A DNA stretch of 49,753 nt from Clostridia bacterium. Its GTDB lineage: Bacteria > Bacillota > Clostridia > Oscillospirales > CAG-272. Of the stretch, positions 1 to 49,753 are shown one piece after another. Under the pieces are notes generated by a model that worked only from the letters and a program-made list of their open reading frames with translations, did no database searches and had not been told where the DNA came from. The stretch spans positions 1 through 49,753 of the forward strand of contig JAFYPF010000032.1 in the NCBI GenBank assembly GCA_017547655.1, written 5' to 3'. The position numbers and the translations under genes are program-made. The stretch's first letter is position 1. Each line of letters begins with the position of its first letter.

Positions 1-120
1 AGTTCTTTGCCAAGCTTTCTACGAAAGCTGCGCTGACAGCTCCCCCCAAAGTGGGAGCCTTGGGGTTCGTACAAACCAGAGAGGCAAAGTTCTTTGCCAA
101 GCTTTCTTTCAAGAAAGCGG
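1..120. repeat. Intergenic direct repeat with hairpins
   Basis: A 20-nt sequence beginning AGTTCTTTGCC occurs exactly at 1-20 and again at 88-107. Each copy runs into a small hairpin: GCTTTC/GAAAGC after the first and GCTTTCTT/AAGAAAGC (101-119) after the second. The stretch between holds a GC-rich segment around 39-65. No gene is visible on either strand. This resembles the short dispersed intergenic repeats of Clostridia genomes; the family is not named here because no genome comparison is possible. Confidence 0.5.
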
Positions 121-152
121 AAAATCCCGAGAGAAATATTTCTCTCGGGATT
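119..152 (-). terminator. Terminator of the 2-oxoacid dehydrogenase operon
   Basis: A 12-bp perfect stem AATCCCGAGAGA (123-134) / TCTCTCGGGATT (141-152) is followed on the minus strand by TTTT. It lies 25 nt after the stop of the fused E1 gene, which is the last gene of the operon. Confidence 0.85.
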
Positions 153-177
153 GATTTGGTTTTATCTTAAGTTAAGA

Positions 178-2661
178 TTAAACACCCATCTTGTATCTTT
201 CGATCTTTTCTACATCGCTGAAGTTGTGTGTTGCAACATAGCCGGGAATAGGCATAATCTTTTCGTGGATGCAGTCGATAATCGTATCGGGATAGGGGAA
301 GAATGCAGTTTCGAGCTCGTGCGCAGGAGTAATCCAGTTACGTGAACCGAGAGCAATTGCGGGAGCATCGAGGTAATCGAATGCGAGTTCGGAGATATTA
401 GCAGCCATATCCTTCATGATAGAGCCGCGTTCTACAGCGTCGCCAACGATAACAATCTTACCGGTCTTCTTGACGGATTCAATAACCTTTGTGTAATCGA
501 AAGGAACGATTGAACGTGTATCAATAACTTCTGCAGAAATACCATACTTTTCTTCGAGAGTCTTTGCAGCCTCGAGTGCACGGTAAAGAACAGCGCCGAC
601 AGTAAGAATTGTAATATCCTTACCTTCTTTCTTAACGTCGGGATCGCCCATTGTAATTTCATAAGTGCCTTCGGGAACGCCACCGGCCATAAATTCTTCG
701 CCCTTGTCGTAAATTCTTTGAGATTCAAAGAATACAACGGGGTCGGTTCCTTCGAGAGCTGCAGTCATGAGACCTTTAGCATCTGCGGGGGTAGATGGGA
801 ATACAACTTTAAGTCCGGGAATATGAGCAGCGAGAGCTGTCCAATCCTGAGAGTGCTGTGCGCCGTATTTAGAACCAACGGAAACACGGAGAACGATAGG
901 CATCTTGAGGATACCTGCAGACATTGACTGCCATTTAGCCATCTGGTTGAAAATTTCGTCGCCTGCGCAACCCATAAAGTCAGCGTACATAAGTTCAACG
1001 ATTGCACGACCGCCGCACATTGCGTAACCAACTGCAGAACCAACAATTGCAGACTCGGAAATGGGGGCGTTGAAGAATCTGTGATAAGGAATAGCTTCGG
1101 TCATCTTCTTGTATACACCGAATGCGCCGCCCCAGTCTCTGTTGTCTTCGCCGTAAGCGATGAGCGTGGGATCGTCGTAGAATTTATCAATAATCGGTTC
1201 AGCGAGACCGTCTCTGATGTTGTACATTTTCATCTTGGAAACGGGTTTGCCGTTTTCATCTGTAGCTGTACGAATCTTACCCTTAATTTCTTTAACACGA
1301 GGACATTCTTCCTTGGGAACGAGCATTTCTGCTTCTCTTGAAGGATCCATGCTCTTAACCCTTTCGTTAGAGAACATAATGGAAGAAATAGCTTCGGGGT
1401 TCTTTGTGAGATCCATACGAGGAGAAATTTCATCGTTGATAGCGAGCTTCATAACTGCTGTCATACGGTTGATGATATCTTCGTCGATAGCTGCGAATTC
1501 AGCTTCTGTAGCAACCTTGCCCTTAATCATTTTAGCCTTGTAAGCTGCGATAGGATCTGCTGCAATCCATGCGTCGATTTCTTCTTGTGTTCTGTATGTG
1601 GAAGAGTCGGAAGGAGAGTGGCCGGATACACGGTATGTTACAACATCGAGAAGAGCGGGGCCCTTACCTGCAAGAAGGAGCTCTTTCTTTCTTGAAACAG
1701 CGTCAATAACTGCGAAAGGATCGTAACCGTTTACTCTTTCTGCGTGCATCATATCGGGGTTAAATCCGGCACCCAAACGTGCAGCCATATCGTAACCCAT
1801 AGTTTCGCCTCTGGTCTGACCGCCCATACCGTAGCTGTTGTTAAATACGTTGAAGAGGATGGGGAGTCCGCCGTCGGGATACTTGCCGTCCATGCCCCAG
1901 AGCTTTGTAATCTGGTCCATAGAAGCAAAGTTAAAGGATTCGAGAACAGGACCACGACCGAGAGCGCCGTCGCCGGAATTAGCAATAACGATACCGGGCT
2001 TGTGGTTAGCTCTCTTGTAAAGAGCGGCACCGAGCGCGATGGGGCCTGAACCACCAACGATAGCGTTGTTAGGCATAAGACCGAAAGGAATGAAGAATGC
2101 GTGCATAGAACCGCCGAGTCCCTTGTTGAAACCTGTTGTTCTTGCAAATATTTCAGCCAATGCGCCGTAAAGAATAAAGTTCTTTGCGAGTTCCTTTATA
2201 TCGGAAGAGGGCATATGCTTTTCAACGATAGAGAGAAGTGTACCACCGAGGAACTCCTTCATAATATCGTAAACTTCTTTTTCGTCAAGCTTGTGAATAG
2301 AAGATAAGCTCTTTGCAATAATTTCGCCGTGGCTTCTGTGAGAGCCGAAAGAGAAGTCGTTCATATCGAGAGCGTAAGCTTCACCAACTGCGGATGCTTC
2401 CTGACCGATGGAAAGGTGAGCGGGTCCGGGGTTGTTGTACTCAACGCCGTTGTATGCGGACTTTGTCTTAACTTCGTTAAGCATTGTCTCGAATTCACGA
2501 ATAACGCGCATATCGTGATAGATACGCATCATATCATCTTTTGTATAAATTTTCTTTTCTTCTGCAAGTGTTTTCTTGTACTGGCAGACGGGAATGTCCT
2601 TGAAGCTGATAAATCCGGGTTCAAAGACTTTGCCGGGATCTACATATTGACTCTTAGGCAT
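178..2661 (-). CDS. Fused E1 alpha-beta component of a 2-oxoacid (pyruvate/acetoin-type) dehydrogenase complex
   Basis: Thiamine-diphosphate dehydrogenase, 827 residues. It is expected to decarboxylate a 2-oxoacid (or split acetoin) and pass the acyl group to the lipoyl E2 encoded upstream. Residues about 45-400 match the E1 alpha chain, with the TPP/Mg motif GDGALGRGP ending in NN about 30 residues later. Residues about 480-815 match the E1 beta chain, with SESAIVGSAVGYAM, ELMYADF and the HS pair in YGAQHSQDW. Most complexes encode these as two genes; here they are one chain with a linker of about 80 residues. The ATG at 2661 has AAAAGGAG 9 nt upstream. The true substrate cannot be told from motifs: pyruvate, branched-chain oxoacid and acetoin enzymes share them. 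It lies last in the operon, 160 nt after E3. Confidence 0.9.
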   Translation of the reverse strand: MPKSQYVDPGKVFEPGFISFKDIPVCQYKKTLAEEKKIYTKDDMMRIYHDMRVIREFETMLNEVKTKSAYNGVEYNNPGPAHLSIGQEASAVGEAYALDMNDFSFGSHRSHGEIIAKSLSSIHKLDEKEVYDIMKEFLGGTLLSIVEKHMPSSDIKELAKNFILYGALAEIFARTTGFNKGLGGSMHAFFIPFGLMPNNAIVGGSGPIALGAALYKRANHKPGIVIANSGDGALGRGPVLESFNFASMDQITKLWGMDGKYPDGGLPILFNVFNNSYGMGGQTRGETMGYDMAARLGAGFNPDMMHAERVNGYDPFAVIDAVSRKKELLLAGKGPALLDVVTYRVSGHSPSDSSTYRTQEEIDAWIAADPIAAYKAKMIKGKVATEAEFAAIDEDIINRMTAVMKLAINDEISPRMDLTKNPEAISSIMFSNERVKSMDPSREAEMLVPKEECPRVKEIKGKIRTATDENGKPVSKMKMYNIRDGLAEPIIDKFYDDPTLIAYGEDNRDWGGAFGVYKKMTEAIPYHRFFNAPISESAIVGSAVGYAMCGGRAIVELMYADFMGCAGDEIFNQMAKWQSMSAGILKMPIVLRVSVGSKYGAQHSQDWTALAAHIPGLKVVFPSTPADAKGLMTAALEGTDPVVFFESQRIYDKGEEFMAGGVPEGTYEITMGDPDVKKEGKDITILTVGAVLYRALEAAKTLEEKYGISAEVIDTRSIVPFDYTKVIESVKKTGKIVIVGDAVERGSIMKDMAANISELAFDYLDAPAIALGSRNWITPAHELETAFFPYPDTIIDCIHEKIMPIPGYVATHNFSDVEKIERYKMGV

Positions 2662-2821
2662 AATTTTTATCTCCTTTTCAGAATTTATATTAGTTTATTT
2701 TTTTGTTTGCGGGAGGGGAATCCCCTCCCATATAAAGTCAGTACATAAAGTTTTTGCGGTTTCCAAATGGGCTTTTTTCAAAAAGACTCTTTGGCGGGGA
2801 ACGGGGCGGCGCCCCAATCAA
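2662..2821. repeat. GC-rich palindromic spacer inside the dehydrogenase operon
   Basis: The 160-nt gap between E3 and E1 is unlike the 31-37 nt gaps elsewhere in the operon. It holds two palindromes: GGGAGGGG/CCCCTCCC at 2711-2729 and GGGGC/GCCCC near 2804-2816. Neither is followed by a U-run on the minus strand, so neither is a good intrinsic terminator. It may be an inserted repeat or an mRNA-processing or stability element separating E1 from E2/E3. Confidence 0.45.
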
Positions 2822-4183
2822 TTATATTTGGAAGAGACCTTCTCTGATAACTTCACAAACTGTAGGATGCGGGAATACCATCTTATGAACGTCTTCAACA
2901 CGCATCTCGTTTTCTACCATCATAGCTGCTCCGTAAATAATCTCGGAAGCATAAGTACCAATCATATGAACGCCGAGGATGGTGCGGTGGTTCTTGTCGA
3001 TAATAATCTTAACAATACCGTCTCCGCCTTCATTTTCTGCTATATATCTGCCGGAGTAACGAAGTGTAAAGCTTTCTACCTTTGCATCAAGTCCTTTAGC
3101 CTTAACTGTTTCGGATGTTTCGCCTACGCTTGCAACCTCGGGGTTGGTATAAATAACAGCGGGAATAGCGTTGTAATTAACCTTGTCCTTTTTGCCGAGG
3201 ATATTGTTAATGCAAACTTCGCCTTCGCGGTAAGCTGTATGCGCGAGCATTGACTTGCCGTTAATGTCGCCTGCAGCCCAAACACCGGGAACGTTGGTCT
3301 TTCCGTCTTCGCCTGTAACGATAGCGCCTCTCTCGGTAAGAACACCGATGTTTTCAAGTCCAAGTCCTGCAGTAGAGGGACGTCTGCCGATTGAAACGAG
3401 AACGCAGTCAGCCTTAACTGTTTTAGCTTCGCCGTTAATTTCATAGTTAACGCAGTCGGTACCTACTGATGTAACCTTTGCAGAAAGGAGGAATTCAATG
3501 CCTTTCTTTTTATAGTTCTTAAGAAGGATGGCAGAAATTTCGCCGTCTGTAGGACCTGCTATATGGTCGAGCATTTCAATAACCTTAACGTTTGAGCCGA
3601 TAGAGTTAAAGTAGCTTGCCATTTCAAGACCGATAACACCGCCGCCGATTACTACGAGTTCCTTCGGAACGGTAGTCATATCGAGGATTTCGCGATTAGT
3701 CTTTGCGAAACCGGAAGCAACTGCTTCTCTGAGACCGGGAATGGGGGGAACTGCAGCTTCAGAACCTGCGCAGATAAGAAGCTGTTTTCCTGTGTATTCC
3801 TTGTCGCCTGCTTTAACAACAAAGCCTTCAGCAGTCTTTTCTTTAATCTCTGCAAGTTCTTTTACAACCTCAACGCCTGCTCTCTTCATAGTGCCTTCAA
3901 TACCGGAAACGAGAGTCTTTACAACCTTGCCTTTTCTTTCAACAACCTTTGCGTGGTCGATAGATGCGCCGTCAAACTTAACGCCGTAAGCTTCGCTGTG
4001 CTTTGCGTAATCATAAATCTTTGCAGAATAGAGTAATGTTTTGGTGGGTATACAACCCTCGTTAAGACAAACACCGCCCATAGCGCGTTTTTCTATAACG
4101 AGTGTCTTAAGACCGCCGTGTGCGGCTTTTTCGGCTGCGTTATAACCTGCAGGTCCGCCGCCGATTACAATAAGATCGTACAT
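2822..4183 (-). CDS. lpdA: Dihydrolipoyl dehydrogenase (E3)
   Basis: FAD flavoprotein, 453 residues, that reoxidises the dihydrolipoyl arm of E2 and passes electrons to NAD+. Visible signatures are the N-terminal dinucleotide fold VIGGGPAGYNAAEKA, the redox-active disulfide in GGVCLNEGCIPTKT (Cys39 and Cys44), a second Rossmann motif VVIGGGVIGLEMASYF for NAD, the FAD motif AAGDI, and the C-terminal HPT..E pair of the dimer interface (PHPTVCEVIREGLF). Length is normal for the family. It lacks an N-terminal lipoyl domain, which some clostridial E3 proteins carry. Start ATG at 4183 follows AAAGGAAG. It sits 31 nt after E2 and is certainly co-transcribed with it. Confidence 0.95.
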   Translation of the reverse strand: MYDLIVIGGGPAGYNAAEKAAHGGLKTLVIEKRAMGGVCLNEGCIPTKTLLYSAKIYDYAKHSEAYGVKFDGASIDHAKVVERKGKVVKTLVSGIEGTMKRAGVEVVKELAEIKEKTAEGFVVKAGDKEYTGKQLLICAGSEAAVPPIPGLREAVASGFAKTNREILDMTTVPKELVVIGGGVIGLEMASYFNSIGSNVKVIEMLDHIAGPTDGEISAILLKNYKKKGIEFLLSAKVTSVGTDCVNYEINGEAKTVKADCVLVSIGRRPSTAGLGLENIGVLTERGAIVTGEDGKTNVPGVWAAGDINGKSMLAHTAYREGEVCINNILGKKDKVNYNAIPAVIYTNPEVASVGETSETVKAKGLDAKVESFTLRYSGRYIAENEGGDGIVKIIIDKNHRTILGVHMIGTYASEIIYGAAMMVENEMRVEDVHKMVFPHPTVCEVIREGLFQI

Positions 4184-4214
4184 TTATAATACTTCCTTTC
4201 TTATATAGGATAAC

Positions 4215-5528
4215 TTATTTAGCCATAAGAAGGTTAAAGTTCTCGAGGTTTGTGCAAAGTTCCTTGAGGAATCTTGCGGCGGGAGCACCGTCAAGCGCTC
4301 TGTGGTCGAAGGTAAGAGAAAGTCCCATAGCATCGTAGAATACATCCTGACCGTTTACTTGCTTTACGCGGCGGGTAATGTTACATACTCCGAGAATACA
4401 AGTCTGGGGAGGATTGATAACCGGAGTGAAGCTTTCAATTCCCATAGCTCCGAGGTTTGTAACTGTAAATGTACCGCCGGAAAGGAGGTCGGGGCTGATA
4501 GAACCGCCCTGTGCAGCCTTGATAACTGTTCTTGCATTTGCAGAAAGCTCGTTAAGGCTCATTTTGTCAGCGTTAAATACAGTAGGAACGAGAAGTCCTC
4601 TTTCTGTGTCAACAGCAATACCGAGGTTAACATTGTTAAAGTATCTCATCTTATCGCCAAGGAAGTGCGTGTTGCAATCCTTGTGGTTCTTCAATGTCTT
4701 TGCGACTGCAAAGAGTACCATATCGTTAAATGTAATATTGTTGAGTCCCATAGCTTCGGCGTTCTGCTTAAGAAGCGCGCGGTATTCCATAAGCTGTGTT
4801 GCGTCGAAAGATGCGTTGAGCGTAAGTTGAGCCATGGAAGAAAGGGATTCGTGCATAGACTTTGCAATAACCTTTCTTACGTTGGAAAGTTTTACGTCTT
4901 CGTATTCAGCAACGGGAGCTGCAGCGGGAGCGGCTGCAGAAATGGGAGCTTCTGCTGTTTCAGCGGCGGGAGCAACACCTGTCTTCATAAATGCTTCGTA
5001 CTGTTCGGGTGTAAGTCTCTGACCGTTGTCAAGAAGTCTGTTTACGTCTCTTTCAATAATTCTGCCGTTAGGACCTGTGGGGGTAGCCTGAGAAAGATCT
5101 GCATAAGTCTTGTTCGCAAGGTTCTTCGCTCTGGGGCTGATCTTCATCATACCGTCCTTATCGGCGCTTTTTGTTTCAACAACAACTTCTTCTTTCTTAA
5201 CCTCTTCCTTCTTTTCTTCTGCGGGCGCTGCGGCTTCAACGGGAACAGCTTCCGCATTAGCATTAGGCATTAGGGCGCTTATATCTTCGCCTTCGTTACC
5301 GATAATACATACGGGTTCAAGGCAGGGTACGTCATCGCCTTCTTCTGCAAAAACCGCAAGAAGAGTACCTGCAACTGTTGCGGGTTCATCAAAAGACGAC
5401 TTGTCTGTTTCGTAAGAGAAGAGTACGTCGCCTTCAGCAACGGCATCTCCTTTTTTCTTTTTCCATTCGGTAATGACGCAGCTTTCGACGGACTGTCCTT
5501 GGCGCGGCATTATAACTAATGTTGCCAT
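4215..5528 (-). CDS. Dihydrolipoamide acyltransferase (E2) of the 2-oxoacid dehydrogenase complex
   Basis: Core acyltransferase of the complex, 437 residues. Residues 1-76 form a single lipoyl domain with the lipoylated lysine in ETDKSSFD (Lys43). An Ala/Pro/Glu/Lys-rich linker follows, then a peripheral subunit-binding domain at about 133-172 (KISPRAKNLA...GPNGRIIERDV), a second Ala/Pro linker, and the catalytic domain from about 215. The active-site HxxxDG motif is present as DHRALDG near the C terminus. The start is set at ATG 5528 because GGAGGT lies 7 nt upstream; a longer frame opening with TTG at 5543 would place that site inside the gene. It is 37 nt after the DeoR-type gene. No lipoate attachment enzyme is encoded in the window. 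Confidence 0.93.
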   Translation of the reverse strand: MATLVIMPRQGQSVESCVITEWKKKKGDAVAEGDVLFSYETDKSSFDEPATVAGTLLAVFAEEGDDVPCLEPVCIIGNEGEDISALMPNANAEAVPVEAAAPAEEKKEEVKKEEVVVETKSADKDGMMKISPRAKNLANKTYADLSQATPTGPNGRIIERDVNRLLDNGQRLTPEQYEAFMKTGVAPAAETAEAPISAAAPAAAPVAEYEDVKLSNVRKVIAKSMHESLSSMAQLTLNASFDATQLMEYRALLKQNAEAMGLNNITFNDMVLFAVAKTLKNHKDCNTHFLGDKMRYFNNVNLGIAVDTERGLLVPTVFNADKMSLNELSANARTVIKAAQGGSISPDLLSGGTFTVTNLGAMGIESFTPVINPPQTCILGVCNITRRVKQVNGQDVFYDAMGLSLTFDHRALDGAPAARFLKELCTNLENFNLLMAK

Positions 5529-5565
5529 AAGTTTTACCTCCAAAAATATATATATTAAAGATTTT

Positions 5566-6330
5566 TTATGCTCGAATTATTTGTACGTCGTGTTTGACGG
5601 CAAGCTCTTCTATGTCTCTCGGAAGAGTTCCGTTTGTAATAATTGCGGAAATATTTTCCAAAGCGCAGAATGTATAAGGCAGACTCTTGTCGAGCTTTGA
5701 TGTGTCAAGGAGAACTATAATCTTTCTCGCCTTTTCAACTATCATTTTCTTCAGCTCGCATTCGCTGTAGTTGCCGCAGGTAAGTCCTGTCTGTGCATCT
5801 GCTCCGGAAGGAACTATAAACGCAATGTCAATGTTAATATCTTCAAGGAAGCGCAAAGCTTGTGTTCCGGAGACCGAAATGTTATCTCTGTTAAGCATAC
5901 CGCCAACGAGGTTTACTAACGTCTGCTTTTTGTTGAGCAATTCGATAGCAATGTTTGGACCTGTGGTGGTTATAGTGAGTCTGTCTTCGGGAAGAAGAGA
6001 CGCCATTTTCATCATAGTCGTACCGGAGTCAAGAAATATTGAACGGCCGGTTTCGAGTAGTTCGATAGCTTTTTTTGCAAGAGCTTCTTTGGCGGGAATG
6101 TTTTTTTGCATACGGCTTGGGAATTCCTCTTCCATTGAAGTTGTAATAAACTTCATAGAACGTGCGCCGCCTCGAACTTTTATTGCCTCGCCTTGCTGTT
6201 CGAAATAGTCTATGTCACGTCTGATAGTCATACTCGAAACGTCGGGGAAAAGCTCTACAAGCTCATTCAAAGATACAAATGGCTTTGAATGAAGCATATC
6301 TTTAATGATTTTTCTTCTTTCGGAATGCAT
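5566..6330 (-). CDS. DeoR-family transcriptional regulator of the dehydrogenase operon
   Basis: DNA-binding repressor-type protein, 254 residues. The N-terminal winged helix-turn-helix is typical of DeoR (HSERRKIIKDMLHSK then SMTIRRDIDYFEQQGE, residues about 2-57). It is followed by the DeoR C-terminal sensor domain, with the phosphosugar-isomerase-like segments FLDSGTTMMKMA and TTTGPNIAIELL and the late LLDTSKLDK motif. Such proteins usually respond to a phosphorylated sugar or related metabolite. ATG 6330 is preferred over an upstream in-frame start at 6378 because GGGAGA lies about 10 nt before it. It is the first gene of the operon, so it probably controls itself and the E2-E3-E1 genes through the palindrome at 6382-6406. 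The effector is unknown. Confidence 0.9.
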   Translation of the reverse strand: MHSERRKIIKDMLHSKPFVSLNELVELFPDVSSMTIRRDIDYFEQQGEAIKVRGGARSMKFITTSMEEEFPSRMQKNIPAKEALAKKAIELLETGRSIFLDSGTTMMKMASLLPEDRLTITTTGPNIAIELLNKKQTLVNLVGGMLNRDNISVSGTQALRFLEDINIDIAFIVPSGADAQTGLTCGNYSECELKKMIVEKARKIIVLLDTSKLDKSLPYTFCALENISAIITNGTLPRDIEELAVKHDVQIIRA

Positions 6331-6381
6331 AATATGTATTCTCCCTTTATATATTTTGTGAATTTGAGAAAAGTTCACATA

Positions 6382-6406
6382 GTCAATGTTATATTTAACA
6401 TTTGAC
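6382..6406 (-). promoter_or_regulatory. Candidate operator for the DeoR-type regulator
   Basis: An imperfect palindrome whose arms are GTCAATGTTA and TAACATTTGAC (one extra A in one arm) lies just downstream of the -10 box, over the expected transcription start. That position would block polymerase. Assignment to the adjacent DeoR-type protein is inference from position. Confidence 0.6.
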
Positions 6407-6413
6407 CATTTTA

Positions 6414-6442
6414 ATTATATTAGAATCATTTCAAAATGTCAA
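6414..6442 (-). promoter_or_regulatory. Sigma-A promoter of the deoR-E2-E3-E1 operon
   Basis: Minus-strand TTGACA (6437-6442), 17-bp spacer, TATAAT (6414-6419): a perfect consensus promoter. The leader to the regulator start is about 75 nt. Confidence 0.85.
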
Positions 6443-6685
6443 CACCGAAGTCGTAAAAAAACATCATTATAACTATTTTTATTGCATATTTGTTTGTTTT
6501 TTTTGAAAAAATGTTAAAATTTAATATTAAAATTAACAATTGGTTGTTGTGATAAAAAAGCCGTGAGGTATCTTTGGGGTAAATATCCAATTATTTTCAA
6601 CTAATTATAGCATATAATAGGTGGAAATTTAAAGAGGTTTTTGATAAAAAAATATAAGACTCTATGAAGAATATTTATGAAAAAC
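6443..6685. other. AT-rich intergenic stretch
   Basis: No open frame with a ribosome site, no tRNA and no clear hairpin was found here on either strand. It separates the upstream end of the dehydrogenase operon from the terminator of the dacF-like gene. Confidence 0.5.
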
Positions 6686-6724
6686 AAAAAGTAGCCGCTT
6701 TTATTATCAAGCAGCTACTTTTGA
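6686..6724 (-). terminator. Terminator after the dacF-like gene
   Basis: Minus strand AAAAGTAGC ... GCTACTTTTT with an inner GCTT/AAGC extension, followed by GTTTTTC. It lies 13 nt past the stop codon at 6737. Confidence 0.75.
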
Positions 6725-6736
6725 TATTTCTTTAAG

Positions 6737-8053
6737 TTATCTTCTTCTGTTTTTGCGGTATTTGTATCTGTATCTTTTGCTTCTGGTGCGGTTGTGAATT
6801 ATAACCGCAAAGTAAAGCACTGTTACGCTGACAATACAAAGTAAAACTATTCTGAATTTCGGGGATTTTGTAAAATCTTTAATTCTTGCAAGCAGGTACA
6901 GAAGGTTGTTTCTGTCAACGCTGTTTTTGGTTATAAGATCAACCTCGGATAATATTTCACCGTTGTGCGAAAGTGTGATTTTACCCGCAATATAACCCTC
7001 GGGAATAGGGGCGTTGAGAGAGTTTTTATATAATTCAACGTTGCGGACAATATCTTTTTTTACATCAACCGAAGACGGTAAAAAATACTCTACCGATTTT
7101 GCAGGTGAAAGCACGGCGTAGTCAACTTGACTCGAAAGGTTAACGGCTATTTCACATACCATTTCGCCGGAGTCAAGGAGCTTTTTATATTCAAAGTTTT
7201 TAAATGCCCAGTCTATCATTTCATTTGCGGCAATGTAGCTGTATATATTTTCGTTATCATAACTACCGCCCATAAGTACAAAAATGTTGGTCATACTGTC
7301 TTTTTTGACGGCTGTAACGACCACGTGTCCGCCCTCAATGGTTGAACCTGCATTCAAACCCTCGGCTTGCTTGTTTCTGTATTTCGTTTCTACGTTTGTC
7401 GCAATAAGATAGTTGCTGTTATAAATATATCTGGTTTTCGATACGTTTGTTTCGGGGAATACGTATCTTGATACCGAACAAATATCCATATAATCTTTTA
7501 CAAGATATGCGTAACTCGCGAGAATTGCCGTATCCTCGGCTGTGGTATACATATCCGATTCAGGGTATCCCGATGGATTTGTATAGTTCGTATTTTTCAT
7601 TCCGAGCTCGAAAGCCTTTTGATTCATGTTGTCGAGAAACAGTTCGTGGCTTCCCGACATCTCGTATGCAAGAACGTAGGCTGCATCATTTGCACCGCCT
7701 ATAATTACGGCGTATATAAGGTTTTCGATTGATACTATTTCACCGGCTTTGAGCTTAATGTTTTTTCCTTTGAAATTTCCCAGCGCCTCTTCGGTAACGG
7801 TAACGAGGTCTGACATATTATCTCTATACAGCTCAACAGCCAAAATGCCCGTCATAATTTTTGCCGTTGAAGCAGGGTGAATTCGGTCTGCTTCATTTTT
7901 TTTGTAGAGCGTTTTGTCGTTTTCTATATTGTAAACAAAAACGTTCTGAACACCCGACAGGTCGGGCATATCGTCTTCTGCATATACGGTAATTGCCAAA
8001 AGTGTTAATATTAAAATTGTAAAGCTCAAAGATAACAGTATTCTTTTCTTCAC
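6737..8053 (-). CDS. DacF-like D-alanyl-D-alanine carboxypeptidase family protein (S11) with altered catalytic motifs
   Basis: Penicillin-binding-protein fold, 438 residues. It has an N-terminal signal peptide (about 1-25, ending VYAED), a peptidase S11 domain about 28-265, a beta-rich C-terminal domain, a transmembrane helix near 396-416 and an Arg/Lys-rich cytoplasmic tail. The nucleophile motif SxxK is intact (S62-T-A-K65 in HPASTAKIMTG). The SxN motif reads G120-A-N122 (GGANDAAYVLA), and the KTG motif reads N234-A-G236 (EGLNAGSTIEGG). Active carboxypeptidases trim the terminal D-Ala of peptidoglycan stem peptides; with two of three motifs changed this one may be weak, altered in specificity or non-catalytic. 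Start is GTG at 8053, 5 nt after the ribF stop, so the two genes are co-transcribed. Confidence 0.85.
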   Translation of the reverse strand: MKKRILLSLSFTILILTLLAITVYAEDDMPDLSGVQNVFVYNIENDKTLYKKNEADRIHPASTAKIMTGILAVELYRDNMSDLVTVTEEALGNFKGKNIKLKAGEIVSIENLIYAVIIGGANDAAYVLAYEMSGSHELFLDNMNQKAFELGMKNTNYTNPSGYPESDMYTTAEDTAILASYAYLVKDYMDICSVSRYVFPETNVSKTRYIYNSNYLIATNVETKYRNKQAEGLNAGSTIEGGHVVVTAVKKDSMTNIFVLMGGSYDNENIYSYIAANEMIDWAFKNFEYKKLLDSGEMVCEIAVNLSSQVDYAVLSPAKSVEYFLPSSVDVKKDIVRNVELYKNSLNAPIPEGYIAGKITLSHNGEILSEVDLITKNSVDRNNLLYLLARIKDFTKSPKFRIVLLCIVSVTVLYFAVIIHNRTRSKRYRYKYRKNRRR

Positions 8054-8058
8054 CTTTT

Positions 8059-9003
8059 TTAATTCCCCTGTCTTTTTGAAAAATATTCCCTAACCGAAAG
8101 AATATCCTTTTCGATTGCTTTTTTTAACTCTTCGACTCCGTCGAATTTTTGTTCGTCGCGCAGTTTTTTGTAAAAGCTTACCTTTACCGTTTTTTCGTAA
8201 AGACAACCTTCATAACCAATAATGTGTGTTTCGCAGTTTATGTCGCAAACGTCATTGTTGACGGTAGGTCTAAAGCCGATATTCGATACTCCCATAAAAG
8301 CTTTTCCGTCAATCAGACATTTACTTGCGTATATTCCGTTTTTGGGTTTGACCTTATCTGAGGGAATAGTTTGATTTATCGTAGGTATTCCGATAGTTCT
8401 GCCTAACTGTTTCCCGTATACAACGGGTAGGTTTATCGAATATGTTCTGCCTAACATCTCGTTGGCTTTTTCGATTTCGCCCTTCTCGATTGCATCGCGT
8501 ATGGATGTTGAGCTGATAATGCCCGTATCTGTTTTGACAGCCTCCGCAACAATAACAGTTCTTCCCGATTTTCTGAACAATTGGCTCAATATTTCGGGGG
8601 TTCCTGTTCGGTTTCTTCCGAACCTAAAGTTGAATCCGAATACCGCTAAACGGCAATCAAGCTTTTGGGTAAGGATTATTTCAACAAATTGTTCGGGCGT
8701 ATAGCCTCTGACCGTATCAAAATCTTCGTATATTGCATAGTCAAGACCGTTTTCGGCAAATATTTCGTTTTTTTCTTCATTAGAGGTCAAAAAGGTGTTC
8801 TTTTTGCCCGAAAGAGTATTCATAGGGTGTTCTTTAAATGTCCAAACTCCTATTTTTAAGCCGAGCTTTTTCCCTTCGGATACTGCTTTTTTTATAAGCT
8901 TGAGATGGCCGAGGTGTATTCCGTCAAAGTTTCCCAATATCAAACAAAGGGGAGCCGAGCACTTTTTGATTTCTATTCTGTTTTTCAAATCTATTATTTT
9001 CAA
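8059..9003 (-). CDS. ribF: Bifunctional riboflavin kinase / FAD synthetase
   Basis: Makes FMN from riboflavin and then FAD from FMN and ATP. The N-terminal adenylyltransferase domain shows GNFDGIHLGHLKLI (the nucleotidyl-transferase HxGH motif) and SSTSIRDAIEKGEIEKA; the C-terminal kinase domain shows GRTYSINLPVVYGKQLGRT followed by GIPTIN, a variant of the usual GxPTAN. The start is placed at TTG 9003 (protein begins KIIDLKNRIEIKK, 314 residues) because AAAAAGGGG lies 7 nt upstream; a longer frame from 9057 begins with 18 residues that do not resemble the family. Length then matches typical RibF. It is the gene upstream of the dacF-like gene on the same strand. Confidence 0.93.
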   Translation of the reverse strand: MKIIDLKNRIEIKKCSAPLCLILGNFDGIHLGHLKLIKKAVSEGKKLGLKIGVWTFKEHPMNTLSGKKNTFLTSNEEKNEIFAENGLDYAIYEDFDTVRGYTPEQFVEIILTQKLDCRLAVFGFNFRFGRNRTGTPEILSQLFRKSGRTVIVAEAVKTDTGIISSTSIRDAIEKGEIEKANEMLGRTYSINLPVVYGKQLGRTIGIPTINQTIPSDKVKPKNGIYASKCLIDGKAFMGVSNIGFRPTVNNDVCDINCETHIIGYEGCLYEKTVKVSFYKKLRDEQKFDGVEELKKAIEKDILSVREYFSKRQGN

Positions 9004-9129
9004 AATGTATCCCCTTTTTACGTCATAAAACCAATAACTCTGTCCCAAAACAACCAATGTAGTCGCAAAGGAACAGAGCGTAAAAAATGCGTAACAAAAA
9101 AACTCAAATATTTTTTAGCTTTTAAAAAA

Positions 9130-9387
9130 TTATTTGACTCCGAGAAAATTCTTTACAAGAATATTTAAAAGGTCGTCGCGGTCTATTTTGCGAATGAGAC
9201 TGCGGGCGTTCTTGTAATTTGTAATATAGGTCGGGTCTTCCGAAAGAATATAACCGACTATCTGATTGATGGGATCATAACCCTTTTCGATAAGTGCGGC
9301 ATACACGTTCAAAAGTACTTTTCTTGTGTCGTCGTCTTTGTCTCCGTTAAGCGAAAAGGTTAGTGTTTTATCTTTCTCATCGTACAT
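9130..9387 (-). CDS. ireB: IreB family regulatory phosphoprotein
   Basis: Small 85-residue protein of the former UPF0297 family. Core segments that identify it are [39 protein letters not shown] and the C-terminal [11 protein letters not shown]. In Enterococcus faecalis IreB is phosphorylated by the PASTA kinase IreK and dephosphorylated by IreP, and affects cephalosporin tolerance. The kinase (13369-15447) and phosphatase (12558-13352) homologues are in the same window on the other strand. ATG at 9387 follows GCAAGGAGC by about 10 nt. The N-terminal region is rich in Thr/Ser/Asp, as expected for the phospho-acceptor region. It appears to be transcribed from its own promoter at 9422-9450. Confidence 0.93.
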
Positions 9388-9421
9388 TTTGTTTCAGCTC
9401 CTTGCGAGTTGCATTTTATTT

Positions 9422-9450
9422 ATTTTACACCTAATCCCAAATAATATCAA
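9422..9450 (-). promoter_or_regulatory. Promoter of ireB
   Basis: Minus-strand TTGATA (9445-9450), 17-bp spacer, TAAAAT (9422-9427), ending 35 nt before the ireB start codon. Confidence 0.6.
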
Positions 9451-9504
9451 TAGTTTATAACTTATTTTTTTGATTTCTTTAAGAAAATTTAAGAATTATT
9501 TAAA

Positions 9505-9540
9505 ATTCGCGGCATACGAAAGGCAAAAAACGTACGCCGC
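9505..9540 (-). terminator. Terminator after the S1-domain gene
   Basis: Minus strand GCGGCGTACG (9540-9531) pairs with CGTATGCCGC (9518-9509), one G-U pair, then GAATTTTAAA. It lies 17 nt after the stop at 9557 and upstream of the ireB promoter. Confidence 0.7.
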
Positions 9541-9556
9541 GCCGTTGCATGAGTAT

Positions 9557-10498
9557 TCAAAAATAAGTTTCGATTTGCTTGTTGCATTCGTCGGGGGAGT
9601 ATTTCCAAGACTCTATGTGTTGTACGTTGGCTTTGGGAAACGGGCTGTTGGTATCGGTTTTCTTTTCGCCCTTGTAGCTGTCGATAAGCACGAGTTTTAT
9701 TTTCATTCTCTCGGGTATAATATTTTTTATGTACACTGCGGCTGTTTGACCGACGGTTATGCCTTCTCGGTATTCCGCAAGACCGGCAAGGTTGGGGGTG
9801 AGCTCAACGAATATTCCGTAATCTTCAATGGAACGAACGATACCCGCAACGGTTTGACCGACAGAAAAAAGATTTGCATTTTCTTCCCACGTTCCAAGCA
9901 ACTCTTTGTGTGTTACATATATTCTGCCGGATTCAAAATCAATGTTTTTTATTACCGTATTGATGTATTGCCCTATGGTAAATCTGTCTGACGGGTGGCT
10001 GATTCTTGAAACCGATATGCAGTCGATAGATAAGAGTGAGATTATTCCGCAGCCTATATCGACGAAGGCGCCAAAATGCTCGAGGTGAGTTATTTTTGAT
10101 GGGATAACATCACCGGGTGAAAGGTGAGATAAGTAACATTCATAACATTCTCTTTGAGCCTCGCGCCTTGAAAGAATGCATAACGGAGTGCCGTTTTCGC
10201 TGTATCGTATTTCTTTGATCTTGAAGCATACGGCTTTGCCTACTCTTGTTATGACAGCGATGTCTTTTACACCGTTGCCGCTAATTTCCCAGACAACCTC
10301 TTCTCTTGGAATAATGCCTCGAATGCCGTTACCGAGTTCGATGTACAGGGACATAGCGTTGTTGCAAAGGATAGCCATTCCTTCGAGAATAGCGCCCTCT
10401 TGTTTAGCTCTTTCGAGCCCCGCCAAAGAAGAAAGATATTCTTTGTTTTCAGCTCTTTCGAGCTTCATTCCCTCGGGGTAATACATACGTTTTTCCAT
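9557..10498 (-). CDS. S1 RNA-binding domain protein
   Basis: Protein of 313 residues with at least two S1 OB-fold repeats. The first is at about 135-205 (LSPGDVIPSKITHLEHFGAF through the next strand, ending with RIYVTHKELLG), the second at about 215-280 (FSVGQTVAGIVRSIEDYGIF then VELTPNLAGLAEY). The N-terminal 120 residues contain another OB-like segment (EGAILEGMAILCNNAMSLYI ... RGIIPREE). This arrangement resembles clostridial S1-like proteins with fewer repeats than E. coli ribosomal protein S1; an RNA-binding or translation-linked role is inferred. ATG 10498 is chosen; an in-frame TTG at 10537 would add 13 residues. The last 45 residues, after the second S1 repeat, have no recognisable fold. 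Confidence 0.8.
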   Translation of the reverse strand: MEKRMYYPEGMKLERAENKEYLSSLAGLERAKQEGAILEGMAILCNNAMSLYIELGNGIRGIIPREEVVWEISGNGVKDIAVITRVGKAVCFKIKEIRYSENGTPLCILSRREAQRECYECYLSHLSPGDVIPSKITHLEHFGAFVDIGCGIISLLSIDCISVSRISHPSDRFTIGQYINTVIKNIDFESGRIYVTHKELLGTWEENANLFSVGQTVAGIVRSIEDYGIFVELTPNLAGLAEYREGITVGQTAAVYIKNIIPERMKIKLVLIDSYKGEKKTDTNSPFPKANVQHIESWKYSPDECNKQIETYF

Positions 10499-10797
10499 AT
10501 AAAATTTTCCTGCCTTTCGTCCTCTTTTTTGATGCAAGTCTTATTTTGTACAAGTGTATTTACGAGGGCAGAAAAATAGAACAAAACAATAAGATTTTGT
10601 GCAGTTTGAAAATGCATTAAAACGTAGTACATAAACATTCCCACACCTCTATGCATTTACTAAAAGTCCGCACAAATAAAACATTATCCCTGTGCTGACT
10701 TTTTGTAAGTGCGCAGGGGCAAGGTGTTTTTTGTTCAAATTTATCGCAATGTGTAGAAAATTTATGAAATCTATAATATTTATATAATATTATTGCC
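10499..10797. other. Intergenic region with an unexplained hairpin
   Basis: This is the divergent spacer between the S1-domain gene and the YfbR-like gene. A stem CCCTGTGC (10688-10695) / GCGCAGGG (10711-10718), extended by ACT/AGT inside, is followed on the plus strand by GCAAGGTGTTTTTTG, so it could terminate a short plus-strand RNA. No gene precedes it. A 63-codon hydrophobic minus frame at 10465-10656 overlaps the S1 gene start and is not called. Confidence 0.4.
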
Positions 10798-10826
10798 TTG
10801 ACACTTGTGTGTTAAAGTGCTATAAT
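10798..10826 (+). promoter_or_regulatory. Sigma-A promoter of the yfbR-rlmN-prpC-prkC operon
   Basis: TTGACA (10798-10803), 17-bp spacer, TATAAT (10821-10826). It lies 42 nt upstream of the GTG start at 10869. Confidence 0.85.
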
Positions 10827-10868
10827 AATATGAATTATTGTATTTTCGGGTAGAATGGAGTGGATTCG

Positions 10869-11462
10869 GTGGCAGATAACAAGAAAAACAACAGCTTTTT
10901 TGCTGTCTTTTTCAGACAAAAGTATATTAACCGTTGGGGACTTATGAGAAACGTTACAAATGAAAATTTGTCCACTCATGCAGCAGAGGTTTCGTGCATC
11001 GCTCACGCGCTTGCGGTTATCGGCAATACCTATTTCGGCAAAAACTATAATGCAGATAGGGTTGCAACGTTAGCTCTTTATCACGATATGCCTGAAGTTT
11101 TTACCGGTGACCTTCCCACGCCCGTAAAATATGCAAACGATGCATTACGTCAATGTTACGCTCAACTTGAGCAAAAGGCGGTAGAACAGCTTACCGACAG
11201 ACTCCCCGAAAAGTTACAGGGGGAATACAAGGCTTTGCTTGAAATAACCCCCGAAGACGAACAACTGAAAAAGTTGGTTAAGGGAGCAGATAAGCTTTGC
11301 GCTTTGTTAAAATGCATTGAGGAAGAAAAGTCGGGGAACAGTGATTTTTCAAGTGCCCGAGTTTCTACCCAACGATCGCTAAAGGCTATGAGTTTTGAAG
11401 AGCTTGATTATTTTATTCAACATTTTCTTCCCGCATTTGAGGGAACGCTTGACGAGATATGA
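10869..11462 (+). CDS. HD-domain 5'-deoxynucleotidase, YfbR family
   Basis: Metal-dependent nucleotidase of 197 residues, expected to remove phosphate from deoxyribonucleoside 5'-monophosphates. Identifying features are the early arginine in FFRQKYINRWGLMRN, the segment NLSTHAAEVSCIAHALAV with a metal-ligand His, the HD motif in LYHDMPEVFTGDLPTPVKY, and the later metal Asp in GADKLCALLKC. These match E. coli YfbR closely. GTG at 10869 is used because GGAG lies 8 nt upstream; the GTG at 10860 has no ribosome site. The stop overlaps the rlmN start by 4 nt (ATGA), which indicates translational coupling. Confidence 0.88.
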   Translation: MADNKKNNSFFAVFFRQKYINRWGLMRNVTNENLSTHAAEVSCIAHALAVIGNTYFGKNYNADRVATLALYHDMPEVFTGDLPTPVKYANDALRQCYAQLEQKAVEQLTDRLPEKLQGEYKALLEITPEDEQLKKLVKGADKLCALLKCIEEEKSGNSDFSSARVSTQRSLKAMSFEELDYFIQHFLPAFEGTLDEI

Positions 11463-12496
11463 CAGATAATAAGATTGATATATTGAGTCTTTTTCCCGAG
11501 GAATTGGGAAAGGTTTTGGAAAATGAACCGAAATATCGAGTAAAACAGCTTTTCGATTGGCTTCACAAGGGTGCAACCTTTGATGAAATGACGAACTTAC
11601 CTAAAAAAATGCGCGAGGAGTTGCAAGAAAAAACGTATGTAGCGCTTCCTCAAATATTAAAAAAATACGTATCAAAAGTAGACGGAACGGTTAAGTATCT
11701 TTTTAGGCTATTTGACGGACAATGCATTGAAAGTGTTGTCATGAAATACAAACACGGGAATACAATATGTATATCAAGCCAAGCGGGGTGTAAGATGGGG
11801 TGCAAATTTTGCGCATCAACTCAAAATGGTTGGGTGAGAAATCTTACTTCTTCGGAAATGTTGGGGCAGGTGCTTGTGGCGCAAAAGGATACGGGACTTC
11901 GCATATCCAATATCGTTCTTATGGGAATAGGCGAACCGCTTGATAACTATGACAACGTTATGAGATTTCTCCGTCTTGTCAATCTTGACGACGGGGTGAA
12001 TATAGGACTTCGGCATATATCATTGTCTACTTGCGGTGTTGTTGACAAAATATACGCATTGGCTGAAGAGAGTTTACCAGTTACTCTATCGATTTCCTTG
12101 CATCATTCAAATGACAAAGACCGTTCAGCACTTATGCCTATAAACAAAAAGTGGAATATAGATGAGCTTTTGACTGCGTGTAAAGTCTTTTTTGAAAAGA
12201 CAGGCAGACGAATATCATTTGAATATGCGGTTATAGCGGGTGTGAACGATAACGATGAGCAGGCAAATGCATTGGCAGACTTGCTTTTGAAAAAGCTTCC
12301 GGGAATACCTTTTCACGTAAATCTTATACCTGTTAATCCGGTTGAGGGCACGGGATTTACGAGTGGTATAAAAAACGTTATGCAGTTTCAGGCGGCGCTT
12401 GAAAAACGCAGAGTTAATGCTACGATAAGAAGAAAGCTTGGCTCGGACATTGACGCATCTTGCGGACAGTTGCGTAGGCAAGAAATGAATTTATAA
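11459..12496 (+). CDS. rlmN: 23S rRNA (adenine2503-C2)-methyltransferase / tRNA methyltransferase
   Basis: Radical-SAM enzyme, 345 residues, that methylates C2 of A2503 in 23S rRNA and A37 of some tRNAs. The iron-sulfur ligands are in CKMGCKFC. The methyl-carrying cysteine pair expected in the family is seen as the Cys in QCIESVVMK and the C-terminal Cys in DASCGQLRRQ. Other family segments are LVLMGIGEPLDNYDNV-like (here IVLMGIGEPLDNYDNVM), HISLSTCGVV and LIPVNPVEG. Length is normal. It sits between the YfbR-like gene and prpC; rlmN-prpC-prkC is a common Bacillota gene order. Confidence 0.96.
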   Translation: MTDNKIDILSLFPEELGKVLENEPKYRVKQLFDWLHKGATFDEMTNLPKKMREELQEKTYVALPQILKKYVSKVDGTVKYLFRLFDGQCIESVVMKYKHGNTICISSQAGCKMGCKFCASTQNGWVRNLTSSEMLGQVLVAQKDTGLRISNIVLMGIGEPLDNYDNVMRFLRLVNLDDGVNIGLRHISLSTCGVVDKIYALAEESLPVTLSISLHHSNDKDRSALMPINKKWNIDELLTACKVFFEKTGRRISFEYAVIAGVNDNDEQANALADLLLKKLPGIPFHVNLIPVNPVEGTGFTSGIKNVMQFQAALEKRRVNATIRRKLGSDIDASCGQLRRQEMNL

Positions 12497-12557
12497 CATA
12501 TATTTACATATAAAACAAAGAAATTTAGGTTATCTTATTACTATTTGGAGGTAGTAT

Positions 12558-13352
12558 ATGCAGTTTTTCGGAAAAAGCGATATGGGCAAAAGGCGCCGTG
12601 AAAACCAAGACAGCTTTATAACCGAACAGCTATATGACAATGCCGTTTTGTGTCTTGTGTGTGACGGAATGGGCGGAGCAAACGGCGGAAGTATTGCCAG
12701 CGCATTGGCGTGTCGTGAATTTACCAAGCACATAAAGAAGAAGCTATCCGATATGAAACAAGAAGAACAAGTTCGTTTTGATGATATGAATCTCGAAGCA
12801 GAAAAGCTTTTGAAAAGAGCGACGATGTTGACAAATACAGCGGTATTCAAAAAGGCTTTGAAGGAAAAAGAGCTTGAGGGCATGGGAACGACTCTTGTTT
12901 CTGCGCTTATAATTAACGATAAGCTTTATATTACAAACGTTGGGGATTCAAGACTCTATCTTGTGAACAAGAATGAGATGACTCGTATGACAAGAGATCA
13001 TTCGTACGTGCAGACTTTGATCGATTTAGGTCAAATTACTCCTGAAGAGGCGGAAAAGAATCCGCATAAGAATATTATCACAAAGGCGATAGGTACTCAA
13101 AAAAAGGTTGATCCCGATTTGTTCTTCAAGGATTTATCCGATGGTGCGGTTGAGTATATTTTGATATGCTCTGACGGACTTACAAACTTTGTTGAAGAAA
13201 AAGAAATACACAAGATAATCAATGAAAGTGAAAATCTTGAAAAAACTTGTGACATACTTATAAGCAGAGCAAACGAAAACGGCGGAGGGGATAACATTAC
13301 TGCCGTACTGATAAAGCTTGATACGTTGTCTTCGGACAATGAGACCGAATGA
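12558..13352 (+). CDS. prpC: PP2C-type serine/threonine protein phosphatase (PrpC/Stp)
   Basis: Mn/Mg-dependent phosphatase, 264 residues, that reverses phosphorylation by PrkC. PP2C signatures are the N-terminal RRRENQDSF, the metal-ligand motif VCDGMGGANGG, MGTTLVSALI, NVGDSRLYLV, TRDHSYVQTLIDLGQI and the C-terminal LICSDGLTNFV and GGGDNITAVLI. The cytosolic catalytic domain makes up the whole protein. ATG 12558 follows GGAGGTAGTAT. The gap to prkC is only 16 nt, so kinase and phosphatase are made together. Confidence 0.95.
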   Translation: MQFFGKSDMGKRRRENQDSFITEQLYDNAVLCLVCDGMGGANGGSIASALACREFTKHIKKKLSDMKQEEQVRFDDMNLEAEKLLKRATMLTNTAVFKKALKEKELEGMGTTLVSALIINDKLYITNVGDSRLYLVNKNEMTRMTRDHSYVQTLIDLGQITPEEAEKNPHKNIITKAIGTQKKVDPDLFFKDLSDGAVEYILICSDGLTNFVEEKEIHKIINESENLEKTCDILISRANENGGGDNITAVLIKLDTLSSDNETE

Positions 13353-13368
13353 AAAGGGGTGAGATTTA

Positions 13369-15447
13369 ATGGAATTTGAAAAGTATATCGGAAGAGTCCT
13401 TGACAACAGATATAAAATAGTAAAGGTTATCGGCAAGGGCGGTATGGCTATAGTATTCGAAGCATTAGACCTCGCTATGAAGCGCGTTGTTGCTTTGAAG
13501 ATATTGAAAGACGACGTTGCGAAGGATCCACAGTCGGTTAAAAGATTTGTAAATGAATCAAAGGCTATATCAATGCTCTCGCATCAAAATATTGTTTCAA
13601 TATATGATATTTCCATAAAGGGCGATTTGAAGTATATAGTTATGGAACGCGTTGAGGGCATTACGCTTAAGAACTATATAACCCGTAAAGGTGCTCTTAC
13701 TTCAAGAGAGGCGCTTGTTTATACACAGCAAATTTTGAAGGCGTTGGAGCACGCTCATTCAAAGGGGATTATTCACAGAGACATTAAACCTCAAAATATT
13801 ATGCTTCTAAAAAACGGTGTTATAAAGGTTACCGATTTTGGTATTGCAAAGCTTCCGAACGCCGAAACCGTAACGGTGGCGGACAAGGCGATAGGTACGG
13901 TATATTATATAAGCCCCGAGCAGGCAAGCGGAAAGACAATTGATCCGAGAAGTGACCTTTATTCTCTGGGGATTGTAATGTATGAAATGCTGACGGGCGA
14001 TCTTCCTTTCAGAGCCGATACCCCCGTTTCCGTTGCGTTAAAGCAAATAAATGAGCAGCCTAATCCGCCAAGAGAAAAAGTACCGAAGCTCGCTGTTGGT
14101 GTTGAGCAGATTATTCTTACGGCTATGGAAAAAAATCCGGACAAGCGTTTCCAGAGCGCTACTGCTATGCGTAAGCACGTTGAACAGATGTTGGCTAATC
14201 CGGCGTACGTTTTCAGTAGCAAAAAGATGGCTGCGGTATCTGCTCCTACGGGTGTAAGAGGTGTTCTTTCAAAATTGAAGAGTGATAAGCCGAAGCCCAA
14301 AAGACAAAGCGGCTCTATGCTTCCTGTAATAGCAGGTATTTGTCTTGCGTTTGTTATAATTATTTCGATTTTGTTTGTAAATATTATTGTGGACCTATTT
14401 AAAGATGATCCCACAACCCGAAAAGAAATAGTTGTTCCCGACCTTATCAATGTTGTGTACTCCGAAGAGCTTAAAGCGGAGCTTGAAGCGCAGGGATATA
14501 ACGTTATAATTGACTATGCGGATAACCCGAACGCTGAACCGTATACTATTCTTAAACAGAAGCCTTTAAAGGACTCGAAGAGGGTTATTATCGAAGGCGG
14601 AAAGAAGTGTGATTTGACACTTACTGTATGCCGCGATGAAAATGCGATGACTTATGCATTGTCGAACTATACTATGATGGATTACAGAACAGTTGAGATA
14701 AAGCTTGAAAAAATAGGAATGAAATCGACTGTTAAGTTCGAAAAAGATGAGATTATACCCGAGGGAATGGTTATAAGAACCGATCCGCCGGAAGGGGCTA
14801 TAGTATCAAAAGATACTTTGATTACCCTTTATGTAAGTGACGGTCCTGATGTGAAGATGGTAGAAATGCCCAAGCTTGTCGGCAAGACGCTTGAACAGGC
14901 AAAGCAGATTTTGGCAAATTATCAGCTTAATGACGGTAATATTACTTACCAGGAATCCGACAGACCTAAAGGAGAGATATTACAACAGAGTGTTGAAGAG
15001 GGAACGCAGGTTTCTTCTGGTTCTGATATACACCTTGTTGTAAGCCAAGGCGCTGCTCAAACAGTTGGACCGACTACGGTTAAGCTTTCCAATTTTGCCG
15101 GTCAGCACATTGATGACGTGAGAGATATGCTTGAGGAGCTTAAGCTTCGTTATACGATAATTCCCGAGTATAACGATAGCCGTGCAAACGGATATGTAAT
15201 AAAGACATACCCCGCTGCTGGGGCTGATGTTACTCCGAGTTCAAGTGATTCCGAGGGAACGATGATATATATTTATGTGAGCCAGGGTTCAAAGCCTGTT
15301 GAGTCAGAGCCACCTATGACGCAATCACCTGCGACGGAGCCGCCTGCAACAGAGCCACCCGCAACAGAGTCGCCTGCAACGGAGCCGCCTGCGACAGAAC
15401 CACCTGCAACGCAACCCCCGTCGACAGAGGCGACACCTAATAATTGA
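13369..15447 (+). CDS. prkC: PASTA-domain serine/threonine protein kinase (PrkC/IreK/Stk)
   Basis: Membrane receptor kinase, 692 residues, that senses peptidoglycan fragments or lipid II outside and phosphorylates proteins inside. Kinase domain about 10-270: glycine loop GKGGMAIVFEA, catalytic Lys in ALKIL, IIHRDIKPQN, DFG in VTDFGIAKL, and GTVYYISPEQ. A juxtamembrane basic stretch (KSDKPKPKRQ) precedes one transmembrane helix at about 322-347. Four PASTA-like units follow, at about 354-425, 426-492, 493-560 and 561-640; the third, with MPKLVGKTLEQAKQIL, is the clearest. The last 50 residues are a Pro/Ala/Thr/Glu repeat (PPATE units), presumably a wall-spanning or disordered spacer. IreB, a likely substrate, is at 9130-9387. 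Confidence 0.95.
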   Translation: MEFEKYIGRVLDNRYKIVKVIGKGGMAIVFEALDLAMKRVVALKILKDDVAKDPQSVKRFVNESKAISMLSHQNIVSIYDISIKGDLKYIVMERVEGITLKNYITRKGALTSREALVYTQQILKALEHAHSKGIIHRDIKPQNIMLLKNGVIKVTDFGIAKLPNAETVTVADKAIGTVYYISPEQASGKTIDPRSDLYSLGIVMYEMLTGDLPFRADTPVSVALKQINEQPNPPREKVPKLAVGVEQIILTAMEKNPDKRFQSATAMRKHVEQMLANPAYVFSSKKMAAVSAPTGVRGVLSKLKSDKPKPKRQSGSMLPVIAGICLAFVIIISILFVNIIVDLFKDDPTTRKEIVVPDLINVVYSEELKAELEAQGYNVIIDYADNPNAEPYTILKQKPLKDSKRVIIEGGKKCDLTLTVCRDENAMTYALSNYTMMDYRTVEIKLEKIGMKSTVKFEKDEIIPEGMVIRTDPPEGAIVSKDTLITLYVSDGPDVKMVEMPKLVGKTLEQAKQILANYQLNDGNITYQESDRPKGEILQQSVEEGTQVSSGSDIHLVVSQGAAQTVGPTTVKLSNFAGQHIDDVRDMLEELKLRYTIIPEYNDSRANGYVIKTYPAAGADVTPSSSDSEGTMIYIYVSQGSKPVESEPPMTQSPATEPPATEPPATESPATEPPATEPPATQPPSTEATPNN
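15328..15420 (+). repeat. 15-bp tandem repeat coding the PPATE tail of PrkC
   Basis: About six in-frame copies of a 15-nt unit of the form CCTGCAACAGAGCCA encode (P-A-T-E/Q-P/S) pentapeptides near the kinase C terminus. Copies differ mainly at third positions, so amino-acid sequence is kept better than DNA sequence. Confidence 0.9.
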
Positions 15448-15460
15448 TGTTACTTATAAA

Positions 15461-15497
15461 ACAAGCCCATTCCTTGTTTGAATGGGCTTGTTTTTTT
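15461..15497 (+). terminator. Terminator after prkC
   Basis: ACAAGCCCATTC and GAATGGGCTTGT form a perfect 12-bp stem followed by TTTTTT, 13 nt after the prkC stop. Confidence 0.92.
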
Positions 15498-15507
15498 GCG
15501 TATAAGA

Positions 15508-15532
15508 AAGGCAGAGGGTTAAACCTCTGCCA
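15508..15532 (-). terminator. Terminator after the pantothenate kinase gene
   Basis: Minus strand GGCAGAGG / CCTCTGCC stem with loop TTTAAC, followed by TTTCTTAT. It faces the prkC terminator, so the two convergent operons each have their own. Confidence 0.8.
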
Positions 15533-15539
15533 ATATATT

Positions 15540-16367
15540 TTATTTTGCGGAAAGAGCTGCGCCGATAACGGTGCTGAACTGGGCGTTTTCGGGAATAAGG
15601 AAATTAACGTTAAACATAGAGTTAAGGGCTTTAAATATTCCCTTGCTCTGAGGAACTCTCGTAAGATTTCCCGTAAGAACAATATCTTTTACGTTATGAT
15701 TTCTTGCGGCAAACAGGGCAATCATACCCGCTACCTCGAATACCATATTGATTATGCCGAGCGCCATATCCTCGCGAGTCGCCATATCGCTTATTTTACC
15801 AAAGTTAGCTGCGGTCATATAATCCGGCAAACCGCCAAAATCAGACTTGTTTGAAATATCCTTTATGCGAAGGTCAACGTTGTTTAGGTTTCCGTTTTTA
15901 GCAAGATCAACTATATGTTCAATATCGTCCATATTGAGAAGTTGTTTGCTGAGTCCCATTAAAGTACCGCCACCGACACCTGTGCCGCCGAGATACGTTA
16001 TTTCTCCGCCTTTTTTTGCGTGAACAAGAGCTGTACCCGTTCCAAGGCTGACAACTATCGCTTCCTCAAGTCCGGATAAATAAAGTCCTCCAAGTCCCAC
16101 ACATTCAAATTCGGGTACGCTTTCGCATTTCAAGCCGTAAAGCGGTTTGGTTATAAAAGTAGAGCCTACACCGGTCATCATAACTCGGCTGATATCGCTC
16201 AAATCAATAGAGTTTTCCGATGTAAACTTTCCAAATGCTCCGTATATTGACGTAACTTGGTCTGTTGCTCTGACAAATAAAGGATTTACGATGTTGTGGT
16301 TTTCATCAAAGCCTACAATTTTGGTGGTGCTTCCGCCCACGTCTATTCCTATTACATATTTTGCCAT
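15540..16367 (-). CDS. coaW: Type II pantothenate kinase
   Basis: ASKHA-fold kinase, 275 residues, that phosphorylates pantothenate as the first step of coenzyme A synthesis. Seen are the phosphate-1 motif GIDVGGSTTKIVGFDE, an acidic segment VPEFECVGLGG, the GTGTA turn in VSLGTGTALVHAKKGG, GGTGVGGGTLMGLS and the adenosine motif DIVLTGNLTRVP. These fit type II PanK as in Staphylococcus aureus rather than types I or III. The start is ATG 16367 (MAKYVIGIDVGG) with AAGGCGG about 8 nt upstream, not the longer frame from 16430. It is transcribed alone from the promoter at 16402-16430. Confidence 0.9.
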   Translation of the reverse strand: MAKYVIGIDVGGSTTKIVGFDENHNIVNPLFVRATDQVTSIYGAFGKFTSENSIDLSDISRVMMTGVGSTFITKPLYGLKCESVPEFECVGLGGLYLSGLEEAIVVSLGTGTALVHAKKGGEITYLGGTGVGGGTLMGLSKQLLNMDDIEHIVDLAKNGNLNNVDLRIKDISNKSDFGGLPDYMTAANFGKISDMATREDMALGIINMVFEVAGMIALFAARNHNVKDIVLTGNLTRVPQSKGIFKALNSMFNVNFLIPENAQFSTVIGAALSAK

Positions 16368-16401
16368 AGAAAAACCGCCTTTTTTCATTAGTACCATAGT
16401 T

Positions 16402-16430
16402 ATGATAACACTATTTTTAGGAAAATTCAA
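16402..16430 (-). promoter_or_regulatory. Promoter of the pantothenate kinase gene
   Basis: Minus-strand TTGAAT (16425-16430), 17-bp spacer, TATCAT (16402-16407), 35 nt before the start codon. Confidence 0.65.
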
Positions 16431-16571
16431 GTCTCTTTGCCAAATAAAACGACATATATACTATAAATTAAGAAAAAATGTAGAAAAAATGAAAATATCG
16501 GTTGCAAAAGTTGAAAAAATATGTTAGTATTATAGAAGTATACGAAGTTTTCGAAAAAGAGGTGGTTTGCC

Positions 16572-17273
16572 GTGAGTGAAAGAAAGATAAAATTTCGAAA
16601 CGCTATGGGCGGTTACAACAAGGCAGACGTAAACAATTACATTGAATCTTTGAATTCAAAGATTTTTGAATCGGAGAGCGAGAGCCGCAAAAAAATAGCA
16701 GATCTTGAAAAGAAAATAAAAGAGCTTGAAATTGAAGCGGAACAGAAAAAGGAAGAGGAAATAAAAGACCTCTCCGAAAAACTTGAAAAATCCGACAAAC
16801 TTATAGTAGAGCTTAACGGACGTATAGATAGTCTTAAATCGGAAAACGGCGAACTTGAAAAGAAGAACAACGAACTTGCAGCTGAAATTGAAGAATATGA
16901 AAAGGCTGCAGGTGAAAACAACGAATTATACGAAAAATCCAGCAAGTATGATAAGATAAGCGAACAAATAGGTTCTATGATAGTCAGCGCAAACGCAAGA
17001 GCTGAGAGTATTGTAAGTGAAGCGGAGCTTAAGGCAAGAGTTGCGTCAAAGACTATGATAGATATGACCGTTGAAAAATTGAACGGTTTGAATGAAAAAT
17101 ATTTAGGTGAAATTGTTGCGAAGTCCGTACAGTTTACTGAAGCGTTTCGCGAGCTTTCTCTTAATGCTGACGAGTTTCGTGCCGGAACTAAATCTGCATT
17201 GGAAGAGGAAGGCGGCAAACTGAAGGAATCGCTTGAAATTACAAAGAGAGTTATTATGGAGGAAGAAAAATGA
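16572..17273 (+). CDS. DivIVA-domain coiled-coil protein
   Basis: Protein of 233 residues. The N terminus (IKFRNAMGGYNKADVNNYIE) matches the DivIVA membrane-binding head, which marks poles or septa by sensing negative curvature. Residues about 25-125 are a continuous heptad-rich, Glu/Lys-dense coiled coil. A second helical region at about 130-233 carries IGSMIVSANARAESIVSEAE, the usual DivIVA-like C-terminal segment. It is more basal than true DivIVA, so it may have a cell-division or an unrelated scaffolding role. Start is GTG 16572 with AAAGAGGTGG before it. Its stop overlaps the fumarase-beta gene by 4 nt (ATGA), an unusual partnership. Confidence 0.85.
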   Translation: MSERKIKFRNAMGGYNKADVNNYIESLNSKIFESESESRKKIADLEKKIKELEIEAEQKKEEEIKDLSEKLEKSDKLIVELNGRIDSLKSENGELEKKNNELAAEIEEYEKAAGENNELYEKSSKYDKISEQIGSMIVSANARAESIVSEAELKARVASKTMIDMTVEKLNGLNEKYLGEIVAKSVQFTEAFRELSLNADEFRAGTKSALEEEGGKLKESLEITKRVIMEEEK

Positions 17274-17800
17274 CTAAATCTTACAACACTGCAAACATTG
17301 CCGAATGGGCAGACAAACTTGTGTGCGGAGAAGAAATATTGCTTTCCGGAGTTGTATACACTGCGAGAGATGCTGCGCATAAAAGAATTAAGGCGCTTAT
17401 TGACGAGGGTAAAGAATTGCCTTTTGAGCTTAAGAATGCTACCGTTTACTATGCAGGACCTACACCTGAAAAGCCCGGTATGCCTATTGGTTCATGCGGA
17501 CCTACAACTTCGACCAGAATGGACGTTTTTGCGCCCGAGTTTATGGATCTTGGCCTTAAGTGCATGGTAGGAAAGGGTAACAGAAGCCAGGCGGTTATTG
17601 ATGCTATAGTTAGAAACAAGGGCGTATATCTTTGCGCTATCGGCGGTGCCGGTGCACTTGCAGCTAACTGCGTAAAGAAGCTTGACATTATTGCTTTTGA
17701 AGACCTCGGATGCGAGTCTGTAAAGAGACTTGAAATTGAGAACTTCCCGTTGTACGTAGGTATTGACTCACAGGGCAGAACTCTTTTCAGCGCTAAATAA
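17270..17800 (+). CDS. Class I fumarase / Fe-S hydro-lyase beta subunit, without a neighbouring alpha subunit
   Basis: Protein of 176 residues matching the C-terminal (beta) half of Fe-S-dependent fumarate hydratase or L-tartrate dehydratase. Family segments are LLSGVVYTARDAAHKRI, YYAGPTPEKPGMPIGSCGPT, TTSTRMD, VGKGNRSQAVIDAI and CAIGGAGALAANCVKKL. The beta domain contributes substrate-binding residues, while the alpha domain holds the 4Fe-4S cluster. Alpha is normally the gene just upstream, but here that position is taken by the DivIVA-domain gene. The alpha chain must lie elsewhere if the enzyme is functional. It is 2 nt from the following HTH gene. Confidence 0.9.
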   Translation: MTKSYNTANIAEWADKLVCGEEILLSGVVYTARDAAHKRIKALIDEGKELPFELKNATVYYAGPTPEKPGMPIGSCGPTTSTRMDVFAPEFMDLGLKCMVGKGNRSQAVIDAIVRNKGVYLCAIGGAGALAANCVKKLDIIAFEDLGCESVKRLEIENFPLYVGIDSQGRTLFSAK

Positions 17801-17802
17801 TA

Positions 17803-18606
17803 ATGAAACTTGGTGAAAAAATTCGTTCGGCAAGACTGAATGCGGGAATGACGCAGGCAGATCTTGCCGGCGATTTTATAACGAGGAATATGTTAAGTCA
17901 GATAGAAAATGGTCTGGCTATGCCTTCTCTTCAGACGGCTTTATATATTGCCGATAGGTTAGGTGTAGATGCGGGAATATTGTTTTCTGAAAGAGATAAT
18001 AAAGAGGCATATTTTCTCACACGCAAGTTGCCGATTTTGAAAGCTTCCTTCGAAGCAGGTGAGTATGACAAATGTATAGAGCTATGCTCGGAAGAGTCGG
18101 AAAACTGCGATGAAGCTTGTTTTATATTGGCGGAGTGTTATATAAAAAAGGCTTATGACAATTTTTACAGAGGTAAATTGCGTCAGGCCTTGAAATATGG
18201 AGAGACTGCTGTAAAGTATTCATCAAGGTCAGTATATTCGTCAGACGGAATAAAACTGAAAAATGAAATGCTGGAGGCGGTCGTTTGTGCGATATTGCCT
18301 TTTATAAAGCAGACGAGATTTAAGGCAGAAGAAAGAAAGTATCTTATTGACAGGTTTAACAATACTTCGTCGAAGAGAGTGATTATTCACGAATTGAATA
18401 AAGCGAAGAGCTATTCCGAAGAGGGACGGTATATTGAGGCTGTTGACGTACTTAAGGGTTTGCTTAAGGAAAAAGAGCTCGGTGTTCCGTTTGAATACGC
18501 TTTATATAATGAATGTGAAGTGTGTTATAGAGAGCTTCGGGATTATGAAAATGCATATAAGTATGCAAATTTAGCAAAAAAACTCTTGGATGAGATGCAA
18601 CAGTGA
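17803..18606 (+). CDS. XRE-family HTH regulator with TPR-like repeats
   Basis: Protein of 267 residues. An N-terminal helix-turn-helix (GEKIRSARLNAGMTQADLAG through MPSLQTALYIADRLGV, residues about 3-58) is followed by an all-helical region with TPR-like pairs (EACFILAECYIKKAYDNFYR, RYIEAVDVLKGLLKEKELG, DYENAYKYANLAKKLL). This layout recalls the RNPP/Rgg-type regulators that bind peptides in the repeat domain, but the similarity is only architectural and no peptide gene is evident. It begins 2 nt after the fumarase-beta stop and so is third in the operon. Confidence 0.8.
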   Translation: MKLGEKIRSARLNAGMTQADLAGDFITRNMLSQIENGLAMPSLQTALYIADRLGVDAGILFSERDNKEAYFLTRKLPILKASFEAGEYDKCIELCSEESENCDEACFILAECYIKKAYDNFYRGKLRQALKYGETAVKYSSRSVYSSDGIKLKNEMLEAVVCAILPFIKQTRFKAEERKYLIDRFNNTSSKRVIIHELNKAKSYSEEGRYIEAVDVLKGLLKEKELGVPFEYALYNECEVCYRELRDYENAYKYANLAKKLLDEMQQ

Positions 18607-18640
18607 TTTGACTAATATATAATTGTTTAAGAGGGAAATT

Positions 18641-19678
18641 ATGAAAAAAATACTTTTTGTTTTAATGTGTTTGGCAATGGTTGCTTCCCTTGCTGCATGC
18701 GGATTTGGGGACGTAGGCGAGCTTATAGAATCCCCCGAACAGAAGAAGGCTAATTTTGAAGATTTCAGAAAATCTCTTGAGCAGCAAAATGCAGTAGCTC
18801 TTGATGCTGAAGTTCTTGTTCAGGAAGACGGTTCAAGTATGCTTATTGCAGACGTTAAGAACAATACGACTTTTGAATTGACAGAAATTAAAATTGCTTT
18901 TGCAGGATGGAAAGCTACAGGTACTCCCGCTGCGCTTTCTTACGAAGACGGTAATCCTTATTACGTTGTTGAAACCGATATGAAGGGCTTGGTTATTGAA
19001 GGTTCGCAGAGATGGTATGCCGATATGGGACTTGAAATAAACTGGCTTGCTAATATAGATTATGTTGAAGCAATCGTAATGTCATATAAGGCTAACGGTA
19101 CTCTTTGGGAAAACCCCTTGTATGAACAGTGGGGCAAGTATTTTAACGGCGAGACACTTGAGGACTATATGAAGCTTCCCGAGCCTACGGTTGATGACCT
19201 TAATCTTGAATATGAGGATTTGAAAACACAGATGGCAAAACAGAACGCACTTGCGGCAGAATCCGGTTTGTATCCCCAGGGAGACGGCAGAATAATGCTT
19301 ATCACAGACATTAAGAACAATACTGCCTTCGAGCTTACAAACCTCGTTGTAGCTTATGCCGGATTTACTGATGACGGTACACCGGTTAAGCTTCTCGACG
19401 AAAACGATACCGAGGGATATTACGTTCAGGAAATATCTATGGGCAGTCTTACGGTTGAAGCCGGCGAATATTGGGTAGGCGATCTTGGGTATGCGCTTGA
19501 TCAGAAATGTTCGACTATAGAACGAGTTGAAGCTATTGTTATTTCTTGTAACGTGAACGGCGAAGTATGGACGAATCCCCTTTATGCTCGTTGGAAGAAT
19601 ACCTTTCTCGGCGAAAAGCTGGAAGAATGGATGACTGAAATTTCTGCGGCAACAGAAAAAACTGAAGCTGTAGCATAA
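18641..19678 (+). CDS. Lipoprotein with two tandem copies of one domain
   Basis: Secreted lipoprotein of 345 residues. The signal peptide KKILFVLMCLAMVASLAAC ends at a lipobox, so Cys becomes the lipidated N terminus. The mature part contains the same domain twice, about residues 35-180 and 190-330. Matching landmarks are DVKNNTTFELTEIKIAFAGW / DIKNNTAFELTNLVVAYAGF, DMKGLVIEGSQRWYADMGLE / SMGSLTVEAGEYWVGDLGYA and ENPLYEQW / TNPLYARW. It looks like a beta-rich extracellular domain of a kind common in clostridial surface proteins; function is unknown. ATG 18641 has GAGGGA 4 nt upstream. It follows the HTH gene by 34 nt and may belong to that operon. Confidence 0.82.
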   Translation: MKKILFVLMCLAMVASLAACGFGDVGELIESPEQKKANFEDFRKSLEQQNAVALDAEVLVQEDGSSMLIADVKNNTTFELTEIKIAFAGWKATGTPAALSYEDGNPYYVVETDMKGLVIEGSQRWYADMGLEINWLANIDYVEAIVMSYKANGTLWENPLYEQWGKYFNGETLEDYMKLPEPTVDDLNLEYEDLKTQMAKQNALAAESGLYPQGDGRIMLITDIKNNTAFELTNLVVAYAGFTDDGTPVKLLDENDTEGYYVQEISMGSLTVEAGEYWVGDLGYALDQKCSTIERVEAIVISCNVNGEVWTNPLYARWKNTFLGEKLEEWMTEISAATEKTEAVA

Positions 19679-19694
19679 GGCTAATTGAAAAATT

Positions 19695-19724
19695 TAGAGT
19701 GCATTTTTGCACTCTTGTTTTTTT
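19695..19724 (+). terminator. Terminator after the two-domain lipoprotein
   Basis: AGAGTGCA / TGCACTCT stem followed by TGTTTTTTT, about 16 nt after the stop at 19678. Confidence 0.88.
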
Positions 19725-19768
19725 GTATACAATCGAGAGTATAGGGGCATCACTCATATACCCTCTGA
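19725..19768. repeat. Palindromic repeat, copy 1 (GTATACAATCGA type)
   Basis: Begins GTATACAATCGA and holds a hairpin GAGAGTATA / TATACCCTC (one G-T pair). It resembles the element at 23173-23217 in sequence order, spacing and placement at the 3' end of a minus-strand gene. Confidence 0.6.
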
Positions 19769-20137
19769 TTATATAAGGTTGTCAATTCTTAATTTTTGAA
19801 CGTCTCTTATATATTCAAGGATATTTAGCAGAGATTTTTTAGCAGCAAGATAGGTGCCGGTATCTTCTGCATTAACGCCTGCTTTTGCGGCAGATATTTC
19901 TTTTGAAAAGTTGTAGATGAAATCAAATTTTATAACAGCGGAATACAGTTCCTTATGCTTGTTCCAATGTTTTTCAATATCTTCAATCAATTTAAGCGTG
20001 TTTTCGTTTGGGGTGTCGGGAAGGTCCTTTGTTTGTTCAATAAGTCCTTTCAGTGAGTTGTCGACGGCTATTCCCGACCAAATTATAAAAACCATTGCCG
20101 CGATAAGCAATATAATAGGAATAATAATCGTTTTCAT
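19769..20137 (-). CDS. DUF4363 family small membrane-anchored protein
   Basis: Protein of 122 residues with one N-terminal membrane helix (IIIPIILLIAAMVFIIW, about 3-20) and a helical extracytoplasmic part. The family is typically encoded next to DUF421/YetF proteins in spore-forming Clostridia, as here, where its start overlaps the DUF421 stop by 4 nt. Its role is unknown; the pairing suggests a membrane complex with the DUF421 protein. Confidence 0.8.
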   Translation of the reverse strand: MKTIIIPIILLIAAMVFIIWSGIAVDNSLKGLIEQTKDLPDTPNENTLKLIEDIEKHWNKHKELYSAVIKFDFIYNFSKEISAAKAGVNAEDTGTYLAAKKSLLNILEYIRDVQKLRIDNLI

Positions 20138-20811
20138 TTTGTTTCTCCGTTTTTTACAATATTAACGTTACCTGCATCGTCAACAGAAAAGAGGAAGACG
20201 TCACAAAGGCGGATTTTGCGTTTTTTTAACTGATTGAAGAGCCATTTTCTGTTGCGGCCTATAATTTGAAGATTGAAGTCGCTTATCTGACCGTCGGCAA
20301 TAATTGTATGGATTATGCCTTTTTCTGTTTTGTATATATTTAAGTCGGAAAGTGTTACGGTTTTTGCGTGTGTTTTTGGAATAACGGAAATTTGACCGTT
20401 TTCTTCAAGTATGGCATATTCAACGTCGGAAATGTCGGATATATCTTTTAACCTTAATTGAGACATAAGCTCGTCGAGGCTTAGGCGGTCTTTTTCCATT
20501 TCTTTTTTGCAAAGTTTTCCTTTACTTATTATGATACTCGGACTTCCGCCGATAAACTTTTTAACTTTGCGGCTTTTTATTACCAGATATGATATTATTA
20601 TTTCGAGAGATATTAAAATAATGATAGGTATAAGCGAAAAAGTAAGAGGAATGGTGTTGTCGGCAATAGGGATAGATGCAAGTTCGGAGAGTAGCATTGT
20701 TATAACAAGCTCGGACAGTTCAAGCTCACCAAGCTGTCTTTTGCCCATAAAACGCATAGCTCCGACAAGCAGTATATATGTTATAATAGTTCGGAAAAAT
20801 AATGTGTACAT
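20134..20811 (-). CDS. DUF421 domain membrane protein (YetF/YcaP family)
   Basis: Protein of 225 residues. Three N-terminal membrane helices (about 5-20, 30-50 with LSELVITMLLSELASIPIAD, and 58-78) are followed by a cytoplasmic domain with the family segment KVKKFIGGSPSIIISKGKLC, SLDELMSQLRLKDISDISDV, and VEYAILEENGQISVIPK. The C-terminal 40 residues carry the tail seen in clostridial members (QIIGRNRKWLFNQLKKRKIR). Members near spore genes are implicated in spore or envelope properties, but the molecular role is not settled. Translationally coupled to DUF4363. Confidence 0.88.
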   Translation of the reverse strand: MYTLFFRTIITYILLVGAMRFMGKRQLGELELSELVITMLLSELASIPIADNTIPLTFSLIPIIILISLEIIISYLVIKSRKVKKFIGGSPSIIISKGKLCKKEMEKDRLSLDELMSQLRLKDISDISDVEYAILEENGQISVIPKTHAKTVTLSDLNIYKTEKGIIHTIIADGQISDFNLQIIGRNRKWLFNQLKKRKIRLCDVFLFSVDDAGNVNIVKNGETK

Positions 20812-20885
20812 AGAAAACCTCGGCTTTTTTTGTTATTATTCCATAAAAGAACGTTAATTAAACCTACAAAAATTACAAAAAGGTA

Positions 20886-20914
20886 TTGACAAACAAGAAT
20901 ATGTGTGATATTAT
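20886..20914 (+). promoter_or_regulatory. Promoter of tRNA-Lys
   Basis: TTGACA (20886-20891), 17-bp spacer, TATTAT (20909-20914), 33 nt before the mature tRNA 5' end. Confidence 0.8.
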
Positions 20915-20947
20915 ATTAAAGCTTGATTTACAGAGCAAAAACAGTGT

Positions 20948-21023
20948 GCCCCATTAGCTCAGAAGGTAGAGCACTTGACTTTTAATCAAGGTGTCCGGAG
21001 TTCGACTCTCCGATGGAGCACCA
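20948..21023 (+). tRNA. tRNA-Lys (anticodon TTT)
   Basis: A 76-nt cloverleaf with encoded CCA. The D arm is GCTC...GAGC, the anticodon arm CTTGA-CTTTTAA-TCAAG (anticodon TTT), and the T arm CGGAG-TTCGACT-CTCCG. The acceptor stem GCCCCAT / ATGGAGC has one mismatch, C3 opposite A70. The discriminator base is A. Confidence 0.95.
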
Positions 21024-21060
21024 AAAATCGACAAGGTTCAACAGAACCTTGTCGATTTTT
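21024..21060 (+). terminator. Terminator of tRNA-Lys
   Basis: AAAAATCGACAAGGTTC and its exact complement GAACCTTGTCGATTTTT form a long stem with a 3-4 nt loop and a T-run, directly after the CCA end. Confidence 0.85.
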
Positions 21061-21061
21061 A

Positions 21062-21135
21062 CTTATTGCCTATTCACCATTCACTTTTCCCTAAAAAGCC
21101 TTGTCGATTTTTGGAAAGTAAAAAGTAATAGTGAA
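21062..21135. repeat. Imperfect inverted repeat after tRNA-Lys
   Basis: Left arm CCTATTCACCATTCACTTTT and right arm AAAAGTAATAGTGAATAAGG are imperfect inverse complements. They flank a second copy of CCTTGTCGATTTTT from the tRNA terminator. This looks like a small dispersed palindromic element inserted beside the tRNA. Confidence 0.45.
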
Positions 21136-21194
21136 TAAGGAAGAGGTAAGGTGCAAACTCGCTTTTGCGAGTTTGATTAAATAGGAGAATATTT

Positions 21195-21290
21195 GTGGAT
21201 AGTCCGTTACTTATAAAATCAAAACAATTTGCATTAGACCTCATTAAAGTGTGTATTATTCATCTTTGCCACCAAAACAGAACGATTTAG
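21195..21290 (+). pseudogene. Remnant of a four-helix-bundle (S23 / 23S-IVP-like) protein gene
   Basis: A GTG at 21195 with GGAG 7 nt upstream opens a frame coding VDSPLLIKSKQFALDLIKVC. This matches the N-terminal helix of four-helix-bundle proteins (pattern KSKxFALxIIKL). The frame then loses similarity and stops at 21290, where the full protein would be about 120 residues. A hairpin with a T-run (21274-21318) follows at once. I read it as a truncated gene that kept its ribosome site; the family call rests on about 20 residues. Confidence 0.5.
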
Positions 21291-21318
21291 ATAACAAGCT
21301 AAAGAGTTCTGTTTTTTT
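21274..21318 (+). terminator. Hairpin with T-run after the four-helix-bundle remnant
   Basis: AAAACAGAAC ... GTTCTGTTTT stem with an inner TTTAG/CTAAA pair, followed by TTTTT. It could be the original terminator of the degraded gene. Confidence 0.65.
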
Positions 21319-21349
21319 AGGGTATTAAAATAATTATTTGATTTTTTCC

Positions 21350-21378
21350 TTGCGCTAATTATTGCAATATGATAAAAT
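21350..21378 (+). promoter_or_regulatory. Promoter of the NUDIX-nnrD operon
   Basis: TTGCGC (21350-21355), 17-bp spacer, TAAAAT (21373-21378), 36 nt before the NUDIX start. Confidence 0.55.
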
Positions 21379-21414
21379 AATAATACGAATGAAACAAATG
21401 AGGTAGTTTTTGTT

Positions 21415-21972
21415 ATGGATATGAAAGAGATGCTTTTTGAAAAAAGAATTGACGGAGAGGTAAAGTATTCGGGCAAGATTGTAACTGTTGTTAAGGATAA
21501 GATTGAATTGCCCGACGGAAATACCTCTTATCGTGAGGTTGTAAGAAAGAACGGCGGCGTGTGTGTCGTTGCCTTGACCGATAATAATGAAGTTGTATTT
21601 GTTAACCAGTTCAGATACCCATACGGAAAAGTGTTGAAAGAAATTCCTGCGGGTAAATTAGAGAAAAACGAAGATCCGCTTGAATGCGGAATAAGAGAAT
21701 TATCCGAGGAGACGGGCTATACTGCAGGGAAGATTATTCCGCTTGGAGAGTTTTATCCCTCGTGTGGTATTATGGACGAGGTTTTGTATATGTATCTTGC
21801 TACGGATTTGAAGCTTGGCAAAGTTCATCTTGACGAGGGTGAGTTTTTGACGAGCGAAAAAATACCGCTTGATGATGCCGTTCAAATGATTCTTAACGGT
21901 GAATTAGCTGACGGAAAAACACAGATTGCTATTCTCAAGACTTGGGCGTTGAAGCAAAAGGGTGCTATATAA
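21415..21972 (+). CDS. NUDIX hydrolase, ADP-ribose pyrophosphatase type
   Basis: Protein of 185 residues expected to split ADP-ribose into AMP and ribose 5-phosphate. The complete NUDIX box is visible: G-x5-E-x7-REL-S-EE-T-G starting at GKLEKNEDPLECG and ending RELSEETGY. The lead-in FVNQFRYPYGKVLKEIPAGK is the typical ADPRase segment, and the FYPSCGIMDEVLYMYLA stretch follows the box as in YqkG/NudF proteins. ATG 21415 has GAGGT 10 nt upstream; ATG 21421 is an alternative. The next gene (NAD(P)HX dehydratase) begins 2 nt after the stop, so both genes serve nucleotide-cofactor clean-up. Confidence 0.9.
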   Translation: MDMKEMLFEKRIDGEVKYSGKIVTVVKDKIELPDGNTSYREVVRKNGGVCVVALTDNNEVVFVNQFRYPYGKVLKEIPAGKLEKNEDPLECGIRELSEETGYTAGKIIPLGEFYPSCGIMDEVLYMYLATDLKLGKVHLDEGEFLTSEKIPLDDAVQMILNGELADGKTQIAILKTWALKQKGAI

Positions 21973-21974
21973 TT

Positions 21975-22850
21975 ATGTCAGGAAAAATAACTAAAGGCGA
22001 AGTGTTTTCTTTGCTCCCCGTAAGAAAGCAAGAAAGCTCAAAACACGATTACGGCAGACTTTTTGCTGTTTGCGGAAGTTCGTATTACAGAGGGGCTGCA
22101 TATTTGAGCTGTGCGTCGGCGCTTCGTTGCGGAGTCGGAATAACTACTTTGGCTTCGATTGAAAAGGTAATATCGTCGGTAAGCGCAAGTTTGCCCGAAT
22201 GTACGTTTTTGCCTTTGAGTGAAAGTGTAAACGGTACGATTTCGGCATATAACGCACAGACTGTTTTAAGGCGGTCAAAAGGGGGTACTGCGCTTTTGCT
22301 TGGCTGCGGTTTGGCGATTGACGATGATACCCGTTCTCTTGTAAAAAGAGTGGTTAGTGAGGCTGAATGTCAGCTTGTTCTTGATGCAGATGCTTTGAAT
22401 ATTCTGTCAGAAACACCTGAGATTATAAAAACGGCAAAAATGCCGCCTATTATAACTCCACACCACGGAGAAATGGCACGTCTTTGCGGTAAGAATAGGG
22501 AAAAAGTTGCCGATTCGCCTATTGTAACTGCGTTGACCTTTGCCGAGAAATATAATTGCTACGTTGTGTTGAAGTCGCATATAACATATATTGCAACGCC
22601 AGACGGCAGTTTGGCGATTAACGACGAAACGGGTAATTCGGGCCTTGCGAGGGGCGGAAGCGGAGACGTACTTGCGGGTATGATTTCTTCATTTTGTGCA
22701 CAGGGAATGAACCCGTTTGACGCGGCAAAATGCGGTGTATATCTTCACGGACTTTCTGCCGATATGTGCGCCGAAAGACTATCTGAACGAGCAATGTTGC
22801 CGAGTGATATACTCACAGATTTAAGTAAAATATTTTTAGAAAATGAGTGA
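21975..22850 (+). CDS. nnrD: ADP-dependent NAD(P)H-hydrate dehydratase
   Basis: Repair enzyme of 291 residues that turns hydrated NADH/NADPH back to the active form, using ADP. It is a ribokinase-like fold without the YjeF N-terminal epimerase domain. Signatures are KHDYGRLFAVCGSSYYRGAA, LVLDADALN, PPIITPHHGEMARLCG and the catalytic motif NSGLARGGSGDVLAGMI. ATG 21975 (MSGKITKGE) is chosen, 2 nt after the NUDIX stop; an earlier in-frame start at 21942 would overlap the NUDIX gene by 31 nt. The epimerase (NnrE) is not in the window. Confidence 0.9.
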   Translation: MSGKITKGEVFSLLPVRKQESSKHDYGRLFAVCGSSYYRGAAYLSCASALRCGVGITTLASIEKVISSVSASLPECTFLPLSESVNGTISAYNAQTVLRRSKGGTALLLGCGLAIDDDTRSLVKRVVSEAECQLVLDADALNILSETPEIIKTAKMPPIITPHHGEMARLCGKNREKVADSPIVTALTFAEKYNCYVVLKSHITYIATPDGSLAINDETGNSGLARGGSGDVLAGMISSFCAQGMNPFDAAKCGVYLHGLSADMCAERLSERAMLPSDILTDLSKIFLENE

Positions 22851-22937
22851 TGTTTTCAAGATTCGTTTTCATTGCTCGTTGTGCTGCTGCACAAGCGTCC
22901 ATCGCAAACAAGTAATTGCAAGGATTCAAAACAATTC

Positions 22938-22968
22938 ACTCCCCTCGGAGCAATTCGAGGGGAGTTTT
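22938..22968 (+). terminator. Terminator after nnrD
   Basis: ACTCCCCTCG / CGAGGGGAGT 10-bp stem with loop GAGCAATT, followed by TTTTG. It lies 88 nt after the nnrD stop. Confidence 0.8.
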
Positions 22969-22976
22969 GTATGGAA

Positions 22977-23005
22977 TTGAAAATTTATAAAATTTATGTT
23001 ATAAT
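22977..23005 (+). promoter_or_regulatory. Promoter of the 36-codon membrane ORF
   Basis: TTGAAA (22977-22982), 17-bp spacer, TATAAT (23000-23005), 39 nt before the ATG at 23044. Confidence 0.6.
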
Positions 23006-23043
23006 ATCACCGATGACAGAAATAACTTTAAACAGGAGACGCT

Positions 23044-23154
23044 ATGCAACCATTTTTATACGGCACGGGTATTACGATGCTATACATAGTAGTAGCAGTC
23101 GCAATTATGCTATTATTACGAAAGTTGATTACAATACCTGATGAACTTTTTTGA
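23044..23154 (+). CDS. Short single-span membrane ORF, possibly a truncated gene
   Basis: A 36-residue frame preceded by AGGAG (23034-23038) and a near-consensus promoter. It has one hydrophobic helix (TMLYIVVAVAIMLLLRK, about 11-27) and ends ITIPDELF. Past the TGA the same frame continues KMFSLLYTI. The N terminus with PDELF, then R/x-K-M, recalls the beginning of multi-span polyprenol/diacylglycerol-kinase-like membrane proteins, where FRK is usual; a CGA-to-TGA change would explain the stop. It could equally be a genuine small membrane protein. Both readings are inference from a short sequence. Confidence 0.45.
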   Translation: MQPFLYGTGITMLYIVVAVAIMLLLRKLITIPDELF

Positions 23155-23172
23155 AAAAATGTTCTCTTTGTT

Positions 23173-23217
23173 GTATACAATTGAGGGGATATGGGCGAAG
23201 CCCATATCCCCTATGAT
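23173..23217. repeat. Palindromic repeat, copy 2 (GTATACAATTGA type), at the helicase 3' end
   Basis: GTATACAATTGA is followed by the perfect 12-bp hairpin GGGGATATGGGC / GCCCATATCCCC (23185-23211, loop GAA). It ends at the stop of the minus-strand helicase gene. On the minus strand no U-run follows, so its role as terminator is uncertain. Compare 19725-19768. Confidence 0.65.
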
Positions 23218-25431
23218 TTATTCTTCTTTTGCAATTTCGTCGAGGCGGCGGCATACTTCGTCTGCGCGGAGTCTGTCTTCGGCGTATGATTTGCGTAGTA
23301 GTTCGCTCGGAATATAACTGTCATATTTTTCAAAAATAGGTGTTTCTGTCGTACCTACAAGCGAATAGGTATCAATGCCGTACATTTTCGCCTTTTCGTC
23401 TAACATTGTTATAAATCCCTTTGGCTCATTTACTTCCATTTTGAACATAATATAATAGCTTTCGGATTCGATGTTGCTAATCTTATATTTATCTCTGTTT
23501 TGTGAAATAAATCTGCGCAAGGTGCGCATAGAGCGAGTACCAAGCCAAGGGAAGAGGCACCAACTGTAACCGCCGAGGTGAACGAGTGAGTTTTTCAGCA
23601 TACCCGTATTACGTGCAACTGAACGTGCTGACTTAAGTCTTGCTACTGCATTTTGTTGCAAGTACGGGTAAATTGTATCTTCGCATAGTACTTGTTTCAT
23701 GCGTTCGAGTATTCGCGTATGAATCTCGCCGTAGTCGCCGGGCCATGATATTTCCATTTTGCCTTTTATGCATTTTACGTACACAAGGCGGCGGGGAATA
23801 TCAAGCTCTTCAACTTCCCAAACCTTACCTGCAAGCGCAAAGCGGTCGCCGACAGGTGGCGGTGTTGTTATTGTTCCAATCTCGTCCGATTCGCATCTTA
23901 CGGTAAAATCCTCGCTGTCCTTAAAAACGGCATAAAACTTAAAGCTGTTCGTCAGTTTTTCGCCGTCGAGTCCAACGATAAGCCCCTTTTCTTCTGTCTG
24001 CTGAATATATCCGTTTTGAATCATAGACATAAGCAAGATTTTGTAATCTTCTTTTGATATTTTTTGAAAAGGAGGGAGAGAAAGTACTCTTTCGGCAAGG
24101 ACTTTGGGGGATAATTCTCCTGCCGCATTAAGAATTGACAAAGTCTGTTGAAAGAGCAAACTAAAAGGCATTTTCTTAACTCTCGGCGGTTCAATAAAAC
24201 GTTCCTCGATATATAGTTGAATTATAGCTATACCCTTAATAAGTTCCCACGGAATAAGCTGTGGCAATGGGGCATTTGGAAGCGGATTTTCCTCTCGGAA
24301 CACCATCATCATTTCGGGGGGAGTGTTACGTCTTCCCGACCTGCCGAGTCTTTGCAAAAAGCTTGAAACGGAGTTGGGAGAGTTATTTTGAACGATGCGT
24401 TCGAGTTTGCCTATATCTATACCGAGTTCAAGGGTAACGGTAGCGCAAGTAACGGTATGAGTATCGTCGTTTTTTAGCTTCATTTCAGCCTCTTCGCGAA
24501 GAGAAGCGGAAAGATTGCCGTGGTGTATTGTAAAAATATCTTCTTCTTTTTTTGCATCGGCTATCTGTCGCAACGTCGCCGTAACGTATTCTGTTTCTTC
24601 ACGGGAATTGGAAAAAACAAGTGATTTTTTGTTTTTTACGCAGTTGTAAATATATTCATACCCCGAGTCAAACATAGCCTTTCCGTCGGTATTTTCGGTT
24701 GTGGGAACTGCTTGGTTTTCGTTTTGGTTTTGAATATAAAAATGCTCCAGTCCGAGTTTCCAACGTAGTTTTTCCGGAGGCAATTCGGGCATTTCGGTAT
24801 CTCTGCCGCTGCCTGTTCCGAGCCAGTTTGCCGCAACTTTAACGTCTCCGACGGTTGCGGAAAGACCTATTCTGCGTGGGCTGTTACATATAAGACTTTG
24901 AAGTCTTGAAAGCTGACAGATTATTTGATTGCCTCTGTCGGTGCCGGTCAAAGTGTGTATTTCGTCGATAACGATATATCTTAAATCGTGAAAGAGCCTT
25001 ACTATATCGTTTGAACGGTTCATAAGCATACTTTCAAGGGATTCGGGGGTTATTTGAAGAATGCCGCTTGGATTTTTTAGGGCTTTTGTTTTATGTGATG
25101 CCCATACGTCGCCGTGCCAATGGAATACCGATATTCCCGACAAATCAAGGAGCTCGTCCATACGGTTAAATTGGTCGTTGATAAGACTTTTGAGGGGTGA
25201 AATATAAAGTACGCCAAACGAAGTTGACGGATTTTCATATAACTCGGTTAAAATCGGAAAAAATACAGCCTCCGTCTTACCCGAAGCTGTTGAAGAAGTG
25301 AGCAACAAATTGTTGTCGGTATCAAAAATAACTCTCGCTGCTTCAAGTTGAACAGTTCGCAGTTCTTCCCAATTGTTTTTATATATAAAATCCTGTATAA
25401 AAGGGGCATACCTTTCAAAAACATTGTTCAT
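23218..25431 (-). CDS. Lhr-like DEAD/DEAH-box helicase
   Basis: Superfamily 2 helicase, 737 residues. RecA-like domain 1 has the Walker A motif TASGKTEAVFFP, LYISPLKSLINDQ, LQITPESLESML, the DEIH box VIDEIHTLTG and LSATVG. Domain 2 has SLVFSNSREETEYV and motif VI QRLGRSGRR. The C-terminal third has the Lhr-type winged-helix and beta-rich core. Lhr proteins translocate on DNA 3' to 5' and are linked to repair; here the neighbours give no further hint. ATG 25431 is placed 8 nt after GAGGTG; ATG 25437 is an alternative. No nuclease or methylase partner lies beside it, so it does not look like part of a defence module. Confidence 0.88.
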   Translation of the reverse strand: MNNVFERYAPFIQDFIYKNNWEELRTVQLEAARVIFDTDNNLLLTSSTASGKTEAVFFPILTELYENPSTSFGVLYISPLKSLINDQFNRMDELLDLSGISVFHWHGDVWASHKTKALKNPSGILQITPESLESMLMNRSNDIVRLFHDLRYIVIDEIHTLTGTDRGNQIICQLSRLQSLICNSPRRIGLSATVGDVKVAANWLGTGSGRDTEMPELPPEKLRWKLGLEHFYIQNQNENQAVPTTENTDGKAMFDSGYEYIYNCVKNKKSLVFSNSREETEYVTATLRQIADAKKEEDIFTIHHGNLSASLREEAEMKLKNDDTHTVTCATVTLELGIDIGKLERIVQNNSPNSVSSFLQRLGRSGRRNTPPEMMMVFREENPLPNAPLPQLIPWELIKGIAIIQLYIEERFIEPPRVKKMPFSLLFQQTLSILNAAGELSPKVLAERVLSLPPFQKISKEDYKILLMSMIQNGYIQQTEEKGLIVGLDGEKLTNSFKFYAVFKDSEDFTVRCESDEIGTITTPPPVGDRFALAGKVWEVEELDIPRRLVYVKCIKGKMEISWPGDYGEIHTRILERMKQVLCEDTIYPYLQQNAVARLKSARSVARNTGMLKNSLVHLGGYSWCLFPWLGTRSMRTLRRFISQNRDKYKISNIESESYYIMFKMEVNEPKGFITMLDEKAKMYGIDTYSLVGTTETPIFEKYDSYIPSELLRKSYAEDRLRADEVCRRLDEIAKEE

Positions 25432-25451
25432 AACCATTTCACCTCGAATAT

Positions 25452-25481
25452 AGTATAACACAAAAATACAATGCGTGGCAA
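25452..25481 (-). promoter_or_regulatory. Promoter of the helicase gene
   Basis: Minus-strand TTGCCA (25476-25481), 18-bp spacer, TATACT (25452-25457), about 20 nt before the start codon. Confidence 0.5.
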
Positions 25482-25551
25482 CTGTTTTTTTAAAAGACGT
25501 AAAATGCTTTGGAGATTGTTTTTGCTTGCTTGATATTTTTGCTAAAAGTTA

Positions 25552-25580
25552 TTGAAAAATAATGTGATATATAGTATAAT
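25552..25580 (+). promoter_or_regulatory. Promoter of the unknown gene-hisS-aspS operon
   Basis: TTGAAA (25552-25557), 17-bp spacer, TATAAT (25575-25580). The next good promoter-like site on this strand is at 30026, so it probably serves three genes. Confidence 0.75.
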
Positions 25581-25633
25581 ATAGGGTACGAATGCGATTT
25601 ATTGGAAATGATATGACAAAGAAGGGCGAAATG

Positions 25634-26743
25634 ATGAGAAGATACATTGACTGGAAGAAACAGACGCATTTTGTTTTCCCGATTGACGGAGATGTTTTGA
25701 ACGAATATGACGGAGAAATACGTAACGGAAAATTATACGTTAAAGCGAGAGTAGAGTCTGACACTCCCGTTAAAATAAACGGTGTTGATGCAGAGATGAA
25801 GAATGGTTTTTATATCGCCGAAGTATGTATTGACGGCGAAAGGACTACTCTCGTTGCCGAGGGAGCAAATGCAAAGGACGAAATTACTGTATTCACCCTC
25901 AAAAAGCATATAGGTTACTACCGTCTTTCTAGTGATGACAATATTATTTTCCTTTATGACATAAATAAGAATAAGGACAAGTACAGCTCTATTTTTGACA
26001 ATCCTTATCTTGCGGTATATAAAAAGGCGCACGAATTTTACGGCGCATGCGTTCATATCAATATTTATTATGAAATGCCCGCAGAACATAAGTATTTTAC
26101 GGAAACCAGAGAGTATTTTAACTTGTCAATGATGACAGATAAGTTTAAGTCTGAATGGCAGGAAAATTCCGACTGGCTCAAGCTTAACTTTCATGCTAAA
26201 GCAGACCAGCCCGACAAACCCTACGTTGATACCGACTACGATACAATATATAATGACTGCAAACAGGTGATGGAAGAGATTGTTCGTTTTGCGGGTAAGG
26301 AAACGCTTTCTAATGAAACAACGGTGCATTGGGGTGCTGTTACCTACGAGGGCACAAAGGCTGTCAGAGACTTGGGATTGAAGAGCCTTGCGGGTTATTT
26401 TGTTCTTGAGGGTGGAGACCCTATAGTGTCTTATTTCTACCCGAAAGACCTTACGGATTATTTGTCGCAGAGAGATTTTTGGTACGATACGGAGCTTGAT
26501 ATACTCTACTGTAAGATAGACAGGGTGCTCAATCTTCATACGGCTGAACAGTGCGTTGACCTTCTTAACCTTATGAACACACAAAAGACACGCAGTGGAT
26601 TTATTGAGCTTATGATGCACGAGGAATACTTTTATCCCGATTGCACACTTTATGAGGAAGATTTTGAATCAAGAGTACTCGAGCCGTGCCGTTGGTGTTA
26701 TGAGCACGGATATAAGGGCATATTCCTTGACGAAGTAAGATAA
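25634..26743 (+). CDS. Conserved-looking protein of unknown function upstream of hisS
   Basis: Protein of about 369 residues. I do not recognise a named family with confidence. The first 90 residues are beta-rich (VFPIDGDVLNEYDGEIRNGK, NGFYIAEVCIDGERTTLVAE) and resemble an immunoglobulin-like or carbohydrate-binding lead domain. Residues about 95-369 look like an alpha/beta barrel-type domain with SDWLKLNFHAKADQPDKPYV, TTVHWGAVTYEG and a C-terminal WCYEHGYKGIFLDE, which faintly recall polysaccharide-deacetylase-like proteins. No signal peptide, so it is probably cytoplasmic. ATG 25634 has AGGG 7 nt upstream; in-frame ATGs also occur at 25592, 25613 and 25631. It precedes hisS by 37 nt without a terminator. 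Confidence 0.6.
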   Translation: MRRYIDWKKQTHFVFPIDGDVLNEYDGEIRNGKLYVKARVESDTPVKINGVDAEMKNGFYIAEVCIDGERTTLVAEGANAKDEITVFTLKKHIGYYRLSSDDNIIFLYDINKNKDKYSSIFDNPYLAVYKKAHEFYGACVHINIYYEMPAEHKYFTETREYFNLSMMTDKFKSEWQENSDWLKLNFHAKADQPDKPYVDTDYDTIYNDCKQVMEEIVRFAGKETLSNETTVHWGAVTYEGTKAVRDLGLKSLAGYFVLEGGDPIVSYFYPKDLTDYLSQRDFWYDTELDILYCKIDRVLNLHTAEQCVDLLNLMNTQKTRSGFIELMMHEEYFYPDCTLYEEDFESRVLEPCRWCYEHGYKGIFLDEVR

Positions 26744-26780
26744 TTAAAGACATAATACAAATTGATGGAGATACAAAGAT

Positions 26781-28043
26781 ATGATACAGAAACCGAGAGG
26801 TACTATGGATATACTGCCGAAAGACGTTGCTACGTGGCAGTTTATTGAATCAAAAGCGAGAAGTGTTGCGGCAAAGTTTGGTTTTTCCGAAATTCGTTTC
26901 CCCAGTTTTGAATCAACGGAATTATTTCACAGAGGTGTGGGCGATTCTACAGACGTTGTTCAAAAGGAGATGTATACCTTTACAGACAGAGAGGGCAGAA
27001 GCTTAACTCTTCGTCCTGAGGGTACGGCATCTGTTGCAAGAACTCTTATTGAAAACGGTATGTGTTCCGATACTATGCCCTTAAAGCTTTACTATCTTAT
27101 AAACTGTTTCAGATATGAAAAGCCGCAAGCAGGCAGAAGCCGTGAGTTTTTTCAGTTTGGCGTTGAGCTTTTCGGTGCGGCAGATGCGGCGGCAGATGCT
27201 GAAATAATCGCGGTTGCTCATTCTCTTATAAAAGAGCTTGGCATAAAGAACACAAAGTTGCACATTAACTCAATAGGCTGTCCCGAATGCAGACCTGCAT
27301 ACAGACAGGCATTGAAGGATTATTTTGCGGCAAATACAGCAGAACTTTGCGATACCTGCAAGGGCAGACTTGAAACGAATCCTTTGCGTATACTTGACTG
27401 TAAGAGTCCTGTATGTTCTGAAATAGCAAAGAATGCGCCCAAGACCGTTGACCACCTTTGCCCCGAATGTAAGCAGCACATGGACGAGCTCGAGGGTTAT
27501 TTGCAGGAAATGGGTATTGAGTATGAAATCGATCCGCATATCGTAAGAGGACTCGATTATTATACGAGAACGGTATATGAATTTATTGCAACCGATATAG
27601 GTGCGCAGAGCACTATCCTCGGCGGCGGAAGATACGACGGGCTTATTAAAGACCTTGGTGGGCCTGCGCTTTCGGGTATAGGTTTTGCCGCAGGGATAAC
27701 AAGACTTATACTTGCTATGGAAAAATCGGGTGTTAATATAGAAAGCGAAAACAGACCTGCCCTTTATATAGCAAGCATGGGTAAGGACGCTGCAAAATAT
27801 GCTATGGGTGTTGTTGCAAAGCTTCGTTGCGAAGGTATTTACGCCGAGACCGATTTGGTTGGCCGTTCACTTAAGGCGCAGATGAAATATGCCGACAAGA
27901 AGAGAGCAAAGTTTACGCTTATAATGGGAGATTCCGAGCTTGAAAATAATAAGGCTCAGTTAAAGAATATGGATAACAGTCAGCAGACAGAGATAGCACT
28001 TGATGATATAGGTGCGCTTAAAGCTATGCTTTCGGTTGAGTAA
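26781..28043 (+). CDS. hisS: Histidyl-tRNA synthetase
   Basis: Class II aminoacyl-tRNA synthetase, 420 residues, that charges tRNA-His. Motif 1 lies in FGFSEIRFPSFESTELFHRG, motif 2 in YLINCFRYEKPQAGRSREFF, the histidine-specific HisA segment is GLDYYTRTVYEF, and motif 3 is near SGIGFAAGITRL. The C-terminal anticodon-binding domain starts near residue 325 (PALYIASMG). A Cys-rich insertion (CPECRPAY, CDTCKGR, CPECKQH) is present in the middle, as in many Clostridia. It is 37 nt after the unknown gene and 21 nt before aspS; hisS-aspS adjacency is common in Bacillota. No T-box leader is seen. Confidence 0.97.
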   Translation: MIQKPRGTMDILPKDVATWQFIESKARSVAAKFGFSEIRFPSFESTELFHRGVGDSTDVVQKEMYTFTDREGRSLTLRPEGTASVARTLIENGMCSDTMPLKLYYLINCFRYEKPQAGRSREFFQFGVELFGAADAAADAEIIAVAHSLIKELGIKNTKLHINSIGCPECRPAYRQALKDYFAANTAELCDTCKGRLETNPLRILDCKSPVCSEIAKNAPKTVDHLCPECKQHMDELEGYLQEMGIEYEIDPHIVRGLDYYTRTVYEFIATDIGAQSTILGGGRYDGLIKDLGGPALSGIGFAAGITRLILAMEKSGVNIESENRPALYIASMGKDAAKYAMGVVAKLRCEGIYAETDLVGRSLKAQMKYADKKRAKFTLIMGDSELENNKAQLKNMDNSQQTEIALDDIGALKAMLSVE

Positions 28044-28064
28044 TCAAAAAAGGAGTAAATAATT

Positions 28065-29855
28065 ATGGCAGAATTACTTGCGAAATCAGATAAAAGAACA
28101 AAATACTGTGGAGAATTTACAAAGGCAGACATAGGCGCAACCGTATGCGTTGTGGGTTGGGCGCAGAAACAGAGAGACCTTGGTAAGCTTATATTTATCG
28201 ACCTTAGAGACAGAACAGGTATTGTTCAGCTTGCTTTTGACAGCGAGGCCGACAAGGAGGCTTTTGATAAGGCATTTACAGTTCGTGCCGAATACGTTCT
28301 TTGCGCAAAAGGCGTTGTAAGAGCAAGAGAAGAGGGCGCTGTTAATAAGGATAGAGCGACGGGTGAAATAGAAATAGCTGTTAATGAGCTTAAGATTCTT
28401 TCGGCTTCCCAGACTCCTCCTTTTGAAATTGTTGAGAACAGTAATGTTAAGACAGAGCTTAGACTTAAGCACCGTTACCTTGACCTTCGCCGTCCCGATA
28501 TGATGAATAATATTTTGATGAGAAGCAAGATTGCAAAGATTGTACGCGATTATTATGCAGAAAACGGTTTTGTTGAGATAGAAACGCCCAACCTTATTAA
28601 GCCTACTCCCGAAGGCGCAAGAGACTACCTTGTTCCCAGCCGTGTTCATCCCGGTAAGTTTTATGCGCTTCCTCAGTCTCCTCAACTTTATAAGCAGATT
28701 TTGATGTTGTCCGGCTTTGACAGATACGTTCAGCTTGCTCGTTGCTACAGAGATGAAGACCTCCGCGCTGACAGACAGCCCGAATTTACACAGATTGACC
28801 TTGAAATGTCTTTCGTAACAGAAGATGACGTTATGGCTATGAACGAAGGCTTCCTTAAGAGAGTGTTTAAGGAATTCCTTGGCAAAGATATAGAGACTCC
28901 CGTTCAGAGAATGACCTATGCTGAAGCTATGGAACGTTTTGGATCTGACAAACCTGACCTTCGTTTCGGGTTTGAACTCAAGAACCTTTCCAATGTAGTT
29001 AAGGATTGTGAGTTCAGAGTATTTAAGGGCGCTATTGAAATGGGCGGAAGCGTAAGAGGTATCAACGTTAAGGGTGGAGCCGCAAGGTTCAGCCGTAAGG
29101 AAATTGATGCTCTCGGTGAGTTTGTAAAGACCTATCGAGCAAAGGGCTTAGCTTGGTCAAAGAACGTTGACGGTGAAATATCTTCTTCTTATGCTAAATT
29201 CTTGACAGATGAAGAAAATAACGCTATTTATAATGCTCTCGAGTTTGAAAAGGGCGACCTTGTGTTTATTGTTGCAGATAAAGATAACGTTGTATTTGAT
29301 AGTCTTGGCGCACTTCGCTGCGAGGTTGCAAAGCGTATGGGACTCTGCGATCCTATGGACTTCAAGCTTCTTTGGGTAACGGAATTTCCGTTGTTTGAAT
29401 ACGACGAGGAAGAGGGACGATACTACGCAAAGCATCACCCCTTTACTTCACCAATGGATGAAGACCTTCCTCTTATGGATACTGATCCCTCAAAGGTTAG
29501 AGCAAAGGCTTACGATATGGTTATTAACGGTATGGAAGCTGGCGGCGGATCTATTCGTATCCATAACCCCGAAATTCAGTGGAAGATGTTTGACGTGCTC
29601 GGACTTACCAAAGAGGAAGCAGAAGAGAAGTTTGGCTTCTTGCTTGAAGCGTTTAAGTACGGTACACCTCCTCACGGCGGCTTGGCGTTCGGTTTTGACA
29701 GACTTTGCACTCTCCTTCTCGGTCTTGACGATATTAGAAACGTTATCGCATTCCCGAAGGTACAGAATGCTACCGAGCTTATGACCGAGTGTCCTAACTT
29801 CCCGGAAGCGAAAGCTCTCGAAGAACTAAAGATTAAGACTTATACAGAAGAATGA
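28065..29855 (+). CDS. aspS: Aspartyl-tRNA synthetase
   Basis: Class II synthetase, 596 residues, of the bacterial type. Domains in order are the N-terminal OB anticodon-binding domain (VVGWAQKQRDLGKLIFIDLR), the catalytic core with motif 2 (YVQLARCYRDEDLRADRQPE and FTQIDLEMSFV), the GAD insertion (about 290-410), and motif 3 (GTPPHGGLAFGFDRL). Bacterial AspRS either charges tRNA-Asp only or also tRNA-Asn; which applies depends on whether the genome has GatCAB and AsnRS, and cannot be told here. AAAAGGAG precedes ATG 28065. Confidence 0.97.
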   Translation: MAELLAKSDKRTKYCGEFTKADIGATVCVVGWAQKQRDLGKLIFIDLRDRTGIVQLAFDSEADKEAFDKAFTVRAEYVLCAKGVVRAREEGAVNKDRATGEIEIAVNELKILSASQTPPFEIVENSNVKTELRLKHRYLDLRRPDMMNNILMRSKIAKIVRDYYAENGFVEIETPNLIKPTPEGARDYLVPSRVHPGKFYALPQSPQLYKQILMLSGFDRYVQLARCYRDEDLRADRQPEFTQIDLEMSFVTEDDVMAMNEGFLKRVFKEFLGKDIETPVQRMTYAEAMERFGSDKPDLRFGFELKNLSNVVKDCEFRVFKGAIEMGGSVRGINVKGGAARFSRKEIDALGEFVKTYRAKGLAWSKNVDGEISSSYAKFLTDEENNAIYNALEFEKGDLVFIVADKDNVVFDSLGALRCEVAKRMGLCDPMDFKLLWVTEFPLFEYDEEEGRYYAKHHPFTSPMDEDLPLMDTDPSKVRAKAYDMVINGMEAGGGSIRIHNPEIQWKMFDVLGLTKEEAEEKFGFLLEAFKYGTPPHGGLAFGFDRLCTLLLGLDDIRNVIAFPKVQNATELMTECPNFPEAKALEELKIKTYTEE

Positions 29856-29863
29856 GATGATAA

Positions 29864-29914
29864 AAGGGGCTGTCTTATTAGCAAAAAATGAATTTGAGAC
29901 AGCTCCTTTATTAT
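29864..29914 (+). terminator. Terminator after aspS
   Basis: AGGGGCTGTCT ... AGACAGCTCCT imperfect stem with a loop of about 22 nt, followed by TTATT. It ends the hisS-aspS unit. Confidence 0.65.
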
Positions 29915-30025
29915 ATTGCATTTTTTATAAGAAAGCTAATTTCTATTTGCGCAATAAAAAAATAGAAAAAAGTAAATTAATTTAGATTATAGTAAACGAG
30001 TAGGGGGGAAAAGTTTGGTTTTGTA

Positions 30026-30054
30026 TTGATTTAACGAGGTTGTTGTGATATAAT
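30026..30054 (+). promoter_or_regulatory. Promoter of the glycan export operon
   Basis: TTGATT (30026-30031), 17-bp spacer, TATAAT (30049-30054), 39 nt before the GTG of the permease gene. No second strong promoter was noticed before 39846. Confidence 0.75.
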
Positions 30055-30093
30055 ATAAAATTGAAGAAATATAGGCAGAGGAAAGGTGATAGA

Positions 30094-30888
30094 GTGCAGG
30101 TTGTAAATAATATCAAATATGTATGTAAGAAGTATAGTTTTTTGCTGAAACAGCTTGTTTCGCGCGATTTTAAGGTTAAATATAAGAGAAGTGTATTGGG
30201 AGTTTTTTGGAGCCTTTTGTATCCTGTGTTGACAATGGCGGTAATGGCTTTGGTTTTCACAAATGTGTTTAAGTTTACGACGCCGGGAGTTAACTATCTT
30301 GCATATCTTATGTCGGGCCTTGTAATGTTCAACTATTTCAGCGAGGCATCAAACCTTGCGATGAGCAGTGTGGTGGCGAACTTTAGTTTGATTAACAAGG
30401 TTTATATGCCGAAATATATATTCCCTGTTTCAAAATGCGTATTTGTTGGGATTAACTTTTTGCTTTCGTTGATTCCTCTTTATGTGATTTTACTTGCTAC
30501 TGGGACGGGCGTGAATTTATATCATATTTTTCTGCCTTATGCTTACGTTTGCCTTTTCTTGTTTACGGTGGGATTTAGCTTAATATTATCATCGGTTGCG
30601 GTGTTTTTGAGAGATATGTTTTATATATACGGTGTCGTTATTTCGCTTTGGACGTATATGACACCCATTATGTACGACATTGCAATAATAGACAAGCCTG
30701 CGCTTTTGTTTATTTTTAAGCTTAACCCTTTATATTGGATAGTGTATTTTGTAAGACGTATTATGCTTTATAATACTATTCCCGAGATAAACGCTTGGAT
30801 ATACTGTGCTCTTGTTGCGATAGTGGCAATGGTAGCAGGTATAGTGGTGTTTAAAAAGACTCAGGATAAGTTTATATATTACGTGTAA
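30094..30888 (+). CDS. ABC-2 type polysaccharide/teichoic-acid export permease
   Basis: Membrane permease of 264 residues (TagG/Wzm family) that moves a lipid-linked glycan across the membrane. The N-terminal amphipathic gate-helix segment (LLKQLVSRDFKVKYKRSVLG) precedes six hydrophobic spans; FWSLLYPVLTMAVMALVF is the first and YYV the C terminus. The late MTPIMYDI and LNPLYWIVYFVRRIMLYN segments are typical of the family. Start is GTG 30094 with AAAGGTG 5 nt upstream; the longer frame from TTG 30061 would add 11 residues. It is the first gene of the cluster, 14 nt before the ATPase. Confidence 0.92.
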   Translation: MQVVNNIKYVCKKYSFLLKQLVSRDFKVKYKRSVLGVFWSLLYPVLTMAVMALVFTNVFKFTTPGVNYLAYLMSGLVMFNYFSEASNLAMSSVVANFSLINKVYMPKYIFPVSKCVFVGINFLLSLIPLYVILLATGTGVNLYHIFLPYAYVCLFLFTVGFSLILSSVAVFLRDMFYIYGVVISLWTYMTPIMYDIAIIDKPALLFIFKLNPLYWIVYFVRRIMLYNTIPEINAWIYCALVAIVAMVAGIVVFKKTQDKFIYYV

Positions 30889-30902
30889 GGAGGAAATGCG
30901 AT

Positions 30903-31646
30903 ATGGAACATAATTATATGGTTGAAGTTGATAATGTTTCTATGCGTTTCAACCTTGGAATAGAGAAAGGCTTTTCGCTTAAGCAATGGTTTGTTGATAT
31001 AGGAAGCGGAAAGAAGAAAGAAAAGAAGGATTTTTGGGCGCTGACCGACGTTAGTTTTAAGGTGAAAAAGGGCGAGGTTATTGGTTTTATAGGCTCTAAC
31101 GGCGCAGGCAAATCGACAATGCTTAAGGTTGTAGCCGGTGTTATGAATCCGACAAAGGGTGGCGTTAAGTCTTATGGAAACATTTGTCCTATGATCGAGC
31201 TTGGCGCAGGATTTGACTCGCAGCTTACAGCGAGAGAAAATATTTATCTTAACGGCGCAATAATGGGCTATTCAAAGGAGTTTATTGATTCGAAATTTCA
31301 AGAGATAGTTGATTTTTCGGAATTACACGATTTTCTTGACGTGCCGGTTCAGAACTTTTCATCGGGTATGGTGGCAAGACTTGCGTTCTCGGTAGCGACA
31401 GTTGTTGATCCGGAAATATTGATTGTAGATGAAATATTGTCTGTTGGAGATATAGCTTTTCAAAATAAGAGCGAACAAAAGATGCTCAGCATGATAAACG
31501 GAGGTACTACGGTGCTCTTTGTTTCACATTCAATTGAGCAGATAAAGAAGATGTGCGATACTGTTGTATGGCTTGACCACGGTCATGTGAAAATGATTGG
31601 CGGTAAAGAAGTATGCGATGAGTATATGCGGACTATGATGGGATAG
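30903..31646 (+). CDS. ABC transporter ATPase for polysaccharide/teichoic-acid export
   Basis: ATPase of 247 residues (TagH/Wzt family). It shows Walker A GSNGAGKSTM, the signature QNFSSGMVARLAFS, Walker B EILIVDEILSVGD and switch His in LFVSHSIEQI. The typical exporter motif IELGAGFD follows the Q-loop. It ends right after the nucleotide-binding domain, so it lacks the C-terminal carbohydrate-binding domain of Wzt proteins that recognise a modified glycan end; substrate choice is thus likely made by the permease. Pairs with the preceding gene. Confidence 0.93.
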   Translation: MEHNYMVEVDNVSMRFNLGIEKGFSLKQWFVDIGSGKKKEKKDFWALTDVSFKVKKGEVIGFIGSNGAGKSTMLKVVAGVMNPTKGGVKSYGNICPMIELGAGFDSQLTARENIYLNGAIMGYSKEFIDSKFQEIVDFSELHDFLDVPVQNFSSGMVARLAFSVATVVDPEILIVDEILSVGDIAFQNKSEQKMLSMINGGTTVLFVSHSIEQIKKMCDTVVWLDHGHVKMIGGKEVCDEYMRTMMG

Positions 31647-31650
31647 TAAA

Positions 31651-32745
31651 ATGAAAAAGAGCAGAATCGTTTTTTTTAGTCGCGATCTAAAAATTGGTGG
31701 TATGGAAAAGGCTTTAGTTTTATTATTGAACTCTCTGGCTGATTTAGATTGTTACAATATAACGTTGGTTCTTGAAAAAAAAGAAGGTCCCCTTTTGAGT
31801 AAAATAAATAATAATATAACTGTAAGAGAATATCGGTTAAGTAGTATTAAAAATGTGTTCTTTCGCAAGGTGTCAAATTATCTTCATCGTTTGTTTTGGA
31901 CTCTAAAGAATTACAATAGATATAGTTTTTCATGTAATTATGCTACATATTCTGTGATAGGCTCAAGATTAGCTCAAATTGCCTCGAAAAACAACTCGCT
32001 TTATATACATAGTGATTATTATAATGTGTTCGACAAAAATGAACAAAAAATGCTTTCATTTTTTTCTGAACTTAAAGCGCGGAAATTTAAACATTTAATT
32101 TTTGTATCAAATGAGAGCAAAGATAACTTTATAAATGTTTTGCCGAATTTTAAATCAAAATGTAAAGTCATTAATAATATTATAGATTACGAATTAGTTA
32201 AAAAATTAGCATATGAAGAGTGTTTATATGAATTTAATCCTGACTGTAAAAATTTTATTTTTATTGGCAGATTAGACAATGTATCTAAAAACTTAGACTT
32301 ACTTGTAGAAAGTTTTAATTTAGCATATCAAAAAGATAAAAATATTTGTTTGTATATAGTAGGAAACGGACCTTATAAGGCAGAAATAGAAAAATATATA
32401 AGGACAAACAAATTACAAGGATGCATAGAACTTTTTGATGAAACATTAAATCCGTATGTATATTTGAAAGAATGTGATTTTCTAATATTAACCTCTAATT
32501 ACGAAGGATTTCCGGTTGTTTATTTAGAGGCATTAGTTCTTAACAAAAAAATTATCACTACAGTATTAACAAGTGATGATATGCTTAGTGTTTCAGATTA
32601 TTCGATATATATTAACAAGAACGCTCAAAACATTGCTGAAACAATTTTGCAAGTTGATAAAAATGAAAAAGTTAATTGGAACATTGACTTTAAACAAATG
32701 AATGAAAATAAGGTTAACAAAATAATAAGTATAGTGGGAGGTTAA
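31651..32745 (+). CDS. Glycosyltransferase, GT4-like (GT-B fold)
   Basis: Protein of 364 residues. The N-terminal donor-loop segment RDLKIGGMEKALVLLLNSL and the C-terminal FIFIGRLDNVSKNLDLLVES and SNYEGFPVVYLEAL (E-x7-E motif) mark a retaining GT-B enzyme that adds a sugar from a nucleotide-sugar donor. Donor and acceptor cannot be told. It is the first gene of the AT-rich block: codon use shifts sharply to AAA, ATA and TTA compared with the ATPase gene 4 nt upstream. Confidence 0.88.
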   Translation: MKKSRIVFFSRDLKIGGMEKALVLLLNSLADLDCYNITLVLEKKEGPLLSKINNNITVREYRLSSIKNVFFRKVSNYLHRLFWTLKNYNRYSFSCNYATYSVIGSRLAQIASKNNSLYIHSDYYNVFDKNEQKMLSFFSELKARKFKHLIFVSNESKDNFINVLPNFKSKCKVINNIIDYELVKKLAYEECLYEFNPDCKNFIFIGRLDNVSKNLDLLVESFNLAYQKDKNICLYIVGNGPYKAEIEKYIRTNKLQGCIELFDETLNPYVYLKECDFLILTSNYEGFPVVYLEALVLNKKIITTVLTSDDMLSVSDYSIYINKNAQNIAETILQVDKNEKVNWNIDFKQMNENKVNKIISIVGG

Positions 32746-32749
32746 CTGT

Positions 32750-34261
32750 ATGAAAAATAAGTTAAAAATAGTTGCTGGATATATAAAAAGATTATATATT
32801 ATTAATGATGATGTTGAATACTTATATAATAAATTATATTCAATGAGCACAAGTGAAAAAAACATAAAAAGCATTTTAGAAAATTTTTATAACGAATATA
32901 ATACTAAAATTGAAGTAGATATAGATACATTTATAAAAACAGTTAATAGAATATATGAAGATATTTCAGACAATTTGAATGAAGAACTTTTAAATAAAAA
33001 ACAAGTGGCGCGCTCGTTTGGAAACGAATACCGTATAAAAGATAAACATAATTTTGAAAAAATGACGTATCCTTTGTTTTTGTTTATTAACAATTTATAT
33101 TTTAAATTATTAAAAAATAATTGTGAAAGAGTGTTCTTTTTTGCAAGAGAAGGACAGTTTTTAAAAAAGTTATTTGATAAATATCAAGAAGCTATTGAAG
33201 GGCCAAAAATTAAAACAGAGTATCTTTATGTATCCAGAGCATCAACCTTTTTAGGAACTTTGAAATCTCTTGATGAAGAAAATTTTGATGCATTGTTTGT
33301 ACAATATCCACATATGAGTATAGATACTTTTTGTAAGAATTTAGGTTTTTCAGAAGAAGAGATAATAAAAATAATTGATATAGTTAAAGTAAATATATTT
33401 GAAATAATATACGATTTAAAAGATAAAGAAGTGTTTAAAAAACTAACAGCTAATGAATATTTTATAAAATTGTATGAAGAAAAAAGACAAAAATCAAAAG
33501 AAAATTTTCTTAAATATTTAGATGGATTTAAAATATTAAATGAGAAAGAGCTGCACATTGTAGATGTTGGCTGGAAAGGAAGTATTCAAAACAATCTTCA
33601 AAAATGTATTCCTCATATTAAAGTACACGGATATTACGTTGGATTAGTACATTATGGTGAGGTTTTTGATTATGAAAAAAAGGAAGCAGTATTATTTGAA
33701 TATACTGCACACAAAATATCAAACAATGGTTATTTGTATAATAGCAATCGTCCTTTTTTTGAAATATTTTTAGACGCTGATCATGGAAGCACGGTGAATT
33801 ACGTTACTAAGAACGGGAAAACAGAGCCTGTTTTAAATGAACTTGAAAAAGAACAAATAATGTATAATAATCACATTAAGCCAATTCAATCTGCAATTTA
33901 TAATAAATTTGAAAAACTACTTAATATATTAAAATACGGTTATTATGACATTGAAACCATAGAAAAGATGTTTAATTTAAAATTTTTTGAATTAAATTTT
34001 GTTTCAAGCAAGAGTGAATTAGAAGAATTTAATGCTTTATATCATTATGAAAATTTCGGAGTAATGAATTATTCTACTTTCAAGCGTAATACAAAATTAA
34101 ATATAAAACAAAAGATAAAGGCTTATTTGAGATTTCATAGATTTATTCAAAATGATGAAACATGGCAATGTTTAAAACTTTATAATAGTAATATGTATTT
34201 AGGTAGATTAATGTTAATTATTTATAAAAAAATGAGATTGAAAAAAAATAATGTTATTTAG
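32750..34261 (+). CDS. Uncharacterised glycan-cluster protein sharing a domain with the HAD-fused protein downstream
   Basis: Protein of 503 residues with no signal peptide or clear membrane helix. Residues about 105-400 form a domain that is also in the protein at 35433-37433. Shared landmarks are VFFFAREGQFLKKLFD (128-143), YVSR (160-163), VDVGWKGSIQ (271-280), and FEIFLDADHGSTVNYV before a PVLNE segment. The same domain is known attached to HAD hydrolases in COG5610-type proteins of polysaccharide clusters, but its activity is not established. Here it stands alone, with an extra 100-residue helical N terminus and a basic C-terminal tail (KKMRLKKN). A transferase or phosphotransferase acting on the glycan is a guess from context. 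Confidence 0.7.
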   Translation: MKNKLKIVAGYIKRLYIINDDVEYLYNKLYSMSTSEKNIKSILENFYNEYNTKIEVDIDTFIKTVNRIYEDISDNLNEELLNKKQVARSFGNEYRIKDKHNFEKMTYPLFLFINNLYFKLLKNNCERVFFFAREGQFLKKLFDKYQEAIEGPKIKTEYLYVSRASTFLGTLKSLDEENFDALFVQYPHMSIDTFCKNLGFSEEEIIKIIDIVKVNIFEIIYDLKDKEVFKKLTANEYFIKLYEEKRQKSKENFLKYLDGFKILNEKELHIVDVGWKGSIQNNLQKCIPHIKVHGYYVGLVHYGEVFDYEKKEAVLFEYTAHKISNNGYLYNSNRPFFEIFLDADHGSTVNYVTKNGKTEPVLNELEKEQIMYNNHIKPIQSAIYNKFEKLLNILKYGYYDIETIEKMFNLKFFELNFVSSKSELEEFNALYHYENFGVMNYSTFKRNTKLNIKQKIKAYLRFHRFIQNDETWQCLKLYNSNMYLGRLMLIIYKKMRLKKNNVI

Positions 34262-34269
34262 GAGTTAAA

Positions 34270-35433
34270 ATGAAAATAGTGTTTTTATTGGGTTCCCCGG
34301 ATATTAGCGGGGGGACATACGTAATATTTCAACATGCATTAAAATGCTTAGATGATAATAATGAAGTTACAATAGTAACGGATGAAGAAGTAACACCTAA
34401 AAGAATAGCATGGCATAAGGATGCAAAAAGACTAAATTTTAAAAAATACAAAGATGTAAAAAATGAAAATTTTGATTTAGCCATTGCAACATGGTGGAGA
34501 ACAGTTTATGAATTGCCAAAAATAAATGCAAACAATTATATGTATTTTGTACAATCTATAGAATCCAATTTTGTAGAAAGCGACGATTGGGTTTTAAAGA
34601 GGTTAATTGATGCAACTTATACTCTGCCTATACCAATAATTACTGAAGCAACGTGGATTAAAGAGTATCTTGAAGAAAATTATGGAGCAAAAGTAAAATT
34701 AGTACGTAATGGAATAAGAAAAGATATTTATACAGAGATTGGTGATAAATATCCAAAAGAAGATGGTACCTTTAGAGTTCTTCTTGAAGGTCCGGTAGAT
34801 ATTTTTTATAAAAATATACCTAAAACTCTTGAAATTGTTAAAAAAAGTAAGGCTGATGAAATATGGCTTTTAACATCCAGTGATATACAAAAGTATGATG
34901 GAGTAGATAAATTATTTTCAAAGCAACCACTTTCTGAGTGTGCAAAGATTTACCGTTCATGTGATGTTTTAGTGAAATTAAGCTTAGTTGAAGGAATGTT
35001 CGGGCCTCCCTTAGAAATGTTTCATTGCGGAGGAACTGCTATAACTTATAAGGTTAGCGGGTGGGACGAATATATGAAAGACGGTTATAATTCCTTAGTA
35101 GCAGAGATGCATGACGAAGAAAAAATCTTGTATTTAATTAATAAGTTATATGATGACAGAGATTTGTTAAAAAAATTAAAAAGAAATGCACTAAAAACTG
35201 CCCAGAATTGGCAAGGTTGGGAAGAATCAAGTAACGCATTTTATGATGCAATGATGTCTTTGGCAGAAGATTCATATCACACAAAGTTAATCAAAAAAAC
35301 AATAAAGTTTTATATGGATACTTTTGAATTATATTGGAAAAATAATATAACTTTTAGACGAAGAGTAGGGAATTTCTTAAGAAAACATCTTATGTTAGTT
35401 TATAAATTATATAGAAAGATCATAAGAAAGTAG
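34270..35433 (+). CDS. Glycosyltransferase, GT4-like, rhamnosyl/glucosyl-type of unknown specificity
   Basis: Protein of 387 residues with a GT-B fold. Near the N terminus LLGSPDISGGTYVIFQHALK resembles the acceptor-side loop, and DLAIATWWRTVYELPKI follows. The C-terminal half has VLLEGPVDIFYKNIPKTLEI, CDVLVKLSLVEGMFGPPLEM with the E-x7-E motif, and the NWQGWEESSNAFYDAM tail. The last 55 residues are Lys/Arg-rich (KKTIKFYMD, RRRVGNFLRKHLM), which could dock it to the membrane. It lies 8 nt after the uncharacterised gene and overlaps the next start by 1 nt (TAGTG). Confidence 0.85.
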   Translation: MKIVFLLGSPDISGGTYVIFQHALKCLDDNNEVTIVTDEEVTPKRIAWHKDAKRLNFKKYKDVKNENFDLAIATWWRTVYELPKINANNYMYFVQSIESNFVESDDWVLKRLIDATYTLPIPIITEATWIKEYLEENYGAKVKLVRNGIRKDIYTEIGDKYPKEDGTFRVLLEGPVDIFYKNIPKTLEIVKKSKADEIWLLTSSDIQKYDGVDKLFSKQPLSECAKIYRSCDVLVKLSLVEGMFGPPLEMFHCGGTAITYKVSGWDEYMKDGYNSLVAEMHDEEKILYLINKLYDDRDLLKKLKRNALKTAQNWQGWEESSNAFYDAMMSLAEDSYHTKLIKKTIKFYMDTFELYWKNNITFRRRVGNFLRKHLMLVYKLYRKIIRK

Positions 35434-37433
35434 TGAGTTGTATGAATGAATTAAAAAACTTAGAAGCGCTAATAGATAAATATGATGTAATATCTTTTGA
35501 TATTTTTGATACATTATTACTTAGAAATGTTTTAAAACCCATAGATATATTCAGAATTTTGGAAATAGAAGTCAAAGAAAAATATTATATTAATAATTTC
35601 TGCAGAATGAGAATTGAGGCTGAACAAAATTCCAGAACCGAAGAAAATCATTATGAAACGTCACTTGATGAAATATATGATACTTTATCAATAAATTCTA
35701 AAATAATAAAAGAAGAAATTAAAAAAATGGAGATAAATCTTGAAAAAGAATTTTTGACATTTAATCCATTTATGAAATCTGTATACGATTATGCTGTTTC
35801 TAAAAACAAAAAGGTTGTATGTATATCAGATATGTACCTGCCTGAAAAAATTATTTCTGATATATTAAATAACAATGGGTATGAAGGCATTAAAGTTTAT
35901 GTTTCAAATGAATATCATAAACATAAAGGTAATATGACTTTATACGAATTGGTTTTGGAAAAAGAAAAATTTGAAAAAGAAAAATGGTTACATATCGGAG
36001 ATAATTATTACTCTGATTATGAACAAGCAAGAAAATTCGGAATAAGTTCTTATCATTACAAAAATGTTTTATCAAGAAGCAAAAATTTAGGAGACAATTT
36101 AAGCGTGGCAAGTAGCATAATTTTTGCTATATCTAACAATGCTGTAAATAACGGGTTGGAAGTAGATTATTGGAAAAAATTCGGTATAATTAACGCAGCA
36201 CCCTTATACTATGCTTTTGCTAATTGGGTTTATAAAAATAATATTGATCACGATAATATATATTTTTTTGCAAGAGATGGTTATATTATAAAAAAAATAT
36301 TTGATAATATAAAAATGGTTGAGAATAGTAAAATTTTTTCATCATATTTATACACATCTCGTAGAGCAACTCAATTACCGATTTTAACTTACGAGAAAAA
36401 AACAGTTGCTGTAGATATGTTATGCGGGGTTAACTTTCAGTATGATAAAAATCAAAAGTTAAGAACAATATTTGAGTGTTTTAATTTGGATGCGGATAAA
36501 TATAGCGAAGTTATAAAAAAATACGGCTTCCTAAGTCCTGATGATATTATAACAATAGAGAATCATATATATTATCGACAATTAATATCTGAAGTTTATG
36601 ATGACTTCGAACAAAAAATGAATGAACAAAAAGAATTAATCGAAAAATATTTGATTCAAGAAAAAGTATATGAGCACAAGAAAATGAATGCAGTAGATAT
36701 AGGGTGGCGGGGTAGTATTCAATATGCATTAAGTAAAATATCTGAAGTTGAGTTGTTTGGGTATTATTTCTGCACAGGACAATATATTTATGAAGATATA
36801 TTATATAATACAAGAGGATTTTTATTAAATTATAATAAGCCCGAAACGATTTCTAATTTAATAATTAATAACATGATGATGTTTGAATTTATTTTTTCAT
36901 CACCGGAAGGCTCATTAGTAAGATATGAGGAACAAGACAATAAAGTAATTCCTGTTTTAAGCGAAAACAAAGATTATATTAAAGAAGTAAGTATTATACA
37001 AGATGCAGCAATAAATATAATTGATAAATATTTAAAGTATTATAAATATACTAGCAAAATAGACAGTGAAGAATCATTGTTGCCGTATAAAAATTATTTA
37101 GAAACAAGAGATTATAATGATGTAAAAATGGTATCAACATTATTTACAAACGTGGGCTACTCCGGAAATGAATTTAGTTTTATTAATTCCTTTACCAAAG
37201 AAGAAATAGAAAATAATATTATGAATTTTTTTGAGGGTGGGATAATAAAATCCTTATGGGAAAAAACTTTTGTGATTGAGGGAATAGATTCTGCTGAAGA
37301 ATTTAATTCTTATATGGCACATATTGATAATAAATATAAAAAAATGTGCAAAATAAGATTTTTAAAAAGGTTTAAACCAAGAAATGTATTAAGAGTATTA
37401 AAAAGAAAAGTTAAAGTTCTAATTAAAGGATAG
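35433..37433 (+). CDS. HAD hydrolase fused to the uncharacterised glycan-cluster domain (COG5610-like)
   Basis: Protein of 666 residues. Residues about 15-215 are a HAD domain: motif I DIFDT (Asp23, Asp26), motif II Ser132 in CISDMYLP, motif III Lys165 in HKHKGNMTLYELV, and motif IV HIGDNYYSDYEQA (188-200). All catalytic positions are kept, so phosphatase or phosphomutase-type chemistry is plausible. Residues about 245-560 repeat the domain of the 32750-34261 protein: IYFFARDGYIIKKIFD, YTSR (307-310), VDIGWRGSIQ (421-430), FEFIFSSPEGSLVRY, PVLSE. The basic C terminus ends RFLKRFKPRNVLRVLKRK. GTG 35433 overlaps the preceding stop; ATG 35442 is an equally likely start. Confidence 0.8.
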   Translation: MSCMNELKNLEALIDKYDVISFDIFDTLLLRNVLKPIDIFRILEIEVKEKYYINNFCRMRIEAEQNSRTEENHYETSLDEIYDTLSINSKIIKEEIKKMEINLEKEFLTFNPFMKSVYDYAVSKNKKVVCISDMYLPEKIISDILNNNGYEGIKVYVSNEYHKHKGNMTLYELVLEKEKFEKEKWLHIGDNYYSDYEQARKFGISSYHYKNVLSRSKNLGDNLSVASSIIFAISNNAVNNGLEVDYWKKFGIINAAPLYYAFANWVYKNNIDHDNIYFFARDGYIIKKIFDNIKMVENSKIFSSYLYTSRRATQLPILTYEKKTVAVDMLCGVNFQYDKNQKLRTIFECFNLDADKYSEVIKKYGFLSPDDIITIENHIYYRQLISEVYDDFEQKMNEQKELIEKYLIQEKVYEHKKMNAVDIGWRGSIQYALSKISEVELFGYYFCTGQYIYEDILYNTRGFLLNYNKPETISNLIINNMMMFEFIFSSPEGSLVRYEEQDNKVIPVLSENKDYIKEVSIIQDAAINIIDKYLKYYKYTSKIDSEESLLPYKNYLETRDYNDVKMVSTLFTNVGYSGNEFSFINSFTKEEIENNIMNFFEGGIIKSLWEKTFVIEGIDSAEEFNSYMAHIDNKYKKMCKIRFLKRFKPRNVLRVLKRKVKVLIKG

Positions 37434-37440
37434 TATCAAA

Positions 37441-38550
37441 ATGAACAAAATCAAAGTGATGAGCATATTCGGGACACGTCCCGAGGCTATAAAAATGGCA
37501 CCTTTGGTAAAGGAACTTGAGAAGCGCGAAGAAATTGAGAGTATTGTTTGTGTTACCGCACAGCACAGAGAAATGCTTGACCAGGTTTTGGATACATTTG
37601 ATATTAAGCCTGATTATGACCTTAATATGATGAAACAAGGACAAACACTTGTTGATATTACAAATAGGGCAATGACCGGTGTAGATGCTGTTATCAAAGA
37701 AGCAAAGCCTGATATTGTGCTTGTTCACGGTGATACTTCCACGACGTTTGCCGGAGCTTTGGCTGCTTTCTATAATCAAGTTGCAATAGGTCACGTCGAA
37801 GCAGGTCTTCGTACATATAACAAATATTCGCCATATCCCGAGGAAATGAACAGACAAATGGTTGACTGTATGACGGATATGTATTTTGCTCCAACCGAAC
37901 TTAGCCGAGAGAATCTTCTCAAGGAAAACTATGACGACAGCAAAATATACGTTACCGGTAATACGGCGATCGACGCTATGAGCACCACTGTAGAAGAAAA
38001 CTACACTCATCCCGAGCTTGATTGGCTCGAGGGAGACAAGCTTATTCTTCTCACTGCTCACAGACGAGAAAACCTCGGTGAGCCTATGAAAAACATTTTC
38101 AGAGGTATCAGAAGAGTTCTTGACGAGGTTGATGGAATAAAAGTAATATATCCCATACACAAGAATCCTCTTGTGCGCGCGGCAGCAGATGAAATATTCG
38201 GAGATTGTGACAGAGTTAAGCTTATTGAGCCTCTTGAAGTATTTGATTTCCACAATTTCCAAAATGTTTCGCACTTGATTTTGTCTGATAGCGGCGGTAT
38301 ACAAGAAGAGGCGCCCTCGCTTGGCAAGCCTGTTCTTGTTCTTCGTGATACAACAGAAAGACCTGAAGGTATTGTCGCAGGAACATTGAAATTGGTAGGA
38401 ACTGATACTGATGTTATCTACAAAGAAACCATGCGTTTGCTTACTGACAAGCAAGAATATGAACGTATGAGCAGAGCTTCAAATCCCTACGGCGACGGCC
38501 ACGCAAGCGAGCGAATCGTCGACGCAATTATTAAGAAGTTTATCAAATAA
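37441..38550 (+). CDS. wecB: Non-hydrolysing UDP-N-acetylglucosamine 2-epimerase
   Basis: Protein of 369 residues that interconverts UDP-GlcNAc and UDP-ManNAc, supplying ManNAc for surface glycans. Family segments are MSIFGTRPEAIKMAPLVKEL, VTAQHREMLDQVLDTF, VHGDTSTTFAGALAAFY, GHVEAGLRT, PYPEEMNRQM, LLTAHRRENLG and the catalytic/UDP-binding SDSGGIQEEAPSLGKPVLV with RDTTERPEG. Length is exactly that of the family. It lies 7 nt after the AT-rich block, but its own base use matches the housekeeping genes of the window, so it marks the right border of that block. Confidence 0.97.
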   Translation: MNKIKVMSIFGTRPEAIKMAPLVKELEKREEIESIVCVTAQHREMLDQVLDTFDIKPDYDLNMMKQGQTLVDITNRAMTGVDAVIKEAKPDIVLVHGDTSTTFAGALAAFYNQVAIGHVEAGLRTYNKYSPYPEEMNRQMVDCMTDMYFAPTELSRENLLKENYDDSKIYVTGNTAIDAMSTTVEENYTHPELDWLEGDKLILLTAHRRENLGEPMKNIFRGIRRVLDEVDGIKVIYPIHKNPLVRAAADEIFGDCDRVKLIEPLEVFDFHNFQNVSHLILSDSGGIQEEAPSLGKPVLVLRDTTERPEGIVAGTLKLVGTDTDVIYKETMRLLTDKQEYERMSRASNPYGDGHASERIVDAIIKKFIK

Positions 38551-38577
38551 TATTTAAAAAACAAGGAATATTATTGA

Positions 38578-39846
38578 ATGAGAGAAAAGTTTTCGAAACT
38601 TGTAAACGTTTACAAGAAATACGGTTTTATTGGCTTTTGTAAAAAGCTGTATGCTTATATCGTTGCAAATTATTTAAACAAAATAAGCTTTGCGGTGTTT
38701 TTTAATCCAAAGAAGTACAGGAAGCAGTTGAGTGATATACTGAATTCAGACTCTTTTGACAGAATTGTACTCTGGAGAAGCAGCTTTGGATATAACGTTC
38801 CTCTGTTTCAGCGTCCGCAGCATATTGCAAATAATTTGTCAAAGAACCGTTGTCTTGTGCTTTACGAGGTAACTACGATGACCGATAAGGTCAAAACCAT
38901 AAAAGAATTTGGTGATAATCTATATCTTATCAACTACAATAACGTTTTGCTCAACAAGATATTGATGTCCGAGCTTGAAAAAGTAACCAAACCCAAGTAT
39001 ATACAGCTTTATTCAACCGACTGGAAGCTTTCGGTGCAAAATATAAAGGATTATATGTCAAAGGGATATGGCTTTATATACGAGTATATAGACGATATAA
39101 GTCCAGAGCTTGCGGGTACAAAAAATCTTCCGCAGAATATAGTTGATAAGTACGAATATGCAATGGGGAATACCGATGTATTCGTAGTTGTAACTGCCGA
39201 CTTGCTGCGTGAAGACGTTATCAATCACAGGGGCGAAAAGAATCTTGTAATGTCTTCGAATGGAGTTGATTATTCTTTTTTTGGCAGTGTAGATGAAAAC
39301 TTTGATTATATGCCGGAATTCAAGTCGATTCTTGAAAAGGGAAAGCCTATAGTATGTTATTACGGAGCGTTGGCAAAGTGGTTTGATTATAATCTTATAA
39401 AAAAAATTGCCGCTACCGGCAAATATTCGATAGTCCTTTTTGGCATTAAGTATGATGAGGCATACGATGAAAATATGAACGGCGAAGAAAACGTATATTT
39501 TCTCGGTCCGGTTGATTACAAGATTTTAAAGAACTATGCGGCGAAGTGTGATATACTTACCATTCCTTTTGTTATAAACAATATAACAAAGGCGACAAGC
39601 CCGGTTAAGCTTTTTGAGTATATGGCGCTTCACAAGCCTATAGTAACAACGGATATGAATGAGTGTCGTAAATATGAAAGTGTTATGCGCGGCGTTGACC
39701 ACGATGATTTTATTGCCAAGCTTGACAAGGCGTTGGAGCTAAAAAGCGACAGTAATTATATGGAGCTTCTCGATAAAGAGGCTCGTGAAAATGACTGGTT
39801 GGAAAAGGCAAAAGTAATTATCAATCTTATATCAAAATCGGAGTAA
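38578..39846 (+). CDS. Glycosyltransferase (GT-B fold), last gene of the glycan operon
   Basis: Protein of 422 residues. The early WRSSFGYNVPLFQRPQHIAN segment is typical of a GT4-like subgroup in which QRPQH lies at the start of the acceptor domain. The C-terminal half has VCYYGALAKWFDYNLIKKI, VYFLGPVDYKILKNYAAKCD and the donor-site FVINNITKATSPVKLFEYMA, where SPVKLFEYM replaces the usual E-x7-E. Short basic helices at the N terminus (VYKKYGFIGFCKKLYAYIV) may touch the membrane. It is 27 nt after wecB and is followed by a terminator. Confidence 0.85.
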   Translation: MREKFSKLVNVYKKYGFIGFCKKLYAYIVANYLNKISFAVFFNPKKYRKQLSDILNSDSFDRIVLWRSSFGYNVPLFQRPQHIANNLSKNRCLVLYEVTTMTDKVKTIKEFGDNLYLINYNNVLLNKILMSELEKVTKPKYIQLYSTDWKLSVQNIKDYMSKGYGFIYEYIDDISPELAGTKNLPQNIVDKYEYAMGNTDVFVVVTADLLREDVINHRGEKNLVMSSNGVDYSFFGSVDENFDYMPEFKSILEKGKPIVCYYGALAKWFDYNLIKKIAATGKYSIVLFGIKYDEAYDENMNGEENVYFLGPVDYKILKNYAAKCDILTIPFVINNITKATSPVKLFEYMALHKPIVTTDMNECRKYESVMRGVDHDDFIAKLDKALELKSDSNYMELLDKEARENDWLEKAKVIINLISKSE

Positions 39847-39853
39847 AACAGTA

Positions 39854-39897
39854 AGGACTGTCTCAAAAGCAAAATTTACCGCTAACGAGACAGTCCC
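39854..39897 (+). terminator. Terminator of the glycan operon
   Basis: GGACTGTCTC / GAGACAGTCC perfect 10-bp stem with a loop of about 22 nt, 8 nt after the last stop. The U-run is weak (CTATG). Confidence 0.6.
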
Positions 39898-39916
39898 TAT
39901 GTATTTCATAAGCAAA

Positions 39917-39951
39917 AAACAGACCTTGTATTTTTACAAGGTCTGTTTTAA
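39917..39951. terminator. Bidirectional terminator between convergent genes
   Basis: AAACAGACCTTGTA / TACAAGGTCTGTTT perfect stem with A- and T-tracts on both sides. It can stop the glycan operon on the plus strand and the M23-domain gene on the minus strand (stop at 39965). Confidence 0.9.
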
Positions 39952-39964
39952 TATTGTTTGATTA

Positions 39965-41581
39965 TTATCCAACGTACATCTTAATGCCTTCTTCGCTAAC
40001 TGAATAGGGGCAAACCGGTACGCCGTGAATAGTTAATTCATAACGGAGGCTGACACCGCCGTAGTTATAGCCTGTATCACCTACAACGCCAACGATAGAG
40101 CCTTTTTCTACAATATCGCCAACGTTAACGGTAATGGAGCTAAGGTTCATATACCAGCTCTTGAGACCATAACCATGGTCGATTACAACCAACTTGCCGC
40201 TGTAAAGCTGTTCACCGACGTAAACAACCTTTCCTTTGTTTACTGCGGCTGCCTGATCTCCGCCTACAACGAGGTAGTCAACACCGGTATTTATATATTG
40301 GCCTGCGGTAGAAGAAATAGTAACTGTTCTGCCGAATCCCCAACGAACCTGTCTTGTTGTGGGCTCGATAAATAAATCTTCCCAATAACGTGTTGTTTCG
40401 TTGGTGTTAATTGTTGTTTTGAGCGCATTTGCAAATGATTCCAAAATTGCAGTGGTTCTTGTTCTGCTTACAAGCTCTGCGGAGGCTTTTGAAATAATGT
40501 TGTTTTTCTTTGCTCTTTCGGTTACAGTCAACGTGAGTTCTTCGGTAACACCACCTGAAGAAACCGTAAATACGTAAGAGGGATTATAATCAAGTGTTAC
40601 GGAAATCGGGATAAGAGCAACAACGTAATCGCCCTCTTTGTAGAATGTAGGCGTATAGTTTATAGCGGGTTCTGACTTAAATACAATAGCGTTTACGTCA
40701 ATAATATTTTTAGCTGTGAGAACAACAAATTCGCCGTGTTCAATAGTGTTTTCGCCGAGATAGAATGAAGCGGGAGCACTTACGTTGGCTGTAAACTTAT
40801 ACGTTGCATCTCCGTGATATTCTTTCTCTTCTGATTCATACCATTTTGCGCTTACTTCAATGTTAAACGTTTTATTGGTTTCTCCTATAACGGACGGAGT
40901 CAAATTCTCGTACAAATCATTAAATATTTCGGTTTCGCCGTGCATAATTTTTACGGTTACGTAGTCGGGCTGGTTAGTAAAAGCAAGCTGTAAACTTCCT
41001 GATACGGGGAATTGTGATGAAGCATCCTGTTTTCCCGAATAAGACGTCGAAATAAACTCGCCCGCACCCGCCTTATATTTCCAATCAATATTATAAGGCT
41101 CAAGCACACTCATATTTGATACGGTAAGCTCGGGCTCTGTTGATGCCTCGTATGTGCTTTCCGCATACTGCATAGAGAGGAATTCAACTGCCTTTTGCGT
41201 CGAAATGCTGTATGTCTTGTTTTGAGCGTCTATATAATAAGCTTCTTCGGGATTGGTTGTAAAGTAATACTTGTACTCCTTGTCCTTGTTGTAGCTTCTG
41301 TATACAGCTTTATAATATTCCATTTCCTTCATCTGTGCCGGCAAAGAGGGAACTTCCTTTGCAGTATCGTTCATCTCTACAAAGAACGCAATCATTTCCT
41401 TTGATTCTTTGCTTTCTTTGTTGAAAACGAACTGCTTACCGTCAAGGTCGGTAACTGTCATTTTTTCAATCGTTCTTTCCGCAACAGGTGCATTTTGAGC
41501 AGATATATAGTAAGCTGCAGCCAAGTATGTAGGAATAAACAATGCCAAAATAATAAGTGCAATAATTATTTTTTTCTTCAT
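39965..41581 (-). CDS. Membrane-anchored protein with a degenerate M23 (LytM) domain
   Basis: Protein of 538 residues. It has an uncleaved-looking N-terminal membrane helix (IIIALIILALFIPTYLAAAY), a long extracellular beta-rich middle with immunoglobulin-like segments (about 100-370), and a C-terminal M23-like domain (about 400-538). M23 endopeptidases need H-x3-D and H-x-H zinc ligands. Here the first reads NTGVD (Asn431 for His), the HxH position reads SLR (about 511-513 in GGVSLRYELTIHG), and the usual YxHLS reads YMNLS. It is therefore unlikely to cut peptidoglycan. Degenerate LytM proteins such as EnvC, NlpD and SpoIIQ act as activators or scaffolds, which suggests a similar role. ATG 41581 has GGAGG 7-8 nt upstream. 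Confidence 0.85.
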   Translation of the reverse strand: MKKKIIIALIILALFIPTYLAAAYYISAQNAPVAERTIEKMTVTDLDGKQFVFNKESKESKEMIAFFVEMNDTAKEVPSLPAQMKEMEYYKAVYRSYNKDKEYKYYFTTNPEEAYYIDAQNKTYSISTQKAVEFLSMQYAESTYEASTEPELTVSNMSVLEPYNIDWKYKAGAGEFISTSYSGKQDASSQFPVSGSLQLAFTNQPDYVTVKIMHGETEIFNDLYENLTPSVIGETNKTFNIEVSAKWYESEEKEYHGDATYKFTANVSAPASFYLGENTIEHGEFVVLTAKNIIDVNAIVFKSEPAINYTPTFYKEGDYVVALIPISVTLDYNPSYVFTVSSGGVTEELTLTVTERAKKNNIISKASAELVSRTRTTAILESFANALKTTINTNETTRYWEDLFIEPTTRQVRWGFGRTVTISSTAGQYINTGVDYLVVGGDQAAAVNKGKVVYVGEQLYSGKLVVIDHGYGLKSWYMNLSSITVNVGDIVEKGSIVGVVGDTGYNYGGVSLRYELTIHGVPVCPYSVSEEGIKMYVG

Positions 41582-41630
41582 TAAACCGCCTCCGATTTGA
41601 ATGCACATCAAAATATTTCTATTCCATTAT

Positions 41631-41659
41631 ATTATATATCATTTTTTTTCGTAGGTCAA
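41631..41659 (-). promoter_or_regulatory. Promoter of the degenerate M23 gene
   Basis: Minus-strand TTGACC (41654-41659), 17-bp spacer, TATAAT (41631-41636), 49 nt before the start codon. Confidence 0.75.
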
Positions 41660-41730
41660 GGGCAAATGTAATTATTTTAAAAAAAGGTTTGCGTAAAGTA
41701 AGGGGGGAGATTATGTGTTTTTACAAAAAC

Positions 41731-41776
41731 AAAAAAGTATGCGTTTTTCGAAGAACGAAATACCGCATACTTTAAT
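41731..41776 (-). terminator. Terminator after the AGCS symporter gene
   Basis: Minus strand AAAGTATGCG ... CGCATACTTT stem, followed by TTTTGTTTTTG, 24 nt after the stop at 41800. Confidence 0.85.
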
Positions 41777-41799
41777 TTTTTAGAAGGTATATATTGTTA

Positions 41800-43221
41800 T
41801 TATTTAAGCTCGTTCTTGTTGCTCTTTGAAACCTCGGCAACTACCTTACCGAGAGCGAAGAGGGCAATAACGTTGGGGATAACCATAAGGTTATTAAACA
41901 TATCCGTAAGCTCCCAAACGAGGTCGTTTGAAAGAAGCGAACCTGTGAAAATGAATGCAATTGCAATTATTGAATAAGCTACATCAAACTTCTTGCCGAA
42001 GAGGTATATAGCGTTAATTCTTCCGAAGAGGTTCCAGCTGAGAATTGTGGAGAATGCGAAGAAGAACAAGCAAATTGCAACGAAGATGTTACCAACGGAA
42101 GCGAGACCGAATGATGAACCGAATGCATGCTGAGCAAGGTTTGTTTTTGAAAGTCCTGCCATTGATACCGCATCTTCAAGGATTACGCCGTCTGCAAAGT
42201 TTGCGGGGTTGAGCACGCCGTCACCTGTAAAGAATACGGAAATAACAACGAGTGCTGTAAATGTAAGTACAACGAACGTATCTATAAATACACCGATCAT
42301 TGCAACAACGCCCTGGTCGTGAGGCTTTTCAACGTTAGCCTGAGCGTGAGCGTGAGGTGTTGAACCCATACCTGCTTCGTTAGAGAAGAGACCTCTTTTA
42401 GCGCCCTGAGTTACTGCGAGGTAAATAGCTGCACCAACGCTTCCGCCGAGAGCAGATTTAGCGTTAAATGCATATTTGAATATAGCTGCAAATGTTGCGG
42501 GAATGTTTTCGAAATTAACAGCAAGAACTATAAGACCGCCAATGATGTAAAGTGTTGCCATAATGGGAACCAATTTCTCTGTTGCAGAACCAATTCTCTG
42601 AACACCGCCGATAAAGATGACAGCAGAAATTGCGGCAACTGCCAAACCAACTATCCAATTGGGAATGTTGAATGCATTGTTGCAAGCTTCTGCGATGGAG
42701 TTCGACTGAACCATTGAACCCATAAATCCGAGAGCAAGCATAGTAGCAACTGCAAAGAATATAGCAAGGAATTTACCGAATCTGCCTTTGAATACGCTTG
42801 TTATGTAATATACGGGACCGCCCTTAACAGTACCGTCTTTTTCAACAGTACGTGTCTTCTGTGCAAGAACAGCTTCTCCGTAAATGGTAGCCATACCAAA
42901 GAAAGCAATAATCCACATCCAGAAGATTGCACCGGGACCACCGATAAGGATAGCGCCGCATGCGCCGACGATATTACCTGTACCAACCTGCGCTGCAATA
43001 GCCGTTGCAAGTGATTGGAAAGAGCTTAAGCCGGATTTTTGTTTTTTGCCGTTAAGAGAAAAGTCTGCGAACATTTTCTTCCAGCCCTCGCCGAAGCAAC
43101 GAACCTGAACGAAACGTGTTCTGATTGAATAGTAGAGACCGATACCTACAAGGAGAATGATGAGAATGTAGTTTGACAAGTATGTATTGATACTTGCAAC
43201 TATGTTGTACAAAAAGTCCAT
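41800..43221 (-). CDS. Alanine/glycine:cation symporter (AGCS family)
   Basis: Sodium-coupled amino-acid carrier, 473 residues, with about 11 membrane spans. Family segments are YLSNYILIILLVGIGLYYSI, SSFQSLATAIAAQVGTGNIV, GGPGAIFWMWIIAFFGMAT, YGEAVLAQKTR, GGPVYYI, and KRGLFSNEAGMGSTPHAHAQ. The related AgcS/AlsT proteins carry alanine, glycine or glutamine. The tandem glycine riboswitch in its leader (43346-43524) argues that glycine is a substrate or signal here. ATG 43221 has AGGAGG 6 nt upstream. Confidence 0.95.
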   Translation of the reverse strand: MDFLYNIVASINTYLSNYILIILLVGIGLYYSIRTRFVQVRCFGEGWKKMFADFSLNGKKQKSGLSSFQSLATAIAAQVGTGNIVGACGAILIGGPGAIFWMWIIAFFGMATIYGEAVLAQKTRTVEKDGTVKGGPVYYITSVFKGRFGKFLAIFFAVATMLALGFMGSMVQSNSIAEACNNAFNIPNWIVGLAVAAISAVIFIGGVQRIGSATEKLVPIMATLYIIGGLIVLAVNFENIPATFAAIFKYAFNAKSALGGSVGAAIYLAVTQGAKRGLFSNEAGMGSTPHAHAQANVEKPHDQGVVAMIGVFIDTFVVLTFTALVVISVFFTGDGVLNPANFADGVILEDAVSMAGLSKTNLAQHAFGSSFGLASVGNIFVAICLFFFAFSTILSWNLFGRINAIYLFGKKFDVAYSIIAIAFIFTGSLLSNDLVWELTDMFNNLMVIPNVIALFALGKVVAEVSKSNKNELK

Positions 43222-43345
43222 ATAGACCCTCCTAAAAATAAAAATAATAAAAAAAGCAAAGCCAAATTACCAAATGAAAATGATAACAGCTCTGCAGAAT
43301 AAAGCAACTCTTTAAAAATATTATAAATAAAGAGGGTATATTTAA
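43222..43345 (-). promoter_or_regulatory. Expression platform of the glycine riboswitch
   Basis: Minus-strand leader between aptamer 2 and the symporter start. CAGAGC can pair with GCTTTG (one G-U) just before a long T-tract (GCTTTTTTTATT), giving a terminator that glycine could control. The direction of control (on or off) is not determined by reading alone. Confidence 0.5.
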
Positions 43346-43524
43346 TCCGTCCTTTTGCCTGAGAGATTCGCGGTAACATTTACCGTTTACACCTTCGGCA
43401 CCCTTGTGCTTTCAGCGAAGCAAGGGATTCTCCGGAGTGCTATCTGCTTACAGTCCTATCTGTCAAAACAGACTCCTGAGAGGTTTACTCCTTCGGCACG
43501 GAAGACAATTTCCGACTTTCCTGC
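43346..43524 (-). promoter_or_regulatory. Tandem glycine riboswitch
   Basis: Read on the minus strand. Aptamer 1 (about 43524-43450) shows GCCGAAGGAGTAAACC then CTCTCAGGAGTCTG. Aptamer 2 (about 43440-43346) shows GTGCCGAAGGTGTAAACGG then TCTCAGGCAAAAGGACGGA. These are the conserved cores of the gcvT-type glycine riboswitch, in the usual two-aptamer order with a short linker. A U-rich hairpin zone before the symporter start is the likely expression platform. Confidence 0.93.
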
Positions 43525-43562
43525 AAGCTTCATTTAGCCAATTATGCAATTTTAATGTATTG

Positions 43563-43591
43563 ATTATATCACATCTTAAAAAAAATATCAA
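43563..43591 (-). promoter_or_regulatory. Promoter of the riboswitch-symporter transcript
   Basis: Minus-strand TTGATA (43586-43591), 17-bp spacer, TATAAT (43563-43568), about 40 nt upstream of aptamer 1. Confidence 0.75.
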
Positions 43592-43622
43592 TATCTTTAG
43601 TCGACATAATTACACAAAAAGT

Positions 43623-43684
43623 TTATTGTAAATTGTGCAAAAGCACCAAAAGTGTTGGATTTACAATAATTTTGGTGCTTTTTT
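43623..43684. terminator. Two interleaved terminator hairpins, one for each strand
   Basis: Arms are arranged A-B-A'-B'. A TTATTGTAAAT (43623-43633) pairs with A' (43659-43669), 11 bp; B AAAAGCACCAAAA (43639-43651) pairs with B' (43670-43682), 13 bp. Both are perfect. B:B' is followed by T on the plus strand; A:A' is followed by ACTTTTTG on the minus strand. The minus one can end the lysR transcript; the plus one faces no known gene. Confidence 0.6.
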
Positions 43685-43835
43685 GATTTATCTCTATATC
43701 AATAACGTTAAATGCGTTTATATTCCCCACACTGTAGCGTATGTCCTTCTAAAACAGTGTTGTTTGTGATTTTTGGGGGAACGCCCGTTTTCTTGAATTT
43801 TATTATATTTATTCGTATTTTACCCACAAATAAAA
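43685..43835. other. Spacer after the LysR gene
   Basis: No gene was seen. A weak inverted repeat CACACTGT (around 43728) / ACAGTGTTG (around 43755) could extend the 3' end structure of the lysR mRNA. Confidence 0.35.
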
Positions 43836-44726
43836 TCAATTTGAGAATTCTTCTTTTTTTATATAGTCAATAAAAGTTTTTAAGCTTTTGGTCATCCATT
43901 TGTTTTTGTGGTATATAAGCTGTTTCCAAATATCAATTTTTACATCGCTAACGTCAAGATAGCAGAGTTTACCTAACTCAATTAAATCCTTTGTAACAAA
44001 ATCGGGAAGGAAAGAAATCATTTCGCTTTCCGCCAACATTGTTGTAATAATATCGGTTCTTCCGATTTCAAGAACGGGGGTTATTTCCAATGACATTTTT
44101 GATAGTTCACTGTCAAAAACACGGCGGTATCCTTGACCGTATTCGGTTAAAATAAACGGTTCATTAACAATATCTTTTATAGACAGTCCTTTGGCGTTGG
44201 CAAATTTCGAGTTTGCGCTTGCAACAAAATGAGTCGAAAGCGGTTCTTCCTTTGCAATTATGTAATCCTTATTATATGTACGCTGATCAAGCGTGATAAT
44301 TATATCAGCTTTGTTGTGGTCAAGCATATCAAGCATCAATGCGGAGTCGCCCGTAGTAAAGCGGATAGAAATTTCAGGATATTTTTTATGAAAATCAATA
44401 TAATGAGAATTGATCATTTCGTCGCACACAGAGTCAGGCGTTACAATGTGGATATGTCCCGAGAGCTGACCTTCTTTTGCGAAGCTTTCCTTAAACTCAT
44501 CCGTAATAGCGCGAACCTGATGTGCGTATGAAACAAGATCACGTCCGCGGTCTGTAAGTGATATGGTATGGTTAATTCTTTCAAACAAAAGGCAATCGAG
44601 CTCATCTTCGAGTTGTTTTATTTGAAAAGATATAGTTGATTGTGAGTATCCAAGCAGCTCGGCTGCTCTTGTAAAGCTTCCGAGCTCGACCACGTGGGTA
44701 AAAGTGATTAAATTTCGTAATTCCAT
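43836..44726 (-). CDS. LysR-family transcriptional regulator
   Basis: Protein of 296 residues. The N-terminal winged HTH is standard (MELRNLITFTHVVELGSFTR, AAELLGYSQSTISFQIKQLE, LFERINHTISLTDRGRDL), followed by the two-lobed effector domain (HIHIVTPDSVCDEMIN, FTTGDSALMLDMLDHNKADI, LAESEMISFLPDFVTKDLIE). It is closest in form to the CynR/CysB-like regulators of small molecules. ATG 44726 has GGAGG 6 nt upstream, while a longer frame from 44825 would add 33 residues that run through the promoter region. It is divergent from the ABC importer genes, which it probably controls in response to the importer's ligand. Confidence 0.92.
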   Translation of the reverse strand: MELRNLITFTHVVELGSFTRAAELLGYSQSTISFQIKQLEDELDCLLFERINHTISLTDRGRDLVSYAHQVRAITDEFKESFAKEGQLSGHIHIVTPDSVCDEMINSHYIDFHKKYPEISIRFTTGDSALMLDMLDHNKADIIITLDQRTYNKDYIIAKEEPLSTHFVASANSKFANAKGLSIKDIVNEPFILTEYGQGYRRVFDSELSKMSLEITPVLEIGRTDIITTMLAESEMISFLPDFVTKDLIELGKLCYLDVSDVKIDIWKQLIYHKNKWMTKSLKTFIDYIKKEEFSN

Positions 44727-44777
44727 TTTTTCCTCCATCCATCGAAAATATAGATGATAAACATCAAAACCATTCGT

Positions 44778-44806
44778 TTGACTAATAACACAGTGTATTA
44801 TATAAT
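44778..44806 (+). promoter_or_regulatory. Promoter of the ABC importer with an internal dyad
   Basis: TTGACT (44778-44783), 17-bp spacer, TATAAT (44801-44806). The spacer holds the partial dyad AACACAGTGTATT, a plausible LysR-type or repressor site in the divergent lysR/importer control region. Confidence 0.7.
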
Positions 44807-44863
44807 AAACGCAACAAAAAAGCAAGACTTAAATGAGCTTTTAGTAAAAAGGAGATTTTTAAA

Positions 44864-45838
44864 ATGAAGAAGTTAGTATCTATTATGCTAGTTCTTGCGC
44901 TTTGCGTAGGCTGTATGTTGACATTTGCCGGATGCTCCGGTTCAAATGATGATGGCAAGTATAAGATTGGTATTGTTCAGCTTGTTGAACATCCGGCGCT
45001 CGACGCTGCGACAGATGGATTTAAACAGGCTATTATTGATGAGCTTGGTGAAGATGCTGTTGTGTTTGATTTCCAGAATGCACAAAATGACGCAAACACA
45101 TGCTCTACAATTGCCAATCAGTTTGTTTCAAACAACGTTGACTTGATTATGGCGAATGCTACTCCCGCTTTGCAGGCTGCAGCTGCTGCAACAGGGGATA
45201 TTCCGATTCTCGGTACATCCGTAACCGAATACGGTGTTGCTCTTGAAATTAAAGATTTTAACGGAACAGTCGGCGGTAACATTTCCGGTACGTCTGACCT
45301 TGCTCCCCTTGATAAGCAGGCTGAAATGATTACAAAATGGTGTCCTGATGCAAAGAACGTTGGTTTGCTCTACTGCTCAAAGGAAGCTAATAGCCAGTAC
45401 CAGGTAGACGTTGTAAAAACAGAGCTTGAAAAGAAAGGCCTTAAAGTTACAGCTTATCCTTTCACAGATTCCAATGACCTTGCTCAGGTTTGTACAACAG
45501 CCGCTGACAAATGTGATGTAATCTACGTTCCTACAGATAATACTGTTGCGGAAAACACAGGTATTATTGATAACATTTGCGAACCCAAGAAGATTCCTGT
45601 AATTGCAGGTGAAGAAGGTATTTGTTCTGGGTGCGGTATTGCTACACTCTCTATCAGCTACTATGACCTTGGTTATACTACAGGTAAAATGGCTGTTAAG
45701 ATTTTGAGAGACGGCGCTGATATTTCTACAATGCCTATTGAGTATGCAGAAAATCAGACTCCCAAGTACAACAAGCAGAATTGTACAGCTTTGGGCATCA
45801 CGCCTCTTGAAGGATACACTGCTATCGAAGAAAACTAA
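44864..45838 (+). CDS. ABC importer substrate-binding lipoprotein (PF04392/TrpX-like family)
   Basis: Extracellular binding protein, 324 residues, anchored by lipid. The signal peptide ends at the lipobox LTFAGC. The mature part is a two-lobe type 1 periplasmic-binding fold with KIGIVQLVEHPALDAATDGF, ANQFVSNNVDLIMANATPAL, PILGTSVTEYGVALEIKDF and AGEEGICSGCGIATLSISYY, the hallmarks of this family. Some members bind tryptophan or tyrosine (TrpX/TrpXYZ), others different ligands, so aromatic amino acid import is a possibility only. GGAG precedes ATG 44864. It is followed by a terminator that partly separates it from the permease and ATPase genes. Confidence 0.93.
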   Translation: MKKLVSIMLVLALCVGCMLTFAGCSGSNDDGKYKIGIVQLVEHPALDAATDGFKQAIIDELGEDAVVFDFQNAQNDANTCSTIANQFVSNNVDLIMANATPALQAAAAATGDIPILGTSVTEYGVALEIKDFNGTVGGNISGTSDLAPLDKQAEMITKWCPDAKNVGLLYCSKEANSQYQVDVVKTELEKKGLKVTAYPFTDSNDLAQVCTTAADKCDVIYVPTDNTVAENTGIIDNICEPKKIPVIAGEEGICSGCGIATLSISYYDLGYTTGKMAVKILRDGADISTMPIEYAENQTPKYNKQNCTALGITPLEGYTAIEEN

Positions 45839-45850
45839 TATATAACTAAC

Positions 45851-45884
45851 AGCCGGGGAGAATAGATCTTCTCTCCGGCTTTTT
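45851..45884 (+). terminator. Terminator between binding protein and permease
   Basis: AGCCGGGGAGAA / TTCTCTCCGGCT stem (one G-T pair) with loop TAGATC, followed by TTTTAC. It lies inside the importer operon, 12 nt after the binding-protein stop. Confidence 0.88.
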
Positions 45885-45912
45885 ACTTATTTTTAACTTA
45901 TAGGTGATTTTT

Positions 45913-46845
45913 ATGGAAATTTTAAGTCAACTTATAAACGCATTGCCCGGTTCAGTTTCACAGGGTTTAATCTGGGGGATTATGGCAATAGGCGTTTATA
46001 TTACGTATCGAATACTTGATGTTGCCGATCTTACGGTAGACGGTTCTTTTGCAACGGGTGGTGCAGTTGCTGTTGTGCTTATCTTGCACGGCTGCAATTT
46101 GTGGTTGGCTATGATAGCCGCATTTATTGCAGGTCTTCTTGCGGGTGCAATTACCGGCTTGTTGCATACTCTAATGGGAATTCCTCCGATTTTGGCAGGT
46201 ATTTTAACACAGCTTTCGCTTTATTCCATTAACCTTAAAATTATGGGTAAAGCCAATCAATCGGTTAACGTTAATCAAACCGACCTTCTTATATCGCTTC
46301 GTTGGGTTAAGGAGTTTGCACTCCATAATCCTTTGATTACAGTAGGGATTGTTTTGGTTGTTTTGATTGCTGTTCTTTACTGGTTCTTTGGAACAGAAAT
46401 GGGTTGCGCAATTCGATCAACAGGCGCAAACTTGAATATGAGCCGTGCTCAAGGCATAAACACTAATTTTAATAAAGTACTCGGAATTATGCTTTCAAAC
46501 GGTCTTGTTGCTTTTTCGGGAGCTTTTCTTGCTCAATATCAAGGCTTTGCCGATGTAAAAATGGGACAGGGGGCTATCGTTATCGGTCTTGCTGCCGTAA
46601 TTATCGGCGAGGCGTTATTTGGTAAGATATTTAAGAACTTTGCGCTCAGACTTTTGTCAGTTGCGTTTGGTTCGATTATATATTACATAGTTGTTCAAGC
46701 AGTTATCACCATGGGACTGGATGCTAACCTCTTGAAGTTGTTGTCTGCAACTATAGTTGCTATTTTCCTTGCTATTCCGTATTGGAAAAGACAATATACA
46801 GAGATGCATATGAGAAAACCGAAAGGGGGCAAGGCAAATGCTTGA
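45913..46845 (+). CDS. ABC importer permease (COG4120 type)
   Basis: Membrane protein of 310 residues with 8-9 hydrophobic spans, homologous to the branched-chain-type permeases. Segments include GSVSQGLIWGIMAIGVYITY, ILDVADLTVDGSFATGGAVA, GIPPILAGILTQLSLYSINL, TGANLNMSRAQGINTNFNKV and IVIGLAAVIIGEALFGKIF. The partner of the binding protein upstream and ATPase downstream. ATG 45913 has AGGTG 6 nt upstream; GTG 45904 in the same frame would have no site. The stop overlaps the ATPase start by 8 nt. Confidence 0.92.
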   Translation: MEILSQLINALPGSVSQGLIWGIMAIGVYITYRILDVADLTVDGSFATGGAVAVVLILHGCNLWLAMIAAFIAGLLAGAITGLLHTLMGIPPILAGILTQLSLYSINLKIMGKANQSVNVNQTDLLISLRWVKEFALHNPLITVGIVLVVLIAVLYWFFGTEMGCAIRSTGANLNMSRAQGINTNFNKVLGIMLSNGLVAFSGAFLAQYQGFADVKMGQGAIVIGLAAVIIGEALFGKIFKNFALRLLSVAFGSIIYYIVVQAVITMGLDANLLKLLSATIVAIFLAIPYWKRQYTEMHMRKPKGGKANA

Positions 46846-47635
46846 TATTATAAACGTTGAAAAAACCTTTAACCCCGGAACAATTAACGAGAAAAAGGCT
46901 CTTAAAGGAATCAATCTCCATCTTGACGAGGGGGATTTTGTAACTGTTATCGGTGGTAACGGCGCGGGCAAATCCACTATGTTGAATATGATTGCAGGGG
47001 TTTATCCTGTGGATTGCGGAAGTATTGTTGTTGACGGTGTTGATGTTACAAGACTTCCCGAGTACAAGCGCGCGAAATATTTAGGACGTGTTTTTCAGGA
47101 TCCTATGACCGGCACGGCGGCAGATATGCAGATTGAAGAGAATCTTGCGCTTGCGGCTCGCCGAGGTAAAAGAAGAACACTTCGACCAGGTATTACCTCC
47201 AAGGAAAGAAAAGAATATAAAGAGCTTTTAAAAATTCTTGATTTGGGACTTGAGGACAGACTTACCGCAAAAGTAGGACTTCTTTCGGGAGGTCAACGTC
47301 AGGCACTTACGCTTCTTATGGCGACGCTCAAAAAACCGAAGCTTTTGCTTCTTGATGAGCATACGGCGGCACTTGATCCAAAAACAGCAAAGAAAGTTCT
47401 TGATATTACCGAGGAAATTGTAAAAAAAGATAATTTAATTACTGTTATGATTACACATAATATGGCTGATGCAATTCGTGTAGGCAATCGTCTTATTATG
47501 ATGCATGAAGGTCAGATTGTTGTTGACGTAAAAGGTGAAGACAAGAAAAAGCTTACTATAGAACAGCTTCTTCAAATGTTTGAAGAATCCAGCGGCAGTA
47601 AGTTTACAAGTGATAAAGTTATGCTTTCTAAATAA
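46838..47635 (+). CDS. ABC importer ATPase (COG1101 type)
   Basis: ATPase of 265 residues. Walker A GGNGAGKSTMLN, Q-loop VFQDPMTGTAADMQ, signature LLSGGQRQALTLLMA, Walker B KLLLLDEHTAALD and switch His VMITHNMADAIRVGN are all intact. The T-A-A-D-M-Q and LAARRGKRRTLRPGI segments after the Q-loop are typical of the subgroup paired with PF04392 binding proteins. Overlaps the permease gene by 8 nt, so translation is coupled. Confidence 0.95.
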   Translation: MLDIINVEKTFNPGTINEKKALKGINLHLDEGDFVTVIGGNGAGKSTMLNMIAGVYPVDCGSIVVDGVDVTRLPEYKRAKYLGRVFQDPMTGTAADMQIEENLALAARRGKRRTLRPGITSKERKEYKELLKILDLGLEDRLTAKVGLLSGGQRQALTLLMATLKKPKLLLLDEHTAALDPKTAKKVLDITEEIVKKDNLITVMITHNMADAIRVGNRLIMMHEGQIVVDVKGEDKKKLTIEQLLQMFEESSGSKFTSDKVMLSK

Positions 47636-47639
47636 AAAA

Positions 47640-47674
47640 CATGGGCGGTTCATTGTGAACTGCCCATATTTTTT
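47640..47674. terminator. Terminator after the ABC importer, bidirectional
   Basis: ATGGGCGGTTCA / TGAACTGCCCAT stem with one G-T pair and A- and T-tracts on both sides, just after the ATPase stop. It may also end the convergent minus-strand cassette. Confidence 0.9.
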
Positions 47675-47730
47675 ATAGTAACACCATACTGCAAGGTGCA
47701 CTTTAAAATAAATTTTCTGTTTATCTGCAA

Positions 47731-48129
47731 TTAGAGAACAAAGTAGGGATTTGGTTTAAACAGAAGGGTAATAAAGTCTACAAAAACTCCAATACCAAAA
47801 AGTCCTGCGGTAAGAATATATAATACTCCTAAACCTGCTTTGCCTTCATAAAACTTATGTGCTCCCAAAAAGCCCAAGAAAAAGCATAAAGCAAGTGCAA
47901 CCCATTTATTTTTTGCTCTTCCATATCCCACAAGACCATTTTGATTTGTATTTGTGTTCATATTGGTGTTTTCATTGTTAATAACTATGCTGGGTTGCTG
48001 TGCCTGGTTTTTAATCTCTTCTACCTGTCTGCCGCAATGAATGCATAATACTGCTTCTTCTGCTATTTTTGCCCCACAATGCTTGCAAAACTTTGTTTTT
48101 ACCTCTTGGGTTTGTGTGTTGTTTTCCAT
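47731..48129 (-). CDS. Zinc-ribbon and TM2-domain membrane protein
   Basis: Protein of 132 residues. An N-terminal zinc ribbon has two Cys pairs (FCKHCGAKI and LCIHCGRQV), followed by an Asn/Gln-rich linker and a TM2 domain (NKWVALALCFFLGFLGAHKF, YEGKAGLGVLYILTAGLFGI, GVFVDFITLL) with two membrane spans and the conserved HKFY element. Function is unknown; TM2 proteins are widespread in Bacillota. Last gene of the small minus-strand cassette, 15 nt after the preceding membrane protein. AAAAGGAG lies upstream of ATG 48129. Confidence 0.88.
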   Translation of the reverse strand: MENNTQTQEVKTKFCKHCGAKIAEEAVLCIHCGRQVEEIKNQAQQPSIVINNENTNMNTNTNQNGLVGYGRAKNKWVALALCFFLGFLGAHKFYEGKAGLGVLYILTAGLFGIGVFVDFITLLFKPNPYFVL

Positions 48130-48144
48130 AATTTTTTTCTCCTT

Positions 48145-48555
48145 TTATTTTTTATTGAGTTTTCTTTGGTTACTTGCCCCCACAAAAGCAAGTACTGAAA
48201 TAGTTATTCCAAAAATAAGACAAAGTGGCGAACATATAGCGCCTATTAAGTATATTACGGCTGCAACTGTTGCAACACTGTCTTTTTTGATTGCATAAGC
48301 AATCCAAGAAACTATGCACCCTACAATAACTAAACCTATATGTACCAACAATAAAATTGAAAGTACGAATAAATAATTTATTATAGCGAGATTCATACCG
48401 ACCAGCTCAAAAGCAGTCTCGAAAAAACCTCCCAAAGTATTTATTATACTTTCTCTACCGGAATCAAGTATAGCCAAACTAACAAGCGACCACGATAATA
48501 CTGTGCAGTAAATAGATGCTAAAATATTTGACGCCAAAAACACTTTACTTCTCAT
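48145..48555 (-). CDS. Multi-span membrane protein of unknown function
   Basis: Protein of 136 residues with about four hydrophobic segments (near 6-28, 50-70, 72-92, 98-128) and a basic C terminus (QRKLNKK). No family is recognised. It lies between a lipoprotein gene (30 nt gap) and the TM2 gene, all on one strand. GGAG precedes ATG 48555 by about 10 nt. Confidence 0.7.
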   Translation of the reverse strand: MRSKVFLASNILASIYCTVLSWSLVSLAILDSGRESIINTLGGFFETAFELVGMNLAIINYLFVLSILLLVHIGLVIVGCIVSWIAYAIKKDSVATVAAVIYLIGAICSPLCLIFGITISVLAFVGASNQRKLNKK

Positions 48556-48585
48556 TGATATATCTCCATTAGTAATGAAAATGTT

Positions 48586-49017
48586 TTACTGTCCAATTTC
48601 TGTAAGCTTTCCGACAATTCTTAATACTTCTTTAGAATATTCTAAAGCATCTTCAGTACTTTTAATGCTTTTTGCCATATCGTCGGATTTTCTTGACCAT
48701 TCACTCATTTGAGTTAACATCTTGCTATAGTCAGTAAGTATAGTTAGGTCACTAGGGTTTTCTTTTTGCTTTTTTACAATCGCAATATAATCATCTACCC
48801 ATTTTTCGTATTCTTTTAAGAATTCTTTCCATTCCACAATATCATTACTGTTTTCTACGGAATCAGTTTGAAGACTGTCAATGTTTTCTTGAGATTCTAA
48901 AGATTCTGTATTAACATTTGTTAGAGTGGAATCATTAGTGAAATTGTTGTTGTCAGCGCATGATACCAAAAATACAACCATCAATAATGTAAGGGTTAAA
49001 GATACTAATTTTTTCAT
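48586..49017 (-). CDS. Small lipoprotein with a DUF6591-like domain
   Basis: Lipoprotein of 143 residues. The signal peptide KKLVSLTLTLLMVVFLVSC ends in a lipobox at Cys20. A low-complexity Asn/Ser/Thr/Glu linker follows, then a helical domain from about residue 62 that begins EWKEFLKEYEKWVDDYIAIV, a pattern I associate with DUF6591; that name is moderately sure. First gene of the minus-strand cassette, read from the promoter at 49050-49078. AAGGAGG lies upstream of ATG 49017. Confidence 0.75.
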   Translation of the reverse strand: MKKLVSLTLTLLMVVFLVSCADNNNFTNDSTLTNVNTESLESQENIDSLQTDSVENSNDIVEWKEFLKEYEKWVDDYIAIVKKQKENPSDLTILTDYSKMLTQMSEWSRKSDDMAKSIKSTEDALEYSKEVLRIVGKLTEIGQ

Positions 49018-49049
49018 TTTCGGGGTTCCTCCTTAAGCTTTGTGTTAAC

Positions 49050-49087
49050 ATTATATACCTAAAGATTAAATTTGTCAACCTTTAGGT
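49050..49087 (-). promoter_or_regulatory. Promoter of the lipoprotein cassette with a candidate HTH operator
   Basis: Minus-strand TTGACA (49073-49078), 17-bp spacer, TATAAT (49050-49055). The inverted half-sites ACCTAAAG (49057-49064) and CTTTAGGT (49080-49087) sit in the spacer and just upstream of the -35 box. They lie between this cassette and the divergent HTH gene. Confidence 0.75.
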
Positions 49088-49147
49088 TGTTAATATTAAA
49101 CTGTAAATGCAATATAATATTTGTAGATATTATTAAGGAGTGATTTT

Positions 49148-49465
49148 ATGCTACAAATAGATTTAGTTGCAATTGGAAAACGTATTTCAACAGAACGAAA
49201 ACGAAACAATATTACTCAAGAGCAATTAGCTGAAAAAATGAACGTATCTATACAAATGATATCCAATCTTGAACGAGGAAAAAAAGCAATAAAGATAAAT
49301 AATCTTTTGTATTTATCACAAATTTTAGGTGTAAGCACTGATTATATCCTGACCGGCAACAAAAACTTATCTGAAAAGTCAGCAATTTCGGATAAATTAT
49401 TTAATTTATCCAGTGATGATTATATGATCATTGAAGCTTTAATTAACAAGCTCTCCGGAAAATAA
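49148..49465 (+). CDS. XRE-family helix-turn-helix regulator
   Basis: Protein of 105 residues. HTH at about residues 7-62 (IGKRISTERKRNNITQEQLA, EKMNVSIQMISNLERGKKA, LYLSQILGVSTDYIL), followed by a short helical C terminus (LSSDDYMIIEALINKLSG) that probably mediates dimerisation. It is divergent from the lipoprotein cassette and the palindrome between them is its likely binding site. AAGGAG lies 7 nt before ATG 49148. Such small regulators often travel with mobile elements, and the tnpV gene begins 227 nt downstream. Confidence 0.88.
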   Translation: MLQIDLVAIGKRISTERKRNNITQEQLAEKMNVSIQMISNLERGKKAIKINNLLYLSQILGVSTDYILTGNKNLSEKSAISDKLFNLSSDDYMIIEALINKLSGK

Positions 49466-49691
49466 TTTAATATATTTTAGGGTGTAGTACACGTTCATTT
49501 ATTAAAATGCGTAAAAACAAAAAAATCGGTATAGTCAAAGGCTACACCGTCTACACAATCAATTATTTAAGTTTGAAAAAATTTGGCACACCTGCTCTAA
49601 GATAAGCTCCGATAACGAAGGTTTCAAAAACAAGTGGTAAAGACAATCGATACAGTATATCGCAAATAATAATTTGAATGGAGATACTGTA
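49466..49691. other. Leader region of the mobile element at the right edge
   Basis: It contains a hairpin CGGTATAG (49527-49534) / CTACACCG (49542-49549), followed on the minus strand by ATTTTTTTG, so it acts as a minus-strand terminator. On the minus strand an open frame without a start ends FVIGAYLRAGVPNFFKLK and runs off the right edge. This may be the conserved region upstream of tnpV in transposons rather than a gene. Confidence 0.4.
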
Positions 49692-49753
49692 ATGAAAACA
49701 TTGTACGAACAACTTGGTGGAACCTATCGTGAAGAAAACGGGCGTCTTATTCC
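49692..49753 (+). mobile_element. tnpV: Start of tnpV (transposon-encoded protein), cut by the window edge
   Basis: ATG 49692 with GGAG 8 nt upstream codes MKTLYEQLGGTYREENGRLI, then the window ends. This N terminus is the usual TnpV start (MKTLYEQxGGTY), a small protein found in Tn4451/Tn4453-like mobilisable transposons and integrative elements of Clostridia. The element therefore extends to the right. Only 20 codons are visible, so the identity rests on a short but distinctive sequence. Confidence 0.8.

Follow-up and report, generated by a model that had tools for sequence, protein, structure and literature searches.

The new element in the window, a 49,753-nucleotide stretch from a Clostridia bacterium, is an architecture: a glycan phosphoribosyltransferase (gPRT) without a phosphoribosyl-phosphatase (PRP) domain, P0001, lies next to a PRP-gPRT, P0002, the domain family itself being already known. 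Judged from sequence, it is probable that the four genes of an AT-rich block (GT_a, P0001, GT_b and P0002) build part of an exported polysaccharide with two beta-ribofuranose residues and that the P0002 PRP serves both transferases in trans. Each beta-ribofuranose would be added by a different PRPP-dependent transferase, P0001 or P0002, and the single PRP would remove the 5-phosphate from both products, which would let the next sugar be added.

The gene block and the shared domain

The export/assembly cluster opens with a permease gene and contains the following features.

30061..30888, + strand: Wzm-like ABC-2 exporter permease, opening the cluster (Pfam ABC2_membrane 1.7e-15; 70% identity to the orthologue in the related locus L035)
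30903..31646, + strand: Wzt-like ABC exporter ATPase, 247 aa (Pfam ABC_tran 7e-21; 70% identity to the L035 orthologue)
31651..32745, + strand: GT_a, GT4 glycosyltransferase, where the AT-rich block begins (Pfam Glycos_transf_1 3.8e-18; GC 26.5%)
32750..34261, + strand: P0001, solo gPRT without phosphatase domain (7shg E 2.5e-51; GC 23.1%)
33008..34066, + strand: gPRT domain of P0001, aa 87-439 (HMM match 7e-82), containing the further pocket residue S347 (residue mapping)
34270..35433, + strand: GT_b, GT4 glycosyltransferase, conserved partner of P0001-type gPRTs (Pfam Glycos_transf_1 6.7e-11)
35433..37433, + strand: P0002, dual-domain PRP-gPRT, a ribofuranosyltransferase by homology (7shg 6e-24, Bcs3 5e-19; GC 25.2%)
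35448..36089, + strand: PRP domain of P0002, HAD-type, aa 6-219, nucleophile D23 (HMM match; motifs; HAD_2 2.4e-5)
36141..37169, + strand: gPRT domain of P0002, aa 237-579 (HMM match 2e-82)
37441..38550, + strand: WecB, non-hydrolysing UDP-GlcNAc 2-epimerase (TIGR00236 6e-162; Epimerase_2 6.6e-122), probably the source of UDP-ManNAc for the cluster
38578..39846, + strand: GT_c, glycosyltransferase, the final gene ahead of a hairpin (Pfam Glyco_trans_1_4 3.2e-9)

Pfam found no Wzt_C C-terminal domain in the ATPase. GT_a is 47.5% identical to the product of L035 8677-9762, and GT_b, for which a PDB search gave no relative at E 0.001, has homologues close to the P0001-type gPRTs of L035, L107, L108, L036 and L037 (44-63% identity). 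GC content is 23-30% across 31651-37433 versus 40-46% in 11 of 12 measured genes outside the cluster (36.4% in the twelfth), consistent with import of the four genes from GT_a to P0002 as one block. A promoter scan of the cluster returned 70 sites, against 55.3 ± 7.3 in shuffles, a difference that says little about its promoters.

Both reading frames had been placed correctly by the sequence-only reading: P0001 has 503 aa and an ATG start, and P0002 has 666 aa and a GTG start that overlaps the preceding stop by one base, with an alternative ATG three codons downstream. The two are indeed paralogues, their shared domain being 31% identical across 302 aa (E 9e-20), and they carry the motifs listed for them, FFAREG/FFARDG, YVSR/YTSR, VDVGWKGSIQ/VDIGWRGSIQ, HGS/EGS and PVLNE/PVLSE in P0001/P0002; the pattern FE.F holds in P0001 (FEIF) and fails in P0002 (FEFI).

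That reading had described the shared domain as uncharacterised and without established activity, and neither description survives. P0001 matches the solved structure 7shg ("Ribofuranosyl transferase") over the transferase part only, P0002 matches both 7shg and Bcs3, and a gPRT profile search picks out the same two proteins. Structures of family members have been solved (7shg; Bcs3 8a0c/9h50), and activities have been measured for Klebsiella O4/O7, Hib Bcs3, Campylobacter Cj1432 and E. coli KrkA. By homology, the shared domain is firmly assigned as the gPRT domain of PRPP-dependent ribofuranosyltransferases and the HAD domain of P0002 as a PRP. The reading had staked its proposal on the domain lying outside known transferase families; its novelty is thereby lost, while its mechanism stands in part. 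Sugar-phosphate transfer is retained, with PRPP as donor and ribofuranose-5-phosphate as the transferred group, and the HAD domain, placed "before or after" the transferase, would act after it.

Alditol-phosphate transfer of the CDP-glycerol/ribitol type, the other activity offered, can practically be dismissed. A transferase of this kind is fused to the PRP-gPRT of Bcs3, as described in PMC10299916, but in the profile search the match fell on chain 635-951 of Bcs3, the portion that uses PRPP, not on its N-terminal ribitol-phosphate transferase (CroT), and neither protein has a Pfam TagF/CDP-glycerol match. A classical phosphoribosyltransferase was set aside, neither P0001 nor P0002 giving such a Pfam match at E up to 0.1. 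NCBIfam returned nothing for P0001; for P0002 it returned HAD models alone, of which one exceeded its cut-off. A Pfam HTH_Mga hit within the gPRT domain of P0001 (E 7e-4, below cut-off) was treated as chance.

The motifs noticed earlier coincide with the published PRPP pocket of Bcs3. Residue mapping places Bcs3 R679, D680, S707, R708, E818 and E874 at P0001 R133, E134, S162, R163, D272 and E338, and P0002 has R, D, S, R, D and E at these positions; the proposal that the invariant residues form an active site is right in kind, the conserved Arg, Asp/Glu, Ser-Arg, Asp-x-Gly-Trp and Glu mapping to that of Bcs3. Bcs3 R712 is not conserved. The R, D/E, S, R, D, E columns are kept in 16/16 PRP-less gPRTs in the alignment, in which L106 is poorly aligned at the pocket columns. 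The equivalent of S884, which contacts the beta-phosphate, is Ser in only 3 of the 16 solos, P0001 among them.

The HAD motifs of P0002 are intact, as claimed (D23, S132, K165, D190/D195), and supply the loop I nucleophile, motif II Ser/Thr, motif III Lys and motif IV Asp of a CrpP-type PRP. Motif I reads D-I-F-D-T, F25 replacing the second Asp of DxD, as is usual for such enzymes, because CrpP conserves only the first Asp according to PMC10299916. P0001 lacks the domain, as had been stated by the sequence-only reading, which saw a helical N-terminal segment in its place: profile search and Pfam gave no PRP/HAD match, and we therefore file it as a gPRT and not as a dual-domain enzyme. A HAD phosphatase on the same chain is thus found in P0002 (aa 6-219) and not in P0001, and homology establishes the family, its pocket residues and the confinement of the PRP to P0002.

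Solo gPRTs and their partners

For 15 of the 16 PRP-less gPRTs, the fetched stretch also carries a PRP-gPRT on the same strand; the sixteenth (L029) stops ~1.2 kb short of a contig end, and another contig of its genome carries a PRP-gPRT 0.35 kb in from the contig start. The surveys of class and family yielded 24 gPRT-bearing genomes, 10 of them with PRP-fused gPRTs only and 14 with a solo. A PRP-gPRT is present somewhere in 13 of these 14, the fourteenth (G1041) having a broken gPRT on a 5-kb contig, so that none of the 24 has an intact solo gPRT without any PRP-gPRT. The gene order solo gPRT - GT4 - PRP-gPRT is found again in three other settings: a Bacilli MAG, a plasmid of Rhizobium and plasmids of P. 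aeruginosa. Given this recurrent pairing, it is plausible that P0001 and P0002 form one assembly, as the sequence-only reading had proposed.

Loci L085 and L032 are syntenic. Where L085 encodes a PRP-gPRT of 694 aa, L032 has just a PRP, 268 aa long and with its motifs intact, which remains within the cluster of a solo gPRT. This free PRP is not the sole phosphatase there, because L032 additionally encodes a Bcs3-like PRP-gPRT. In L034 the partner PRP is split across two overlapping frames. The presence of two gPRTs need not entail loss of a PRP, since L097 and L110 have two PRP-bearing gPRTs each and the L037 genome encodes a second PRP-fused gPRT, located on a separate contig.

These distributions bear on the reading that P0001 is active and an unrelated cellular phosphatase dephosphorylates its product, the pairing only mirroring a two-ribofuranose repeat. 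We regard this as unlikely, since it leaves unexplained both the free PRP of L032 and the 24 genomes, in which no intact solo lacks a PRP-gPRT while 10 have PRP-fused forms only.

Single-sequence searches of genomes with P0001 found 4/295 in the family and 3/398 in the phylum, and with P0002 15/391 in the class; the profile search recovered more cases, and a genome-contig scan contributed at least 4 loci. Phage records gave no P0001 match, and none of 8 pattern stretches from viral contigs was a relative. L088 (gPRT in two pieces, 4961-bp contig) was kept out of trees and counts, and L104, a duplicate of L031, out of the trees; L112-L115 postdate the trees, L112-L114 having PRP-fused gPRTs only and L115 repeating L108.

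Proposed phosphatase sharing and the competing readings

On the 58-row gPRT tree, which has several long branches, the PRP-less state requires 4 changes, 4 of them forced by starred branches. Constraining PRP-less rows to one group was rejected (AU p 5e-68 on the 58-row tree; 2e-4 on a 48-row tree). The P0001-type clade (100/100) contains as solos the window with L035 and L107 with L108, L107 being from Rhizobium rosettiformans, an environmental isolate; L036, L037 and T. composti are its PRP-fused members. The two pairs of solos have PRP-gPRT partners drawn from different gPRT clades. Swapping of PRPs between partners was discarded, the PRP tree by eye broadly following the gPRT tree.

Another PRP-gPRT lay nearby for 15/15 PRP-less rows versus 4/34 PRP-bearing rows in the scored set (49 of 58 rows), with yes/no neighbour states assigned by hand and PRP-bearing rows near a contig end, whose neighbour could be hidden, retained (e.g., L093, L101). 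L029, L098, L038, L086, L100, L103, L105, L106 and T. composti were left out because their stretch was short or truncated or came without a neighbourhood. Fisher's test gave 2e-9, a value that ignores kinship; independent contrasts number 3 on starred branches and 4 overall (sign test p 0.25). These 3-4 contrasts suggest that P0001 and P0002 share a phosphatase, although clustering of partners could simply reflect common membership in glycan loci. Sequence comparison leads us to infer that P0001 is active on an acceptor distinct from that of P0002 and is served by the P0002 PRP, and likewise how the repeat is composed.

P0001 might instead lack transfer activity and act as a structural partner of P0002, in a hetero-oligomer or as an acceptor holder. 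According to PMC10299916, Bcs3 works as a dimer arranged head to tail, with CriT of one protomer touching the CrpP of the other. This role is nevertheless very unlikely, in view of the catalytic columns kept in all solos, the retained S884 equivalent of P0001, and its grouping with PRP-fused enzymes and a conserved GT partner of its own.

Alternatively, the P0001 product is never dephosphorylated, leaving a lasting ribofuranose-5-phosphate as charged side group, chain stop or later phosphodiester site, which seems improbable. We give equally little credence to its extension, that P0001-type solos deliberately leave ribofuranose-5-phosphate in the exported polysaccharide, with unphosphorylated ribofuranose added to the same repeat by the PRP-gPRT partner; if true, charge would be written into the polymer through a domain's absence. 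The lack of a PRP in P0001 agrees with a product that keeps its phosphate, as does Cj1432, for which transfer (37/min) is faster than hydrolysis (3.4/min) in PMC12096443. A late pre-export step would also fit L083, in which an ABC-2 permease and a solo-type gPRT form one fusion protein, and L029, L030 and L034, in which a permease gene directly follows the solo gPRT. However, a lasting phosphate gives no reason for the PRP-gPRT beside 15/16 solos or for the free PRP of L032, and the loci of L107 and L108 have a methyltransferase adjoining a Wzt with a Wzt_C domain, the usual chain-end pair. The PRP was reportedly called promiscuous by Kelly in 2022. It has also been described as the step enabling chain extension (PMC11231755).

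Relation to known systems

Sharing in trans has a precedent in vitro: PMC10299916 reports that separated CroT/CrpP and CriT pieces of Bcs3 are inactive singly and active when combined, whereas natural Bcs3 (H. influenzae type b, CroT-CrpP-CriT) carries both its PRP and its gPRT in a single polypeptide. CrpP and CriT are the counterparts of the two P0002 domains, and most PRPP pocket residues other than R712 are common to Bcs3 and the window proteins, but no ribitol-phosphate transferase like that of Bcs3 was found in the window cluster. P0002 shares PRP-gPRT order and residues with 7shg of T. composti, a dual-domain enzyme like those of Klebsiella O4/O7, and the gPRT of 7shg lies in the same clade as that of P0001 (100/100); these enzymes differ in that P0001 has no PRP and the window locus combines two gPRTs with one PRP. 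Cj1432 of C. jejuni (PMC12096443) and KrkA of E. coli K13 (PMC12887879) likewise combine GT, PRP and gPRT modules for exported capsules, but with all modules on one polypeptide and one ribose per repeat.

The E. coli K16 capsule has a Ribf-Ribf-Kdo repeat, and two Ribf are also predicted for the window cluster, yet the K16 cluster has one RibfT versus two gPRT genes here; its predicted domains equal those of Ribf-Kdo clusters, leaving the second transfer unexplained (PMC13171606). Sharing of a phosphatase would bear on this case. It would also mean that "one transferase, one phosphatase, one polypeptide" has been broken naturally and repeatedly in evolution, that glycans with two ribofuranoses per repeat are predictable from genomes, and that the PRP is a detachable tool for cell-free glycan synthesis. 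PRP-less gPRTs would escape a published survey, because the PRP domain served there as the marker of ribofuranose-adding enzymes (PMC11127046); in the annotated plasmids examined here they are labelled "hypothetical protein".

The shared domain and its predicted pocket

The sequence-only reading had described two paralogous proteins sharing an uncharacterised domain, once alone and once fused to a HAD domain. Both open reading frames were found where it placed them, on either side of a glycosyltransferase gene:

32750-34261, + strand: P0001, a glycan phosphoribosyltransferase (gPRT) domain lacking a phosphatase domain (solo gPRT)
34270-35433: GT_b, a GT4 glycosyltransferase gene
35433-37433, + strand: P0002, a HAD-type phosphoribosyl-phosphatase (PRP) domain joined to a gPRT domain (PRP-gPRT)

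The paralogy extends over the common domain (31% identity, 302 aa, E 9e-20), the HAD motifs are present in P0002 and absent from P0001, and the listed motifs were correct except that "FE.F" is FEFI in P0002. The domain itself turned out to be a characterised one. In a PDB sequence search, P0001 residues 83-455 matched chain A of the T. composti structure 7shg, "Ribofuranosyl transferase" (E 2.5e-51), while P0002 matched 7shg (E 6e-24) and Bcs3 (E 5e-19) across both of its domains. A profile of 19 gPRT domains recovered the same two from the PDB (7shg, 1.4e-62; Bcs3, 4e-27) and, beyond them, nothing but a chance-level match (0.17). According to the available text of PMC10299916, PMC11127046, PMC11231755, PMC12887879 and PMC12096443, the gPRT (CriT) domain moves ribofuranose-5-phosphate from PRPP and the HAD (PRP, CrpP) domain then takes off the 5-phosphate. 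Enzymes and chemistry of this kind are already known.

The conserved motifs had also been proposed to form an active site. Using the Bcs3 residue list in the available text of PMC10299916 (numbers in 9h50 being, by our count, one higher) and a P0002/Bcs3 alignment, we matched Bcs3 R679, D680, S707, R708, E818, E874 and S884 to P0001 R133, E134, S162, R163, D272, E338 and S347. These residues coincide with the motifs, which are therefore those of the PRPP pocket; Bcs3 R712 showed no conservation. The first six of these columns in a 58-row alignment read R, D/E, S, R, D and E in each of the 16 PRP-less gPRTs; in the S884 column, 3 of the 16 have Ser and 8 have Met. Judged by sequence, P0001 is very probably an active gPRT and P0002 almost certainly a dual-domain ribofuranosyltransferase. 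Two PRP-less gPRTs of 364-365 aa (L089 7529-8626; L091 10890-11984) are without the mid-domain (profile positions ~80-160), yet their pocket columns still read R, D, S, R, D and E.

PRP-less gPRTs and their phosphatase-bearing partners

In the available text on published gPRTs of stated make-up, the PRP is on the same chain. We came across no account of a naturally PRP-less gPRT in the accessible passages of ribofuranosyltransferase papers, and do not claim that none is in print.

At E 1e-8, a gPRT profile found matches in at least 16 genomes of the class (391 searched), 9 of the family (295) and 4 of the phylum (228), the window's genome being one of those matched in each set. These counts are lower bounds, since scoring within a genome was limited to its few top candidates. 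The class and family sets yielded 24 different genomes, 14 with a PRP-less gPRT (broken in G1041) and 10 with PRP-fused forms only, and the phylum set added three genomes with PRP-fused gPRTs. Together with a Bacilli MAG (L035) and two plasmid loci (L107, L108), this gave 16 intact PRP-less gPRTs, 15 of which were accompanied by a PRP-gPRT encoded on the same strand within the fetched stretch; the partner in L034 is divided between two frames. The exception, L029, has its solo ending ~1.2 kb from a contig end, and its genome carries a PRP-gPRT on another contig (L098), 0.35 kb from the contig start. In the scored table, another PRP-gPRT lay nearby for 15/15 PRP-less rows versus 4/34 PRP-bearing rows (Fisher, 2e-9, kinship ignored); the window was picked for its pair, and without it the count is 14/14. 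Independent contrasts reduced the association to 3-4 contrasts (sign test, 0.25).

The most likely way for the pair to work, an explanation that as a whole we rate somewhat better than even, is that P0001 would transfer ribofuranose-5-phosphate and the PRP of P0002 would strip the phosphate from the P0001 product in trans. Action in trans is described at the bench for separated Bcs3 pieces (available text of PMC10299916). The polymer is predicted to have two ribofuranoses per repeat and, from the presence of WecB in the cluster, probably to contain ManNAc. Against a shared phosphatase, paired transferases can also have a phosphatase each: the second gPRT of the L037 genome, on a separate contig, is likewise PRP-fused, and L097 and L110 have two PRP-bearing gPRTs apiece.

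Loci L085 and L032 are syntenic (43-79% identity) over the gene preceding the solo, the solo, a GT2 gene, an ABC-2 permease, a 242-aa gene that is probably an ATPase, and the next gene. The position of the 694-aa PRP-gPRT of L085 is occupied in L032 by a 268-aa PRP alone, 29 bases from the following gene. This free PRP has the motifs, is 42% identical to the PRP part of the L085 protein and falls with it in one PRP clade (95/91). Since L032 additionally carries a Bcs3-like PRP-gPRT, the case for a phosphatase kept for the solo's locus is suggestive, not proof.

Descent of the PRP-less form

On the gPRT tree, the PRP-less state needed four changes, four being forced by starred branches. Constraining the PRP-less rows together was rejected (AU p 5e-68; 2e-4 on the first tree) in data with several long branches. 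Within one clade (100/100), P0001 occurs with L035, the solos of L107 and L108 are sister to the PRP-fused 7shg protein, and L036 and L037 are further PRP-fused members. A second large solo clade of 11 rows has partners differing from those of P0001's clade. By Pfam, a GT2 gene lies beside the solo in five of its eight loci with a checked adjoining gene (L028, L032, L034, L085, L097), and an ABC-2 permease lies downstream in L029, L030, L034 and L084. Parsimony gives no direction of change; PRP loss is more likely than gain because the fused form is widely spread. L083 (7848-9998) encodes, in a 716-aa ORF, a PRP-less gPRT (aa 30-379) followed on the same chain by an ABC-2 exporter permease (aa 473-674).

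A recurring cassette and its surroundings

The order solo gPRT, GT4, PRP-gPRT recurred in the window, L035, Rhizobium rosettiformans plasmid p1 (L107) and Pseudomonas aeruginosa plasmids, where seven records matched and the order was taken from two (L108, L115). Exporter permease and ATPase genes were present in all four kinds of locus. The middle GT4 is homologous throughout (46-63% identity), with homologues also in L036 and L037, where the P0001-type gPRT has its own PRP. The terminal PRP-gPRTs of the window and L035 belong to a separate gPRT clade from those of L107 and L108, so this transferase-GT pair has become associated with more than one kind of phosphatase-bearing partner. The window block 31651-37433 is most likely an imported unit, since its GC content (23-30%) is below that of the other four cluster genes (36-42%) and of 11 of the 12 measured surrounding genes (40-46%).

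In the window, a 383-aa ORF (25592-26743) had no match in Pfam (E 0.1) or NCBIfam (E 0.01). Similar hairpins (CTGTCTYA ... GAGACAG) at 29856-29910 and 39847-39910, one per cluster end, are possibly terminators or a small repeat. On the plasmids of L108 and L115, the cassette is accompanied by a polysaccharide cluster that includes an ABC exporter and galE, with ISPpu21 copies and phage tail/holin genes nearby. A single 723-aa ORF of L035 (4941-7112) encodes both a membrane domain resembling O-antigen ligases and a WecG/TagA glycosyltransferase. The GT_b homologue of L036 (11275-13899), adjoining a ribofuranosyltransferase, has at its C-terminus an inosine-uridine nucleoside hydrolase domain (Pfam 4.9e-15), which places a domain of ribosidase type on one transferase of a ribose-adding pair.
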